A DNA stretch of 60,448 nt from Hyphomicrobiales bacterium (GTDB lineage: Bacteria > Pseudomonadota > Alphaproteobacteria > Rhizobiales > Aestuariivirgaceae). Under the pieces are notes generated by a model. That model was not told the origin of the DNA and did no database searches. It was given only the letters and a program-made list of their open reading frames with translations. Numbering within the stretch: the first letter of the stretch is position 1; every line of letters starts with the position of its first letter. Shown here one piece after another: positions 1 through 60,448 of this stretch. Location of the stretch: the NCBI GenBank assembly GCA_025359265.1, contig JANYHB010000025.1:1-60448 (forward strand), given 5' to 3'. A program made the translations under genes and the position numbers.

Positions 1-1
1 A

Positions 2-697
2 GTCAGTGCGTCTGATTCCTTCGAGGTGTTTTTCGGCAACCCGCTGTCTGGCTCATCAGCAAAGCGCAAGGTTTTGCATATGGCGCGCCTCACGATTGAC
101 GGCGACACACGCAGCTTTTTTCGCTTCACCAATTCTGACGGCGTAACAGATTATTTTGACGAGAGCGGCCATTCTGCTTCACGTAAACTCATACGCACGC
201 CGGTTTCTGGTGCGCATCTCACATCAGGCTTTGGCGTGCGCATCCATCCCCTGCTCGGCTATTCAAAAATGCACACGGGTGTTGATTTTGGTGCACCCAC
301 TGGAACACCCATTCACGCTGCGGGTGACGGTGACATTGACCAGGCGGGCCGTGAAAGCGGTTATGGCAATGTGGTTACCATCAGTCATAGTGACCACTTG
401 CAAACCATGTATGCGCACATGAGCCGCTTTGCCGCCGGGATCCGTGAAGGCACCCATGTAAACCAAGGCCAGGTGATTGGCTATGTGGGCACCACGGGCC
501 GCTCCACTGGCCCGCATTTGCACTTTGAAGTGCGTTATGACGACAAACCAGTGAACCCGATGAGCGTGCGCGGCGCTGGCGGTCATCAACTTGCAGGTCG
601 CGATCTCGCGAACTTCCGCGCCCAACGTGACAGGGTCATCGCGATGATGCAAAAGGCGCCATCTGCCAACGAAGTTGCACAAGCGGCCAATCAGTAA
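2..697 (+). CDS. M23 family metallopeptidase, C-terminal part (5' end outside window)
   Basis: This is the C-terminal 231 residues of a murein endopeptidase of the LytM/M23 type, which would cut peptidoglycan cross-bridges in the periplasm. The reading frame is already open at base 2, so the gene begins upstream; a GTG at 26 is only an internal candidate. The zinc-site motifs are visible: HTGVDFGAP supplies the H-x4-D pair and GPHLHFEV supplies the HxH pair. The fold before it (SGFGVRIHPLLGYSKMH) is the usual entry to the M23 domain. The missing N-terminus probably holds a membrane anchor or LysM/coiled-coil region, which cannot be seen. Downstream is modA, separated by a regulated promoter, so the two are not one operon. 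Confidence 0.9.
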   Translation, partial: VSASDSFEVFFGNPLSGSSAKRKVLHMARLTIDGDTRSFFRFTNSDGVTDYFDESGHSASRKLIRTPVSGAHLTSGFGVRIHPLLGYSKMHTGVDFGAPTGTPIHAAGDGDIDQAGRESGYGNVVTISHSDHLQTMYAHMSRFAAGIREGTHVNQGQVIGYVGTTGRSTGPHLHFEVRYDDKPVNPMSVRGAGGHQLAGRDLANFRAQRDRVIAMMQKAPSANEVAQAANQ

Positions 698-721
698 GTT
701 CTCTTTTTTGGCTCACCTCAG

Positions 722-749
722 TTGACTCTATCATGCTCAACGCTATATC
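722..749 (+). promoter_or_regulatory. Candidate modA promoter
   Basis: TTGACT at 722-727 and TATATC at 744-749 are separated by 16 bases and resemble sigma70 -35 and -10 elements. The -10 lies inside the ModE box at 741-764, so a bound regulator would block RNA polymerase. The implied transcript start is near 756, leaving a short leader before the ATG at 774. The -10 match is only 4 of 6, so the call rests on position and on the overlapping operator. Confidence 0.45.
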
Positions 750-764
750 CATTTAGATATAACG
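741..764 (+). promoter_or_regulatory. ModE operator (molybdate box)
   Basis: The sequence reads CGCTATAT, eight bases, ATATAACG. The half sites are inverted repeats of the ModE half-site CGYTATAT, and the spacing matches the known ModE box of modABC promoters. It ends ten bases before the modA ATG and covers the presumed -10 element. In family terms, molybdate-loaded ModE represses transport genes here. The gene at 2190-2528 encodes a ModE-type DNA-binding domain and is the obvious candidate ligand. Confidence 0.85.
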
Positions 765-773
765 GAATCAATC

Positions 774-1517
774 ATGAAATATTTTGCCGCCGTAATACTC
801 TGTGCACTTTCAATCCACACTGCGCTGGCCGCAGACATCAACGTTTTCGCTGCTGCCAGCATGAAGGGCGCTTTGGATGAAATCGGTACGGCCTTTAAAG
901 CCAAAACCGGCAAGGGCATTGTGGCCACTTATGCCGCAACCGGCACACTGGCCAAGCAGATTGAAGCCGCCGCCCCTGCCGACGTGTTCATTTCAGCTGA
1001 CGAGCCTTGGATGGATGAGCTTGCCAGCAAGAACTTGATTAAGCCTGACACGCGCCATGACATCGCAGCCAACACCTTGGTGTTGGTGGAAGCCAAGGAC
1101 GCCAATCTCGACGCGAAACTGGATGATCTCGCCACAGCTTTGGGCGATGGAAAATTGGCCTTGGCCGATGTCGCCTCGGTGCCGGCTGGCAAATATGCCA
1201 AAGCCGCGTTAGACAAACTTGGCCAATGGTCGAAAGTGGAAAAAAACGTCGTGATGCAAGACAATGTCCGCGGCGCATTGGCCCTCGTTGCCAAGGGTGA
1301 AGCCAAGCTCGGCGTGGTTTATGGCAGCGATGTTTTGGCCGAGCCGAAAGTGGCAGTGGCCGCAACTTTCAGCGAAGATACACACGCCCCCATCCTTTAT
1401 CCCGCCGCTGTGATCGCCGCATCGCAAAATGCCGACGCAGCCGCATTCACCGCTTTCTTGCTTGGCGATGAAGCGCGGGCTATCTTTACGAAGGATGGCT
1501 TTACGCAAGTGAAATGA
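774..1517 (+). CDS. modA: Molybdate ABC transporter substrate-binding protein ModA
   Basis: The 247-residue protein is a periplasmic molybdate/tungstate-binding protein delivering oxyanion to the ModB permease. A signal peptide ends near AALA-ADINVFAAAS. The start of the mature protein (INVFAAASMKGALDEI) is the diagnostic ModA beginning, whose serines contact the oxyanion. TYAATGTLAKQIE and ADVFISADEPWMDEL are further conserved stretches. Length is normal for the family. The gene is directly preceded by a ModE box and overlaps modB by four bases (ATGA), so the two are co-translated. No modC follows, so the ATPase must be encoded elsewhere or be shared. Confidence 0.95.
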   Translation: MKYFAAVILCALSIHTALAADINVFAAASMKGALDEIGTAFKAKTGKGIVATYAATGTLAKQIEAAAPADVFISADEPWMDELASKNLIKPDTRHDIAANTLVLVEAKDANLDAKLDDLATALGDGKLALADVASVPAGKYAKAALDKLGQWSKVEKNVVMQDNVRGALALVAKGEAKLGVVYGSDVLAEPKVAVAATFSEDTHAPILYPAAVIAASQNADAAAFTAFLLGDEARAIFTKDGFTQVK

Positions 1518-2206
1518 CCACAGAAGAAATCACTGTCGTTCTTCTCTCCATTAGGGTGGCTCTTCTGGCTACGTTTTGTTGTTTGCCTTTGGCCATTTGG
1601 TTGGCTTTCCTGCTGGCGCGAAAAGAATTTTGGGGCAAGACTTTGGTCAACGCCGCAACTTTTTTGCCTCTGTTGCTGCCCCCGGTTGTCACGGGTTACA
1701 TTCTCCTCGCTGCCTTTGGGCGCAAAGGATTCATCGGCGCACCGCTTTATGATGGGCTAGGGCTCACCGTCGCATTCAAATGGACTGGCGCTGCCTTGGC
1801 CGCAGGCCTCATGGCTTTGCCCATCATGGTGCAACCGTTGCGCGTGGCCTTTGAACTTGCCGATGTTGAAATGGAAGAGGCCGCCACTGACTTGGGCGCT
1901 TCACGCTGGCAGCGTTTCTTTACCATTACGCTGCCGCTGGCCGCGCCCGGTGTGATCGCCGCCGCACTTTTGGGCTTTGTAAAAGCGCTGGGTGAATTTG
2001 GCGCCACCATTACTTTCGTTTCCAACATTCCAGGCGAAACGCAAACTTTGGCACTGGCGATCTATTCGCTTATCCAAACGCCCAATGGCGACGCTGCGGC
2101 CAATCGGCTGATTTGGCTTTCCATCGCATTGGCCGTTGCCGCCTTGCTGCTGGCCGATGTGGTAAGCCGCCGCTTGCGACGCGGGCGGGTTATTTCAAAG
2201 ATTTGA
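1514..2206 (+). CDS. modB: Molybdate ABC transporter permease ModB
   Basis: This 230-residue inner-membrane protein forms the channel of the molybdate importer. Five or six hydrophobic helices are visible, and the EAA loop (EEAATDLGASRWQRFFTITLPLAAPG) that docks to the ATPase is intact near residues 118-143. It starts four bases inside modA. Its 3' end overlaps the convergent ModE-like gene by 17 bases. In most bacteria modC follows modB directly; here the next gene is on the opposite strand, so the transporter as encoded at this locus is incomplete. Confidence 0.94.
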   Translation: MTTEEITVVLLSIRVALLATFCCLPLAIWLAFLLARKEFWGKTLVNAATFLPLLLPPVVTGYILLAAFGRKGFIGAPLYDGLGLTVAFKWTGAALAAGLMALPIMVQPLRVAFELADVEMEEAATDLGASRWQRFFTITLPLAAPGVIAAALLGFVKALGEFGATITFVSNIPGETQTLALAIYSLIQTPNGDAAANRLIWLSIALAVAALLLADVVSRRLRRGRVISKI

Positions 2207-2528
2207 ATGTGGCATCAGCTTCCGTCGCCAGGCGTTTTTCCAACGCGCGAAAAGCCGTGACAACATTGTGTCCAAACTCAGTGACCTTGGCGCCGCCACC
2301 GCCCGCCCCGCCCGTTGATGATTCCACGCAGGGCTTGGTGAACATCTGGTTGAGTTCGTCGATCAGCAACCAGGCGCGGCGATAAGACATTTCCATCTTT
2401 TTTGCGGCCCCTGAAATCGAACCTGTTTCAGCGATGTGCTCAAGCAGCTCTACTTTGCCCGCACCGAGGCGATGGCCATTGAAATCGAGTTTAAGGAGTG
2501 GGGTGGGTGGGGGAACCGTGGTTGCCAC
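2190..2528 (-). CDS. ModE-like regulator, DNA-binding domain only
   Basis: The 112-residue protein matches the N-terminal winged-helix domain of ModE. The segment LLEHIAETGSISGAAKKMEMSYR is the helix-turn-helix, followed by RRAWLLIDELN and a glycine-rich wing (STGGAGGGG). The C-terminal molbindin (MOP) domains that bind molybdate in full ModE (about 260 residues) are absent, so how it senses the oxyanion is not evident. It lies seven bases downstream of clpB on the same strand, so it may be read through from clpB, and it is convergent with modB. The ModE box upstream of modA is the predicted target. Confidence 0.88.
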   Translation of the reverse strand: MATTVPPPTPLLKLDFNGHRLGAGKVELLEHIAETGSISGAAKKMEMSYRRAWLLIDELNQMFTKPCVESSTGGAGGGGAKVTEFGHNVVTAFRALEKRLATEADATFKSLK

Positions 2529-2535
2529 CTGTCCC

Positions 2536-5160
2536 TCAATGCACCGTCTTCACTGCAGGCATCTTCACGGCATCGCCCACAGTGCGGCCATTGATGGTGA
2601 AGATGCCTTCCTGTACGTCTATTTTCACTGTGTCGCCCTCTTTCACATTTCCGGCCAGAATTTCTTCGGCCAGTGAATCTTGCACGTGCTTTTGAATCAC
2701 GCGTTTCAACGGGCGGGCACCGTAAGCCGGATCATACCCCTTATCCGCCAGTGCGGTGCGTGCCGCATCTGTCAGCTCAATCTCGATCTTGCGATCCAAC
2801 AGCAGCTTCTTCAACCGTGCCATTTGAATATCGACAATGGCATTCATGTTGGCGCGTTTCAGGCGGTGGAACAGGATGATGTCGTCCAACCGATTCAAGA
2901 ACTCGGGCCGGAAGGCAGCCTTCACCACGCCCATCACCTGCTCGCGCACCTCATCCACGTCTTGATTTTCGGCCAGGTTCACCAGAAACTCAGACCCGAG
3001 ATTTGATGTCATGATGATCAAAGTGTTTTTGAAATCCACCGTGCGGCCTTGGCCATCAGTCAAGCGGCCATCATCCAACACTTGCAGCAGAACGTTAAAA
3101 ACATCGGGGTGGGCCTTTTCCACTTCATCAAACAGCACCACCTGATAAGGCCTGCGCCGCACGGCTTCGGTTAAGGCCCCGCCTTCATCATAGCCAACGT
3201 AGCCCGGAGGTGCGCCAATCAATCGAGAAACGGAATGCTTTTCCATATATTCGCTCATGTCCATGCGCAGCAGCGCATGCTCATCATCAAAGAGATAAGC
3301 GGCGAGAGCTTTGGTGAGTTCGGTTTTGCCCACACCCGTGGGGCCCAGGAACAGGAAGGAACCGATGGGGCGGTTGGGGTCTTGCAAGCCGGCCCGGGCG
3401 CGGCGCACAGCGGTGGCCACGGCTTCGACAGCCTCGGCCTGGCCCACCACACGGCGGCCCAGTTCGGCTTCCATTTGCAACAAGCGGTCGCGTTCACCCG
3501 CCAACATTTTATCAACTGGAATGCCCGTCCAGCGCGAAACAATTTGCGCGATATGAGACTCGGTGACCGCCTCTTCCATCATCTTGTTGGACGACTGTTC
3601 CTCAGCTGCTTTGAGCTTTTTCTCAAGTTCCGGAATGGTTGAATAGGCCAATTCGCCCGCCTTGGCGAAATCACCCTTACGCTGGGCCAATTCCAAATCA
3701 CGACGCGCCGATTCCAAATTTTCCTTGATCTTGGAGGCAGAGGCGAGTTTTTCTTTTTCGGCCTGCCAATTGCGTGTCATCGTGGCGGACTTTTCTTCAG
3801 TCTCGGCCAATTCCTTTTGCAATTTTTCCAAACGATCCTTGGACGCGTTGTCGATTTCTTTCTTCAAGGCTTCCCGCTCAATCTGCAACTGCATGATGCG
3901 GCGATCCAACTCATCCAGTTCTTCCGGCTTGGAATCCACCTGCATGCGCAAACGTGCGCCAGCTTCATCCATCAAGTCGATGGCTTTATCGGGCAAGAAG
4001 CGATCGGATATGTAGCGATTGGACAGCTGAGCGGCAGCGACCACCGCGGCATCTGTGATGCGAACGCCGTGATGCAACTCATATTTTTCCTTGATGCCGC
4101 GCAAAATCGAAATCGTATCTTCGACCGAAGGTTCTTCCACGAAGATGGGCTGGAAGCGGCGCGCCAACGCAGCGTCCTTCTCAACATATTTGCGATATTC
4201 ATTGAGCGTGGTGGCCCCCACGCAATGCAGTTCTCCACGCGCCAAAGCGGGCTTCAACAGATTGGAAGCGTCCATCGCGCCATCGGCTTTGCCGGCGCCC
4301 ACCAGTGTGTGCATTTCGTCGATAAACAGGATGATGCCGCCCGCCGCCGCTGTTACTTCTGAGAGCACCGCCTTCAGGCGTTCTTCAAATTCACCGCGAA
4401 ATTTCGCGCCCGCAATCAGCGAACCCATATCGAGGGCCAGAAGCTTTTTATCTTTCAAAGATTCCGGCACATCGCCTTTGACGATGCGCAAAGCAAGACC
4501 TTCTGCAATGGCAGTTTTGCCAACACCAGGCTCACCAATCAGCACCGGGTTATTTTTGGTGCGGCGCGAGAGAACCTGAATGCTGCGGCGAATTTCATCA
4601 TCACGGCCAATCACCGGGTCTAGCTTGCCTTCGCGCGCCGCTTCGGTAAGGTCTCGCGAATATTTTTTCAGGGCATCATAGCCCGATTCCGCCGATGCCG
4701 TATCTGCGGTGCGGCCCTTGCGAATGTCATTGATGGCGGTGTTGAGTGCCTGCGCGGTGATACCTGAGGACTTCAGAATTTTCTGCGCATCCGATGGTTC
4801 AACAGCAATTGCCTGCAACAGGCGCTCAGCGGTTACAAAACTATCTCCAGACTTTTCGGCGAGTTTGGTGGCACCCTCAAACACCCGCGCCATTTCAGGC
4901 GCCAGATAGACCTGCCCCGCGCCACCGCCGGAAACTTTCGGCATTTTCGCCAATGCCACCTCAGTTTGCGTTAACGCGGCCCGCGAATCGCCCCCGGCGG
5001 ATTTGATAAGCCCGGCGGCCAGGCCTTCCTCATCATCCAGCAAAACTTTCAAAACATGTTCGGGGGTGAAGCGCTGGTGGCCCTCGCGCAGGGCCAGACT
5101 TTGCGCTGATTGGATGAAGCCTTGGCTTCGCTCGGTGAATTTTTGAATATCCATACTCAA
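2536..5160 (-). CDS. clpB: ATP-dependent chaperone ClpB
   Basis: The 874-residue protein is the full-length Hsp100 disaggregase, which works with DnaK to pull apart protein aggregates. The N-terminal Clp repeat domain (about 1-150) is followed by AAA+ domain 1 with Walker A GEPGVGKT near residue 210, the coiled-coil middle domain (about 410-530, rich in [11 protein letters not shown]-type repeats), AAA+ domain 2 with Walker A GPTGVGKT near 610, and the C-terminal domain. No IGF/IGL-type ClpP-docking loop is seen, as expected for ClpB. An AAGGAG ribosome site sits six bases before the ATG. A sigma32-like promoter is visible upstream. Confidence 0.97.
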
Positions 5161-5220
5161 CTCCTTCTGGCATGGGCCACAACCCCCGAAGGCAGAAGCG
5201 GCTCACCCAAGTAAGCGGGA

Positions 5221-5248
5221 ATGTAAGCAGGCTGCGCGCGCATTCAAG
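5221..5248 (-). promoter_or_regulatory. Candidate heat-shock (sigma32) promoter of clpB
   Basis: Read on the minus strand, CTTGAA (5243-5248) is followed after 16 bases by TTACAT (5221-5226). Alphaproteobacterial RpoH promoters have CTTG-type -35 elements and a C/T-rich -10 at this distance. The start of transcription would fall about 55 bases before the clpB ATG. The rest of the 233-base gap between clpB and the DUF4167 gene shows no other strong element. Confidence 0.45.
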
Positions 5249-5393
5249 AGGTGGTCAATAAGCAATTCGCCTCATTCAATCGAACCAGGCAGTTGTCAAT
5301 CCTACGCGCACGCCCTCCCACCGACACGACCATTTCCGTGATCAAGATAAATAATATGGGTTTACCGAGCATGGCAAACCGATGGCATTTAGC

Positions 5394-6215
5394 TCATTCG
5401 TTTGGAGGTGTATCCACGACCGGCACGGCCTCTTCCACGCGCTCTTTTCGCGGACGGCCACGGCGCGGCTGTTCAACAGCTTCGCCATCACTTTCAGTTG
5501 CAGCCGGGGCAATCACAGAGGGCGTTGGGCGCTGCAAAAAGCTCGGCGCTTCCCATTGGCCTTCGTCCGCGGCAACCTCAGCTGTCGGTGCTGATGAATA
5601 TGGCTCCGCCCCCTGCACGTTGCTTGCCGTTTCAGGATTGCCATCTTGCAACTGATTGCGATCTCGGTCACGCTGCCAACGGGGGCGGAAACGTTCACGG
5701 TTGTTGCCGCGATTATTATTACGTTGCTGTCCATCATCACGGGGCTGGCCATCCGTGGCCGGTGCGTCAACGTTATCGGAACCCTGAGCAATGGCACCTG
5801 CTTCAACAGGCTGGCGCTCAGCTTCGTTGGGTTCAACAGCCTCACCTTCGGGCGCGACATCTTCTTCACCTTCATCTTCGCCATACTTCAATGACATGAT
5901 GAGCGAAGCGCCTTGCGGCTGATTGGCGGCCCATAAGCGATAGTAATGTTCCGCGTGTTGATAATAGGTTTCTGCCGCCACGGTGTCACCGGAGCTTTGC
6001 GCATCACGGCCCAACTGCATGTATTTTTCAGCCACGGTTTGGGCCGTGCCGCGCACTTTCACATCAGGGCCGTTCGAGTCAAAAACCTTGTTGCCCGAAT
6101 TGCCGCCGCCACTATTGCCACCACTGCTTCGGTTGCGACTATTGTTATTGTTGTTGCGGCTATTACGGTTACGATTGCGGTTACCTTGGCCTTGCCGCAT
6201 AAAATTATTGTTCAC
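5394..6215 (-). CDS. DUF4167 domain protein
   Basis: The 273-residue protein has an N-terminal low-complexity stretch of alternating Asn and Arg, a conserved core (VFDSNGPDVKVRGTAQ, then EKYMQLGRDA and YYQHAEHYYRL) that defines DUF4167, and a long acidic then Arg/Asn-rich tail ending near RPRKERVEE. The family is found mainly in Hyphomicrobiales and has no firmly assigned function; the Arg-rich ends suggest nucleic-acid binding, which is inference. Its place between prmC and clpB is the conserved order in that group. The open frame begins with GTG at 6215; an ATG at 6200 giving MRQGQ matches the usual family start, so the true start may be there. Confidence 0.85.
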   Translation of the reverse strand: MNNNFMRQGQGNRNRNRNSRNNNNNSRNRSSGGNSGGGNSGNKVFDSNGPDVKVRGTAQTVAEKYMQLGRDAQSSGDTVAAETYYQHAEHYYRLWAANQPQGASLIMSLKYGEDEGEEDVAPEGEAVEPNEAERQPVEAGAIAQGSDNVDAPATDGQPRDDGQQRNNNRGNNRERFRPRWQRDRDRNQLQDGNPETASNVQGAEPYSSAPTAEVAADEGQWEAPSFLQRPTPSVIAPAATESDGEAVEQPRRGRPRKERVEEAVPVVDTPPNE

Positions 6216-6469
6216 GACTGTTCTTCATCCTTAAACGCGTCAAACCGAAAACCCGATACACGCGGGTGCCTTGACGACTTATTACTCAGCGCAGAATTTA
6301 TGCTGTAAATCCTAACTTTTTTAAAACGGCCCAGCAGAAGCGCATCCAATTATATTGCTTCATCAGCTTAAACTCGCATTTTAAAGCTGCGATTCATTCA
6401 AAACCATTAGGGACAAAACAGTTGTAGCGCAGTTTGCACGAAAATCCAATTACTTATTTTCAACGTGGT
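6216..6469. other. Intergenic region between DUF4167 gene and prmC
   Basis: This 254-base stretch is richer in A and T than its surroundings and contains no convincing open frame. It must hold the end of the prmC transcript and probably a promoter for the DUF4167 gene. I could not pick out a terminator with a clear stem and T-run, or a promoter I would defend. Confidence 0.5.
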
Positions 6470-7297
6470 TCATGGGTTTTTGAAGGCTAACGCCCGCGCA
6501 TGCCCGGCCAAATCCATGGCTTGGTCAAACAGCTTGAGCCCATGGGATTCAAATAGACTTTTAACCGCGGTGATTTGGCCGGCACCAATTTCAACAATCA
6601 CCACGCCATGGCCTGATAAATGCGCGGAGGCTTGCCTGGCGATTTCGCGGTAAGCCAATAATCCATCTTCGCCAGCAAATAACGCAATGTGAGGATCATA
6701 GTTTGCTACATCGGGCGACAAGGTCTCATGGGTGGCAATATAGGGTGGATTGGAAATGATAAGATCGAATGCCCCAGTCAATCCGACAAACCAGGTATTC
6801 TTATGAAAGCTAAGTCTATCACTCACACCTAGGCGCTGGGCATTAGTGCGCGCCACTTGAAGCGCGGCCGCGGAAACATCTGTGGCAATGCCGATGAGTT
6901 GGTCGGCCTCGCCGCACAGGGTGATAGCAATCGCCCCACTGCCGGTGCCCAAATCAACAAAGCGCCCATGCTTTACATGTGTCAAAGCCAGTTCCACTAC
7001 CACTTCAGTGTCGGGCCGTGGATCAAGCACGTCTGGCGTAATTGTATATTCGCGGCCATAAAATTCCCGACGGCCCAGAATGCGGGACACTGGTTCATGT
7101 GCCGAACGCCTGGCGATGCTAGCATAAAAAATGCTTTCGGCCTCGCGGCTTATGTCTTGCGCGGGATGAGCGATTATTTCCTCGTGCGAAAGGCCTGCGG
7201 CGGCCTGCAGCAGCAAGCGTACATCGAGAGCAACTGAAAACGTCCCCTGCCGCTGCAATAATCTGCGCCCTTCGGTGAGCAGCGCCTCAATTTTCAC
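6470..7297 (-). CDS. prmC: Peptide chain release factor N5-glutamine methyltransferase PrmC
   Basis: The 275-residue enzyme methylates the glutamine of the GGQ motif of release factors RF1 and RF2, using S-adenosylmethionine. The SAM-binding motif is [13 protein letters not shown] (about residues 113-125) and the catalytic NPPY signature is in IISNPPYIA (about 182-190). The N-terminal helical substrate-recognition domain is present. Length is normal. The gene overlaps the end of prfA by 11 bases, so it is translated together with its own substrate, an arrangement widely conserved in bacteria. Confidence 0.96.
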
Positions 7298-8363
7298 GAT
7301 CCATCTCCGCCAACAGCGTGGCTTGGTGATCGGTGATCAAGGCCTGTACGACTTCTTCCAGTGCCGGGCCTTCAACAATTTCGGGCAACTTATAAAGCGT
7401 TAAATTTATGCGGTGATCAGTCAATCGGCCCTGTGGAAAATTATAGGTGCGAATACGCTCAGAGCGATCCCCCGAACCAACTTGGCCCTTGCGCGCTGCA
7501 GAGCGTTCTGAATCGATGCGCATGCGCTCACGCTCATAAAGGCGTGAACGCAATAATTTCATCGCGGCATTCTTGTTTTTAAGTTGCGATTTTTCAGTTT
7601 GCTGCGCCACGGCCAAACCCGTTGGCAGGTGGGTGATGCGTACAGCAGAATCCGTGGTGTTCACGCTCTGCCCGCCCGGGCCGGACGAGCGGTATACGTC
7701 GATGCGCAAATCTTTTTCTTCAATTTTGATGTCCACTTCCTCTGCTTCAGGCAAAACTGCCACGGTGGCGGCAGAGGTGTGGATGCGGCCTTGCGTTTCA
7801 GTGTTGGGCACGCGCTGCACGCGGTGCACGCCCGATTCAAATTTCATATGCGCAAAAGCGCCTTGGCCGAAGATATTGGCTATCACCTCCTTGTAACCGC
7901 CGTGTTCGCCGTCTGATGACGAAATCACCTCCACTTTCCAGCCCTTGCTGGCCGCATAGCGCTGATACATGCGGAACAGGTCGCCTGCAAAAATCGCAGC
8001 TTCATCGCCCCCCGTTCCGGCACGTACTTCAAGGATTACGTTGCGTTCGTCGGCAGAGTCTTTCGGCAGCAACAAAATGCGCATGTTTTGTTCAAGTCGT
8101 TCGATGCGCGCATCCACGGCTGGCTTTTCAGCCTCGGCCATTTGCGCAAACTCGCCGCCATCAGCCAACATATCGCCTAGACCTTCGCGCTCAATATAGG
8201 CCAATTTCAGTGCCAAGGCGCCCTTGGCCATGGGCGCAAGCTCGACATATTCCTTGGAGTTTTTTACAAAAGCTTCGCCTGTGGAACCGCTTGACAAAGC
8301 GTGCTCAACACTGGCGAAGCGTTCAATAATGCGGTCAAGTTTCTGTGGATGGATGGCAGACAT
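7287..8363 (-). CDS. prfA: Peptide chain release factor 1 (RF1)
   Basis: The 358-residue protein ends translation at UAA and UAG. The catalytic GGQ loop is in [14 protein letters not shown] (about residues 230-243). The codon-recognition loop [20 protein letters not shown] contains the RF1-type PxT tripeptide as PNT; Escherichia coli has PAT at this place. [24 protein letters not shown] near 290 is also typical. The absence of the SPF tripeptide rules out RF2. It is the first gene of a prfA-prmC pair, with a small secreted-protein gene 65 bases upstream. Confidence 0.97.
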
Positions 8364-8428
8364 GCAAACTTTTCAAAATTTGGATGTGCCTTAGCGCAAG
8401 TTGCAACAAAAAGGAAAGACTTGAACAG

Positions 8429-8944
8429 TCAATTGGTCGGAATGATTTTACGAATGCGACCGCTGTTTGGTGAAACCAGCAACGTCATGGTTTGGCCATC
8501 CCTCCACGCCTGGTAAACAAAGCTGGGGCCACTGCAACGCAGAGCGCGAACCCGCTGCCAACCTTGAGCCCGCAAACGAAAAGCAAAGCGCCCACAAAAG
8601 TTCCCTTGCCGATTGTCAAAGCCGAAACGGTTCTCATCGCGATTGCCAAAACCGAATTGTGCATCAAAGCCATCACGGTGCCTTCTGCCAAAATCAGGCT
8701 GGAAATCGGGTGGAGGTGGGCCGTGATCTACAACAATCGGTGCGGGACCCGTTGGGAATTTCTCAGGCGAGGCCGGAGGGGGCGGCATAGGGGTTTGACG
8801 GTGCAGCTTCGCCACATAGGGCAAACACTCCGGGAGATCAGGGTTTTGCATGCAGAATTCCTGGATGGAGCGAGCCTCGCCCTTGGCAATAAACGTTACC
8901 GCCCCAATGGCTGCCAGCAGGCAAATAATTACAAATTTCTTCAT
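8429..8944 (-). CDS. Small secreted protein, Pro-rich then Gly/Phe/Arg-rich (unknown)
   Basis: I do not recognise a named family. The 171-residue product starts with a clear signal peptide (MKKFVIICLLAAIGAVTFIAKGEA). A short Cys pair follows (FCMQNPDLPEC), then a proline-rich linker (PMPPPPASPEKFP), a region rich in Phe, Gly, Arg and Asn (about 85-120), and a C-terminal part with two more Cys. Four cysteines suggest two disulfide bonds in the periplasm. A GAGAGG-type ribosome site precedes the ATG. It shares strand and spacing with prfA but may have its own promoter. Confidence 0.7.
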   Translation of the reverse strand: MKKFVIICLLAAIGAVTFIAKGEARSIQEFCMQNPDLPECLPYVAKLHRQTPMPPPPASPEKFPTGPAPIVVDHGPPPPDFQPDFGRRHRDGFDAQFGFGNRDENRFGFDNRQGNFCGRFAFRLRAQGWQRVRALRCSGPSFVYQAWRDGQTMTLLVSPNSGRIRKIIPTN

Positions 8945-9033
8945 AGAACCTCTCCGTCGTCAGGAAACGTATAAATCAGGATTTGGTTCCCACGGTGCTC
9001 TGAATGTGCGTAGATTGTGGCAAATGAAAGTTT

Positions 9034-9369
9034 TTAGTTCAGAACCACAAACGAGATCTTGGCCACTCCGGCCCCGTTCATGCCAATGGCATTCGCGGCA
9101 CCTAAGCTTAAATCCAGTACGCGGCCACGGATAAATGGACCACGATCATTCACACGCACAATCACGCTGCGGCCATTGCGCAAATTCGTGACTCTCAGTC
9201 TAGTACCAAAGGCCATGCGACGATGGGCGCACGTCAAGCCCATGGGGCGAAAGTGTTCTCCGTTGGCCGTTAAGCTTCCGGATTTGTAGTAAGACGCCCA
9301 GCCCACTGAGGCTTGCGCCGGAACACAAAAGAAAAAGGCTGCGAGTGCAGCGCCGCACAGTTTTTTCAT
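9034..9369 (-). CDS. Minimal RlpA-like double-psi beta-barrel protein
   Basis: The 111-residue protein has a signal peptide ending near VPAQA and then consists almost wholly of the RlpA-type double-psi beta-barrel. GWASYYKSG, ANGEHF, TCAHRRMAFGTRLRVTNL and VRVNDRGPF are the diagnostic RlpA motifs. In RlpA lytic transglycosylases this domain cuts denuded glycan strands at the septum. The lipoprotein Cys and the C-terminal SPOR domain of full RlpA are both missing, so recruitment to the septum is not explained. It may be an autonomous periplasmic wall enzyme. Confidence 0.88.
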   Translation of the reverse strand: MKKLCGAALAAFFFCVPAQASVGWASYYKSGSLTANGEHFRPMGLTCAHRRMAFGTRLRVTNLRNGRSVIVRVNDRGPFIRGRVLDLSLGAANAIGMNGAGVAKISFVVLN

Positions 9370-9446
9370 TTAAATCTCACATTCCATTTCATATTGCAGC
9401 GCAACATATAGCCAATTGAGGCGAGAATGTGGCTTAACTCCACCCT

Positions 9447-9797
9447 TTAGACTGCGGCTTCCACCATGATTTCCACATCAAGGCCCGGGGCAGCGAGCTT
9501 CGATTCGACTGTGGCGCGGGCTGGTGTGTCGCCCTTAGGAACCCAAGCGTCCCAAGCTTCATTCATTTGTGAGAAGGTTTTGATGTCGGTAAGCCAAATG
9601 TTGGCTTTCAGTATTTTGGATTTGTCAGTGCCGCATTCTTTCAGCGTGGCATCAATCTGCGAGAGGATATCAGCGGTTTGTTCTTTAACTGATTTGCCCG
9701 CTGTTTTTTCAGCCACAAAGCCTGCGAGACGGGCCACACCGCCATAAACCACAGCAGCCGACATGCGAGGGCCTATTCCAATACGCTTGATCGTCAT
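9447..9797 (-). CDS. RidA/YjgF-family protein
   Basis: The 116-residue protein has the YjgF/UK114 fold. RidA enzymes hydrolyse reactive enamine/imine intermediates from PLP enzymes. The C-terminal half (PKGDTPARATVESKLAAPGLDVEIMVEA) includes the family arginine of RATV and the conserved Glu near the end. An AGGAG ribosome site precedes the ATG. It lies 29 bases after the M20-type gene at 9827-11311, so it is probably the last gene of that run. Members of this subfamily often accompany amine or amino-acid degradation genes and need not act in core metabolism. Confidence 0.88.
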   Translation of the reverse strand: MTIKRIGIGPRMSAAVVYGGVARLAGFVAEKTAGKSVKEQTADILSQIDATLKECGTDKSKILKANIWLTDIKTFSQMNEAWDAWVPKGDTPARATVESKLAAPGLDVEIMVEAAV

Positions 9798-9826
9798 TGC
9801 GTTTCTCCTGCAATATCTTGGTGCTT

Positions 9827-11311
9827 CTAGGCGACAGCCTCAATCACCGCAAGCAGGGCCTTGGGCAAAATTTCAAAGGCGTAGGGCGCGTGCAGCCGTT
9901 CCAGCCAATGATGATAATCGCGGCCCCAGGGGCCCAGATTGATCGCAGGAAGGCCCGGCGCTTCAGGCATAGCAAAACTTGAGCCCCAGATCGGGGTGTT
10001 GGCGGCTACGGTGGCCAGATCGCCGGTCGCTTCGCCAAAAAAGCTCATGTCAGATATCCCTGCAAAATAATTCAATGCCCCAACGCCAAGGGGTTTCATC
10101 GCCGCTTCGATGGCTTGGCGCTTGCTCTTATCCTTCAAGGCCACGGCCAGATACGGAATCGAACCAAATCCCAGAATGATCGACGGGCCCGCCAGCCCTG
10201 ATTTTTGCCAAACCAACTCGGTCACACGCTTGGCTCTCTCTGGCAGATCAACGGTGTCATCGCTGGCAATCTTGTTAATGGCCGGGTCTTTTTGCCAAGT
10301 GGGAGTGGCAGCTGCAAGTTCAGAAAATGTCATGAGCCTCACATCGCGGCCCGTACGCGCCTTGACACGAGCAAGGGCTTCAGAGGCGAAGGCCACGGCC
10401 AGCGCCAGAACTTCCGCGCCAGACCTTTCATATTGCATGGTGTTCCAATAGGCCCAGAAAGCGTTTGGTGTGGTCACATTATAGCCCTGCTTCAAATCTT
10501 TGGCGCAAAGGGCCGTTGGGGAGGCGGTCTTTTCCTCTCCACTGGTTTCCACAAAGGCGGAATTGCCTTCGAGGGATGAGATTAATTCTGCGGCGATGTA
10601 AGCGGCGTTTACGCCATCCTGGGGATAGCCCGCATGGGTTTCTTTGCCGATGATCAAGGCGGTGAGCAGCTGCTTGCCGATTGAGCCATAGGTGACGACT
10701 TTGGCTTTCGCCCCATCACCCTGGTCTGAAATGGCGTCAAGATTGATGATGAGCTTGATATCAAGTTCGTGTTTCTTTGCCGTTTCAAACAACCTGGGCA
10801 CGGCGGCGCGGGCGCCAGCAGAACGGTTTTCTTCGTCGGCCACGGCGATAAACAAAAGCGTTGCCTCACCTTGGTAGAACTCGATCGCGGCAAGGCCTGC
10901 AGCGAGGCCGGCTTTCATATCGAGCAGGCCGCGACCGGGGAGAAATTCGCCCGATTCGAAATCCATCAAAGCCAATGGATTTTCGCCCGTCATCTTCAGA
11001 CGCGCAATCGTGGCTGGCAAAAGTGCTTCAACATCGAATGCAGGCAACTGTCCGTAGTCATCTACCGACACCACATCAAAATGGCCCGTGAGTACGATGG
11101 TGCTTGTGGATTTGCCGCGTTTCAATGCAAAAAGATTTTGCCGTGGATATGAGCCGCCAGAAACGGGCGACAGCCAGATATGGTCAAAGCCGCGCAATTC
11201 TTCCTTCAAACGCAGGGGAAATTCTGCCTCACCTGCCGTTCCCGTGACAGAGGGCCAAGACGTAAATTTCAAGGCCAGTTCACGTGCGCGGACAGACATT
11301 TTTCCGCTCAC
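9827..11311 (-). CDS. M20-family metallohydrolase, RocB-like
   Basis: The 494-residue protein belongs to the M20 amidohydrolase/peptidase clan with two bound zinc ions. The metal ligands are visible in LTGHFDVVSV (His and Asp), LLDMKAG (Asp), and ADEENRS (catalytic Glu-Glu). The segment around YNVTTPNAFWAYWNTMQ resembles RocB, a Bacillus protein linked to arginine use, though the biochemical role of RocB is not settled. It begins with GTG four bases inside the preceding M20 gene (GTGA), with an alternative ATG at 11299. The two M20 genes and ridA form a likely co-translated set. Confidence 0.85.
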   Translation of the reverse strand: MSGKMSVRARELALKFTSWPSVTGTAGEAEFPLRLKEELRGFDHIWLSPVSGGSYPRQNLFALKRGKSTSTIVLTGHFDVVSVDDYGQLPAFDVEALLPATIARLKMTGENPLALMDFESGEFLPGRGLLDMKAGLAAGLAAIEFYQGEATLLFIAVADEENRSAGARAAVPRLFETAKKHELDIKLIINLDAISDQGDGAKAKVVTYGSIGKQLLTALIIGKETHAGYPQDGVNAAYIAAELISSLEGNSAFVETSGEEKTASPTALCAKDLKQGYNVTTPNAFWAYWNTMQYERSGAEVLALAVAFASEALARVKARTGRDVRLMTFSELAAATPTWQKDPAINKIASDDTVDLPERAKRVTELVWQKSGLAGPSIILGFGSIPYLAVALKDKSKRQAIEAAMKPLGVGALNYFAGISDMSFFGEATGDLATVAANTPIWGSSFAMPEAPGLPAINLGPWGRDYHHWLERLHAPYAFEILPKALLAVIEAVA

Positions 11312-12555
11312 GCGAAACTCCTGTCATGGGCAAGAACAGCGTTGAGCAACACTTGCGCGCCTGCTGCACATTCTTCCAAGGTGGTACTCTCCTCCTCATT
11401 GTGTGATATGCCCCCTAAACAAGGAACGAAAATCATTGTCGTGGGGGCCACGCGGGCGATGTAAGCAGCATCATGGCCTGCACCGGAGGCCATATCACGG
11501 GTTTTTAAGCCCGCTTGACTAACGCCATGGCGCACGCATTCAATTAAGTCTGGAGCAAATTTAACAGCGGGAGAATTCCAAATGCGATTTTCAGTGATCT
11601 CAATCTGGAGGGAAGTTGCAATTTTTGTGATCGCAGCTCGATAGGTCTTTTCCATCTTGTCCAGCACAGCCTCATCTGGATGGCGCAAATCCACGGTGAA
11701 GAACACTTCACCCGGCACAACATTGCGGCTGTTGGGTTTGTTTTCGATAAGGCCCACAGAGGCCACGCCAGGCAAATGATCCATGCCAATGGTGTTAATT
11801 GCATCGATCATTCGGGCCGCCGCCAGTAAAGCGTTCTTGCGTAATCCCATGGGTGTGGCACCCGTGTGGCTCTCTTGGCCTTTCAGCATCACCTCATACC
11901 AACGCATGCCTTGAACGCCGGTTACAACACCGATCACTTTATTTTCAGCTTCAAGGATCGGTCCTTGCTCGATATGAAGTTCGAACATCGCTGAGAATTT
12001 GATGGCCCCGGCTTTATGCACGCCTTTGTAGCCAATGCGGGCAAGTTCGTCGCCCAGTCTGAGGCCGCTGCGATCTTCCCTGCTCCAGGCAAATTCTGGC
12101 GTGAACACACCCGCGTAGACGCCAGAACACAACATGGCGGGGGCAAAGCGAGAGCCTTCTTCATTCGTCCAATTCGCGATCATAAGAGGCGCGTTTGTTT
12201 CATAACCCATGTCTACCAAAGTACGCAGCACTTCCAGCGCGCCAAGCACGCCCAGCACGCCATCAAATTTTCCACCCGTCGGCTGCGTATCCAAATGCGA
12301 GCCCATGGCAATGGGGGCCACATCTGCGCGGCGGCCGGCACGCGTGGCAAACATGTTGCCCACTTCATCCACTTCCACCTTGCAACCCAGCTTTTCACAC
12401 TCGGATTTGAACCAATCGCGCACGCGCTTGTCCTCATCCGATACCGTCAGCCGCCTAATTCCGCCTTTTGGAGTGGCACCAAATTGTGCGGTTTCCATCA
12501 ACGCATCCCACAGGCGCTGCGGGTTGATGGTGAGATTGGTTTTAGATGACATCAC
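11308..12555 (-). CDS. Zn-dependent amidase/hydantoinase-type hydrolase (M20, carbamoyl-amino-acid hydrolase family)
   Basis: The 415-residue protein matches the family containing N-carbamoyl-L-amino-acid hydrolase, allantoate amidohydrolase and beta-ureidopropionase. The metal-binding motifs are MGSHLDTQPTGGKFDGVLGVLG (His and Asp), TNEEGSRFAP (Glu pair), and FELHIEQGP (His). The substrate-contact segment GAGHDAAYIAR and the late HNEEE motif are also typical. These enzymes hydrolyse a C-N bond in a carbamoyl or ureido group. The exact substrate cannot be read from sequence. It begins seven bases after the aldo/keto reductase gene on the same strand. Confidence 0.9.
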   Translation of the reverse strand: MMSSKTNLTINPQRLWDALMETAQFGATPKGGIRRLTVSDEDKRVRDWFKSECEKLGCKVEVDEVGNMFATRAGRRADVAPIAMGSHLDTQPTGGKFDGVLGVLGALEVLRTLVDMGYETNAPLMIANWTNEEGSRFAPAMLCSGVYAGVFTPEFAWSREDRSGLRLGDELARIGYKGVHKAGAIKFSAMFELHIEQGPILEAENKVIGVVTGVQGMRWYEVMLKGQESHTGATPMGLRKNALLAAARMIDAINTIGMDHLPGVASVGLIENKPNSRNVVPGEVFFTVDLRHPDEAVLDKMEKTYRAAITKIATSLQIEITENRIWNSPAVKFAPDLIECVRHGVSQAGLKTRDMASGAGHDAAYIARVAPTTMIFVPCLGGISHNEEESTTLEECAAGAQVLLNAVLAHDRSFA

Positions 12556-12562
12556 CGCACCT

Positions 12563-13639
12563 TCACATCTTCGTGCCGCTCAAGCCCTTGGCATCAATAT
12601 GGGGTTGGTGCAGCGCCAGATCAGCTTGGCCCAAACGCTCACTGACAGAATTGTATTGATGCCAATAGGGGTAAAGCAGCGGCAGGCGGCTGACGTCGTC
12701 CAACTTTTTGAAATCGGAAGCTGTGAGCTTGAGATTGACCGAGGCCAGATTGTCGGTGAGTTGCGTCTCATTGCGTGCACCCACAACCAAGGATGCCACG
12801 CCGGGCTTGCTGGCCGTCCACGCCAACCCAACTTGTGCGGCAGAAACATTGTGTGCCTCACCCACTTCAACCAGCGCATCGATGATCTTCCATAACCGTT
12901 CACGATTATAGATCGGCGGCTCGGTCCAGCCATCAAGGTGGCGCGATTGTTCCGGTGATTTGTCGCGGCGGAACTTGCCGGATAAAAGGCCTCCTGCAAT
13001 CGGGCTCCACACTTGGATACCCACACCTTGATCAACCGCAATTGGCATCAACTCATATTCAGCTTCCCGGGCTTCAATCGAGTAATGAATTTGCTGGCAC
13101 ACAAATTTCGCCAAGCCGTTTCGGTCAGCGGCCATCAAAGACTTCATGATGTGCCAGCCGGAAAAATTAGAACACCCGATATAACGCACTTTGCCGTGTT
13201 GAACCAAGGCGTTCAGTGCCTCCATGGTTTCTTCAACCGGAGTTTGCCCATCCCATTCATGCAATAGGTAGAGATCGATATGATCACGTTGCAGGCGCTT
13301 CAAACTCTCTTCGCATTGTTGAATAATGTGAAAGCGCGAGAGCCCCTGCTCATTGGGCCCATCGCCCATGCCAAAGCGCACTTTGGTTTCGACCAGCAGT
13401 TGCTTGGAGCGCGATTTGAGGATCTCCCCCAAGGCAGATTCCGATTTGCCGCGAGTATAGGCATTGGATGTATCGAATATATTCACACCATGTTCAACGG
13501 CAACGTCAACCAACCGTTCGGCTTGTTTGCGGTCCAGGCTGCCCGGCATGGTGAAGAAGCCCTCGCCATCAAAATTCATCGTGCCTAGCGTCAGCAGCGA
13601 GACTTTCAAACCTGAATGGCCGAGATTGCGATATTCCAT
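12563..13639 (-). CDS. Aldo/keto reductase
   Basis: The 358-residue protein is an NADPH-dependent oxidoreductase with the AKR TIM barrel. It starts with MEYRNLGHSGLKVS and has the catalytic Asp-Tyr-Lys-His set: FDTSNAYTRGKSE (Asp, Tyr), ETKVRF (Lys) and YLLHEWD (His). The AKR signature around IDLYLLHEWD and YIGCSNFSGWH is intact. AGAGG serves as ribosome site. Substrate is unknown; its place in the iol-type run suggests a sugar or polyol carbonyl, which is inference. Confidence 0.92.
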   Translation of the reverse strand: MEYRNLGHSGLKVSLLTLGTMNFDGEGFFTMPGSLDRKQAERLVDVAVEHGVNIFDTSNAYTRGKSESALGEILKSRSKQLLVETKVRFGMGDGPNEQGLSRFHIIQQCEESLKRLQRDHIDLYLLHEWDGQTPVEETMEALNALVQHGKVRYIGCSNFSGWHIMKSLMAADRNGLAKFVCQQIHYSIEAREAEYELMPIAVDQGVGIQVWSPIAGGLLSGKFRRDKSPEQSRHLDGWTEPPIYNRERLWKIIDALVEVGEAHNVSAAQVGLAWTASKPGVASLVVGARNETQLTDNLASVNLKLTASDFKKLDDVSRLPLLYPYWHQYNSVSERLGQADLALHQPHIDAKGLSGTKM

Positions 13640-13681
13640 CTTCTACCTCTTTATCTTTCAAATGAATCGACAGCTATTGCT

Positions 13682-14791
13682 TCACGTCAAGCCTTTGGAT
13701 TTTTTCAAGACTTCAGGATGATGCAACTTCAGCTTCGCCACAAGTGGCTTCATTGCGGCAGTTGTGTGCAAATGGGCAACAAGAATGGCATCTGAGGTAA
13801 CCGCCACAAGCACGTCTCGTAGCCCTTCGACAGCCACAAGCTTGTCGCCACCGATGACCAGAACATTGTCACTATGCGTAAACTGAACTCTTCCCGTTGC
13901 CGCATTTCCATCGACGTCCTGATCCAGGATTGCGTGGATGGATTTCCATGTGCCCAGATCAGACCATGGGAAATTGGATGGCAAAACAGCGGCCTTGGTG
14001 GTTTTTTCCAAGACGGCAAAATCAATGGAAAGAGACTTGGCGGCGGCAAAGTCCTTTTCATGCAGATAGTAAAAGTCGTCACTGTGTCTCATATTCTTCG
14101 CTGCGCGCGCGGCTGGCGCCGCAATATCATGCGCCAACACATCCGCCTCCTGCAAAAGCAACGACGGTTTGCAAATGAAATTGCTGGAATTCCACAAATA
14201 GCCTTTCGCCACATAGAGTTTAGCCACTTCCAAGGTGGGCTTTTCGGCAAACTTGTTCACGCGGTGAACGGGCGCAGCGCCGCGCAATTCTTCGCCGGGT
14301 GAAATATAACCATAGTCGCTCGAGGGTGATTGCGGCTGAAGACCGAAGAGCACAATGTGATCTTGTGCCGCCTTTAGCGATAGTTGGATGTGGTGCAGAA
14401 AAGCCTCAACATCAGGGATGGCATGATCGGAGGCCACGGCCATGCACAGGCCCGGGCGCTTGAAACTGATACAAAGATTGGTCGCCGCCAGAATTGCCGC
14501 AGCGGAATCCCGGCGGATAGGCTCCAGCATTATGTCGGCTGCCACGCCGATTTCACGCAATTGTTCTGCCACCAGAAAGCGATGCTCGGCGCCGGTGGCG
14601 ATGATAGGTTTGGCAAACCGGAATTGGCCCTCCCGTTCGCCTTGCATGCGAAGAATTGTTTCTTGGAAGAGCGACCTGTTTGAGATCAATTTCAAGAACT
14701 GCTTGGGCAAGTCTTCACGCGAAAGCGGCCACAGCCTTGAGCCTGAGCCGCCGCACAGAATAATGGGAGTTATCGCCACTGTGTTTGCCAT
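13682..14791 (-). CDS. Mannose-1-phosphate guanylyltransferase, nucleotidyltransferase domain only
   Basis: The 369-residue protein makes GDP-mannose from mannose-1-phosphate and GTP. The N-terminal ILCGGSGSRLWPLSRE is the nucleotide-binding signature of the ManC/CpsB class, and KFAEKPTLEVAKLYV and YLWNSSNF are sugar-site motifs. Bifunctional ManC proteins are about 470 residues with a C-terminal cupin isomerase domain; that domain is missing, so this enzyme has only the transferase step. The gene lies 48 bases after the dehydrogenase and 42 bases before the aldo/keto reductase. No other polysaccharide genes are near. Confidence 0.88.
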   Translation of the reverse strand: MANTVAITPIILCGGSGSRLWPLSREDLPKQFLKLISNRSLFQETILRMQGEREGQFRFAKPIIATGAEHRFLVAEQLREIGVAADIMLEPIRRDSAAAILAATNLCISFKRPGLCMAVASDHAIPDVEAFLHHIQLSLKAAQDHIVLFGLQPQSPSSDYGYISPGEELRGAAPVHRVNKFAEKPTLEVAKLYVAKGYLWNSSNFICKPSLLLQEADVLAHDIAAPAARAAKNMRHSDDFYYLHEKDFAAAKSLSIDFAVLEKTTKAAVLPSNFPWSDLGTWKSIHAILDQDVDGNAATGRVQFTHSDNVLVIGGDKLVAVEGLRDVLVAVTSDAILVAHLHTTAAMKPLVAKLKLHHPEVLKKSKGLT

Positions 14792-14839
14792 TGGGTTTGT
14801 CAGTACAGCAACAAAAATCTTGCGGCAAGAGAAGCGGCG

Positions 14840-15970
14840 CTAGTTAACCATTACGCGAGAAGATTGCTGTTTTGAAGATTGTATTGCCGCCTCCACGATT
14901 TTTTGAACCTCAAAGGCCTCGCGAAAATCGGGGCCGTGGGGTTTTGCCCCGCCGATGGCGGCGAGGAACTCAGCTATCTCAATCGTCTTCAAATCATTGA
15001 AGCCTAGTTGATGGCCAGCAGCCACACAAAAACCGCCATAAGGCGGGTGTTGGGGACCACTTTCGATGGTGGTGAAGCCGCTGCTGCGTGGATCATTGCC
15101 CGATTTGTAGAATTTCAATTCGTTAAGACGCTCTTGAGTGAAAGCCAAAGCACCTTTGGATCCTTCAATTTCAAAGCCCAGCTGCATCTTGCAGCCGGTT
15201 TTCACCCAGTTGGCTTCAATGGTGCCGCCGAAGCCTGCCTCAAAACGCACCAGCATCCGTGCGATATCATCCACCATCACTGGAATCATAGTTTTGCTGC
15301 CGGTCGATTTGGGGCGTTGCACAACCACAGTTTCAACTTCGGCATTTACACAAACGATGGGGCCCAGCAGAAAACGCGCCATGCTGATGATGTGGCTGCC
15401 CAGATCTGCAACCACACCGGGGCCGCCTGATGGGTCCAACCGCCACGTCCACGGGCTTTGCGGATCATGCATGTAGTCTTCGGCATGAATGCCCCGAAAA
15501 CCGGTGATCTCTCCCAACTCTCCGCCAACAATCATATCGCGTGCAATTTTCAGCATTGGGTTTTTGATGTAGTTGAAACCCACTTGGCTGATAATGCCCT
15601 TGGCCTCGGCGGCGTTCATCATAACTGTTGAGTCTGCCAGTGTGGGAGAGAGAGGCTTTTCACAATGCACGTGTTTGCCAGCAGAAATGGCCGCAAGAGC
15701 CATTTCTTTGTGCAGTGTATTGGGTGTGGTGATGGACACAACATCAATCGACGGATCGTTCACAAGGTCGCGCCAATTGCCGGAGGATTTCTCAAAGCCG
15801 TATTGATGTGCGGCTTGGGCCGCACGATCAACATTCACATCGGCAATCATTCGTAGCACGGGAACAGGAATTTCGGGGAATGCGGCGAGGGCTGAACGAT
15901 ATGCAAATGCATGAGCCTTGCCCATGAAGCCGGTGCCAATGATGCCTATGCCTAGCTTTTTCTTAGACAT
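14840..15970 (-). CDS. Gfo/Idh/MocA-family oxidoreductase (inositol-dehydrogenase-like)
   Basis: The 376-residue protein has an N-terminal NAD(P)-binding Rossmann fold (GIGIIGTGFMGKAHAFAY) and the family motif CEKPLSPT, which carries the catalytic lysine. The second half (GGPGVVADLGSHIISMARFLLG) contains the conserved DxGSH region. It could oxidise myo-inositol or a related cyclitol, because it follows iolE. I chose the ATG at 15970 (MSKKKLG), which overlaps the iolE stop by eight bases; the open frame extends nine codons further into iolE, but that extension has no family match. Confidence 0.87.
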   Translation of the reverse strand: MSKKKLGIGIIGTGFMGKAHAFAYRSALAAFPEIPVPVLRMIADVNVDRAAQAAHQYGFEKSSGNWRDLVNDPSIDVVSITTPNTLHKEMALAAISAGKHVHCEKPLSPTLADSTVMMNAAEAKGIISQVGFNYIKNPMLKIARDMIVGGELGEITGFRGIHAEDYMHDPQSPWTWRLDPSGGPGVVADLGSHIISMARFLLGPIVCVNAEVETVVVQRPKSTGSKTMIPVMVDDIARMLVRFEAGFGGTIEANWVKTGCKMQLGFEIEGSKGALAFTQERLNELKFYKSGNDPRSSGFTTIESGPQHPPYGGFCVAAGHQLGFNDLKTIEIAEFLAAIGGAKPHGPDFREAFEVQKIVEAAIQSSKQQSSRVMVN

Positions 15971-16883
15971 CGGTGAAACCCTGCGTCTCCACCTCATATC
16001 CTGCCGCAGCCATCACGCGCATCAGTTCTTTGTGGCCCGTTTGCGCCATTTTTAACGGTGGATTTTTCTTCGGGTCTTGTTCGGCTTCCACAACGAACCA
16101 ACCCTCATAGCCATAGTCAGCAAATTTTTTTACAATCTTGGCAAAATCTATCGAGCCATCGCCAGGCACAGTGAATGCACCGAGCGCCACCGCTTCAAGG
16201 AAGCTTTGTTTGGTACGGTCTAGTTTCCTTATCACATCCATACGCACATCTTTCACATGCACGTGGTTGATGCGTTTGTGGTGCTTATCAATGGCGCGAA
16301 ATGGATCACCGCCGGCAAAGGCCAAGTGCCCCGCATCGAGCAGCAATGGAATGCCGGCGCCGGAGTTGTTCATGAAGGAGTCTAACTCTAACTCGGTTTC
16401 AACCACCGCGGCCATGTGGTGGTGATACGACAGCGGCATGCCCTGTTCGGCGCACCATTCGCCAAATTGAGTTACCTTGTTGGCGTAAGACTTCATTTCC
16501 CGGTCTTCCAGCTTCGGTTTGGTGGCCAAAGGCTTAGAACGGTCGCCTTGAATGGAAAGGCCCACTTCTCCGTAAACTATACAAGGCGCGGCCACTGCTT
16601 TGAAAAGCTCAATCATCGGCGCGATGCGGTCTTGGTTTTCAGATAACCCCTCAACGGCGAGCGTGCCCGAAAACCAGCCGCCACAGAGTGTTACGTCTGC
16701 CTCTCTCAAAATTGGCAGCATGGTTTTTGCGTCTTCGGGAAATCGCCGGCCCTTTTCCATGCCCGTGAAACCCGCACTGCGGGATTGACGCAGGCACTCT
16801 TCCAGTGAAACATCGTCGCTGAGTTCTGCAAGATCGTCGTTCCACCACGCGATGGGCGACATGCCAAGTTTTGCTTTTAACAT
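15963..16883 (-). CDS. iolE: Myo-inosose-2 dehydratase IolE
   Basis: The 306-residue protein is a TIM-barrel sugar isomerase/dehydratase. IolE removes water from 2-keto-myo-inositol to give the trione precursor used by IolD. The start (LGMSPIAWWNDDLAEL) and the segments GFTGMEKGRRFPED, SYHHHMAAVVET, LLLDAGHLAFAGGDP and INHVHVKDVR are closely typical of IolE and carry the metal-binding His, Asp and Glu residues. It begins ten bases after iolD. AAGGA is the ribosome site. The order iolD-iolE-dehydrogenase supports inositol catabolism. Confidence 0.93.
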   Translation of the reverse strand: MLKAKLGMSPIAWWNDDLAELSDDVSLEECLRQSRSAGFTGMEKGRRFPEDAKTMLPILREADVTLCGGWFSGTLAVEGLSENQDRIAPMIELFKAVAAPCIVYGEVGLSIQGDRSKPLATKPKLEDREMKSYANKVTQFGEWCAEQGMPLSYHHHMAAVVETELELDSFMNNSGAGIPLLLDAGHLAFAGGDPFRAIDKHHKRINHVHVKDVRMDVIRKLDRTKQSFLEAVALGAFTVPGDGSIDFAKIVKKFADYGYEGWFVVEAEQDPKKNPPLKMAQTGHKELMRVMAAAGYEVETQGFTDV

Positions 16884-16893
16884 TTTTTATTCC

Positions 16894-18735
16894 TTAAACG
16901 CCAATACGCTGTTTCTTGCGCAGTTCATCCTGATATATCCGCGCTTCATTCACTTCTTTGCGTGTGGAAACGGTGGGCACACCCACGTCCCATTGGGCGT
17001 CGCCTGGTGTCCACACAAAGGCATCGTTCTCGATTGAAATCACCGTGGTGCGGTCTGTGGTCTTGGCCCAATCCAGCGCCAAGCCCAGTTCAGCGATGCT
17101 TGAAACTTTGCGGGCCAATGCACCCATGGATTCGGCGTGTTTGACAAAATCAACACCGAACACGTGCTTCACATTGCTGTCTTTGATCAGGTTGTTATAG
17201 CTCGCGCCGCCCTTGAAATTCTGCAGGCGGTTTATCACGCCGAAGCCGCCGTTATCGCACACCACCACAATCATCTTGTGGCCGGTGAGCACGGTTGAAT
17301 AAATATCGGAATTCATGATGAGATAAGAGCCATCCCCCACCATTACAAAAGTGTTGCGCGTGGGGTCTGCCATGGCTGCACCCCAACCGCCCGCCACTTC
17401 ATAACCCATGCAGGAGAAGCCGTATTCCACATCAAAGGTGTTGGTGGATTTTGTGCGCCACACTTTGTTCAGCTCGCCCGGCAAGCCGCCTGCCGCGCTT
17501 AAAACATAATCACGCTCACCCGCCTTCTCATTCACCATGCCGACGATCTGGCCGTAAGTGGGAACGCCGGAATTTGTGGGCTTTTTGTAACCGTCGACAG
17601 CCAAGTTCCAGATGGCCATCTCGTCTTGGCTCTTCTTGGTCCAGGTTGCATTGACTTTGTAGCCCGTCATGGCGGGCGCCAGTTCTGCCATCGTCACCTT
17701 GGCGTCGCCCACCACGGCTACGGCCCGGTGCTTCACCGCATCATAGCGCGCGGCATTGATCGAGATAAACTGGGCATCGTGGCGGAAACACGTCCACGAG
17801 CCCGTGGTGAAATCTTGCAACCTGGTGCCAATGGCCAGGATTACATCAGCCTCAGCGGCGATGTTGTTGGCAGAGGTGGAGCCTGTCACACCCATTGGGC
17901 CAATGTAGTTGGCGTGCGAATGGGCAAGGCTGCCTTTGCCTGCCATGGTTTCAGTGATCGGAATGCCGTGATCACTGGCAAATTTTGCGACTTCGGCTTC
18001 CGCGCCTGAGTAACGCACGCCGCCGCCGGAGATCATCATTGGCTTCTTGGCGGATTTCAACAGCTCGATGGCTTTGGCCAAACGGTTCAGATCGGGCCGC
18101 ACCCGCGAGATTTCATGCAAGGTTGCGGTGAAGAAGGCTTGAGGATAATCGAACGCCAATTCCTGAATGTCTTGCGGAAGGCCGATGAAGGCGGGCCCAC
18201 AATCTGCGGGGTCAAGCATCGTGGCCACGGCTTGCGGAAGCGACGAGATGATTTGTTCAGGATGAGTGATGCGGTCCCAGAAGCGGCTGACAGATTTGAA
18301 TCCATCGTTCACCGTGATGGAGGGCACGCCGTAATGCTCCACCTGTTGCAAAACCGGGTCTGGCCTGCGGCTTTGGAACGTGTCGCCGGCCAAAATCAAA
18401 ATCGGCAAGCGGTTGGCGTGGGCCACGCCGGCAGCGGTGATCATGTTGGTGGCACCGGGGCCGACGGAAGATGTTGCCACCATAATTTGGCGGCGAAGTT
18501 TGGCTTTGGAAAAAGCAATGGCCGCCAGCGCCATAGACTGTTCATTTTGCCCGCGCCAGACAGGAAATATGTCTTTCACTTCATATAGGGCCTCAGACAG
18601 GCAGGTCACATTACCGTGGCCAAAAATACCGAAGGCACCGGGGAACAACGGAAGCTTTTTCCCATCAATCATCGTGAACTGATTGACGAGAAATTTCACG
18701 AGCGCTTGTGCCATGGTGAGGCGAATTGTGGACAT
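16894..18735 (-). CDS. iolD: 3D-(3,5/4)-trihydroxycyclohexane-1,2-dione hydrolase IolD
   Basis: The 613-residue thiamine-diphosphate enzyme opens the ring of the inositol-derived dione. The N-terminal Pyr domain includes GIFGHGNVTCLSEAL with AMALAAIAFSKA, and the C-terminal TPP domain contains the GDG...N motif (VGDGSYLIMNSDIYSTV) near residue 478 and VVCDNGGFGVINRLQ. Full family length. An AGGAG ribosome site is present. As the first gene of the minus-strand run it probably carries the operon promoter in 18736-18863. iolB and iolC are not in the window. Confidence 0.94.
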   Translation of the reverse strand: MSTIRLTMAQALVKFLVNQFTMIDGKKLPLFPGAFGIFGHGNVTCLSEALYEVKDIFPVWRGQNEQSMALAAIAFSKAKLRRQIMVATSSVGPGATNMITAAGVAHANRLPILILAGDTFQSRRPDPVLQQVEHYGVPSITVNDGFKSVSRFWDRITHPEQIISSLPQAVATMLDPADCGPAFIGLPQDIQELAFDYPQAFFTATLHEISRVRPDLNRLAKAIELLKSAKKPMMISGGGVRYSGAEAEVAKFASDHGIPITETMAGKGSLAHSHANYIGPMGVTGSTSANNIAAEADVILAIGTRLQDFTTGSWTCFRHDAQFISINAARYDAVKHRAVAVVGDAKVTMAELAPAMTGYKVNATWTKKSQDEMAIWNLAVDGYKKPTNSGVPTYGQIVGMVNEKAGERDYVLSAAGGLPGELNKVWRTKSTNTFDVEYGFSCMGYEVAGGWGAAMADPTRNTFVMVGDGSYLIMNSDIYSTVLTGHKMIVVVCDNGGFGVINRLQNFKGGASYNNLIKDSNVKHVFGVDFVKHAESMGALARKVSSIAELGLALDWAKTTDRTTVISIENDAFVWTPGDAQWDVGVPTVSTRKEVNEARIYQDELRKKQRIGV

Positions 18736-18863
18736 GGATAACTCCTGCAGGAATGGCGCAGACTATTTCAGCGGGCCAAGAATGCCAAGCTCATGGCAGA
18801 TAAAAAACCGGGCTGAAAGTGATTTTTAGATGCGAAGTTCGATTTTCGCCAATCATCACACCC

Positions 18864-20441
18864 TTAGTGTGGCAACCATTCTGTCAACCCCTTGGCTTGG
18901 TCAACCACATAGAACCTGTCGACCTTCACATCCGGCCAATCGCTTTTCGTGCCATCTGGCCAGACCACGCGGACTTCGCCGGTGTCATCATCGCCCAAGC
19001 CAAAATGCCAAAAGCCCAGTTGGCCAGAGGCGTGGCCGCCACCCACGGTTATTTCGCGGCGCATCACCTTGCCTTTATGCATAACCTCAATCCACGCGCC
19101 AATGCCGCTATGGTTTGAGCCGGCGTTTTCCAAGCGCAAATTCAGCCAATGGCCGAGTTTTTCTGAGACATTGCGGAACAGTCGAACATTGGTGTGGCGG
19201 TTGATGATCAACACATCCAGTTTTCCGTCCAGATTGAAATCCGCCACCGATGCACCGCGCGCTTCATCGAAATTCAGCATATTGGCCTTGTCGCCCACTT
19301 CACTGAATTTTCCGTCTTCGTTCTGCAAAAGCAGGTTGGATGGATCTTTTTGCGCAAAATCGGGCATGCGGTCCACATTGCCTTTGGCGATGAACAGATC
19401 ATAACGGCCGTCATTATTCACGTCTTCGAATTGCGCATGCCAACCGGTGGACGGACGCTGATCTTTGCCCGCGTAAGGCCGGTGTGCGGTGGTGCCAAGC
19501 GAAAATTCTGCCTCATTATACGCCGGCTTGCCGGGGCCGCCCGCCAAAATTTGCATGCGTTGATCAGCCATCGATGTGAGGAAATAAGCGGGGTATCCAC
19601 TGCCATCAATATCGGCTGACGCTATGCCCATGCCCCAAAGTCGGGTGAATTTCCAGCCTTCCGCCTGGGTGTAAACTGTGGGCGCCTGGCCCGGCAGAAC
19701 TTTCCACAGCTGCTCTTGGCCGCCCTCATAGTATTCACGGTCGTTCGACACGCGCAGGCTGGGCGTGCCAGAGCGATTCCAATCAGTGAACAGCATAGAC
19801 TGCGTGCAGTAAGAAGGTGTTAGGGCGATGCGCGGACCGTAACCAGCGCCCACTGCACTGGGGCGCAGCAGCCAATTATCGGTGCAATGTCCCCAAGGAC
19901 TGTTTTCGAAGTTGCGATCAATATAGGTGCCGAATGCCAGGGTTGGCCAAGTGTTGCCGATTTCCCAAGTGGCGGAGAAAGCCAAGCCCCAGGCATCACC
20001 GCCATCGATGTTCCACTCCTTGTTGGCTTCTGCGAATTTGCAATTGCCAAGGCCCTTCATCACTTTACTTTCGCCAGAACGCAGCACAACAAGATCAGTG
20101 ATGCCATCGCCATTGATGTCAATAGGAAAAGCCCCCGTGACATGGGCAAATTCTGCGCCGGATTGAGTTTCGACAAATTTAAGAGCACCGCCACGTTTGG
20201 ATTTATTTATATAGAGCTTCGCCTTGTTTTCTCCGCCTGCGATGAAAACGTCCGGGAAACCGTCGCCATTGCAATCAAACGTGGCAACTCCTCCCCCCAC
20301 CATATAGCGCCATTCACCGGCATAGACCGAGTGCAGGCCAGAGGATTGGGTTTCATCCGCGAATTTAGGAATGGTGAGAGAGCTTGCTTGGGCTTGTTCC
20401 GCAAAAATCATAAGTGCGCAAAAAGTGAAAAAATGTTTCAT
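18864..20441 (-). CDS. FG-GAP/VCBS repeat protein with ASPIC/UnbV domain (CRTAC1-like)
   Basis: The 525-residue secreted protein has a signal peptide (MKHFFTFCALMIFAEQAQA) followed by a beta-propeller built from Asp-rich repeats: DCNGDGFPDVFIAGG, DINGDGITDLVVLR, DIDGSGYPAYFL, DVNNDGRYDLFIAKG and DFNLDGKLDVLII. Each is a calcium-binding-type loop. The C-terminal 100 residues (GSNHSGIGAWIEV and VVWPDGTKSDWPDVKVD) are the ASPIC/UnbV domain. I chose the ATG at 20441 because it gives the signal peptide and an ATGA overlap with the haloperoxidase gene; the open frame extends 13 codons further. Function is unknown; the coupling suggests it serves the haloperoxidase. Confidence 0.88.
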   Translation of the reverse strand: MKHFFTFCALMIFAEQAQASSLTIPKFADETQSSGLHSVYAGEWRYMVGGGVATFDCNGDGFPDVFIAGGENKAKLYINKSKRGGALKFVETQSGAEFAHVTGAFPIDINGDGITDLVVLRSGESKVMKGLGNCKFAEANKEWNIDGGDAWGLAFSATWEIGNTWPTLAFGTYIDRNFENSPWGHCTDNWLLRPSAVGAGYGPRIALTPSYCTQSMLFTDWNRSGTPSLRVSNDREYYEGGQEQLWKVLPGQAPTVYTQAEGWKFTRLWGMGIASADIDGSGYPAYFLTSMADQRMQILAGGPGKPAYNEAEFSLGTTAHRPYAGKDQRPSTGWHAQFEDVNNDGRYDLFIAKGNVDRMPDFAQKDPSNLLLQNEDGKFSEVGDKANMLNFDEARGASVADFNLDGKLDVLIINRHTNVRLFRNVSEKLGHWLNLRLENAGSNHSGIGAWIEVMHKGKVMRREITVGGGHASGQLGFWHFGLGDDDTGEVRVVWPDGTKSDWPDVKVDRFYVVDQAKGLTEWLPH

Positions 20442-21739
20442 TTCAGCATCTTTAATTTTACCGCATATTTCCCAATACACTGGCCTTGCTCCAGCCCGCG
20501 TTCAATGGCCGCACGGAAATGAATGCCGCCATAAAGGCGCGAGACTGCGGCTTCATCTGCCGCTTGATTAAAACTTTCAAAGTGTCGCGCCGGAATGTTG
20601 TCGTTTACATGGGTTGCGTCATCGAAGGCGAAATGCTCGCCAAACATCGCGGTTAGAACCGATGCCGCAGCACCTGATTGAGATGAGTGGCCTGACGGAT
20701 ATTCTGGAAAAGGCGGGGTGATTAAAAGTGTTTCCCATTTCGGGTCGATCGCCTTTTTGATATAAGTTACAGGCCGCACAAGATCATATTCAAACTTCGT
20801 GTGCCAGCAACCGATGAAGGCATCAGCCACGGCGATGCCCACACGCGCTAAGGCTTCGGCAGTTTTGGCGGCGGGCAGATGGTTACGCGAGGAAATCTGC
20901 ATCACAATGGAAACCCAATGGCCTGGTGGTGTGGGGGAAAGCATTGGATCATCTGACCAGAAACGGGCGATGGCTTTTTGATCGGGCGTGATGGCGATGA
21001 CCACATCGCGCACTTCCAACGCCTGTTTGTAAAATTCGGAGGTTTTGTCTTCGCTGTAGTCAGGCGGTGCCGGCAAATCACACGTGGCAGCGGCGGGCAT
21101 CGCGAAGGGGCGGTTTTTTTCCCAGTTTGGCAACAGTGGCATGTGTTGCAGGGCTTGTTGATTGGTGGGCTGCCAAAATCCAGGGCCTTGCCGCAACTCA
21201 TATTTCAACGGAAAGCCCGTATTGGTGATTGTTGCGCCACCATCATTCTTCGACCAGTTGAAAATATGCGTGGCTATCATTTTGCCGTAGGCTACCGAGC
21301 GGCTTGTCACATCAGCGGGCACGGCTTGGGCGGCTTGCGCCGACATTGTGGTGGAAGTGGCGCGCAACGCATTTTGGCCAGAGGGGCCGGTGTTGCCAAA
21401 GAAATTCTCCACGCTCTGGGCCATTGTGGCGTTTAGCACCAAGCTTTCATCATAGACTTTGCCCGTCTCACGCGGCGGCAGGGGCTTCAACTCATGCAAC
21501 TGCCCAGCCAGCGAAACCATGTGATCGTCGCCTGAGGCCATGGCCTCAAAGGAGGCCACACCAAGATAGGCAAAATTTCGCGATGCAAGCGGCGGCGAAT
21601 AGGTTGCCGTGTGGCGCACCAGCTTTAGGATCAGGCCATACCACGTCGAAAGAACTTGCTCTTGGCTGAGCGCGGACGCCTGAACAGATTGAACCCCCAG
21701 CACCAAAAACAGGAAAATGCAAAATCCTCTACACTTCAT
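20438..21739 (-). CDS. Vanadium-dependent haloperoxidase / PAP2-family protein
   Basis: The 433-residue protein has a signal peptide ending near VQASA and the PAP2/vanadium haloperoxidase core. The three vanadate-site motifs can be seen: KFEYDLVRP (Lys and Arg), PEYPSGHSSQSG (Ser-Gly-His), and SRLYGGIHFR (Arg and the apical His). Known relatives oxidise halides with hydrogen peroxide, while PAP2 enzymes with the same site hydrolyse phosphate esters; sequence alone does not decide. It is co-translated with the UnbV protein through a four-base overlap. The gene before it on this strand is far away, so it probably has its own promoter. Confidence 0.88.
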   Translation of the reverse strand: MKCRGFCIFLFLVLGVQSVQASALSQEQVLSTWYGLILKLVRHTATYSPPLASRNFAYLGVASFEAMASGDDHMVSLAGQLHELKPLPPRETGKVYDESLVLNATMAQSVENFFGNTGPSGQNALRATSTTMSAQAAQAVPADVTSRSVAYGKMIATHIFNWSKNDGGATITNTGFPLKYELRQGPGFWQPTNQQALQHMPLLPNWEKNRPFAMPAAATCDLPAPPDYSEDKTSEFYKQALEVRDVVIAITPDQKAIARFWSDDPMLSPTPPGHWVSIVMQISSRNHLPAAKTAEALARVGIAVADAFIGCWHTKFEYDLVRPVTYIKKAIDPKWETLLITPPFPEYPSGHSSQSGAAASVLTAMFGEHFAFDDATHVNDNIPARHFESFNQAADEAAVSRLYGGIHFRAAIERGLEQGQCIGKYAVKLKMLK

Positions 21740-21759
21740 GTCAAAAAACTCACCTTGCA

Positions 21760-21841
21760 GTCATTCCCGCGCGGGCTAGAATCCATCTTCAGCACTGCTC
21801 AAGTCTAAACCTGGATCCTTCGCTTTTCGCGAAGTTTGACG
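21760..21841. repeat. Dispersed palindromic (REP-like) element
   Basis: The element begins GTCATTCCCGCGCGGGC and ends GCGAAGTTTGACG, with inner inverted pieces AATCCA and TGGAT. The right half has a hairpin CTTCGC-N5-GCGAAG. This layout (GTCATTCCC...ATCCA...TGGAT...TGAC) is that of short dispersed repeats common between genes of many bacteria. It fills most of the 127-base gap between the haloperoxidase and sugar-ATPase genes. A related palindrome lies at 24239-24264. Confidence 0.6.
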
Positions 21842-21866
21842 ATTGGAGTGCATGCCAAAGCCTAAA

Positions 21867-22787
21867 CTAAACTCCATCACGCGTTGCACCGGGCCCGGGG
21901 ATTGCCCCCTTGGGGCATTTGCCAGCGATGATCATTCCCAGCACTTCATCATGCGTTACGTCTTTTGTATTCGCCGTGCCAACCACTTTGCCGTTTTTCA
22001 TCACCACCAATCGGTCAGCCAAATCAAACACATCATGCAAATCGTGACTGATGAGAAAAATGCCGATGCCTTCGGCTTTCAGCTGCTTGATTAACGCGCC
22101 AACTTGCGCGGTTTCCTGGGGCCCCAAGGCGGCTGTGGGTTCATCCATAATCAGAATGCGCGCGTTAAAGTGAATGGCGCGAGCAATGGCAACGGATTGA
22201 CGTTGGCCCCCGGATAGTTTTGATACCGGTTCTTTGAAGCGGCGGAAATTGGGATTCAAACGGAACATCACCTTGCGGGTTTCAGATTCCATCGCCGCAT
22301 CGTCCAGCGTGCCCAATCTGGTTTTGAGTTCACGCCCCAGATAGAGATTGGCGGCTGCGTCCACATTATCGGCCAAGGCCAACGTTTGATAAATGGTCTC
22401 GATGCCCTGGGCTTTCGCATCACGCGGGTTGGCAATTGTAATTTCTTTGCCATCAACAAAAATTTGCCCCGCATCCCGCAAATATGCGCCAGAAAGAACT
22501 TTGATCAAAGTGGATTTGCCCGCACCATTGTGGCCGAGCAGGCCCACAACTTCGCCGGGAAACAAATCAATCGAGGCGTGATCCACCGCCTTGATGCCAC
22601 CAAATGCGATGGAGATATTGCGCATCTCAATCAACGGGGTGCCGCGCGTTGGCGCAAAGGAATGACGGCCAGCGACGGCTGCCGGAGATTCGTGGGTTTT
22701 TAAATCCGCTGCTTTGACAGGTTTGGTCTTGCCAACAATTCTGACGGGGGTCGATTTTCTTGTTGATGATTTTGCCACTTGCGCCAT
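21867..22787 (-). CDS. Sugar ABC transporter ATP-binding protein (XylG-type, single domain)
   Basis: The 306-residue protein energises a sugar importer. One nucleotide-binding domain is visible: Walker [10 protein letters not shown], signature [10 protein letters not shown], Walker [13 protein letters not shown] and switch His in LISHDLHDV. XylG and RbsA proteins usually carry two such domains in about 500 residues; this is a one-domain form, which would work as a homodimer. It also has an N-terminal extension of about 45 basic and Thr/Pro-rich residues before the domain. It starts three bases after the permease stop. Confidence 0.9.
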
Positions 22788-22790
22788 CCC

Positions 22791-24224
22791 TTATTTCAAT
22801 CTGCGGCGATATTGTTGGTCAAGATAAACGGCCAGCACCAAAACACCGCCCACAACCATATTTTGCGAAGCTGCAGGCAAATTCAGCAATGACATGCCGG
22901 AAACGATGGATTGCATCACCAGCGCGCCGATCATTGCGCCATAGATCGTGCCCACGCCGCCTGCAAGAGAGGTGCCGCCGATGACGGTTGCCGCAATCAC
23001 ATAAAGTTCGTTGGTCTGGCCCAGAGCATTGGTGGCCGCATTCAAACGCGCCGATGAAATGATGGAAGAGACGCCAACCAAGAACCCCATCAGAGCAAAA
23101 ACCTTCACCGTCAGCCATTTGGTGTTGATGCCGGCCAGTTCGGCCGCTTCCGGGTTTCCGCCGGTGGCATAAACATAGCGCCCAAAGCTCGTCCGCGTGG
23201 CAATGAATGTCATCCCCAGGCAAACGCCAATGGCAATAAGGGCTGGCAACGAAAAGCCAGTGTAATGCATCAAGCCATTCAGGCAGTGAACCACTTGTTC
23301 GCCAGCCATGCAGATGGCACTGCCATCACGGTTTTCCACACCGGCCGGAATAACAAGATTATGGGTTTTTGCGTAATCTTCCATCACTCCTTGTGGCCAG
23401 GGATATGAGTTCATCACCCAGGTGGTGCCCAGCACTGCGAAGCTGCCGATGGCAATCAAAAACGCTTCTGCCCAAACCGGACGCAGCGGGAAGTTAAAAC
23501 GGATGCGCTGCCGGCGGCCATTCACCACCGCGTAGGCGATTGTACAACACGCGGCAGCCGCCAGTATCCAACTCCAGAATGGCCCCAGCCAACTGGCTTG
23601 AATACCGCCGCCGAACACTTCAAAGGTTTGGTCCATGGGTGCCACGGTTTCGCCTTTGGCCAACAAAAACGCAATGCCGCTGTAAGCAATCAGGCCGCCC
23701 AGTGTCACGATAAAGGCCGGAATTTTAGCATAGGCCACCAGAAAGCCATTGAAGGCGCCAATCAAAGTGCCCAGCGCCAAACAGGCGGCAACACCGAGCA
23801 CCCAAATAGCGGGATGGCCAACGCCCAGCGCAGGAGCAAGTTGATACACTTGCAACACCGCCGTGCCCACGGCGATAAGGCTTAACATTGAGCCAACCGA
23901 TAAATCAATTTGCCGCATCACGATCAGCAGCACCATTCCGGTGGACATCACCGCGATGGACGATGTTTGAACAAGTAACGTCCACAAGTTGCGCGGCGTG
24001 AGGAACGCCCCGCCCAGCAGGCCGTCATCATGCGAGATAATTCCACTCCACACATCGAAGATAGCCCAAACCAGCAGCAGTGCTGCAATCATGCCAAGCA
24101 TGCGCGCATCAATTTCAGTGGCGCGGAAGAATTTGGTTACAACGCTTTCGTGTTCCAGCGCTGGGGTTTGGCTTGCAGGTGACGGCGTGGACAAGGTGGC
24201 CTCCGAAAATTTAATGCGGGGCAT
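22791..24224 (-). CDS. Sugar ABC transporter permease (XylH-type)
   Basis: The 477-residue membrane protein belongs to the ribose/xylose (BPD_transp_2) permease family. At least nine hydrophobic segments are visible, and the motifs IVMRQIDLSVGSMLSL and GGNPEAAELAGINTKWLTVK are the family hallmarks, the latter contacting the ATPase. A soluble insert of about 60 residues between helices (SYPWPQGVMEDYAKTH... to VVHCLNG) contains two Cys, as in long XylH-type permeases. It follows the binding-protein gene after an intrinsic terminator. Confidence 0.9.
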   Translation of the reverse strand: MPRIKFSEATLSTPSPASQTPALEHESVVTKFFRATEIDARMLGMIAALLLVWAIFDVWSGIISHDDGLLGGAFLTPRNLWTLLVQTSSIAVMSTGMVLLIVMRQIDLSVGSMLSLIAVGTAVLQVYQLAPALGVGHPAIWVLGVAACLALGTLIGAFNGFLVAYAKIPAFIVTLGGLIAYSGIAFLLAKGETVAPMDQTFEVFGGGIQASWLGPFWSWILAAAACCTIAYAVVNGRRQRIRFNFPLRPVWAEAFLIAIGSFAVLGTTWVMNSYPWPQGVMEDYAKTHNLVIPAGVENRDGSAICMAGEQVVHCLNGLMHYTGFSLPALIAIGVCLGMTFIATRTSFGRYVYATGGNPEAAELAGINTKWLTVKVFALMGFLVGVSSIISSARLNAATNALGQTNELYVIAATVIGGTSLAGGVGTIYGAMIGALVMQSIVSGMSLLNLPAASQNMVVGGVLVLAVYLDQQYRRRLK

Positions 24225-24238
24225 GCTTCCCCACTATC

Positions 24239-24264
24239 GTCATTCCTGTGATAGCGGGAATGAC
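24239..24264. repeat. Short palindrome related to the 21760 repeat
   Basis: GTCATTCC at 24239-24246 and GGAATGAC at 24257-24264 are exact inverted repeats around ten bases. The GTCATTCC arm matches the beginning of the element at 21760. It sits between the terminator and the permease gene and could be a truncated REP-like unit. Confidence 0.5.
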
Positions 24265-24300
24265 AGTCGCAAAAGAACTCGCTGCAATCCATAAGCCTAG

Positions 24301-24335
24301 AAAAACTGCGCCATCCTTTCTCAAGAATGGCGCAG
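24301..24335 (-). terminator. Intrinsic terminator/attenuator after the sugar-binding protein gene
   Basis: On the minus strand CTGCGCCAT and ATGGCGCAG form a nine-base-pair stem, extended by three further pairs past one mismatch, with a four-base loop, and it is followed directly by TTTTT. It lies 25 bases beyond the binding-protein stop codon and before the permease gene. Partial termination here would give more binding protein than membrane subunits, a usual arrangement in ABC importers. Confidence 0.85.
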
Positions 24336-24360
24336 TGCATTGAGTTACGTCATCAAGACA

Positions 24361-25398
24361 TTACTTACAGGCAGCAACATCCTTGGTTCCGGCGCAAGCC
24401 TGATCCTTGGTGATGTGACCAGCCTTGATCGCATCGCCAATGTTGGCAACGGTGATTGGCGTTGGCGCAAGAAGGATGGTGTTCATTTCAACCTTCTTCT
24501 TGCCGCCATTGAACTTGGCAACGCCGGCAATTTTATCCATGGCTGTGCCTTCTGCCATGGCAATGGCAGCTTCAGCAGCGGTCTTGCCCAGTTGAGCGGT
24601 ATCCTTCCAAACGGAAACTGTCTGGGTGCCCAAAGCTACGCGGTTGATGGCAGCGAGATCGCCATCCTGGCCCGAAACTGGAACTTTACCAGCAAGGCCC
24701 TGGGCTTTCAACGCAGCAACAACGCCTGAGGCCATGCCGTCATTTTCAGACACCACAGCGTCAACCTTGTTCTTGGTCGACGTCAAGCACTGTTCCATGT
24801 TTTTCTGAGCGTTGTCTGGCTTCCAACCATCGGTGAAAGTTTCGCAAACGTTCTTGATCTTGCCCGCTTTAATGGCAGCGCCCAGCACTTCCATTTGGCC
24901 TTGGAACAAGAATGTTGCGTTTGGATCGCCCTTGTCGCCCTTGATAAAGGCATAGTTGCCTTCTGGCTTGGCTTTCAGAATTTCCTTGGCCATGATGCGG
25001 CCCACGCCCACGTTGTCGAAGGTGATGTAAAGCGCTTTAGGATCTTCGAACTGCACGTCATAGGCAATCGACTTGATGCCTGCATCGCTGATCTTCTTGA
25101 TCGAGGGCAATATAGCATCCGAGTCAAAGGCAACAACCATGATCACGTCTGGCTTCTGCGCAATCAGGCCTTCAATGTCAGCAGCTTGCTTTTGAGCCGA
25201 GCCTTGGGCATCGGCACTGATATATTTGTCGCCAGCTGCTTCAACAACGGCCTTGATGGTGGCTTCGTCGCCCTTCCAACGTTCTTCCTGGAAGGTCTTC
25301 CAGGATACGGCAATGGTTTTGCCCTTGGCTTCGGCAAGGCCACTCATGGCTGTTGCTGCGAGAGCGCCGAGCATTACGGCTTTCACGAGATTCTTCAT
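24361..25398 (-). CDS. Sugar ABC transporter substrate-binding protein (XylF-type)
   Basis: The 345-residue periplasmic protein has a signal peptide (cut near GLAEA) and a periplasmic-binding-protein type I fold. Segments such as FQEERWKGDEATIKAVVE, AYDVQFEDPKALYITFDNVGVGR, DGWKPDNAQKNMEQCL and VSGQDGDLAAINRVALGTQTVSVWK align with D-xylose-binding protein XylF. Xylose is the best guess, but related pentoses or polyols are possible. AGGAGGA is a strong ribosome site. It is the first gene of the transporter and is divergent from a ROK regulator. Confidence 0.9.
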   Translation of the reverse strand: MKNLVKAVMLGALAATAMSGLAEAKGKTIAVSWKTFQEERWKGDEATIKAVVEAAGDKYISADAQGSAQKQAADIEGLIAQKPDVIMVVAFDSDAILPSIKKISDAGIKSIAYDVQFEDPKALYITFDNVGVGRIMAKEILKAKPEGNYAFIKGDKGDPNATFLFQGQMEVLGAAIKAGKIKNVCETFTDGWKPDNAQKNMEQCLTSTKNKVDAVVSENDGMASGVVAALKAQGLAGKVPVSGQDGDLAAINRVALGTQTVSVWKDTAQLGKTAAEAAIAMAEGTAMDKIAGVAKFNGGKKKVEMNTILLAPTPITVANIGDAIKAGHITKDQACAGTKDVAACK

Positions 25399-25491
25399 TT
25401 AACTATTCCTCCTGATGATTTTAAATCAAATTTGCGGCCAACTGAATTACAGCGCAAACCCCATTGCACGCCACCTGCAGCACCTGCAAGC

Positions 25492-25521
25492 ACTATACAA
25501 ATTCTATGTTTCGAAACTCAA
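25492..25521 (-). promoter_or_regulatory. Candidate promoter of the sugar ABC operon
   Basis: On the minus strand TTGAGT (25516-25521) and TATAGT (25492-25497) lie 18 bases apart and fit a sigma70 promoter (TATAGT is 5 of 6). Transcription would begin about 87 bases before the binding-protein ATG. The candidate ROK operator at 25552 lies about 30 bases upstream of this -35. Confidence 0.4.
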
Positions 25522-25551
25522 AGACAGCCAAATCTGCATTTGTATGACAAT

Positions 25552-25572
25552 TTATTTCGATACCTAAAATAA
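25552..25572. promoter_or_regulatory. Candidate ROK-repressor operator
   Basis: TTATTT, nine bases, AAATAA form an exact inverted repeat in the gap between the divergent ROK regulator and sugar transporter. NagC/Mlc operators of ROK repressors have the same TTATTT...AAATAA form. The right half includes TAAAAT, a possible -10 for the ROK gene, so the site may also control the regulator itself. The assignment is inference from position and shape. Confidence 0.5.
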
Positions 25573-25626
25573 TCTTGCATGGCTGGAGAGATTGAGTCAA
25601 CTTGAATTTAGGAGTGGCCACTAATA

Positions 25627-26850
25627 ATGATGAATAAGGCCGACAGTGATCTGATCCGCAGGCAGAATCGGCATTTGGTGCTTGAGTCTTTGCGCTTTGC
25701 CGGGCGGGCGCCACGCACCGAGCTGGGCCGTCTCACCGGGCTGTCATTGGCCACGATTACCTCGATCACCACGCAACTTTTGAATGAAGGTTTACTGGTG
25801 GAAGATGCAAATGCCGCACAACCTGCACCACGGCGCGGGCGGCCCACTGTGGATTTGGCGCTTAACCCGCAGGCGGCGCATGTTGTTGCTGTCAAAATTT
25901 CCATCGACAGGTTCGAATTGGTGTTGGCAGATTACACGGGAACACGGATGACCCATTCTGTCAAAACGGTGGCAACCCACGATATGCAGGCCTCAGATGT
26001 TGGACGCAAGGGTGCGCAACTGATCTTGGAGTTCCTCCATGCGCAAAACAAGACAGCTGCAGATGTGCGTATCATCGGCATTGCGGTGCAGGGGGCCGTG
26101 GAAACAGGTGCTGGCCATTTGGTGTGGAGCCCGGCATTCAAAGCGGGCAACATTCCTCTCACTGATCCGATCAGCGCACTGACGGGCATTGCCTGCAGCC
26201 TCTCCAATGATGCCAATATGATTGCTGAGGGGCTGATGGCGCGCGAACACTACCAATACAAGGGCACGGCAGCCGTGGCCTTTATGGGTTATGGTGTGGG
26301 CATGGGACTGGTGATCGACGGAAAAACCTATCACGGTTCTACCGGGGCCGCGGCGGAATTTGGCCACATGAACCACATTCCGCATGGGGCGTTGTGTCGG
26401 TGTGGGCGCGCTGGTTGCATTGAAGCTTATGCTTCCGATTATGGCATTTTGCGCAGTGCTGAAAACCTGCCCGTCACCACGCTGCCACCCACCTACGCGG
26501 TGGAGCCTGAGGTAATGGCCGCTTTGGAGAAGGCCGCACGAAACGGCGACAAGGCCGCATTGGATGCATATAAACTTGCAGGTGAAGCCATTGGCTTTGG
26601 GCTGGCGCGGATGATTGCACTCTTGAACCCAGACCGTATCGTCATCAGTGGCCCCGGCATTCGGGCTTTTGATTTGGTTGAACCCGCGATCAAGTCGGCG
26701 ATTGAAGAAGGCGTTGTGCTGGCCCTGCGGCAAAATGTGAAAATTGAGATTCTGCCCATGGATCATGACATGATCATCAGCGGCACGATTGATAAACTAT
26801 TGCATGGCCTAGACCGCGAGGTTTTCTCGCGGGCTGATCACGCGGGGTGA
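25627..26850 (+). CDS. ROK-family transcriptional regulator (XylR/NagC-like)
   Basis: The 407-residue protein combines an N-terminal winged helix (LESLRFAGRAPRTELGRLTGLSLATITSITTQLL) with a C-terminal ROK sugar-kinase-like domain. GVGMGLVIDGKTYHGSTGAAAEFGHMNH is the ROK signature, and CRCGRAGCIEAYAS carries the Cys-rich zinc site. It is likely a repressor that lets go of DNA when sugar binds. It is divergent from the XylFGH-type transporter, which is its likely target. Two adjacent ATG codons open the frame; the second, at 25630, is equally possible. Confidence 0.92.
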   Translation: MMNKADSDLIRRQNRHLVLESLRFAGRAPRTELGRLTGLSLATITSITTQLLNEGLLVEDANAAQPAPRRGRPTVDLALNPQAAHVVAVKISIDRFELVLADYTGTRMTHSVKTVATHDMQASDVGRKGAQLILEFLHAQNKTAADVRIIGIAVQGAVETGAGHLVWSPAFKAGNIPLTDPISALTGIACSLSNDANMIAEGLMAREHYQYKGTAAVAFMGYGVGMGLVIDGKTYHGSTGAAAEFGHMNHIPHGALCRCGRAGCIEAYASDYGILRSAENLPVTTLPPTYAVEPEVMAALEKAARNGDKAALDAYKLAGEAIGFGLARMIALLNPDRIVISGPGIRAFDLVEPAIKSAIEEGVVLALRQNVKIEILPMDHDMIISGTIDKLLHGLDREVFSRADHAG

Positions 26851-26928
26851 GTTTAAGATAAAAAATTTGTTGCCCATTGCCGTGCAAATGGTGATGGCGC
26901 ATAGAGGCTGAAAATTCAGGAGCATTGC

Positions 26929-28428
26929 ATGGTTACACCAATTCAACATCACATTGACGGCAAATTGGTTGTCGGCAAATCTGGCCGTATGTCTCCCGTT
27001 TTCAACCCTGCCACGGGCGAGCAATCCGGCGAAATCAATCTGGCCAACATGGCGCAAGTGAATGAAGCCATTTCTGCGGCCAAAAAAGCCTTTCCCGCGT
27101 GGGGCAACACCACGCCCCTGCGCCGGGCTCGCATCCTCAACAAGTTCCTGCGTATTGCTGAAGATCGCAGTGCGGAACTGGCCGCATGTATTACGGCCGA
27201 ACACGGCAAGATACTTTCCGACGCGATGGGCGAAGTGCAGCGCGGGCTTGAAGTGGTGGAATTTGCGACTGGCGCGCCTCAGCTTTTGAAAACCGAGTTC
27301 ACCGAAAATGTGGGAACGCGGGTTGATTCCTATTCACTGCGCCAGCCGCTTGGCGTGGTGGCAGGGATCACGCCCTTTAACTTCCCAGCCATGGTGCCGA
27401 TGTGGATGTTTCCCATCGCGCTGGCTGCTGGCAATTGTTTCATTCTGAAGCCATCAGAGCGTGATCCATCAGCCTCATTGCTTATTGCCAAGTGGCTGGA
27501 AGAAGCGGGATTGCCTAAAGGCGTATTCAACGTGGTGATCGGCGACAAAGAAGCAGTGGATGCCATTCTGCTCTGCCCCGATATTGCAGCCGTGTCCTTC
27601 GTCGGTTCCACGCCGATTGCGCGTTATATTTATGAAACCGGCACCCGCACCGGCAAGCGCGTGCAAGCTTTGGGTGGTGCCAAGAACCACATGATCATCA
27701 TGCCCGATGCAGATATGGATCAGGCGGTGGACGCACTGATGGGTGCGGCCTATGGTTCCGCCGGTGAGCGCTGTATGGCGATTTCGGTTGCAGTGCCGGT
27801 GGGCAAGAAAACGGCAGATACGCTTATCGCCAAACTCGAACCAAAAATCCGCGCATTGAAAGTTGCCCCCGGCACTGACACAGAAGCCGAGATGGGCCCC
27901 CTGGTCACCCGGCAACATTTTGACAAAGTGAAGGGCTATATAAACGAGGGGGTGAAAGAAGGTGCAAAGCTCGTGGTCGATGGCCGCGGTCTGAAGCTGC
28001 AAGGCTATGAGGGCGGGTATTTCCTCGGCGGTTCGCTGTTTGACAACGTGACCACCGATATGAAGATTTACAAGGAAGAAATCTTTGGCCCCGTGCTGTC
28101 TGTTGTGCGTGTAGACGATTATAACACCGCCGCAAAAATGATCAACGACCATGAGTTTGGCAATGGCACAGCGATCTTCACGCGTGACGGCGATGCGGCG
28201 CGGGAATTTGCGCACCAAATTCAAGTGGGCATGGTGGGCATCAATGTGCCGATTCCGGTGCCGATGGCGTTCCACAGTTTTGGTGGTTGGAAAGCCTCGC
28301 TGTTTGGCGATCATCACATGCACGGGCCAGAAGGCTTGCGCTTTTACACCAAACTCAAAACCGTTACCTCACGCTGGCCCACCGGCATTCGCGCTGGTGC
28401 CGACTTTGTCATGCCCACCATGACGTGA
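26929..28428 (+). CDS. mmsA: Methylmalonate-semialdehyde dehydrogenase (CoA-acylating)
   Basis: The 499-residue aldehyde dehydrogenase converts (methyl)malonate semialdehyde to propionyl- or acetyl-CoA, the last step of valine and of inositol catabolism (where it is called IolA). The start ([29 protein letters not shown]), [39 protein letters not shown] and the catalytic Cys in [11 protein letters not shown] are highly typical of this subfamily. AGGAG precedes the ATG. Its nearness to iolD-iolE (8 kb away, opposite strand) fits an inositol pathway, although valine breakdown is an equal explanation. Confidence 0.95.
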
Positions 28429-28455
28429 GATTAACAAATCATTAATGTTGAAAGC

Positions 28456-28485
28456 TCAGGCTTCTGCGACAACGGAGAAGCCTGA
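28456..28485. promoter_or_regulatory. Ten-base-pair hairpin covering a ribosome-binding site
   Basis: TCAGGCTTCT at 28456-28465 pairs exactly with AGAAGCCTGA at 28476-28485 around ten bases. The right arm overlaps GGAG (28474-28477), the only plausible ribosome site for the GTG start at 28489. The stem could end mmsA transcripts or limit translation of the next gene; no T-run follows, so the second reading is at least as likely. Confidence 0.45.
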
Positions 28486-28488
28486 TTC

Positions 28489-28926
28489 GTGTTCAACCGC
28501 CTGCTTGAAAGTTTGGGAACAATCAGCACCAAAGACGATGCGCTGCAAGTGTTAGAACCCGAAACGCAGTTGGCCACGGCCATCTTGTTGTTTGCCGTGA
28601 TTCATGCGGATAGCTATTATGCCGCCGCCGAGTCCCGCGCCTTCTATGAAGGTCTGCGTCACATCTTTGGCTTGAACGAAGACAAGTGTTGGAAATTGAT
28701 GTCGCGCGCCGTTTCGCAATATCACAAAGAGCCTTCCCTTGTCGCGCCGGCAACATTGCTAAAACACCGCCTGTCCACCGGCTTCCGGCGTTTGGTTCTG
28801 GCCACTGCCAACCGCATCGCACTGGCTGATGGGCTTTTGCATGATTATGAGGCAGATGTGTTAGGCCGGCTTGAAACACTTCTGGATTTGCGCGAAGTGC
28901 CGAACGTGCAGAGTATTTCGGCTTAA
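28489..28926 (+). CDS. TerB-like helical protein
   Basis: The 145-residue protein is largely alpha-helical and ends with ANRIALADGLLHDYEADVLGRLETLLDL, which resembles the acidic helix pair of TerB/DjlA-type domains seen in many tellurite-resistance-associated proteins. No catalytic motif is visible and the role is unknown. It starts with GTG; no ATG lies in the first part of the conserved region. Its last bases overlap the convergent dcd gene by four. Confidence 0.65.
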   Translation: MFNRLLESLGTISTKDDALQVLEPETQLATAILLFAVIHADSYYAAAESRAFYEGLRHIFGLNEDKCWKLMSRAVSQYHKEPSLVAPATLLKHRLSTGFRRLVLATANRIALADGLLHDYEADVLGRLETLLDLREVPNVQSISA

Positions 28927-30032
28927 GCCTGAATTAGAAATGGCTTGAAATGTTTCGACAGCTTCAGGCCCTGCTTTTGATAATTTGAGCCCAAGCCGCC
29001 ACCGTAAACAACCTCAGGCGCCGCAGTAAGAGGTTCGTAGACTAGGCGCCCAATGATCTGTCGATCTTCCAGAATAAATGGCACTTCGTGGCTGCGCACT
29101 TCCAACACGGCCCGCGCCCCTTCGCCGTGGCCTGAGGCATGGCCGAAGCCTGGGTCAAAAAAGCCCGCATAATGCACGCGGAATTCACCCACCAAAGGAT
29201 TATAAGGCATCATCTCTGCGGCATGGGTGGGTGGAATGCGCACGGCTTCGCGGCTGGCCAGGATATAGAATTGATCGGGGTCTAAGATAAGGGAAGCCTT
29301 TTGCCAAATCGGTTCCCAATAATCCAAAACTTCCAAGGCACCCGTCTGATCCACATCCACCAGCGCCGAATGCCGCTTGGCGCGAAAGCCGACGGGTTCA
29401 CCCGTTTTAATGCCGGACAAATCCACACTCAAGGCCAAGCCACAATCAATGTTCACTTCGCCTTGGGTGATCAACGGTTCCTTGGCGTGAAGTTGTCGGA
29501 TCAAATCGTCGGTAGCCAAACTGGCACCGGCGCGGAACCTGATTTGTGACAGTCTGGATCCTTGCCGCGCCAAAATGGGAAAGGTGCGCGGGCTGATTTC
29601 AGCATAGAGCGGGCCATCATAAGCTTCCGGCACTTTGTCAAACTCTTGGGCGTAGTCTGTAATCACGCGCGTAAATATATCAAGGCGGCCGGTGGAGCTT
29701 TTGGGATTGGCCGCAGCAGCCATGCCCTTGGTCAATGCCAAGCTTTCCATCAGGGGCACGATATAAACACAGCCGGTTTCAAACACCGCCTCGTGAGACA
29801 AATCCATCTCATGAAGCACCAGGGACTGCAACCGCGCGGCCACTGTTTGTTTCGGGCCGGGCAGGAAAGATGCGCGAACCCGATAGGCCTTGGGGCCCAA
29901 ACGCAAATCCAAACTGGCGGGCTGCACCTGATCGCGATCCGCCGGACGTTGCAGTTTGATCACGCCTGTTTGGATGAGGCGCGTGATTTCCGCGGCGGGC
30001 AGAATTCCATGAACGGCGTGAGTGTTCGACAT
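28923..30032 (-). CDS. dcd: 2'-deoxycytidine 5'-triphosphate deaminase (alphaproteobacterial long form)
   Basis: The 369-residue protein deaminates dCTP to dUTP for thymidylate synthesis. It is about twice as long as E. coli Dcd because it carries two dUTPase-like halves. Motifs QVQPASLDLRLGPKAYRV and ANPKSSTGRLDIFTRVITDY belong to the first half, FFDPGFGHASGHGEGARAVLEVRSHEVPF to the second. This long form is typical of Hyphomicrobiales and relatives. The gene has no obvious operon partner; the ABC genes upstream are divergent. Confidence 0.9.
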   Translation of the reverse strand: MSNTHAVHGILPAAEITRLIQTGVIKLQRPADRDQVQPASLDLRLGPKAYRVRASFLPGPKQTVAARLQSLVLHEMDLSHEAVFETGCVYIVPLMESLALTKGMAAAANPKSSTGRLDIFTRVITDYAQEFDKVPEAYDGPLYAEISPRTFPILARQGSRLSQIRFRAGASLATDDLIRQLHAKEPLITQGEVNIDCGLALSVDLSGIKTGEPVGFRAKRHSALVDVDQTGALEVLDYWEPIWQKASLILDPDQFYILASREAVRIPPTHAAEMMPYNPLVGEFRVHYAGFFDPGFGHASGHGEGARAVLEVRSHEVPFILEDRQIIGRLVYEPLTAAPEVVYGGGLGSNYQKQGLKLSKHFKPFLIQA

Positions 30033-30201
30033 GCTGCTTTAATGGCGTAAGCCGTGGGGCAGAAGCAAGGCCAAGCTCGCACCACGTGGATAACTTTGGA
30101 CTGGTCACGAATAATTTCTGTGACAGGGCAAAATGCCTCTGCTAGCGTCTGCCTAATTCGGCCTCAGAGCTGGAATGGGAAAACGGGGTTAAAGCGTATC
30201 A

Positions 30202-31173
30202 ATGCATCCAGTGTTAAAAACAGTTCTTCAGCGTCTGGGCCTCGGCATGATCACGCTGTTTGCTGTTTCAATCATCATTTTTTCGTCGCTGGCGCTTTTG
30301 CCCGGCGGTTATGCCCAAAACATTTTGGGGCAAGGCGCCACACCCGAATTGGTGAAAAACTTCAATCATGAACTTGGCCTCGATCGGCCCGCTTCCGTGC
30401 GCTATGTTGAATGGATCACCAATGCTGTGCAGGGCGATTTTGGGAATTCTTATTCTGGCACCACCGGAACGATCAAGCGCAGCGTTTCGGCGATTATTGC
30501 GCCGCGCCTTTATAATACATTTTTCTTGGCGGCCACGGCGGCCATTGTTGCGGTGCCGCTTTCGCTTTTCCTCGGAATCATGGCCGCGCTGTATCGCAAT
30601 TCCTGGTTTGATCGGATCATAAATTCCGTCACCCTCACCACCATCGCCATGCCGGAATTTTTTATTGCCTATATCCTCGTTTATGTTTTGGCGGTGAAGT
30701 TGCGCTGGTTTTACCCCAATTCGACGGTGAGTGCGAATACGCCGTTTCTTGAGCATCTTTATCGTGTGGCGCTTCCGGCGCTTACGATGACTTTGGTGAT
30801 TGTGGCGCATATGATGCGCATGACGCGTGCCGCCATCATCAATCTATTGGCCGCCCCTTATATCGAGATGGCGCAACTCAAAGGCATCTCTAAATCACGG
30901 GTTATCCTGCGCCATGCCTTGCCAAACGCGTGGGCGCCAATTGCCACCGTGATTGCTTTTAATCTGGCTTATTTGGTGGTGGGGGTTGTGGTGGTGGAAG
31001 TGGTTTACGTCTACCCCGGCATTGGCCAGATGATGGTGGACGCGGTTTCCAGCCGTGACATGCCGGTGGTGCAAGCTTGCGCGCTGATTTTCGCAGCGAC
31101 TTACATATTGCTCAATCTTCTCGCCGATATTGTTTCAATTATCACGAACCCAAGATTGCTGCACCCCAAATGA
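30202..31173 (+). CDS. Dpp/Opp-type ABC transporter permease (first subunit)
   Basis: The 323-residue inner-membrane protein is the DppB-like subunit of a peptide/nickel/opine-type importer. Hydrophobic helices alternate with the EAA loop (APYIEMAQLKGISKSRVILRHALPNAWAP) near residue 215. The start region (VLQRLGLGMITLFAVSIIIFSSLALLPG) is characteristic. It overlaps the next permease by four bases (ATGA). There is no substrate-binding-protein gene on either side, so the transported molecule is unclear. Confidence 0.9.
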   Translation: MHPVLKTVLQRLGLGMITLFAVSIIIFSSLALLPGGYAQNILGQGATPELVKNFNHELGLDRPASVRYVEWITNAVQGDFGNSYSGTTGTIKRSVSAIIAPRLYNTFFLAATAAIVAVPLSLFLGIMAALYRNSWFDRIINSVTLTTIAMPEFFIAYILVYVLAVKLRWFYPNSTVSANTPFLEHLYRVALPALTMTLVIVAHMMRMTRAAIINLLAAPYIEMAQLKGISKSRVILRHALPNAWAPIATVIAFNLAYLVVGVVVVEVVYVYPGIGQMMVDAVSSRDMPVVQACALIFAATYILLNLLADIVSIITNPRLLHPK

Positions 31174-32054
31174 GCGCCATTCAACTTGAAACGCGCTTGA
31201 TCAAAGGGCGGCGTACGCTCTGGCAAAATATTGTCCGTACGCTGAAGGCATCGCCCAACAGTGCGCGGTTTGGCATGATTGTGATGTTGATTTACGCCTT
31301 GTGTGCGATTTTCGCGCCGTGGATCGCCCCATTTCCAGAAGCTGATACGTCAGCGAAAGGCATGTTGCCTTCTTCATGGACACATATCATGGGCACAGAT
31401 CAAACCGGCCATGACTTTTTTTCGCGCCTCATATTTGCGGCTCGCAATACGATCGGCATCGCCTTGATCACGGCTCTATTGTCATTCTTCGTAGGCTCCA
31501 CACTGGGGATCACGGCGGCCCTGCAACGTGGCTGGTTTGACCAAGGGGTTTCGCGGGTTGTGGATGCATTCCTCGCCATTCCGGTTTTGATTTTTGCGTT
31601 GATGATGCTTTCAGTGATTGGCAAAGGTGTGTTTAATTTGATCATGATTTTGGCTTTGCTCGATGCCACGCGCGTATTTCGTTTGGCGCGTGCGGTGGCT
31701 TTGAACGCCGTGGTCATGGATTATGTTGAATCGGCAAGATTGCGCGGTGAGGGCACGCGGTGGATTGTGTTCCGCGAAATCGTGCCAAACATCTTGCCGC
31801 CGCTGATTACCGAATTTGGATTGCGTTTCTGCTTTGTATTTCTCACGATTGCGGCGCTCTCGTTTCTCGGCGTTGGCATTCAACCGCCCAGTGCGGATTG
31901 GGGCTCAATGGTGGCGGAGAACAAGAGTTTGATCAGCTATGGCTATGCCTTGCCGCTTTATCCGGCTTTTGCCATTGCGTTATTAACGGTTGCGGTCAAT
32001 TTGGTGGTGGATTGGTTCTTGCAAAGAACCTCGGGGTTGCGCGATGGCAAGTGA
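31170..32054 (+). CDS. Dpp/Opp-type ABC transporter permease (second subunit)
   Basis: The 294-residue DppC-like permease pairs with the preceding DppB-like subunit. MGTDQTGHDFFSRLIFAARNTIGIAL is the conserved motif of this class, and DYVESARLRGEGTRWIVFREIVPN is the EAA loop that docks to the ATPase. I place the start at the ATG at 31170, which overlaps the previous stop (ATGA) and gives MSAIQLETRL; the frame is open for 31 codons upstream but that part lies inside the first permease. Confidence 0.9.
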   Translation: MSAIQLETRLIKGRRTLWQNIVRTLKASPNSARFGMIVMLIYALCAIFAPWIAPFPEADTSAKGMLPSSWTHIMGTDQTGHDFFSRLIFAARNTIGIALITALLSFFVGSTLGITAALQRGWFDQGVSRVVDAFLAIPVLIFALMMLSVIGKGVFNLIMILALLDATRVFRLARAVALNAVVMDYVESARLRGEGTRWIVFREIVPNILPPLITEFGLRFCFVFLTIAALSFLGVGIQPPSADWGSMVAENKSLISYGYALPLYPAFAIALLTVAVNLVVDWFLQRTSGLRDGK

Positions 32055-33678
32055 AACAAAACGCGTAAAAGGTGATGTTCTTCTTGAAATGAAGGGCATC
32101 GTTATTGACGGCAAAAGCGATGATAAGTGGAACCCGATTATCCGTGGGGTTGACCTGACGCTGAAGCGTGGTGAAGTGCTTGGGCTGATCGGGGAGTCGG
32201 GTGCGGGCAAATCCACGCTGGGCCTTGCGGGCATGGGTTTTGCGCGGCCCGGATGTCGCATCACATCAGGCAGTATCATTTTTGACGGCATTGATTTGAT
32301 TGCCGCCTCAGAGGAAAAACGTCGCGGCCTCTGGGGCAGCCGAATTGCCTATGTGGCCCAAAGTGCGGCGGCTTCCTTCAATCCCGCCCACCACATTATT
32401 GATCAAACCACTGAAACCGCCCTGGGCCACGGCATCATGCCGCGCGACAAGGCTGAGGCTGACGCGCGCGATCTTTACCGGCGCCTGCAACTTCCCAACC
32501 CAGATACGATCGGCTTGCGCTTTCCGCACCAAGTTTCCGGCGGCCAGTTGCAACGCGCCATGACGGCCATGGCGATGTCTTGTCGGCCTGATCTGATCAT
32601 CTTTGATGAACCGACAACCGCACTTGATGTGACCACACAAGTCGAAGTGTTGGCCGCAATGCGTGACATTGTAGAACAATTCAACACGGCGGCGATTTAC
32701 ATCACCCATGATCTCGCCGTTGTAGCGCAAATGGCGCACCGGATTATGGTTTTGCGCTATGGCAATTTGGTGGAGGAAGCGCCAACCCGCACGATGCTGA
32801 AACAACCGACGCAGGCTTACACCAAATCACTGTGGGCCGTGCGTAGTTTGGCGAAAAAGGAACGCAGCAGCGATGACATTGTTCTGGATGTGCAAAATGT
32901 TTCGGCATCCTACGGCAACCATATCAAAGTGCTGGATGATGTGTCAGTTAAAATTCCCCGCGGCCGCACTGTGGCCGTAGTGGGTGAATCGGGCTCCGGT
33001 AAATCCACTTTGGCGCGCGCCATCACTGGCCTTCTTCCGCCGTCGACCGGCAAAATACTGTTCAATGGTCAAGCGCTTCCGGGCGCTTTGAAAAACCGTG
33101 AGCGTGACACGCTGCGCCGCATTCAGATGATTTACCAATCAGCTGATACCGCCTTGAACCCACGCCAAAAAGTACGTGATATTATCGGGCGGCCACTGGA
33201 GTTTTATCTCGGCCTAAATGGCGCAGACCGAGACCGCAAGGTCGTTGAGCTGCTTGAGTCCATTGAGCTTGACGAAAGCTATATTGATCGGTTGCCCAGT
33301 GAAATGTCAGGTGGGCAAAAGCAGCGCGTCTCCATCGCCCGCGCGCTTGCGGCAAACCCTGAAGTTATCATTTGCGATGAGGTGACTTCTGCGCTCGACC
33401 AGATTGTTCAGGAAGAAATTCTAAAACTGTTGATGAAGTTACAGGCAGATACGAATGTGACTTATCTTTTCATTACTCATGACATCGCCACAGTGCGTGC
33501 CATTGCGGATGAAATTGTGGTGATGCACAAGGGCAAAGTGGTGCAGCAGGGTTTGAAGAGCAAAGTTTTAAACCCGCCTTATCCGGCGTATACAGAGCTT
33601 TTGCTCTCTTCGGTTCCGCAAATGGATCCTGATTGGCTAACTGGATTGCTCAAGAAGCGGCAGAGCGCACAAGCCTAA
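32044..33678 (+). CDS. Fused dual ATPase of Dpp/Opp-type ABC transporter
   Basis: The 544-residue protein joins the DppD-like and DppF-like ATPases in one chain. Domain 1 has GESGAGKST, VSGGQLQRA and IIFDEPTTALD; domain 2 has GESGSGKST, MSGGQKQRVS and IICDEVTSALD. Fused forms are common. The chosen ATG at 32044 lies 11 bases inside the preceding permease; a longer open frame begins at 31990. The gene converges with the aminotransferase gene, overlapping it by four bases. Confidence 0.92.
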   Translation: MASETKRVKGDVLLEMKGIVIDGKSDDKWNPIIRGVDLTLKRGEVLGLIGESGAGKSTLGLAGMGFARPGCRITSGSIIFDGIDLIAASEEKRRGLWGSRIAYVAQSAAASFNPAHHIIDQTTETALGHGIMPRDKAEADARDLYRRLQLPNPDTIGLRFPHQVSGGQLQRAMTAMAMSCRPDLIIFDEPTTALDVTTQVEVLAAMRDIVEQFNTAAIYITHDLAVVAQMAHRIMVLRYGNLVEEAPTRTMLKQPTQAYTKSLWAVRSLAKKERSSDDIVLDVQNVSASYGNHIKVLDDVSVKIPRGRTVAVVGESGSGKSTLARAITGLLPPSTGKILFNGQALPGALKNRERDTLRRIQMIYQSADTALNPRQKVRDIIGRPLEFYLGLNGADRDRKVVELLESIELDESYIDRLPSEMSGGQKQRVSIARALAANPEVIICDEVTSALDQIVQEEILKLLMKLQADTNVTYLFITHDIATVRAIADEIVVMHKGKVVQQGLKSKVLNPPYPAYTELLLSSVPQMDPDWLTGLLKKRQSAQA

Positions 33679-34760
33679 ATTATCTGTGGCAGAGCGTTGG
33701 CCAACAAGTCCAGCTGCTCTGGCGTTCCACATGAAATTCTTATGCAGCGATCAAGCGGCGCCACAGCCGGCATGCGCACGAAGATGCCGTGTTGCAAAAG
33801 ACCGTCAACCACACTGCGAGCATAAGCGCCATCCCGGCCGCAATCCACTGCGACGAAATTGGTGGCCGACTGGACCGGAGAAAATCCATTCGTCCCGGCA
33901 ATCTCATAGATACGTTGGCGTGATGCCTTGACTTGGTCAACAACCTGATTGAGCCACGCTTGATCTTGCAACGCCGCTATTGCTGCCACCTGCGAAAGGC
34001 GCGGCATGCCGAAATGATTTCTGATTTTATCGAAAGCTTTGATGATGTCGGCGTGGCCAAGCACATAGCCCACCCTGGCGCCGGCTAACCCGTAAGCCTT
34101 TGAGAAGGTGCGGAAGCGCAAAAGATTTTTGCGCGATACGTTGAGCTTTGGCCGCGTGTCTTCCGTCGCGAATTCCGTATAAGCCTCATCCAACATCAGC
34201 ACCGCGTCTTCTGGCACGGCATCTATGAAGCGCTCAACATCAGCGGCGGGCCATACGGTGCCCATGGGATTATCGGGATTGGCAAGATAGATCACGCGGG
34301 CATTTTCCTGCGCGGCAAGTTTCAGCAGTGAGGCTGGGTCTTCGCGATTCTCCACGTAAGCTGTGGTCACCAACTTGCCACCAAAGCCTACGGCGTGAAA
34401 ATTGAAAGTCGGATAAGCGCCCAACGATGTTGCCACCGGGGTTCCCGCTTCCACAAACAGCCGCAGGGCATAACCAAACAAGCCATCAATGCCTTCCCCC
34501 ACGCAGATGTTTTCAGGGGCAATAGCAAGATGCGCAGCGATTGCGTGCTTGAGATCATAGTTGTCCGGATCGCCATACATCCAGCTATATCGCGCCAGGT
34601 TTTGCACCACCTTGATCACCGAAGGTGCGGGGCCAAACACATTCTCATTGGCCCCGATGCGGGCTTTGAGGGCCGCGCCCCCGCGCCGTTCCAGCGCTTC
34701 CGGGCCAATGAAAGGAACAGAAGATGGCAGCGATTCAATCAGCGGGGTGAATTTCGGCAT
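33675..34760 (-). CDS. HisC-like PLP aminotransferase
   Basis: The 361-residue class I/II aminotransferase uses pyridoxal phosphate. The cofactor lysine is in FRTFSKAYGLAGARVGYVLG, the Asn-Pro motif is LANPDNPMGT and the Asp-Tyr pair is LMLDEAYTEF. RISCGTPEQ near the C-terminus holds the carboxylate-binding arginine. HisC (histidinol-phosphate transamination) is the closest family, but the gene lies far from the his operon at 52.9 kb, so a role with an aromatic or other amino acid is possible. Confidence 0.86.
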   Translation of the reverse strand: MPKFTPLIESLPSSVPFIGPEALERRGGAALKARIGANENVFGPAPSVIKVVQNLARYSWMYGDPDNYDLKHAIAAHLAIAPENICVGEGIDGLFGYALRLFVEAGTPVATSLGAYPTFNFHAVGFGGKLVTTAYVENREDPASLLKLAAQENARVIYLANPDNPMGTVWPAADVERFIDAVPEDAVLMLDEAYTEFATEDTRPKLNVSRKNLLRFRTFSKAYGLAGARVGYVLGHADIIKAFDKIRNHFGMPRLSQVAAIAALQDQAWLNQVVDQVKASRQRIYEIAGTNGFSPVQSATNFVAVDCGRDGAYARSVVDGLLQHGIFVRMPAVAPLDRCIRISCGTPEQLDLLANALPQII

Positions 34761-34902
34761 GAAGAAGACTTAGCAGTTTCAGTGAAGACAAACAGCGTTC
34801 TTCCTGCTGGAAATTTGATGTACGCCCCTCATTTTTCTTGTGTGCCGCGATGAATTCCATTATCCGCTGGCGGCAACGGAATTCCCAACACCAGGAGAGA
34901 CT

Positions 34903-35970
34903 ATGGCCCGCATCACCCTTCGCCAATTATTGGATCACGCTGCTGAACAGGATTACGGCGTGCCAGCGTTCAACATCAACAATATGGAGCAGGCGTTGGC
35001 GATTATGGCTGCGGCAGATAAGTTGGACGCGCCAGTGATCATCCAGGCTTCGCGCGGGGCGCGTTCCTACGCCAACGATATCATGTTGAGGCATATGATG
35101 GATGCGGTGACAGAAATCTATCCGAACATTCCAATCTGCGTTCACTTGGACCATGGCAACGAACCCGGCACTTGTATGACGGCCATTCAATCCGGCTTCA
35201 CCTCGGTGATGATGGATGGCTCGCTGGCTGCCGACGGCAAATCACCCGCGGATTGGGATTACAATGTGGGTGTGACCAAGACAGTTGTGCAAATGGCCCA
35301 TATGGGGGGCATTTCAGTTGAAGGTGAACTGGGTGTTCTGGGCTCGCTGGAAACTGGCATGGGCGATAAGGAAGACGGTCACGGGGCGGAAGGCAAATTG
35401 AGCCACGACCAACTCCTCACCAACCCGCAGGAGGCCGTGAAGTTTGTGAAAGAAACCGATGTGGACGCACTGGCCATCGCCATGGGCACATCCCATGGCG
35501 CTTACAAATTCTCACGCAAGCCAGATGGCGCAGTGCTGGCGATGAATGTGATTGAAGAAATTCACAAGCTGTTGCCATCCACGCATCTGGTGATGCACGG
35601 CTCATCATCAGTGCCGGAAGATTTGCAAGAAATCATCAACAAATTCGGTGGCAAGATGAAGCCAACGTGGGGCGTGCCGGTGTCTGAAATTCAGCGCGGC
35701 ATTAAGCATGGCGTGCGCAAAATCAACATCGACACCGACAACCGCATGGCGATGACCGGTGCCATCCGCAAAGTGATGGCGGAAGACCCTTCCGAATTTG
35801 ATCCGCGCAAATATTTAAAGCCGGCGATGGAAGCGATGCAGAAACTGGTCACCTTGCGCTTGCAGGAGTTCAACACTGCGGGGCAGGCAAGCAAGATCAA
35901 GAAAGTTCTGCCCGTGGCAGAAATGGCCAAACGCTACGCCAAGGGTGAATTGAAGCAGAAGGTGGCTTGA
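34903..35970 (+). CDS. fba: Fructose-bisphosphate aldolase, class II (CbbA/Fba type)
   Basis: The 355-residue zinc aldolase interconverts fructose-1,6-bisphosphate with dihydroxyacetone phosphate and glyceraldehyde-3-phosphate. [35 protein letters not shown] and [13 protein letters not shown] hold the metal and phosphate ligands. The type with a long middle ([28 protein letters not shown]) is the CbbA-like subclass. I start it at 34903 because AGGAGAG lies six bases before that ATG; the open frame begins 21 codons earlier. Confidence 0.95.
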
Positions 35971-36122
35971 TGTCAGTGGCCTTCTCATTCCTCAACCCAA
36001 AATAGACTTGATGGTCGCAAGCGATTCGGAAGTTGAGATGATCAATTCATGGAATTGTACGATATATTTGTTGGCACAGTCCATTTTAATTGGGCACTAA
36101 TGCTCAGCGTACCCCGATAAAC
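35971..36122. other. Convergent intergenic region between aldolase and plcP
   Basis: This 152-base stretch separates two convergent genes. It holds one short exact palindrome, CAATTC-ATG-GAATTG at 36043-36057, too AT-rich to be a confident terminator. No other structure stood out. Confidence 0.4.
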
Positions 36123-36947
36123 TCAAGCGAGTTGCATGGCACCGTGAAAGGCTTCGTCGAAGGTCACCGGTAAGGCCGCCGCTGCCTCTGTAACCCTGTG
36201 CCAATAAATAATCTCAAATCTACCATCCATATGTTCGGCCAGGGCAGAACAACTCTCCACCCAATCCCCATCATTCAAATAATGAATATCTCCAATCATC
36301 CGGTCGGCCGGTGTATGCACATGGCCACAGATTACGCCTTGGCAACCGCGCTTTTCGGCTTCGCGCACCACAATCTCTTCATATCGCGCAAGAAACTCCA
36401 CGGCTTTTTTCACCTTGAATTTCAGATAAGCCGAGAGCGACCAATAGGGTAATTTAAGCCAGCGGCGCACATGGCTCACACCGCCACTCAGCCACATGGC
36501 CCATTCATAGGCTTCATCACCAAACTTCGATAACCAAGGTGTGAAATAGATTATGCCATCAAATTTATCGCCGTGCAGAACCAGATATTTCTTGCCCGTG
36601 GCGGATACATGGATCGTCTCATGCAAAACGGCCACCCGGCCAAACCGCAAATTTATAAAATCACGAAAATTCTCGTCGTGATTTCCTGGTATATAAATGA
36701 GCTTCGAGCCTTTGCGCGCCTTGCGCAACAGTTTCTGGATCACATCATTGTGGTGTTGATTCCAAACCCACTTTTTCTTCAATGACCAGGAGTCAATCAA
36801 ATCTCCAACCACATAGAGCTGGTCACTTTCGGTGTGGCGCAAGAAATCCAGCAAGGCTTCGGTTTGCGCGCGCTTGGTGCCGAGGTGGACGTCAGAAATG
36901 AAAATGGCTCTATAATGCGTCGGCGATTTCGGCTTTGGGTTCATCAA
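36123..36947 (-). CDS. plcP: PlcP-type phospholipase C (metallophosphoesterase)
   Basis: The 274-residue calcineurin-type phosphoesterase has the full metal-site set: FISDVHLG, VVGDLIDSW, PGNHDENF, VLHGDKFDG and CGHVHTPAD. It resembles LpxH, but this subgroup includes PlcP of Sinorhizobium meliloti, which cuts phosphatidylcholine to diacylglycerol under phosphate limitation. Two facts support PlcP over LpxH: it is divergent from btaA-btaB, which consume diacylglycerol, and three PHO-box-like repeats lie 36 to 64 bases before its ATG. Its identity as PlcP is inference from family and context. Confidence 0.8.
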   Translation of the reverse strand: MMNPKPKSPTHYRAIFISDVHLGTKRAQTEALLDFLRHTESDQLYVVGDLIDSWSLKKKWVWNQHHNDVIQKLLRKARKGSKLIYIPGNHDENFRDFINLRFGRVAVLHETIHVSATGKKYLVLHGDKFDGIIYFTPWLSKFGDEAYEWAMWLSGGVSHVRRWLKLPYWSLSAYLKFKVKKAVEFLARYEEIVVREAEKRGCQGVICGHVHTPADRMIGDIHYLNDGDWVESCSALAEHMDGRFEIIYWHRVTEAAAALPVTFDEAFHGAMQLA

Positions 36948-36982
36948 GATAGCTCCGCTGGCACAGCTAAAGCCAGATTCGG

Positions 36983-37011
36983 ATGACCGTTCAATGACAT
37001 CGAACTGACAG
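36983..37011 (-). promoter_or_regulatory. PHO box (three direct repeats)
   Basis: Read on the minus strand towards plcP, three seven-base units occur every 11 bases: CTGTCAG (37005-37011), ATGTCAT (36994-37000) and CGGTCAT (36983-36989). Each matches the PhoB half-site CTGTCAT at six of seven positions. The 7+4 spacing is that of known PHO boxes. PhoB would activate plcP from here, and perhaps btaA across the divergent gap. Confidence 0.7.
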
Positions 37012-37012
37012 T

Positions 37013-37030
37013 CTGTTGCGGCTTTGTCAT
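37013..37030 (+). promoter_or_regulatory. Weaker PHO-box-like site facing btaA
   Basis: CTGTTGC, four bases, TTGTCAT lie in the orientation of btaA, ending 47 bases before its ATG. The second unit matches CTGTCAT at six of seven, the first at four of seven. It is only suggestive alone, but btaA is PhoB-controlled in studied relatives. Confidence 0.4.
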
Positions 37031-37077
37031 ATTCGGAAATTAGTGCGAGCCAATTGTAATAGGGCTTGGGCGATTCG

Positions 37078-38310
37078 ATGACACTAGCATCAGATGTTGA
37101 ACAAAGCGGCCATTTGCTTTCTCAGGCGGTTCATCGAAGCAAACGTTTTTCGATTGATGGCATCCTGGAAAGAACCTTCACCTATGCCTTCAGCGGGTTG
37201 GTTTATCCGCAAATTTGGGAAGACCCCGTTGTTGATATGAAAGCCATGCAAATTGAGCCTCATCATCACATTGTGACAATCTCATCAGGTGGCTGCAATG
37301 CGTTGAGCTATTTAACGGCTGGCCCGGCCAAGATCACTGCAGTTGATCTTAACCACGCTCATGTTGCTCTGGTGAAACTAAAGATTGCTGGCGTTAAAAA
37401 TCTTCCGGATTGGGATACGTTTTATCGCTTCTTCGGTGCGGCTGATGATGCCGCCAACGTCTCGGTGTATGAGCGCTTTCTGCACGCAAAACTGGACGAG
37501 AAAGCCCGCCGCTATTGGAATAAGCGCAATGCCTTTGGGTTCAAGCGCATCAATCAATTTAAAAACAATTTTTATCGCTTCGGCTTGCTCGGCCGCTTTA
37601 TTGGCGCTGGCCACCTGCTCGCAAAAATTTATGGACGCGATATTTCCAAATTGGTTGAATGCAAAAGCCTGGAAGAGCAACGCCGGGTTTTTGACGCCGA
37701 ACTGGCGCCGCTGTTCGAGAAAAAAGCCGTCAAATGGTTGACCAATCAGCGTGCTTCCCTATTTGGTTTGGGCATTCCACCTGCGCAATATGATGCACTG
37801 GCTGGTGACCGCAAGATGATCGACATTTTGCACCAACGCCTGGAAAAGCTGGCTTGCGGCTTTCCCATGTCTGAAAACTATTTCGCATGGCAGGCCTTTG
37901 GGCGGCAATATGCGCCAGACGCGAGCGGAATGTTGCCACCATATTTGCAGTATGAGAATTTCACTCGGTTGCGGGCGGCCGTTGATAACCTTACCATGCA
38001 GCACGGTTCGGTGACAGATGCTTTGGTGCAAGCGCCAGCCGCCAGCGTTGATCGTGTCGTTCTTCTGGATGCCCAAGATTGGATGACAGATGCGCAACTG
38101 AATGAGCTGTGGTCAGCAATCAGCCATGCCGCAGCCCCGAGGGCGCGGGTGGTGTTCCGCACTGCGGGTGTAGAAACAATTCTTCCTGGTCGCGTGTCGG
38201 CCGCCACTTTGAACCTGTGGAACTATTTGGATGAAGAATCGCTGGTTTTAGGACAGCAAGACCGATCGGCCATCTATGGCGGTTTCCATGTCTATGAATT
38301 CAAAAGCTGA
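37078..38310 (+). CDS. btaA: Betaine lipid synthesis enzyme BtaA (DUF3419)
   Basis: The 410-residue enzyme moves the 3-amino-3-carboxypropyl group of S-adenosylmethionine onto diacylglycerol, giving diacylglyceryl-homoserine. FTYAFSGLVYPQIWEDPVVDMKAM and TISSGGCNALSYLTAGPAKITAVDLNHAHVAL form the start and SAM-binding region, and RVVFRTAGVETILPGRVS is in the C-terminal part. Length is right for the family. I prefer the ATG at 37078 to an upstream TTG at 37066. The last 23 bases overlap btaB. Confidence 0.92.
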   Translation: MTLASDVEQSGHLLSQAVHRSKRFSIDGILERTFTYAFSGLVYPQIWEDPVVDMKAMQIEPHHHIVTISSGGCNALSYLTAGPAKITAVDLNHAHVALVKLKIAGVKNLPDWDTFYRFFGAADDAANVSVYERFLHAKLDEKARRYWNKRNAFGFKRINQFKNNFYRFGLLGRFIGAGHLLAKIYGRDISKLVECKSLEEQRRVFDAELAPLFEKKAVKWLTNQRASLFGLGIPPAQYDALAGDRKMIDILHQRLEKLACGFPMSENYFAWQAFGRQYAPDASGMLPPYLQYENFTRLRAAVDNLTMQHGSVTDALVQAPAASVDRVVLLDAQDWMTDAQLNELWSAISHAAAPRARVVFRTAGVETILPGRVSAATLNLWNYLDEESLVLGQQDRSAIYGGFHVYEFKS

Positions 38311-38962
38311 CGCAACGCGCCCGCAAAGCGAAACGATGGATGGCATCTACCGCTTTCAGCGCCACATTTATGATGTGACGCGGCGCTATTATTTGCTGGG
38401 CCGCGATGATTTGTTGGCCGGACTGGCGGTGCCCGCAGGGGGCAGCGTTTTAGAGATTGGCTGCGGCACTGGGCGCAATTTAGTTGGCGTTGCGAGGCGT
38501 TTCCCGTCAGCAAAATTATTTGGTCTGGATATTTCTGAAGAAATGCTCAAAAGCGCCGGTTCGGCCATGGTTCGCCATGATTGCTTAAATCGCACGCGAT
38601 TGGCTTGTGCCGATGCGACGGATTTTTCGGCTCAAGATCTATTCGGACAACCCACATTTGACCGGGTATTCTTCTCATACACCTTGTCGATGATTCCAAA
38701 TTGGCAACTGGCTGTGGAGAATGCGTTAAACTGTTTGGGGCCCGGTGGCCAGCTTCACGTTGTGGATTTTGGACAAGGCGATGGCCTGCCCAAGACATTT
38801 CGCCGCGGCCTGTTTGCGTGGCTCCGGATTTTTCACGTGAGCCCGCGCGATCAACTGGCCTCACATTCACGGCACTTGGCTGCCACCAAGGCAATGGTGT
38901 TTTCGCATAAAAGCAGATTTCGAGATTATACGTGGCAAATAAAAATTACCAAAGTAACTTAA
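38288..38962 (+). CDS. btaB: Betaine lipid N-methyltransferase BtaB
   Basis: The 224-residue SAM-dependent methyltransferase adds three methyl groups to diacylglyceryl-homoserine to give DGTS. VLEIGCGTGRNLVGVARRFP is the SAM motif near residue 55, followed by LFGLDISEEML and HVVDFGQGD. The pair with btaA identifies the function. In-frame ATG codons at 38276, 38288 and 38294 are all possible starts; 38288 has GGCGG just upstream. The 3' end overlaps the small convergent gene by four bases. Confidence 0.9.
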   Translation: MSMNSKADATRPQSETMDGIYRFQRHIYDVTRRYYLLGRDDLLAGLAVPAGGSVLEIGCGTGRNLVGVARRFPSAKLFGLDISEEMLKSAGSAMVRHDCLNRTRLACADATDFSAQDLFGQPTFDRVFFSYTLSMIPNWQLAVENALNCLGPGGQLHVVDFGQGDGLPKTFRRGLFAWLRIFHVSPRDQLASHSRHLAATKAMVFSHKSRFRDYTWQIKITKVT

Positions 38963-39180
38963 GTAGAGCGTGAAAGTTCCTTGATGTTGCCGCGCGGCTT
39001 GCCACTCATTTCGGCAATCTTGCGATCTTGTGTCATGATTTCAGTGCGGGCAAAATCTTCGATCTCATCTTTTTGCAAGCCAGCGGCATTGATTTTGCGG
39101 CGCGAAGATTTGCTGCCGTCTTCATAGGTCACATCAAACATGACGAAATTATCCGGTTCGGCTTTGGTTTTTTTGGCCAT
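38959..39180 (-). CDS. Small conserved protein (unknown)
   Basis: The 73-residue charged protein has no signal peptide or membrane segment. The pattern FDVTYEDGSKSSRRKI followed by DEIEDFARTEIMTQDRKIAEMSGKPRG looks like a short beta-rich start and helical end; I recall similar small proteins in Hyphomicrobiales but no named function. It is two bases after the 53-residue gene at 39183-39344, so the two are probably co-transcribed. Confidence 0.65.
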   Translation of the reverse strand: MAKKTKAEPDNFVMFDVTYEDGSKSSRRKINAAGLQKDEIEDFARTEIMTQDRKIAEMSGKPRGNIKELSRST

Positions 39181-39182
39181 GA

Positions 39183-39344
39183 TCAGTCGGCTTTCTTGGG
39201 ATCAGCGCCAGCCTGCTCAGGCTCTGCTTCATGTTTGCGTTCTGCTGATTTCTCAGCGCGCTTCTCTTGCTTTTCCAGCGCCTTGCGCTGTTTGGCCTTG
39301 GCGCGGTTATTGCGTTCCTGATTATAGTTCGGCGGAAATGCCAT
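39183..39344 (-). CDS. Very small Lys/Arg/Glu-rich protein (unknown)
   Basis: This 53-residue frame begins MAFPPNYNQERNN and continues as a highly charged helix rich in Lys, Arg, Glu and Ala, ending PKKAD. Such composition suggests an extended helix or RNA-associated protein, which is inference. Support for its reality: it is followed after two bases by another small gene on the same strand, and its codon use is normal. Confidence 0.55.
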   Translation of the reverse strand: MAFPPNYNQERNNRAKAKQRKALEKQEKRAEKSAERKHEAEPEQAGADPKKAD

Positions 39345-39458
39345 AGATTGTCCTCAGATTGCGGTAAGTACAATGCCGCAACGATAGCTCGTGCGCGGGA
39401 ATGCTGCGGCTAGTAGCACGAGACGCGCCGCCAGTGATAGTTTTGTTTGCGTGGCGGT

Positions 39459-40631
39459 TTAGACCTTCACCCACTTGCCATTGGCTTTGGAAGATTTTAC
39501 GCAAGCTTCAATAAATGCCATTCCCGCAACGCCGTCTTCAATGCCGGGGAATTGCACGCCTTTAGGGACCTTTTTTCCAACACGCGCAGCTTTGATGGCG
39601 TGGGCCACTTCCGTGTAGATATTGGCGAAACCCTCAAGATAACCTTCAGGGTGGCCCGATGGAATGCGCGTCACGCGGGCTGCCTCTGGGCCAGCACCAG
39701 CACCGCCACGGGTGATCAAGCGCCGCTCCCCGCCAAAGGGTGTGAACCACAGATAATTCGGATCAGCCTGCACCCATTCAATGCCGCCCTTGGTGCCATA
39801 GACACGCAGCTTCAAGCCATTCTCGTGACCCACGGCAACTTGGGACGCCCAAATTGAACCTTTAGCCCCGCCTTTGAAACGCAGCATGGCTTGCACGTTA
39901 TCATCGAGTTTGCGGCCCTTCACAAAGCTGGTGAGTTCACAAGCCAATTCCTCAAGCTGAAGACCAGAAACAAAAGTGGCAAGTTGATAGGTATGCGTGC
40001 CAATATCGCCAACGCAACCGCCCGCGCCGGAGCGCTTCGGATCCGTGCGCCACGCCGCTTGCTTCTGGCCGGTTTTTTCAAGATCGGTGGTGAGCCAATC
40101 TTGCGGATATTCTCCTTGCACCAAGCGAATTTCACCAAGTTCACCCTTGGCCACCATCGCTTGCGCTTGACGGATCATCGGATAGCCGGAATAGTTATGG
40201 GTAAGGGCGAAAATCACCTTGGGGTGTTTATGAAGCAAGGCTGCAAGCTGTTTGGCCTCCTTCAGGTTCAACGACACCGGCTTATCACAGATCACGTGAA
40301 TGCCAGCTTCAATGAAAGCCTTGGCCACGGGGAAGTGCATGTGGTTCGGCGTGACGATGGAAACCGCCTCGATACCGTCTTGGCGGCGGGCCTCGCGCTT
40401 GGCCATTACTTTAAAATCAGAATAAATGCGATCGTCACCAAGGCCAAGTTCACGCCCAGAGGCGACGGCCTTGTCTGCGTCAGCGGAAAGAGCGCCAGCG
40501 ACGAATTCGTAGTGGTCATCCAGACGCGCGGCCAAGCGGTGCACAGCGCCAATGAATGCGCCCTGCCCGCCGCCTACCATGCCATAACGAATGCGTCCGG
40601 TGGTTTTTTCTGATGTGCCTGTGATTGCCAT
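39459..40631 (-). CDS. Gfo/Idh/MocA-family oxidoreductase
   Basis: The 390-residue protein has a Rossmann start (RIRYGMVGGGQGAFIGAVHRLA) and the family lysine motif CDKPVSLNL. TGGxGDIGTHTYQLATFVSG-type residues form the substrate region (GAGGCVGDIGTHTY). Relatives oxidise sugars or inositol derivatives. I chose the ATG at 40631 with AGGAG six bases upstream; the open frame extends 59 codons into the kinase gene without family match. It is the last gene of the operon starting at 45555. Confidence 0.86.
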   Translation of the reverse strand: MAITGTSEKTTGRIRYGMVGGGQGAFIGAVHRLAARLDDHYEFVAGALSADADKAVASGRELGLGDDRIYSDFKVMAKREARRQDGIEAVSIVTPNHMHFPVAKAFIEAGIHVICDKPVSLNLKEAKQLAALLHKHPKVIFALTHNYSGYPMIRQAQAMVAKGELGEIRLVQGEYPQDWLTTDLEKTGQKQAAWRTDPKRSGAGGCVGDIGTHTYQLATFVSGLQLEELACELTSFVKGRKLDDNVQAMLRFKGGAKGSIWASQVAVGHENGLKLRVYGTKGGIEWVQADPNYLWFTPFGGERRLITRGGAGAGPEAARVTRIPSGHPEGYLEGFANIYTEVAHAIKAARVGKKVPKGVQFPGIEDGVAGMAFIEACVKSSKANGKWVKV

Positions 40632-40647
40632 GTGCCGCTCCTGATTT

Positions 40648-42057
40648 TTAAAACGCTTTCCATCCTTTAGAACGCAAAACGGCAATTCCAAAGCGTGAAT
40701 GAAGTGCCGCCGGCAGTGGCTGTGTGGGCGCAAACTGCATTGCCGGCGGCGGAAGTTGGGGAAGGGTTTTGGCGCCAGCACCCACCATGGCCATGCGTGC
40801 CACCCCAAGTGCTGTCAGATCGGCCGATCCCGCCACCACCACGCGCCGATCCAGCGCGTTGCTCAAAAATTGGGTGAAGTAAGGATTATTCGATAGGCCG
40901 CCATCGATCGAAATCACATTGCCGCGGTTGCTGCCCCGCGCCATGACGTTCAACACTTCGCTGGCCCGCAGAGCGATGCCTTCCAGCACGGCTTGCAGCA
41001 TATCTTCGCGGGTGGTTTCGAGGCCAAGGCCCAGCCACAAACCAGCGGCGTTTCTATCCCAATGGGGGCACGCAAGGCCAGAAAGGGCCGGCACGAAAAC
41101 CAGGCCCCGCGAAACGGCGGTGGGTTTTTCAAAACTATTGATCTCATCAAAATCCTTGAAAAGACCCAGGCCCCTGGCCCAATCAACAGCGGAGCCCGCG
41201 TTATAAACCCCACCATCAACAGCAAATTCTGCCTTCTCATCATGAATCTTCCACGCTACCGTGGGCAATAACCCAGTATGATCTTGCCTGGGCCGATCTT
41301 GGCCCATCAGGCAAAGTGCAAAGGCACCAGTGCCAAAAGTTATTTTGCCATCACCGGGCTTCACGCAGCCATGGCCGAACAAAGCGGCCTGTTGATCAAC
41401 CATGGACGCTGTGATGTTGGCGCCAAACGGCCCGGTGGTGGCGCGGATTTCCGGAAGGCATTGCTGAGGCACACCGAAGAGCTCACAAAGCTCATCGTCC
41501 CATTGCAATGTATCAAGGGACATCAAAGATGTGCGCGAGGCGGTGGTTACATCTGTTACAAATGCTCCGGTAAGTCGGTATAGAAAATATGAATCTGTTG
41601 TGCCTAAACGCAAACGGCCCTGCTCATAAAGTTCTTTGGCCAATTTCACATGATCAAGCAGCCAGCGCAGTTTTGATGCTGAAAAATAAGGATCAAGCGG
41701 CAGGCCCGCCTTGGCGAAGGTGAGCTTTTCAGCGCCCTCAGCTTTCAGTTTGGCGCAAATATCTCGGGTGCGATCATCTTGCCAAACGATTGCGTGGTGG
41801 ATCGGATTGCCGGTTTTGGCATCAAAGGCAACCACAGTTTCACCTTGATTGGCCAAGCCAATCGCATCCACCTGCCCAGCCTTTTTGATAGCGGATTCAA
41901 CATGAGTGAATAATTCTCCAACGTCGTGTTCCACCCAGCCTTGGCGGGGCAAATGTTGCTTGACAGCACCACTGAAAACCAATTTGAAGCGGCTTTCATC
42001 ATCATAAGTAAAAGCCTTGGTGCCTGTGGTGCCCTGATCAATCGCCAGAACTTTCAT
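40648..42057 (-). CDS. FGGY-family carbohydrate kinase, glycerol-kinase-like
   Basis: The 469-residue kinase phosphorylates a polyol with ATP. AIDQGTTGTKAF is the N-terminal phosphate motif, QGWVEHDVGELF and IVWQDDRTRD match glycerol kinase, and GTGAFALCL with GGVYNAGSAVDWARGLGL forms the ATP side. Sequence is nearest to GlpK but shorter (GlpK is about 500) and altered at several positions, so glycerol is likely but not certain. I start it at 42057 (MKVLAIDQG), which overlaps the previous stop by four bases. Confidence 0.83.
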   Translation of the reverse strand: MKVLAIDQGTTGTKAFTYDDESRFKLVFSGAVKQHLPRQGWVEHDVGELFTHVESAIKKAGQVDAIGLANQGETVVAFDAKTGNPIHHAIVWQDDRTRDICAKLKAEGAEKLTFAKAGLPLDPYFSASKLRWLLDHVKLAKELYEQGRLRLGTTDSYFLYRLTGAFVTDVTTASRTSLMSLDTLQWDDELCELFGVPQQCLPEIRATTGPFGANITASMVDQQAALFGHGCVKPGDGKITFGTGAFALCLMGQDRPRQDHTGLLPTVAWKIHDEKAEFAVDGGVYNAGSAVDWARGLGLFKDFDEINSFEKPTAVSRGLVFVPALSGLACPHWDRNAAGLWLGLGLETTREDMLQAVLEGIALRASEVLNVMARGSNRGNVISIDGGLSNNPYFTQFLSNALDRRVVVAGSADLTALGVARMAMVGAGAKTLPQLPPPAMQFAPTQPLPAALHSRFGIAVLRSKGWKAF

Positions 42058-42971
42058 GGGAAAAGAACCTTGGCGAGTTCGCGCCCTTGCGCCATGCACA
42101 GCCCGGCCGTTTCTAAATGCCCCAGCACGTTGCCAACGGCATAAACGTTTGGCTTCGAAGTTTTAAAGCCGTCAGTCACGGCAGGTGCATAGCCATTGCG
42201 TTCCAAATAGCCGTTGGAATAGAGCGCATCTTCGCTGCGGAATTTTCCGGTGAGCACCACGGCGTCACATTCCACGGTTTGCTGCTTGCCAAATCGTTCG
42301 ATTTCTATGGCTTCAACTGCGCTGTTACCGCGGATTGCGATCAGTTTCGCTCCGCGCACGACTTTGGTTCCCAACAATCTGGCGCCAAAGGAAAAATAAG
42401 AGGGCGCGGCATTCTCACCGTCTTCAGCCAACAGCATCACTGGTTTTGCATGCAAATGACGACAGGTGAGCAGGGTTGAATAGCTTACCCACTCAGAACC
42501 AACTATGACGGGCCGCCTAAATGGGTGTTCACCACCCAGGTAAACACGTTGTTGCAATTCGCCAGTGTTCATCACGCCTTTGAGCTTATTGCCGCCAATC
42601 AACCGTGCGGCACGAGAGGTTTCCCTGGTACCCGCAGCGAGTACAATTTTATCCGCAGATATTTCTGTGATGCCTTGGGTGGAATGAACCCGCAAACTTC
42701 CCCGCAGGGTGAATTCAAGAACTGTCGTGGAGGTGCGAATATCCAAGCCGGTGGTTTGCTCGCGAAGGAGCGAAGCCAAGTTTGGGCCAGTCATCAGGCC
42801 AAAGTTTTTATAGGGTGCAAAACCTTTGTGTCCACAGTGGCGCGGAATGCCGCCGGCTTGGGTTTCACGCTCCAGCACCACAACGTCCTTTGCTCCACTT
42901 TGACAAAGTGCCAGAGCTGTTGAAAGCCCTGCGGGGCCCGCTCCGATGATGATGACGCTATGGTGTTCCAT
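42054..42971 (-). CDS. FAD/NAD(P)-binding oxidoreductase (GlpA-partner type)
   Basis: The 305-residue protein has an N-terminal dinucleotide fold (VIIIGAGPAGLSTALAL) and a second fold near VIVGSEWVSYSTL. GLMTGPNLASLL and the late GNVLGHLETAGLCMAQGRELA are the FAD-closing motifs. Proteins of this type are encoded beside GlpA-like dehydrogenases with Fe-S domains in several bacteria, and would pass electrons from that enzyme. Those clusters often add a DUF1667 gene, which is absent here. The ATG at 42971 overlaps the dehydrogenase by 14 bases; an ORF extension starts at 42986. Confidence 0.83.
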   Translation of the reverse strand: MEHHSVIIIGAGPAGLSTALALCQSGAKDVVVLERETQAGGIPRHCGHKGFAPYKNFGLMTGPNLASLLREQTTGLDIRTSTTVLEFTLRGSLRVHSTQGITEISADKIVLAAGTRETSRAARLIGGNKLKGVMNTGELQQRVYLGGEHPFRRPVIVGSEWVSYSTLLTCRHLHAKPVMLLAEDGENAAPSYFSFGARLLGTKVVRGAKLIAIRGNSAVEAIEIERFGKQQTVECDAVVLTGKFRSEDALYSNGYLERNGYAPAVTDGFKTSKPNVYAVGNVLGHLETAGLCMAQGRELAKVLFP

Positions 42972-44316
42972 ATCTCGCCTTGTCAAATGCTGAAGTCACA
43001 TACGCAGCACAATAGAAACCTTGGCAGCGGCCCATGGTGGCACGGGTGCGGCGCTTGAGGCCACCAATATCGGTGGCTGGCAGTGGTCCATCTGCTGCTG
43101 CTGCAACTTCGGCACGCGTGACCCACTCACAATGGCACAAAATTTCTCCGCCTTTCATATAGGGGCGGATCGCGTGTTCGGCGAGGTTTGGCACCGGCGT
43201 CCAAATTGCAGCGGGCAACTTTTTGGGCAACTTACCAAAGTGTTTTGCATAAAGTTTCACCACCTGCTGGGCGATGCCGAGTGAGCCTGTTAGACCCGTT
43301 GAGCGAATGCCCGCAACCGTGATCCAATTTTCAGCTTTATGCGCTCTGATGATATAATCGCTGTTTGCGGTGGCGGGGCGCAGTCCCGCATAAATGGCGG
43401 TGACGTCAACGTGTTTCAGCGCCGGTAACATCGCAATGGCTGTGGCTTTCAGCCGCTCCAGCGTTGCCGTGTCATTGATTGGGTTTTCACGCTCGTCGGT
43501 TTCCTCGGCGGTAGGGCCTATCGCCAGATTTCCGAAAATGGTGCGAAACAGAACCACACCTTTGGTGCGTTCGGTGGGCACAGGCAAAACGATGGACCGC
43601 AGCAGCTTTGATGCGGGCTTATCAAAAACCACAAACTGGCCTTTGCGCGGTTTAATTTCAAAGTCAGGTTCATGGATAAGTGCCTCCACGTGATCTGCGA
43701 ACAGCCCGGCTGCGTTTATCACGGTGCGCGCAGTCACTTCCCCCTTTGGCGTTGCAAGATGCCATTCACCCTCTTGTTTGGTGGCTTTGGTGACTTCAGC
43801 GCCACGCATAATTTCGGCACCATGGGCGATGGCTTGGTGTGCATAGGCGAGTGGCGCTGACCAAGGGTCAATCACATGTTCGCCCGGCACAAGCACCGCA
43901 CCCAGCGCGCTCTTCGCCAGTTGCGGTTCGCGCATGCGAAGCTCAGTTTGTGATATCAACTTTGCATCTGTTACACCATTAGCGAGGGCTTTCTCCCGAA
44001 TGTCCGGCAACTTTACAAGCTCATCATCGTTCCAAGCGATCACGACGGCCGACGTTTCCAGCAGGGGCAGATTGAGCTTCTGCCTGATATCAAGATATTC
44101 AAAATAGCCCGCCTGCATACATTGCAGTTCGATACTTTTTGGCGGCGCATCAAAGCCGGTGTGCAGGAGTGCACTATTGCCTTTGGATGCACCCGATAAA
44201 ATGTCCGCACCTTTTTCCAGTGCCACGCATTTCAGGCCGGCCATCGCAAAACGGCGCAGGATGGCAAGGCCCACCACGCCACAGCCGATCACCGCAATGT
44301 CGAATCTTTGGGACAT
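42958..44316 (-). CDS. GlpA-like FAD glycerol-3-phosphate dehydrogenase with BFD-type [2Fe-2S] domain
   Basis: The 452-residue protein starts with a FAD-binding fold (IAVIGCGVVGLAILRRFAMAG) of the DAO family and LLHTGFDAPP. The C-terminal 70 residues contain CHC (ILCHCEWV) and C-x4-C (RCQGFYC), the four cysteines of a BFD-like [2Fe-2S] domain. Such proteins oxidise glycerol-3-phosphate or 2-hydroxy acids. It lies 42 bases after the binding-protein gene and overlaps the FAD oxidoreductase gene, so the two are probably one complex. Confidence 0.87.
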   Translation of the reverse strand: MSQRFDIAVIGCGVVGLAILRRFAMAGLKCVALEKGADILSGASKGNSALLHTGFDAPPKSIELQCMQAGYFEYLDIRQKLNLPLLETSAVVIAWNDDELVKLPDIREKALANGVTDAKLISQTELRMREPQLAKSALGAVLVPGEHVIDPWSAPLAYAHQAIAHGAEIMRGAEVTKATKQEGEWHLATPKGEVTARTVINAAGLFADHVEALIHEPDFEIKPRKGQFVVFDKPASKLLRSIVLPVPTERTKGVVLFRTIFGNLAIGPTAEETDERENPINDTATLERLKATAIAMLPALKHVDVTAIYAGLRPATANSDYIIRAHKAENWITVAGIRSTGLTGSLGIAQQVVKLYAKHFGKLPKKLPAAIWTPVPNLAEHAIRPYMKGGEILCHCEWVTRAEVAAAADGPLPATDIGGLKRRTRATMGRCQGFYCAAYVTSAFDKARYGTP

Positions 44317-44358
44317 GCAGCAAGGTTTAGAGGGAAAATATGGCGATGTAGAGTGGGT

Positions 44359-45555
44359 TTAGCCTTGGCCGTATCTGGCCAGCCAACTTTCTTCGATCAG
44401 TTTCACAAAAGTTGCGTCAGGTTCCAAAATCGCTGGGCCGGGAATGGTGACGGCTCCGTGGCCGGAAGCTGTCGCAAAGGCCTTGGCATCATCGCCTTGA
44501 AGTTTTGCAACATCGAGAACTGTAGGGTCTCCCCACACTTTAATGTCCGCCTTTTTGGCTTGTGCTTCGGCTGAGAGCAGAAAGTTTGCAAAAACTTGTG
44601 CGCCTTCCTTGGCAGTGGCATTCACGGGAATGGCGACGAAGTGCGTGTTGCCAATGGTGCCAGCGGTGTTTTGCCAAGCGATGGTAGATTTCGGCAACTT
44701 GCCACTGGCGACCAAATTGGCAGGTTCATTCGGGTTGAAGGTGATGCCGATCAAAAGCTCCCCATCGGCCACCATCTGGGTAATTTCGGCTTGGGTCTTG
44801 GGATATTGCTTGCCTCCGCGCCACAGGCTTGGCTTTAAAGAATCGAGATAATCATAAAGTGGCTTTGCCACAACAGCATCAAACGCAGCCCGATCAACGG
44901 GCTTGGCGAATATCCCTTTGTCAGCCGCAGACTCAACCATCGCCTGTTTGACGAAGGTTGTGCCGTGAAAATCTGGTGGCGCAGAATAAGTCACGCGGCC
45001 CGGATTGGCTTTCGCAAAGGCAAGCAGCGCACCCATGGACAGTGGCGGTTTTGCCACTTTCTCGCCATCCGCAAAAAACGTGAGCTGCGCCATGCCCCAT
45101 GGGCTTTCCAGGCCATCAACCGATTCGCTGAAATCTTGCAGCGTGGTGGGCTTGCCCTTGGTATCGACATTGGCAAATGACGGCAAGTTCGCCGCAAAGG
45201 GGCCGTAGAGCAACTTTCCGATCTTCATTGTTTTGAAGTTTTCGCCATTGATCCAGATCAGATCAACCGTGCCATCCTTTTTGCCCGCTGCCACCTCATC
45301 GCGCACCCGCTTTACGGCTTCACCCGTGTCAGATAATTTGACATGGGTAACTTTCACGCCATAGCGCTTCAGCACTTCATCGCCCGCCCATTGAATATAG
45401 GCGTTGATCGTATCCCCACCGCCCCACGCATTGAAAAAAACCTCTTGGCCCTTTGCGGTGGCCTCAATGGCCTTCCAATCCCCGGCGAAAGCCACGCCAG
45501 AGAAAAGCGGAGAAGCCGCCAAAATTTTAAGTGCCGAACGGCGGGTAAGGTTCAT
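44359..45555 (-). CDS. YnjB-like ABC transporter substrate-binding protein
   Basis: The 398-residue protein has a twin-Arg-like start (MNLTRRSALKILAASPL) with signal cut near AFA. FFNAWGGGDTINAYIQWAGDEVLKRYG matches YnjB of E. coli, a binding protein with unknown ligand in an ynjBCD transporter. GITFNPNEPANLVASGKLP and FLLSAEAQAKKA are also YnjB-like. No permease or ATPase gene is near. It is the first gene of the operon running to 39459; GGGAG is its ribosome site. Confidence 0.83.
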   Translation of the reverse strand: MNLTRRSALKILAASPLFSGVAFAGDWKAIEATAKGQEVFFNAWGGGDTINAYIQWAGDEVLKRYGVKVTHVKLSDTGEAVKRVRDEVAAGKKDGTVDLIWINGENFKTMKIGKLLYGPFAANLPSFANVDTKGKPTTLQDFSESVDGLESPWGMAQLTFFADGEKVAKPPLSMGALLAFAKANPGRVTYSAPPDFHGTTFVKQAMVESAADKGIFAKPVDRAAFDAVVAKPLYDYLDSLKPSLWRGGKQYPKTQAEITQMVADGELLIGITFNPNEPANLVASGKLPKSTIAWQNTAGTIGNTHFVAIPVNATAKEGAQVFANFLLSAEAQAKKADIKVWGDPTVLDVAKLQGDDAKAFATASGHGAVTIPGPAILEPDATFVKLIEESWLARYGQG

Positions 45556-45569
45556 GTTAACTCCCGATG

Positions 45570-45600
45570 TTCAACAGCTTTTGGCTGGTGCTGTTGGAAC
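45570..45600. promoter_or_regulatory. Imperfect palindrome, candidate operator of the YnjB-GlpA operon
   Basis: TTCAACAGC and GCTGTTGGAA face each other as an inverted repeat with one extra base, centred 30 bases before the binding-protein ATG on the minus strand. It could be an operator or a leader hairpin. No regulator gene is next to it. Confidence 0.35.
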
Positions 45601-45716
45601 TTTCAACACAAACCGTGGAAAGGTTCGATCATCATAAAGTGATTGGCCCTCCACGCGCAGTATAGAAGTTGACGCAATGTTAACTTTAATTGCCCAAGTT
45701 TGCAGTCTCTGAAATC

Positions 45717-46328
45717 ATGCCCATTGCAATTTTGAATAGCCATTCGCGTTTGCTGCCTGCACTTGTCGCGGGCGCTTTTCTATTGGTTTTGGCAGGCGGC
45801 GGCTGGGGCTTGATGAAACTGCATCGGTCACAATTCCATGCCGCCTCAGTTGAAGCTGGCGCGATGACCGGATCGGTTTCACCGGCCCAAATGAAGGGCG
45901 CCTCTGGCCTGCCCATCCCCCGTTTCGTTTCGCTCAAAACAGAAAAGGTAAATGTGCGCAGAGGGCCTTCCTCTGATCACGCTGTGGCATGGGTCTATCA
46001 AGCCAAAGGCCTGCCCGTGGAAATCACAGCTGAGTTTGAAACGTGGCGGCGCGTGCGCGATGCGGAAGGTTCCGAGGGTTGGATTTTACAAAACATGCTT
46101 GCGGGCAAGCGCACGGCGCTGATTGCGCCGAACATTAAAGGCAAATTCGTAAACATGATGAATGAGCCTTCGGTTTATTCGGGCGCCGTGGCCAGGCTGG
46201 CCTCTGGCGTTATCGGCGAAATCAAGTCTTGCGATGGTACGTGGTGCCGGGTGCTGGCCAGCGGCTATGATGGTTATGTCGATCAGAACTTGATCTGGGG
46301 CGCTTATCCCGGTGAAGCTGTAAACTAG
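45717..46328 (+). CDS. Bacterial SH3-domain protein, membrane-anchored
   Basis: The 203-residue protein has an N-terminal hydrophobic helix (LLPALVAGAFLLVLAGGGWGL) and then two SH3_3 domains: KTEKVNVRRGPSSDHAVAWVYQAKGLPVEI and NMMNEPSVYSGAVARLASGVIGEI, the latter followed by WCRVLASGYDGYV. Such domains usually bind cell-wall peptide. I start it at the ATG at 45717, not the TTG at 45690. The divergent partner is the YnjB-like gene. Confidence 0.82.
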   Translation: MPIAILNSHSRLLPALVAGAFLLVLAGGGWGLMKLHRSQFHAASVEAGAMTGSVSPAQMKGASGLPIPRFVSLKTEKVNVRRGPSSDHAVAWVYQAKGLPVEITAEFETWRRVRDAEGSEGWILQNMLAGKRTALIAPNIKGKFVNMMNEPSVYSGAVARLASGVIGEIKSCDGTWCRVLASGYDGYVDQNLIWGAYPGEAVN

Positions 46329-46416
46329 CCCTTTAGCTTCGCCCCATCCAAAATACGGCATTTGGCATTCGTATTCTGCCCATGATAGAAGCCCCCCATA
46401 AACACTGTGGGGCAAA

Positions 46417-46932
46417 ATGTCGGAACGTAAATCCAGCTTTCTTTATGATGATCTGATTGCCTGCGGGCGGGGGAAACTGTTTGGGGCTGGTAACGCGCAG
46501 TTGCCCTTGCCACCCATGCTGATGTTTGACCGCATCACGCAGGTGTCTGCCACAGAAGGTTCGGCCGGACTGGGCAAAATCGTGGCGGAATTTGATATCA
46601 AGCCCGACCTATGGTTCTTCCCCTGCCATTTTGAGGGAGACCCGGTGATGCCAGGCTGCCTGGGGCTTGATGCCTTATGGCAACTGACAGGATTTTTTCT
46701 GGGCTGGCTGGGCGAGCCCGGTCGTGGCCGGGCACTGGGTGTTGGCGAGGTCAAGTTCAGCGGCATGGTAACGCCAAAAGTAAAAACCGTAACATACGAA
46801 GTTGATGTAACGCGGCTTATTTTGCGCAAATTGAAACTGGCTGTGGCCAACGGGGTGATGAAAGCCGATGGCGAGCCTATATATCACGTGACAGACATGA
46901 AGGTTGGCCTGTTTCAGGCTGATACCGCTTAG
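46417..46932 (+). CDS. fabA: 3-hydroxydecanoyl-ACP dehydratase/isomerase FabA
   Basis: The 171-residue hot-dog-fold enzyme dehydrates 3-hydroxydecanoyl-ACP and shifts the double bond, starting unsaturated fatty acids. [32 protein letters not shown] holds the catalytic His and Asp. [14 protein letters not shown] is also typical. Full length. It begins the fabA-fabB-fabI operon, an order well known in rhizobia; 11 bases separate it from fabB. Confidence 0.96.
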
Positions 46933-46943
46933 GGAGATTAGGC

Positions 46944-48158
46944 ATGCGCAGAGTTGTTATCAGCGGCATGGGCATTGTTTCGAGCATCGGCAACAATGCC
47001 CAAGAAGTAACGGCGTCATTGCACGAAGCCCGAAGCGGAATTGTGGCCGCTCCAAAGTATGCTGAGCTTGGCTTTCGCTGCCAGGTGCATGGTGCGCCCA
47101 CTTATGATTTGGACCAAGTGGATCGGCGTGCGCGGCGTTTCATGGGAGATGGAGCTGCCTGGAATTATGTAGCGATGCAGCAAGCGATTGCCGATTCTGG
47201 CCTTGAACAAAAAGACCAGAAAAATGATCGCACTGGCATGATCATGGGCTCTGGCGGGCCATCAACGCGCGCCATCGTTCTAGCGGCGGATACAACCCGT
47301 GAAAAGGGGCCAAAGCGCGTGGGGCCTTTTGTGGTGCCTGCGGCCATGTCTTCTACCAATTCAGCCACACTGGCAACGCCCTTTGGCATTCGAGGCTATA
47401 ACTATTCCATCTCGTCGGCCTGCGCCACTTCGGCCCATTGCATCGGCAATGCGGCGGAACTCATCCAGTGGGGCAAGCAAGATGTCATGTTTGCTGGCGG
47501 CGGCGAAGAATTGGATTGGACTTTGTCGGTTCTGTTCGATGCCATGGGTGCCATGTCTTCCAAATATAACGATACGCCAACGAAGGCATCGCGAGCCTAT
47601 GACAAAGGGCGCGATGGCTTTGTGATTGCCGGTGGTGCCGGCGTTGTGGTGCTTGAGGAATTGGAACGCGCCAAGGCACGCGGCGCAAAAATTTATGGCG
47701 AGATTGTTGGCTACGGCGCAACAAGTGATGGCTTTGATATGGTTGCCCCTTCAGGCGAAGGTGCGGCGCGCTGCATGAAGATGGCGATGGCCACGGTTAA
47801 AGATAAAATCGACTATATCAATCCGCACGGCACCTCTACGCCAGTAGGAGATTCGAAAGAAATCGGCGCAATTAAAGAAGTGTTCGGTGCGCATATTCCG
47901 CCCATCTCTTCTACAAAATCCCTCACCGGCCACTCGCTTGGTGCCACGGGTGTTCAGGAAGCGATTTACTGTTTGCTCATGATGAAAAATGGCTTCCTGG
48001 CTGAAAGCGCCAATATCGAAGAACTTGATCCTGAATTTGAAGGTGTGCCCATTTTGCGCAAGCGCCTGGATAACGCCAAGGTGGATACGGTGATGTCGAA
48101 CAGCTTCGGCTTTGGCGGCACCAATGCCACTTTGATCATGCAACGCTATAATGGATAA
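46944..48158 (+). CDS. fabB: 3-oxoacyl-ACP synthase I FabB
   Basis: The 404-residue condensing enzyme lengthens unsaturated acyl-ACPs. The Cys-His-His triad is in [32 protein letters not shown] and [27 protein letters not shown] closes the fold. It sits between fabA and fabI, which makes FabB more likely than FabF. GGGAG serves as ribosome site. Confidence 0.96.
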
Positions 48159-48164
48159 ATTTAA

Positions 48165-48962
48165 ATGACCGGATTGATGCAAGGCAAACGCGGCCTCGTA
48201 ATGGGCGTTGCCAATGACCATTCGATTGCCTGGGGCATTGCGCAACAGCTGGCGGCACAAGGTGCGGAGATGGCTTTCACCTATCAAAGTGAGGCTTTTG
48301 GGAAAAGGCTGGAACCATTGGCGAAGTCTATTGGTTCAGATTTCTTGATGCCTTGTGACGTGGAAGACATCAGCACCGTTGATGCGGTGTTTGCCAAGCT
48401 TGAAGATAAATGGGGCAGGATTGATTTTCTTGTTCATTCCATCGGGTTTTCCGACAAGAACGAATTGAAGGGCAAGTTTGCCGATACCACGCGAGAGAAT
48501 TTTTCGCGTACCATGGTGATCTCAGCGTTTTCATTTGTAGAAGCGACGAAGCGCGCGGCGGCCTTGATGACAAACGGGGGCGCGGTGATCACCCTCACGT
48601 ATGGTGGCTCGGTGCGGGTGATGCCGAACTATAATGTGATGGGTGTGGCCAAGGCGGCGCTTGAGGCATCGGTGCGTTATCTTGCGGCTGACTATGGCCC
48701 GCAAGGCATTCGGGTGAACGCGATTTCGGCGGGCCCAATGCGCACCCTTGCGGGCGCTGGCATTGGCGATGCACGCGCAATGTTTGCGTTTCAAGAAAAA
48801 CACGCGCCACTGCGCCGCACGGTGAAGTTGGAAGAAGTTGGCGGTGCGGGATTATATCTGCTGTCATCGCTTTCCGGCGGCGTGACGGGCGAGATTCATT
48901 ATGTGGATTCCGGTTACAACATCATTTCGATGCCAAGGCCGGAAGATTTTGGGAAAATGTGA
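48165..48962 (+). CDS. fabI: Enoyl-ACP reductase FabI
   Basis: The 265-residue short-chain dehydrogenase reduces enoyl-ACP with NADH in the last step of each elongation cycle. GLVMGVANDHSIAWGIA is the cofactor site, and the Tyr-Lys residues lie in TYGGSVRVMPNYNVMGVAKAAL. HSIGFSDKNELKG is typical. It follows fabB by six bases; its TGA shares a base with the next gene's ATG (TGATG). FabI is the target of triclosan-type inhibitors in relatives. Confidence 0.96.
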   Translation: MTGLMQGKRGLVMGVANDHSIAWGIAQQLAAQGAEMAFTYQSEAFGKRLEPLAKSIGSDFLMPCDVEDISTVDAVFAKLEDKWGRIDFLVHSIGFSDKNELKGKFADTTRENFSRTMVISAFSFVEATKRAAALMTNGGAVITLTYGGSVRVMPNYNVMGVAKAALEASVRYLAADYGPQGIRVNAISAGPMRTLAGAGIGDARAMFAFQEKHAPLRRTVKLEEVGGAGLYLLSSLSGGVTGEIHYVDSGYNIISMPRPEDFGKM

Positions 48963-50197
48963 TGCAAGCGCACGAAACTCTTCTCGACAAATATGCTGAA
49001 CTCACCGTTAAATCCGGCCTGAACGTCCGCAAGGGCCAACAAGTATTGATCACTGCTCCTATTGAAGCGGTAGACCTTGTGCGCCGCATCACGCACCACG
49101 CCTACAAAGTTGGCGCTTCTCTGGTCACCACTTTGTACAATGACGAGCAGGCTACGCTCATGCGTTTTGTGGATGGCGATAAAGAGGCCTTCGACACCGC
49201 ACCCACCTGGTTGTTTGGCGGCATGGCTGAGGCATTTCGTGATGGCAATTGTGTGCGCCTTGGCATTATTGGTGAAAACCCTTCGCTGCTTTCAGGCCAA
49301 GACATCGACAAAGTCTCGCGTGCCAATCGCGCGCGCTCTGCGGCCTACAAACCCGTTGTCGAACAGATCACCGGCTTTGCCACCAACTGGTGCGTGATTT
49401 CGGCGGCGACGACGTCACATGCCAGATCAGTGTTTCCCAATGAAACTGATGCTGTTGCTTTGGCGAAGCTGTGGCAAGCGATTTTCAAATGCACGCGCGC
49501 TGATCAGGCTGATCCTGTTCACGCGTGGGAACTCCACACCAAGGCGCTGCATACCCGCACCGCCAAGCTGAATGCCAAGCATTATTCTGCGCTGGCCTAT
49601 AAAGGCCCGGGCACGGATTTCACCCTCGGGCTGGTGGATGACCATATCTGGGTTGGTGGTGCCTCGGTGGCCAAGAACGGCATTCTGTGCAACCCCAACA
49701 TTCCTTCCGAAGAAGTTTTCACCATGCCACACCGCGAGCGCGTGGACGGTGTTGTGCGCTCCACCAAGCCACTGTCGTATCAAGGCACTTTCATTGATGG
49801 CATTGAGGTGACGTTTGAGAAGGGCCGCATTGTGAAAGGCACTGCTGCCACGGGAGGCGATGTGTTCACGAAGATGATTGAAACCGATGACGGTGCCGCG
49901 TGCCTTGGTGAGGTGGCGCTGGTGCCGCATTCGTCGCCCATCTCGGCTTCTGGCATTGTGTTCAATGAAACGCTGTATGATGAGAACGTAGCTTCGCACA
50001 TCGCCGTCGGCCAAGCCTATTCTCAGAATATGAAAGACACGTTTATTTTGAGCCCCGCAGAAAAGCTGGCGCGCGGCATGAACACTTCGCTCATCCATGT
50101 TGATTGGATGATTGGCTCAGGCGAGCTCAATGTGGACGGCGTGTTCTCGGATGGCAAACGCGAGCCCCTGATGCGATCTGGCGAGTGGGTGGATTAA
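48962..50197 (+). CDS. M29-family aminopeptidase (AmpS-like)
   Basis: The 411-residue metalloprotease removes N-terminal amino acids using two metal ions. NIPSEEVFTMPHRERVDG supplies the Glu-Glu-His metal site, and GEVALVPHSSPISASGIVFNETLYDENVASHIAVG the second ligand set, ending LIHVDWMIGSGELNVDG. The start is the ATG at 48962, one base overlapping fabI; a GTG lies one codon earlier. Family length is normal. It is translationally coupled to the fab genes but is not known to act with them. Confidence 0.93.
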   Translation: MQAHETLLDKYAELTVKSGLNVRKGQQVLITAPIEAVDLVRRITHHAYKVGASLVTTLYNDEQATLMRFVDGDKEAFDTAPTWLFGGMAEAFRDGNCVRLGIIGENPSLLSGQDIDKVSRANRARSAAYKPVVEQITGFATNWCVISAATTSHARSVFPNETDAVALAKLWQAIFKCTRADQADPVHAWELHTKALHTRTAKLNAKHYSALAYKGPGTDFTLGLVDDHIWVGGASVAKNGILCNPNIPSEEVFTMPHRERVDGVVRSTKPLSYQGTFIDGIEVTFEKGRIVKGTAATGGDVFTKMIETDDGAACLGEVALVPHSSPISASGIVFNETLYDENVASHIAVGQAYSQNMKDTFILSPAEKLARGMNTSLIHVDWMIGSGELNVDGVFSDGKREPLMRSGEWVD

Positions 50198-50210
50198 AAT
50201 GCCGCCTGCG

Positions 50211-50220
50211 ACAATATTGT
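50211..50220. promoter_or_regulatory. ACAATATTGT palindrome upstream of the oxidase genes
   Basis: The ten-base sequence ACAATATTGT is perfectly self-complementary and lies 90 bases before the cioA start. It may be part of an operator for a redox or NO regulator, but is too short to name one. No FNR/FixK box (TTGAT-N4-ATCAA) was seen in the gap. Confidence 0.3.
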
Positions 50221-50309
50221 TTCTTTAAGTTATTCAAAACGGCGCAAGATATCCAACACTAGAGGTGCTTTATCGGCCTTCATCCGAGGCTGAAAAAAAA
50301 GGTGCATCA

Positions 50310-51701
50310 ATGACTGCAATTGATTTGGCCCGACTGCAATTTGCCTTTACGGTGAGCTTCCACTTTTTATTTCCGGCCTTTTCCATCGGGCTGGCCAGCT
50401 TTCTGGCCGTTCTTGAAGGATTGTGGCTGAAAACCGGCAATGGCGTTTATGCCAATCTCTATCGCTATTGGCTGAAAATTTTCGCCGTGGTGTTTGCCAT
50501 GGGTGTGGTTTCCGGCATTGTGATGTCCTATCAGTTCGGCACCAATTGGTCGGTGTTTTCCGACAAGGCGGGCCCGATAATCGGGCCGCTCATGGCCTAC
50601 GAGGTTTTAACAGCATTTTTTCTGGAAGCTGGATTCTTGGGCGTGATGTTATTCGGCATCAATAAAGTGGGCCACAGATTGCATTTTGCCGCTACTCTGG
50701 CCGTGGCAGCGGGCACGGTGATTTCGGCAACCTGGATTGTTGCGGTGAACAGCTGGATGCAAACGCCCACCGGTTATCTGATCAATGATGTGGGCCAATA
50801 TGTTTTGCGCGATGGCTGGTTTGAGGTAATTTTTTCACCAAGTTTTCCCTATCGTTTGGTTCACACCGTGTTGGCTGCCTATTTGACGACGGCCTTTGCG
50901 GTGGGCGGCGTTGGCGCGTGGCATCTCTTATCCGACAGCGGCAACCCCGGTGCGCGCAAAATGTTTTCGATGACGATGTGGATGGCAGCTCTTGTGGTTC
51001 CCGTACAAATTATCGCTGGAGATGCACATGGGCTGAACACCTTGGCCTATCAGGAGCCAAAAATTTTGGCGATGGAGGGGCATTATCAAAGCTCTCCCCA
51101 GGGTGCGCCATTGATCTTGTTTGGCCTTCCCAACGACCAAACCCGGCACGTCGATTATGCCATTGAGATCCCGAAATTGGGTTCGCTTATTCTAAAGCAT
51201 GAGCTCAATGCGCCACTGGCGGGGCTGGACAGCATTCCGCAAAATATGTGGCCGCCTGTTGCCATTGTGTTTTGGTCTTTCCGTATCATGGTGGGTATCG
51301 GCTTCGCCATGTTGGGAATCGGGATGTGGAGCTTGTGGGCGCGCTATCGCAAGCGACTTTATCAATCGCCATGGCTGCATCGCTGCGCTGTTTTGGCAGG
51401 GCCTTCGGGGTTTGTTGCTGTGTTAGCGGGCTGGGCAACAACGGAAGTGGGCCGCCAGCCGTTTACAATTTACGGCCTGTTGCGTACGGCGGATTCGGCG
51501 TCTTCGCTTGCGGCACCCGCAGTGGCAACCTCGCTGTTGGCTTTCATTGTGGTTTATTTCGCGGTGTTCGGCGCCGGCACTTATTATTTGCTCAAGCTTA
51601 TGGCGCAACCACCGCATCCGCACGAAAGCCTGCCAGATGACACGCTGCATGGCCCCACCAAACCTGCCGCTGCCAAAGCGCTGGTGGAGTCCATGACATG
51701 A
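50310..51701 (+). CDS. cioA: Cytochrome bd-type ubiquinol oxidase subunit I (CIO type)
   Basis: The 463-residue membrane protein carries the hemes of a bd-type quinol oxidase that reduces oxygen to water. SFHFLFPAFSIG contains the distal heme His, VVSGIVMSYQFGTNW and EAGFLGVMLFG are heme and quinol-pocket motifs, and GWATTEVGRQPFTIYG is the late signature. The short Q-loop marks the cyanide-insensitive (CIO/bd-II) class. A Phe replaces the Trp usual in GRQPW. Start at the ATG at 50310 with AAGG upstream. Confidence 0.93.
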   Translation: MTAIDLARLQFAFTVSFHFLFPAFSIGLASFLAVLEGLWLKTGNGVYANLYRYWLKIFAVVFAMGVVSGIVMSYQFGTNWSVFSDKAGPIIGPLMAYEVLTAFFLEAGFLGVMLFGINKVGHRLHFAATLAVAAGTVISATWIVAVNSWMQTPTGYLINDVGQYVLRDGWFEVIFSPSFPYRLVHTVLAAYLTTAFAVGGVGAWHLLSDSGNPGARKMFSMTMWMAALVVPVQIIAGDAHGLNTLAYQEPKILAMEGHYQSSPQGAPLILFGLPNDQTRHVDYAIEIPKLGSLILKHELNAPLAGLDSIPQNMWPPVAIVFWSFRIMVGIGFAMLGIGMWSLWARYRKRLYQSPWLHRCAVLAGPSGFVAVLAGWATTEVGRQPFTIYGLLRTADSASSLAAPAVATSLLAFIVVYFAVFGAGTYYLLKLMAQPPHPHESLPDDTLHGPTKPAAAKALVESMT

Positions 51702-52702
51702 ACGCCCCCGAACTCACGGTAATTTGGGCCGGCATCATCGCTCTTGCCGTGGCGATTTATGTGATGTTGGATGGCTTTGATTTAGGTATCGGCATTTTAT
51801 TGCCGTGGTTTGCGAAAGGCGAAGAACGCGAAATCGCCATCAACAGTGTGGCACCGGTATGGGACGGAAATGAAACGTGGCTGGTGTTGGGCGGCGGCGG
51901 GTTGCTGGCTGCATTTCCGCTAGCTTATGCAATTATTTTGCCCGCCCTTTATGCGCCGCTGATTGCGATGTTGTTGGGCCTCATTCTGCGTGGTGTGAGT
52001 TTTGAATTCCGCCACCGCGACCCCAAGCACCTCACACTGTGGGAACGGTCTTTTACGCTTGGTTCTTTTGTGGCGACGATCAGCCAAGGCATAGCCCTTG
52101 GTGCCTTGTTACAAGGCATAAGTGTGACCGGGCGCAGTTATGGCGGCGGCTGGTGGGATTGGCTGAGCCCTTTTACGTTGTTATGTGCGGTGAGTTTGGT
52201 TGCGGGTTATGGCCTGCTCGGCAGTTGCTGGCTGATATTCAAAACGCAAGGGGAGCTACAGAAGCGTGCCTTCGCTTTAGCCAAGCCACTGAGCGGGCTG
52301 CTTTTGGCGGCCATTGTTCTGGTGAGTCTGGCCACCCCCTTTCTGGAAGCGAAATATTACGCGCGGTGGATTGGCGCACCCGGAATTTATATTGCGGGTG
52401 TGGTGCCGCTGGCTGTTGCCGCCTGCGCCTTTCAACTTTGGCAAAGCTTGGTGCAGAGGAAAGAGCTGGCACCCTTTCTTTATACGCTGGCCTTATTCGC
52501 GCTGTGTTTCATCGGGCTTGCCATATCCATCTGGCCCGATGTGATTCCCGGGCGCGTCAGCATCTGGCAAGCGGCAACAGATGTGAAAAGTCAAATATTC
52601 ATGTTCTATGGCGTGGCGATAACCCTGCCCCTGGTGTTGGCCAACACAGCCCTTGCCTATTGGGTGTTTCGCGGCAAAGCCACCAAAGAAGGCTATCACT
52701 GA
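51698..52702 (+). CDS. cioB: Cytochrome bd-type ubiquinol oxidase subunit II
   Basis: The 334-residue membrane protein pairs with subunit I. IWAGIIALAVAIYVMLDGFDLGIGILLPW and PVWDGNETWLVLGGGGLLAAFP are the hallmarks of CydB, and LILRGVSFEFRHR follows. It starts four bases inside cioA (ATGA) and its stop overlaps the next small gene by one base. About eight helices are visible. Confidence 0.94.
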   Translation: MNAPELTVIWAGIIALAVAIYVMLDGFDLGIGILLPWFAKGEEREIAINSVAPVWDGNETWLVLGGGGLLAAFPLAYAIILPALYAPLIAMLLGLILRGVSFEFRHRDPKHLTLWERSFTLGSFVATISQGIALGALLQGISVTGRSYGGGWWDWLSPFTLLCAVSLVAGYGLLGSCWLIFKTQGELQKRAFALAKPLSGLLLAAIVLVSLATPFLEAKYYARWIGAPGIYIAGVVPLAVAACAFQLWQSLVQRKELAPFLYTLALFALCFIGLAISIWPDVIPGRVSIWQAATDVKSQIFMFYGVAITLPLVLANTALAYWVFRGKATKEGYH

Positions 52703-52809
52703 TGAACCGGCGCTTACGCCAATTCGCCTGGTTCTGCGGCATCTGGGCGACGAGTGTGTTGGCGCTTGGCCTGGTGAGCCTACTTATCCGAGCGTTTTTA
52801 AAAGGCTGA
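52702..52809 (+). CDS. DUF2474 family small membrane protein (CioC/CydX-like)
   Basis: This 35-residue protein begins MNRRLRQFAWFCGIWA and has one hydrophobic helix (WATSVLALGLVSLLIRAF). DUF2474 proteins of this size follow cytochrome bd genes of the CIO class and act like the small CydX/CydH subunit in assembly or stability. Its ATG shares one base with the cioB stop (TGATG), so it is co-translated. Such small genes are often missed in annotation. Confidence 0.85.
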   Translation: MNRRLRQFAWFCGIWATSVLALGLVSLLIRAFLKG

Positions 52810-52872
52810 AGCCGGCAACTTCCCCTCCCATGCTGCATCTGCTAAGAGCGCGAAGCTTTAAGGACCCTTGAC

Positions 52873-53463
52873 ATGCGCATCGCTGAAATTTCTCGCAAGA
52901 CCACAGAAACCGGCGTTTCGGTTACTGTCAATCTCGACGGCACGGGAACTTATCGGGTGAAGACCGGCGTTGGGTTTTTTGACCATATGATAGAGCAGCT
53001 GGCACGGCATTCGCTAATTGACATTACGCTGGAAGCCGATGGCGACCTGCACATTGATGATCATCACACGGTGGAAGATTGTGGCATTGCACTGGGAGAG
53101 GCGGTGGCCAAGGCTTTGGGCGAACGCAAAGGCATTCGCCGCTATGGCTCCTGCGATCTGGCGATGGATGAGGCTTTGAGCCGCTGTGCCATAGATGTTT
53201 CCGGCCGCAGTTATCTGGTATTCAAAGCAACTTTCCCCACCGCCAAGATCGGCACATTTGATACCGAGTTGGTGCGCGAATGGTTTCAGGCCTTTGCGAT
53301 GAATGCTGGTATCACGCTGCATATTGAAAGTGCCCATGGTGCCAATTCGCATCACATCGCTGAAAGCTGTTTCAAGGCTTTAGCGCGGGCCCTGCGCGAT
53401 GCAGTGGAAATTGACCCACGCCAGAAAGATCGCATCCCCTCCACCAAAGGCACACTGGTCTGA
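52873..53463 (+). CDS. hisB: Imidazoleglycerol-phosphate dehydratase
   Basis: The 196-residue manganese enzyme carries out the sixth step of histidine synthesis. [17 protein letters not shown] and [19 protein letters not shown] are its two HHxxE metal motifs. It is the monofunctional form (no phosphatase domain), as in rhizobia. AAGGA is the ribosome site. Its stop codon shares one base with the hisH start. Confidence 0.96.
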
Positions 53464-54116
53464 TGGGCACTTGCGTTATCATCGACTATGGTTCGGGCAA
53501 TTTGCACTCGGCGCACAAGGCCTTCGAGCGTGCGGCGGGGGAAGCAAAACTGAAGACCAAGATTGTGGTTTCATCGAAGCCTGAAGATGTGGCGGCGGCA
53601 GAGCGCATCGTGTTGCCGGGTGTTGGCGCATTCAAAGATTGCCGCAATGGTTTGATGGCGGTGCCGGGATTGGTGGAGGCCATGCGCGAACAAACTATTT
53701 CAAAAGGCAGGCCTTTCCTCGGCATTTGTGTGGGCATGCAGTTGATGGCCACACGCGGGCTGGAGCACGAGATCACGCCAGGCCTTGGTTGGGTGGCGGG
53801 CGATGTGAAACCCATTGCACCGGCTGATCCGGCATTGAAGATTCCACACATGGGTTGGAATACGATTACACCGAATGTGCAACACGCCTTGTTGGACGGC
53901 ATTCAAACCGGCGATGATGGGCTGCATGCCTATTTCGTGCATTCGTATCACATGGCATGCACTTTGCCTGAAGATGTGATTGCAACGGCGGATTATGGTG
54001 GCGCGGTGACGGCCATGGTGGGCTATGACAATATGGTGGGCACGCAGTTTCATCCGGAAAAGAGTCAGGCGTTTGGGTTGGCGTTGATTGCGAATTTTCT
54101 GCGGTGGAAGCCGTGA
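53463..54116 (+). CDS. hisH: Imidazole glycerol phosphate synthase, glutaminase subunit
   Basis: The 217-residue class I glutamine amidotransferase feeds ammonia to His[14 protein letters not shown] carries the nucleophile Cys, and THFHPEKSQ-type residues ([13 protein letters not shown]) carry the His-Glu. Histidine operon order is hisB-hisH. Its end overlaps the VOC-family gene. Confidence 0.96.
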
Positions 54117-54526
54117 GCAAATTAGTACCCGAGTTGTTGGTTTCCGATCTTCATGCCAGCCTGGCTTTTTGGGTCGATTTACTTGATTTCAAAATTCTTT
54201 ACGATCGACCGGCCGAGCGGTTTGCCTATCTGCGCCAAGGCAGCATCGAATTGATGCTTGAGGAGATGGGGCATGGGCGAAATTGGGTGGCGGACGAATT
54301 GCAAAAGCCCTATGGGCGCGGCATCAATTTTCAAATGGAAGCGGACGATTGGTCGATGACGGTGGCAAAACTTAACGCTCAGAATTGGCCGTTATATTTG
54401 GCACCGGAAGACAAATGGTATCGTGTGGGTGACGTTGAGAAAGGCCAGAGACAATTTCTCGTTCAAGACCCGGACGGGTATTTGTTGCGGCTGGCACAAC
54501 CGATTGGTGAGAGGATGGCGCAATGA
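54113..54526 (+). CDS. VOC-family (glyoxalase/bleomycin-resistance-like) protein
   Basis: The 137-residue protein has two beta-alpha-beta-beta-beta units of the vicinal-oxygen-chelate fold: [28 protein letters not shown] and [20 protein letters not shown]. The nature of its substrate is unknown. GTG at 54113 (GTGA overlap with hisH) is the likely start; another GTG lies at 54104. It sits between hisH and hisA and its stop overlaps hisA by four bases, so it is translated with the his genes. Confidence 0.82.
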
Positions 54527-55251
54527 TTTTGTTCCCCGCCATTGACCTCAAGGACGGAAAATGCGTGCGCCTTAGACTGGGCGATATGGCACAGGCCACG
54601 GTTTATAATGACGATCCCGCGGCACAAGCGCGCGCTTTCGAACAGCAGGGCTTTCAGTGGCTGCATGTGGTGGATCTGAACGGCGCGTTTGAAGGCCAAT
54701 CGGTGAATGCTGCGGCAGTGGAAGCGATTTTGCGGGCCACCACAAACCCTGTGCAACTTGGTGGAGGCATTCGCACTTTAGACCACATTGAAAAATGGCT
54801 GGCTCGCGGATTGGCACGGGTGATTTTGGGCACAGTTGCCGTGCGCAATGCGGCATTGGTTATCGAGGCTTGCAAAAGATTCCCCGGCAAAGTGGCCGTG
54901 GGCATTGATGCCAAGGGCGGCAAGGTGGCTGTGGAAGGGTGGGCTGCAACTTCGTCCCTTGAAGTCATTGAGCTGGCCAAGAAATTTGAAGGCGCAGGCG
55001 TGGCCGCAATTATTTACACAGACATTGATCGCGACGGGATTTTGGCGGGCATCAATTGGCCTTCCACTTTGGCGTTGGCTGAAGCTGTTTCCATCCCCGT
55101 GATTGCCTCAGGTGGCCTTGCCTCACTCGATGATATCCGCCGCATGATGCAGCCTGATGCCCGCAAACTGGCGGGTGCCATTACCGGCCGCGCACTTTAT
55201 GATGGGCGCATTGATGCGGCTGAGGCGTTGCAAATCTTGAGGGCTGCGTGA
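54523..55251 (+). CDS. hisA: ProFAR isomerase HisA
   Basis: The 242-residue TIM barrel isomerises the ribose part of ProFAR in histidine synthesis. [18 protein letters not shown] carries the catalytic Asp, and [14 protein letters not shown] the second Asp. [10 protein letters not shown] is a phosphate site. Its stop shares a base with the hisF start. Confidence 0.96.
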
Positions 55252-56015
55252 TGTTGAAAATGCGCTTGATACCTTGTCTTGATGTGAAAGAAGGGCGCGT
55301 GGTTAAAGGCGTGAATTTTGTAAATCTGCGTGATGCCGGCGACCCGGTGGAAGCGGCCAAGGCCTATGATGCCGCCGGGGCAGATGAATTGTGTTTTCTT
55401 GACATCACCGCCACGCATGAAAATCGTGGGCTGATGTTGGATGTGGTGCGGCGCACGGCGGAACAGTGCTTCATGCCGCTAACAGTTGGCGGCGGGATTC
55501 GCACCTTGGATGACATTCGGAATTTGCTGCTGGCGGGGGCTGACAAAGTATCGATCAATTCTGCCGCCGTGGAGCGGCGCGAATTTGTCAAGGAAGCGGC
55601 AGAGAAATTTGGCTCACAATGCATTGTGGCAGCCATAGATGCCAAGGAAATAACGCCGGGCAAATATGAGATTTTTACGCACGGCGGAAGAAGGGAAACC
55701 GGTATTGATGCAGTGGAATTTGCGCGCGCGGTGATGCAGCTGGGCGCTGGCGAAATTCTGCTCACATCGATAGACCGCGATGGTACAGGCCAGGGCTTCA
55801 GCATCGCACTTACCCGCGCTGTGGCAGATGCCGTTTCGATTCCGGTTATTGCTTCTGGTGGAGTGGGTACGCTGGATCATCTGGTCGAGGGCATTCGCGA
55901 TGGCCACGCCACGGCGGTTTTGGCGGCTTCCATTTTCCATTTCGGCACTTTCACTATCAGTCAAGCCAAGGCGCATATGGCAAAGGCAGCAATTCCCATG
56001 AGGATGACCACATGA
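55251..56015 (+). CDS. hisF: Imidazole glycerol phosphate synthase, cyclase subunit
   Basis: The 254-residue TIM barrel uses ammonia from HisH to form imidazole glycerol phosphate and [24 protein letters not shown] (catalytic Asp) and [14 protein letters not shown] (second Asp) are present, as are [11 protein letters not shown] and ASGGVGTL phosphate sites. ATG at 55251 overlaps hisA by one base; a GTG lies one codon upstream. Confidence 0.97.
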
Positions 56016-56323
56016 GCACGATCAACAAGCTGGCCGCAACCATTGCGGCGCGGGCTTCAGCCTCGCCCAACCGTTCCTATACTTCCAAGCTGTTGCAAAG
56101 CGGCATTGAAAAATGCGCCCAGAAATTTGGTGAGGAAGCTTTCGAGTTGGCTCTGGCAGCTGTATCAGGACATCAGGCCCACACGGCGCAGGAGGCGGCT
56201 GATGTGATTTATCATCTATTGGTTTTGTTGCAGGCTTCCGGTGTTTCGCTGGCCGAGGTTGAAAGTGTTTTGGCCACCCGTGAGGCGCAGAGCGGGCTTG
56301 AAGAGAAAGCTGGCCGTGGCTGA
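56012..56323 (+). CDS. hisE: Phosphoribosyl-ATP pyrophosphatase
   Basis: The 103-residue enzyme removes pyrophosphate from phosphoribosyl-ATP in the second histidine step. [20 protein letters not shown] contains the metal-binding Glu residues, followed by [15 protein letters not shown]. It overlaps hisF by four bases and coaA by eight. Confidence 0.95.
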
Positions 56324-57278
56324 ATTGGACGAAGATTTTGCGCGCGAGGTTTCGCCCTTTAGGCGGTTTGCCCGCGATGAGTGGGCCGGACTTCGCGCCG
56401 ACACGCCGATGACTTTGACTGAGGCTGATCTTGAAGAAGTGCGCAGCCTTAATGACAGGGTTGATCTTACTGAAGTTGAAATGATCTACCTGCCCCTTTC
56501 GCGCTTGCTGAATCTTTATGTGCAAGCCAGCCAGAAGCTGTTCAACGGTTCCAACATGTTTCTGCATCGGCATGATCTCAAGGTGCCTTATGTGATAGGC
56601 GTGGCTGGCAGCGTAGCCAGCGGCAAGAGCACAACCGCACGCATTTTACGGCGCCTGCTTTCACGCTGGCCTTCCACACCTAAAGTTGATTTGGTTACAA
56701 CTGACGGCTTCCTGCTGGCGAATTCACGACTTGACAGTGAAGGCTTACTGGCGCGCAAGGGCTTTCCTGAATCTTACGATCTGCCCAATTTGTTGCGCTT
56801 CATGTCTGCCATCAAAGCCGGTGAGCGCGATGTGGAAACACCGCTTTATTCGCATCTGAGCTATGACGTTTTAGAAGGCAAATCCCAGGTGATTGATCAG
56901 CCTGACATTCTGATTGTTGAGGGCATCAATGTTTTGCAAACCGGCAGACCGCCGCGTAATGGCCGCGGCATTCCCAATGTATCTGACTATTTTGATTTTT
57001 CAATTTTTATCGATGCCGAAGAGGGAGATTTGCGGCAGTGGTATGTGGAGAGGTTTTTAGCTTTGCGCTCTGGCGCATTCAAAGACCCGAAATCCTATTT
57101 CCACCGCTATGCATCCCATTCCATTCTGGAAGCCACGGTAATGGCCACCAGGCTTTGGGAGACTATCAATCTGGTCAACCTCAAAGAAAACATACTACCA
57201 ACCAGACCAAGGGCCGATTTGGTTTTGCGTAAGGGGGCCGACCACAAGGTGCGCACGGTTTATTTGAGGCGGATCTAA
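56316..57278 (+). CDS. coaA: Pantothenate kinase CoaA (type I)
   Basis: The 320-residue P-loop kinase phosphorylates pantothenate in the first step of coenzyme A synthesis. [17 protein letters not shown] is the Walker [14 protein letters not shown] and [28 protein letters not shown]-type segments are typical. The GTG at 56316 is chosen because family proteins start near here ([18 protein letters not shown]); the open frame extends 25 codons into hisE. The hisE-coaA order is common in rhizobia. It converges with the fusion gene, overlapping by four bases. Confidence 0.92.
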
Positions 57279-58189
57279 GTCCCAAACCTGTGTTTCACGC
57301 GATTGACCAAATCATCGCGCACGGCACGGTAGGCATCCAGAATTTGCTCGCGGCTGCCTTGGGTTTGTGATGGATCGGCAATCGGCCAATTTTCCGTTTT
57401 GACTGTTCTGGACGTGGCAAATGATTTCGATTGACTGGCCGCTTCCGGCGAGAGCGTCATCACAAGATCAAACCCTGATTCAGCTATTTCTTCCAAACTG
57501 TGGGGACGGTGCGACTTGATGTCTATGTTGATTTCATCCATCACCATGCCCACAAAGGGATCAGGGTCTCCCGCCATAATGCCGGCCGAAGCGGCATAGA
57601 TATGCTGGCCGAAATAGTGATGGGCGATGGCTGCCGCCATGGGAGAGCGGATGGCATTTTGCGTGCAAACAAATAGTGCCATCAATGGTTTTGTGGCTAC
57701 GGGCGGCAGCGTTCCACCATGGGGCATGATGGCGCAAACCAGCGTGAACAGCCGGCGCGCCGTGTCAAAATCCATCGTGGCCTTGCCTTTCAGGCGCTCA
57801 CGCAGAATCTCACTGCCTTCATTGTGAATGGCCCGACGCGCCATGTCGATGGCTTCAATATTTTGGGCATTGGTGCGGCTCAAGGCCATCACATAGCTAT
57901 CGCAGATTTGGAAATAATCTTTGGCCACGCGGCGAAAGGGGGTGAGTGATAGGCCGAAGGTATAGAGCGGGAGGTTCTCATCCGATTTGAAATCAAGAAC
58001 CAGACGTTGGTCTTGGGCAGTGATGTGGAGGCGGTAGGGGCCGGGCTTGCCATTGCTCAGCGTAAAGTCGTTGCCTTCGACAATATCGTTGATCGCCAAG
58101 GTTTGATCATGCTTGGCTTCAAGGGTTGCCGTGGCCGCTAGGCTGGCATCTATGGACACACCAGCAAGACGATTAGTACTGCGTGCCAT
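57275..58189 (-). CDS. Fusion of UPF0262 domain and low-molecular-weight phosphatase
   Basis: This 304-residue protein joins two families that are usually neighbouring genes. Residues 1-155 are UPF0262 ([47 protein letters not shown]). Residues 170-304 are an LMW-PTP/ArsC-like phosphatase: Cys175 and Arg181 of the C-x5-R loop lie in [13 protein letters not shown], and the late acid is in [10 protein letters not shown]. The linker ([15 protein letters not shown]) replaces the stop codon. UPF0262 has no known role. Confidence 0.85.
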
Positions 58190-58192
58190 GGC

Positions 58193-58609
58193 TTAGGCGG
58201 AATGAGCGGGCGTTACGGCGGTGCCCCAGGTTGCGCCAACATCGGCCAGCGTGGCATTCACGCAAGTGACCGACAAACGAATATGGATGCCCGTTGAGAA
58301 ACTCAGGGTGATGGTGCCGCCCAAGTCTGCCATGGGGGCAAAGGTGATGGCCAAGAGGGACAACACGGCGCTGGCGGGCGGGCGCGTTAAGCCAATGGAC
58401 TTTACACTGTTCACATCATCAAAATGCAACCCTGAGCGCCGGCGTTGCTTTTCAGGCAACGCATCCCATGCGAAACGATTGGCGACAAGGGCAAAGCGGC
58501 GACGCTTTTTGTCAAAGCGCAAATCGGCCCGCTGCATCACCGCGTCTTGCATCTGCGCTGAGATAATGGAGAGATCGTCTGCATCGGCCGCCGTTAATCG
58601 TAGCATCAA
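58193..58609 (-). CDS. DUF2948 family protein
   Basis: The 138-residue protein begins LRLTAADADDLSIISAQMQDAVMQRADLRFDKKRRRFALVANRFAW, the diagnostic DUF2948 pattern. The function is unknown. The place directly after murA is conserved in Hyphomicrobiales. It is three bases before the fusion gene on the same strand and its start abuts murA, so the three are co-transcribed. Confidence 0.9.
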   Translation of the reverse strand: MMLRLTAADADDLSIISAQMQDAVMQRADLRFDKKRRRFALVANRFAWDALPEKQRRRSGLHFDDVNSVKSIGLTRPPASAVLSLLAITFAPMADLGGTITLSFSTGIHIRLSVTCVNATLADVGATWGTAVTPAHSA

Positions 58610-59902
58610 TTACGCCCCGGCGATCCTTGAAACATCGGCACCCACGGCTGAGAGTTTGCCTTCCAAATCTTCGAAGCCACGGTCCAGATGATAGACCCGG
58701 TGCAACATGGTTTCACCTTGTGCTGCAAGGCCCGCAATCACCAAAGAGACGGAAGCCCGCAAGTCTGTGGCCATCACGTCAGCACCCATCAGCTTTGTTA
58801 CACCGCGCACTTCGGCCATATCACCGTGCATGTGAATGTCGGCGCCCAGGCGCACCAGTTCCTGCACATGCATGAAGCGGTTTTCAAAGATGGTTTCACG
58901 GATATGGCTTTTGCCTTTGGCCATCGTCATCAACCCCATGAATTGGGCCTGCAAATCGGTGGGGAAGCCGGGGTATGGATCGGTGGTGATATCAACCGGC
59001 AAAATGCCTGAGCCATTGCGCCTTACGCGCATGCCTGCACTGGTGTTGGTGACATCCACCCCAGCGCGGCGCAAAGTGAGGATGACGTCTTCCAGCGTAT
59101 CAGCGCGGGCGCCCCGCAGCGTAACATCACCACCAGCCATGCCCGCCACCATGGCATAGGTTCCGGCCTCGATACGGTCTGCCACCACCGTGTGTTCACA
59201 GCCACGCAGCGATGTGACGCCGGTGATTTTCATATTGCGCGTGCCGATGCCGTCAATTTTGGCGCCCATTTTAACAAGGCATTGGGCGACATCGGTGATC
59301 TCTGGTTCCATGGCGGCGTTTTCAATTTCCGTATCACCATGGGCCAACACGGCGGCCATCACGGCGGCATGGGTTGCACCCACAGACACTTTGGCGAAAC
59401 TGATGTGGCCGCCCTTCAGGCCCTTCTTGGCTTTGGCAATTACATAGCCTTGCTCAATCACACATTCAGCGCCCAGCTTTTCCAGCGCCTGCAAATGCAT
59501 ATCCACGGGCCTTGTGCCAATGGCGCAGCCGCCGGGCAGCGAAACCTTGGCTTCGCCCATGCGCGCCACCAGGGGGCCCAAGACCCAGAATGAGGCACGC
59601 ATTTTGGAGACGAGGTCATAAGGGGCCGTTGTATCAACAATGGTCTTGGCGGAAATTTTCAAGGTTTCTCCCGCATGGTCACTTTGGCCGATGCGCTTGC
59701 CGGCGGTGGTGATATCCACGCCGTGGTTTTGCAGAATGCGTTGCAGGCGCAGCGCATCCACCAGGCGGGGCACGTTATGCAGCGTTACCGTTTCGGGGGT
59801 GAGCAAGGGCACGATCATCAAAGGCAAGGCCGCGTTTTTGGCACCGGAAATGGCGATGGTGCCAGAAAGCGTGTTGCCACCGCGAATGCGGATACGATCC
59901 AT
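58610..59902 (-). CDS. murA: UDP-N-acetylglucosamine 1-carboxyvinyltransferase MurA
   Basis: The 430-residue enzyme adds enolpyruvate to UDP-GlcNAc, the first committed step of peptidoglycan synthesis. The catalytic Cys is in LPGGCAIGTRPVDMHL near residue 125, so the enzyme is the fosfomycin-sensitive type. IRGGNTLSGTIAISGAKNAALP is the N-terminal binding loop. Length is normal. A hairpin GGCAGC-N6-GCTGCC (59916-59933) sits just before its AGAGG ribosome site. Confidence 0.96.
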   Translation of the reverse strand: MDRIRIRGGNTLSGTIAISGAKNAALPLMIVPLLTPETVTLHNVPRLVDALRLQRILQNHGVDITTAGKRIGQSDHAGETLKISAKTIVDTTAPYDLVSKMRASFWVLGPLVARMGEAKVSLPGGCAIGTRPVDMHLQALEKLGAECVIEQGYVIAKAKKGLKGGHISFAKVSVGATHAAVMAAVLAHGDTEIENAAMEPEITDVAQCLVKMGAKIDGIGTRNMKITGVTSLRGCEHTVVADRIEAGTYAMVAGMAGGDVTLRGARADTLEDVILTLRRAGVDVTNTSAGMRVRRNGSGILPVDITTDPYPGFPTDLQAQFMGLMTMAKGKSHIRETIFENRFMHVQELVRLGADIHMHGDMAEVRGVTKLMGADVMATDLRASVSLVIAGLAAQGETMLHRVYHLDRGFEDLEGKLSAVGADVSRIAGA

Positions 59903-60067
59903 AGGATACCTCTTTTGGGCAGCCTAGGTGCTGCCTCTCGTCAGAATTGCAATGATGGGCTGGTTACATAGAGCTTAAACCGCCCAAATCCAATGCGATT
60001 TTTGGGGAGGCGAAATGGCGGGATTGAGGCGGAGGGGGAATCGATAAGGACGATGTGGGGAAGCAGG

Positions 60068-60096
60068 TTGAACAGTGAGGCAAACTGTAGTATGAT
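60068..60096 (+). promoter_or_regulatory. Promoter of the ParD/ParE-type module
   Basis: TTGAAC (60068-60073) and TATGAT (60091-60096) are separated by exactly 17 bases and fit sigma70 well (TATGAT is 5 of 6). Transcription would start near 60103, about 24 bases before the ATG at 60127. The operator at 60089 covers the -10. Confidence 0.6.
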
Positions 60097-60107
60097 TTAT
60101 TCATACT
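60089..60107. promoter_or_regulatory. ParD operator palindrome
   Basis: AGTATGA and TCATACT form a perfect seven-base inverted repeat around five bases (TTTAT), covering the presumed -10 of the antitoxin promoter. Ribbon-helix-helix antitoxins normally bind such sites to repress their own operon. Confidence 0.65.
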
Positions 60108-60126
60108 TATGATTGGAACACAGGCA

Positions 60127-60402
60127 ATGTCACAAATTGAAAAACGCACCATCAGCTTGCCGCGTGAACATGCGGCCTTTGTCGATGCCAAAGTTTCATC
60201 AGGCGATTATGCTTCGGTGAGTGAAGTGGTTCGCGCCGGTTTGCGGGCCTTGCAAGAGCGTGATGAAGCCGTTGAGCGTTGGCTGCGTGAAGAGGTTGCC
60301 CCAACCCATGACCGCATGAAGGCTGATCCAACGCGAGCGATTTCTGGCGCAACCCTGTTTGGCAAACTGCGTAAACGAGCCGCTGCGAGAGCCAAAAATT
60401 AA
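60127..60402 (+). CDS. ParD-like type II antitoxin
   Basis: The 91-residue protein starts MSQIEKRTISLPREHAAFVDAKVSSGDYASVSEVVRAGLR, the ribbon-helix-helix domain of ParD/CopG antitoxins. A charged C-terminal tail (ending RKRAAARAKN) would wrap the toxin. The ATG at 60127 is preferred to 60109 because it has GGAA eight bases upstream and because the operator ends at 60107. The toxin gene follows after one base. Confidence 0.88.
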   Translation: MSQIEKRTISLPREHAAFVDAKVSSGDYASVSEVVRAGLRALQERDEAVERWLREEVAPTHDRMKADPTRAISGATLFGKLRKRAAARAKN

Positions 60403-60403
60403 C

Positions 60404-60448
60404 ATGAACCGGCGTGAGGTCGTTTACGCGCCGGAAGTCGAGGATGAT
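60404..60448 (+). CDS. ParE-like toxin, N-terminal start only (runs off window)
   Basis: The last 45 bases open a frame MNRREVVYAPEVEDD with no stop. The pattern V-V-Y-A-P-E-x-E-D-D is typical of RelE/ParE toxins (ParE poisons gyrase). Position one base after the antitoxin supports it. Only 15 residues are visible. Confidence 0.7.
   Translation, partial: MNRREVVYAPEVEDD

Follow-up and report, generated by a model that had tools for sequence, protein, structure and literature searches.

A predicted phosphate-starvation membrane-remodelling locus with divergent plcP and btaAB in a Hyphomicrobiales bacterium in whose genome the lipid A genes sought were not found

The window analysed here, a stretch of 60,448 nucleotides from a Hyphomicrobiales bacterium (contig JANYHB010000025.1 of assembly GCA_025359265.1), contains a 274-aa metallophosphoesterase reading frame (36123-36947, minus strand) that lies head to head with btaA, which ends at 38310, and btaB, which ends at 38962. 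This agrees in coordinates and strands with a preliminary description of the region. The features are as follows.

36123..36947, minus strand: plcP, predicted phospholipase C-type calcineurin-like metallophosphoesterase (Metallophos PF00149, 4.3e-11); motif blocks, in 273-aa numbering, SDVHL 17, GDLID 47, GNHDE 87, LHGDK 123 and GHVHT 207
36983..37011, minus strand: tandem PHO-box-like site of three heptamers 11 bp apart, reading towards plcP (consensus scoring)
37013..37030, plus strand: weaker PHO-like match, 10/14, on the btaA strand (consensus scoring)
37066..38310, plus strand: btaA, predicted S-adenosylmethionine:diacylglycerol 3-amino-3-carboxypropyl transferase (DUF3419 PF11899, 5.2e-111, 372 bits)
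38276..38962, plus strand: btaB, class I methyltransferase predicted to convert diacylglyceryl-homoserine to DGTS by trimethylation (Pfam and Sinorhizobium meliloti match)

The listed start of plcP is a TTG at 36947, directly followed by an ATG at 36944, which is the likelier start. For btaA, listed from a TTG at 37066, the likely start is the ATG at 37078. BtaB shares 48% identity with the methyltransferase encoded after btaA in S. meliloti, in an alignment that begins at residue 7 (ATG 38294, the likely start); from either start btaB overlaps the end of btaA, by 17 nt in the case of ATG 38294. The divergent gap between plcP and btaA measures 118 bp if the listed starts are used and 133 bp with the ATG starts. 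A DUF3419 protein followed by a methyltransferase is the order of the S. meliloti pair, and btaAB are predicted to be DGTS synthesis genes. For the plcP product, Pfam gives general calcineurin-like phosphoesterase domains only.

The gap between the divergent genes was scored against the PHO consensus CTGTCATNNNNCTGTCAT. Two overlapping matches of 12/14, at 36994-37011 and 36983-37000, lie in register, 49 and 38 bp upstream of the start codon ATG of plcP, and these are the two best matches in the entire 60-kb window. Among simulated gaps, 2/5000 reached the score of the pair and 0/5000 that of the triple. The upstream PHO box by which a member of the Pho regulon is recognised was thus found twice at 12/14, in tandem and facing plcP, as judged by this consensus. 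When the four divergent gaps available (those of the window, L003, L009 and L063) were aligned, heptamer-like halves fell at a common position in each of them; the best scores in the other three were 10, 11 and 11 of 14, respectively, and 0.12, 0.04 and 0.0025 of shuffles did as well on the side of plcP. Most of the upstreams scored in relatives (24 genes, 23 scored and one too short) did no better than shuffles, and outside the divergent gaps only the btaA upstream of G049 stood out (12/14). The score is insensitive, however, because the S. meliloti plcP upstream reaches only 10/14 (0.13 of shuffles as good) despite the activation of that gene by PhoB described in PMC3972451. The putative PHO site of the window is a strong one.

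The preliminary description had proposed that the two halves of the locus share one control region and could be switched together. The tandem PHO box, and the weaker half-sites in the other divergent gaps, give substance to the shared region, while the co-switching of plcP and btaAB is something we infer. A variant that need not exclude our preferred reading has two independent promoters, of which only that of plcP is under PhoB. Both 12/14 matches lie on the minus strand, facing plcP, and the btaA-facing match reaches only 10/14, as this variant would have it; yet in an alignment with the remaining three divergent gaps the GTCAT half of the latter match stands opposite GTCAC, and btaAB of S. 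meliloti is PhoB-regulated (PMC3972451, in part). We regard independent promoters as rather unlikely.

To place the locus among its relatives, plcP and btaA were sought in 58 genomes, comprising one representative of each family sampled in the order together with further members of the host's family. Proteins of the plcP type were found in 40/58 genomes and DUF3419 in 17/58, and plcP was present in 17/17 btaA genomes versus 23/41 others (Fisher p 0.0005, without kinship correction). The two genes adjoin in 8 of the 17 btaA genomes and are unlinked in the other nine on the contigs examined, some of which are short. Four arrangements were observed: divergent (the window genome and G163); btaA-btaB-plcP (G029, G036 and G049, agt following plcP in both G036 and G049); plcP-agt-btaA-btaB (G001 and G025); and convergent, with a partial agt match (G014). 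The MAG sequences L009 and L003 are also divergent, with btaA cut by the contig end in L003, so that this layout was observed in no more than two genomes of the host's genus and two near relatives. The head-to-head arrangement is not a product of chance, because the pair recurs in G163, L009 and L003 and because the gap holds the window's two best PHO-box matches.

Linkage of plcP with btaAB has been reported before. In the type 1 plcP cluster of Phaeobacter sp. MED193, btaA and btaB lie downstream of plcP, and putative Pho boxes occur in plcP clusters of marine bacteria (PMC4796936, in part). The window shares with that cluster the same three genes, their linkage and Pho boxes. It departs from the type 1 order in that btaAB do not follow plcP but face away from it across a shared gap, with no adjacent agt; no divergent layout was seen in the passages of PMC4796936 consulted. 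The co-location noted in the preliminary description therefore stands as linkage (8/17 btaA genomes), but since such linkage is both published and recurrent in our sample, only the divergent layout is unusual, and the locus is a layout variant rather than a new system. Adjacency is also not obligatory, as had been pointed out for S. meliloti: in CP090106 (titled pSymB, 3.7 Mb) plcP lies ~390 kb from btaA, whereas the window genes adjoin. The S. meliloti proteins (comparison sequences L073 and L148) are 50% (PlcP), 52% (BtaA, match in two pieces) and 48% (BtaB) identical to those of the window, and the same pathway under PhoB is proposed for both (PMC3972451, in part).

In three congeners of the host (G068, G104 and G186), plcP is followed by a gene for a GT4 glycosyltransferase like Agt (called by Pfam on the G068 copy; those of G104 and G186 share 87-89% identity with it), and btaA was not found in these genomes. 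No agt-like glycosyltransferase matched near plcP in the window, L003, L009 or G163, nor anywhere in the 60-kb window. One genus therefore holds both pairings, and because plcP has agt as its partner in genomes in which btaA was not found, PlcP is not bound to DGTS. Clusters of plcP and agt, known from Methylosinus trichosporium (PMC9239053, in part) and seen in the three congeners, resemble the window in that PlcP would feed diacylglycerol to a neighbouring head-group enzyme, and differ from it in having a glycolipid glycosyltransferase in place of the betaine-lipid synthases.

These congeners could be taken to mean that the window enzyme is a PlcP-type lipase with another main user of its diacylglycerol, or with another substrate (e.g., a sphingolipid phosphate), and that it forms no single pathway with btaAB. 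A lysine specific to the host's family in the LHGDK block (signature HGDKFD; K in 6/6 rows of the family's group and 0/48 elsewhere) might alter head-group choice, and the host's sphingolipid cluster, described below, has a metallophosphoesterase of its own. Against this, the divergent btaAB pairing occurs in four assemblies (the window, L003, L009 and G163), six further families have plcP and btaAB linked in different orientations, and the 60-kb window gave no match to such a glycosyltransferase. We consider this explanation improbable.

The preliminary description had assigned the esterase to PlcP rather than LpxH, and this assignment is supported by HMM cut-offs, phylogeny, a diagnostic residue and the missing lipid A genes. 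The window protein falls short of both LpxH NCBIfam cut-offs (TIGR01854, 50.9 of 190.35 bits; NF003743, 55.9 of 134), whose models align to its residues 13-128 only. A maximum-likelihood tree of 69 rows was built, for which E. coli K-12 LpxH, the S. meliloti homologue and 14 proteins above the LpxH cut-off from 60 genomes of the phylum served as references. Proteins of <180 aa were excluded, as were identical duplicates, further instances of the window protein, and L050, L051 and L053, which repeat L016, L017 and L071 in shorter form; the plcP of L009, which reads in two frames with ~30 residues missing, is absent. One long branch separates 15 LpxH rows from 54 PlcP-type rows (100/100), a split read from the group counts on each side and present in 100% of 200 bootstrap trees; the tree program flags long branches among the LpxH rows. 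The window and S. meliloti proteins are both among the PlcP-type rows, although the latter is not the window protein's nearest row. The place of the window protein inside the PlcP side is loose, L003 being the one row with which it forms a starred partner set. Five genomes (G204, G211, G226, G245 and G248) have both kinds of protein, which are therefore paralogues.

The window protein has the five-block metallophosphoesterase motif with GNH(D/E). In the third block, GNRD was found in 15/15 LpxH rows and GNHD in 54/54 PlcP-type rows, the window included (53/54 within the stretch scanned; L094 has GNHD further in). The window protein is 49.8% identical over 93% to the sole match in an S. meliloti record, which sits beside luxI/luxR-type genes; from these neighbours and its being the only match, it is probably the characterised SMc00171. 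The window protein is thus a probable orthologue of characterised PlcP, apart from LpxH. A similar division, of LpxH from LpxH2, was drawn by Opiyo et al. (2010; PMC3087551, in part): the window protein likewise has five blocks, with GNH(E/D) as in LpxH2, unlike LpxH, which has GNRD and acts in lipid A synthesis. In that source, the H-to-R change in the third block is described as specific to LpxH, and P. aeruginosa LpxH2 is reported to have failed to replace E. coli LpxH. We infer that LpxH2 is PlcP.

The host genome assembly (2.65 Mb, 73 contigs, 99.94% complete) gave no match to LpxI, LpxB or LpxC, and neither a separate LpxH nor any second PlcP/LpxH-like protein was found in it. In G029, a relative in the order, the gene order is rseP-bamA-lpxD-fabZ-lpxA-lpxI-lpxB-gltA (L134); that of the host is rseP-bamA-fabZ-gltA (L128), with exactly the lpx genes missing from the conserved order; the longest fabZ frame is separated from bamA by 21 bp, and fabZ from gltA by 7 bp. 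Pfam matches bear out bamA, fabZ and gltA in L128, as well as lpxD, lpxI and lpxB in L134; the fabZ search matched both sequences, and the remaining genes were named by position and sequence start. LpxC was found in 167/199 genomes of the order and in 0/7 of the host's family. The host is unusual in that the lipid A genes sought were not found in its genome, and a lipid A pathway to supply LpxH with substrate was likewise not found there; among the papers listed in searches on lipid A loss in this order, we found nothing relevant beyond a general survey (PMC3087551). A protein of the LpxH clade serving as the genome's only UDP-diacylglucosamine hydrolase is not what this locus holds, because LpxC, LpxB and LpxI were not found and the bamA cluster is without its lpx genes; the window protein lies on the PlcP side of the tree. 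The reading in which the esterase is LpxH, the enzyme that hydrolyses UDP-2,3-diacylglucosamine in lipid A synthesis, and lies beside btaAB by accident is therefore scarcely credible. In its favour, proteins of this kind, that of S. meliloti among them, are often annotated publicly as UDP-2,3-diacylglucosamine diphosphatase, the best solved-structure matches are LpxH (best E 2.7e-7) and no other such protein was found in the host genome. Against it, the protein misses both cut-offs, is not grouped with the LpxH rows in the tree and has GNHD, not GNRD, and lpxD, lpxA, lpxI and lpxB are gone from their conserved place.

Overall, the locus is very probably a phosphate-starvation membrane-remodelling locus in which PlcP and BtaAB are arranged around a PhoB-type switch. 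The model follows S. meliloti, where PlcP acts on phosphatidylcholine and related lipids to release diacylglycerol and BtaAB turn diacylglycerol into DGTS under PhoB (PMC3972451, in part); the preliminary description had recounted the two enzymatic steps. Its transfer to the host is based on orthology and layout, with the PlcP substrate and PhoB as regulator being assumed. At low phosphate, phosphorylated PhoB would bind the tandem PHO box between plcP and btaA and turn on plcP, and probably btaAB, together. PlcP would cut the phospho-headgroup off phosphatidylcholine/phosphatidylethanolamine-type lipids, yielding diacylglycerol and a phospho-alcohol that would return phosphate to the cell. 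BtaA would then put a homoserine head from S-adenosylmethionine on this diacylglycerol, and BtaB would methylate the product three times to give DGTS, a phosphorus-free look-alike of phosphatidylcholine.

During these analyses, we noted that the host's family, with LpxC in 0/7 members, has LptD in 7/7 and LptF/G-type permeases in 7/7. Across the sample of the order, LptD and LptF/G were each found in 25 of 32 LpxC-less genomes, some of which are incomplete assemblies (down to 56%), and in 28/28 LpxC-bearing controls; LpxC, LptD and LptF/G were all missing in five genomes of family f51 and one small f21 genome (G066). The putative LptD and LptF/G-type proteins of the host exceed the Pfam cut-offs and are below the NCBIfam equivalog cut-offs (LptD 103 of 683, LptG 199 of 240 and LptF 111 of 230 bits). 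One LptG-like gene of the host lies in a cluster with a serine palmitoyltransferase gene (570 bits, cut-off 500). The cluster also encodes an acyl-AMP ligase, an epimerase-type protein and a metallophosphoesterase, along with a protein that looks GNAT-like but has no Pfam match. LptF/G-type and sphingolipid genes adjoin in 3/4 members of the host's family examined, and matching genes are clustered in G163, G068 and G055, the last from another LpxC-less family. In G022, of the host's family, only the permease and phosphoesterase matched, and no serine palmitoyltransferase was found in the stretch examined.

In Caulobacter, second copies of LptC, LptF and LptG in a sphingolipid region have been proposed as sphingolipid carriers, and Sphingomonas koreensis is cited as being without lipopolysaccharide and dependent on sphingolipids (PMC11324152, in part). 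These precedents, and the adjoining of Lpt-type and sphingolipid genes, make a sphingolipid-based outer leaflet plausible in the host's family. We tentatively suggest, as a possibility somewhat short of probable, that this Hyphomicrobiales-like and probably free-living family has lost lipid A and keeps LptD and LptF/G, with the Lpt bridge carrying sphingolipids to the outer leaflet.

These data settle an instance of a common annotation error, in which the esterase is named as a lipid A enzyme in a genome where the lipid A genes sought were not found. They describe a compact, possibly two-way PhoB switch, and indicate that the user of PlcP's diacylglycerol varies, btaAB or agt, within one genus. 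If the suggested loss of lipid A is correct, the PlcP-BtaAB switch would let an envelope without lipid A swap most of its glycerophospholipid for DGTS at low phosphate, and a family that keeps LptD without detected lipid A genes would offer a route to ask what else the Lpt bridge carries.

In the window's own genome (G000), one contig (C15) carries the gene order rseP-bamA-fabZ-gltA (L128:7790-12032), and lpxD, lpxA, lpxI and lpxB are absent from the conserved order at this locus. LpxC was found in none of the seven genomes sampled from the window's family. Genes for LptD and two LptF/LptG-type permeases were retained in G000, yet the lipid A genes sought were not found there. The three genes are spread over three contigs, whereas in G029, another genome of the order sample, the lptF/lptG-type genes directly precede lptD. 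The features in G000 were as follows:

L127:7731-9989 (contig C22), LptD
L142:9412-10479 (contig C17), LptF/LptG-type permease
L143:8637-10010 (contig C39), LptF/LptG-type permease
L142:3786-12574, sphingolipid cluster

The sphingolipid cluster encodes a fatty acid hydroxylase, an acyl-AMP ligase, an epimerase-like protein, a serine palmitoyltransferase, an LptG-like protein, a metallophosphoesterase and a GNAT-like protein.

Variations were also observed in the lipid-remodelling genes of relatives. In L009, a stretch of a closely related MAG, the plcP match (L009:10001-10709) is split over two frames with ~30 residues missing, reflecting either genuine decay or an assembly error. G029 has two plcP genes, on C3 and C18 (L065, L066), that fall on different tree branches; one adjoins btaAB and the other agt, a glycosyltransferase gene. 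A second, distant DUF3419 (BtaA domain) protein (25% identity) is encoded in G036 (C115, L058), with no btaB match within the L058 stretch around it, and comparably distant DUF3419 proteins occur in plasmid records of Shinella, Rhizobium and Roseinatronobacter.

In another family of the order sample, f51, LpxC, LptD and LptF/G had no match in any of the five genomes (G051, G088, G122, G151, G176), and lipopolysaccharide has possibly been lost completely in them.
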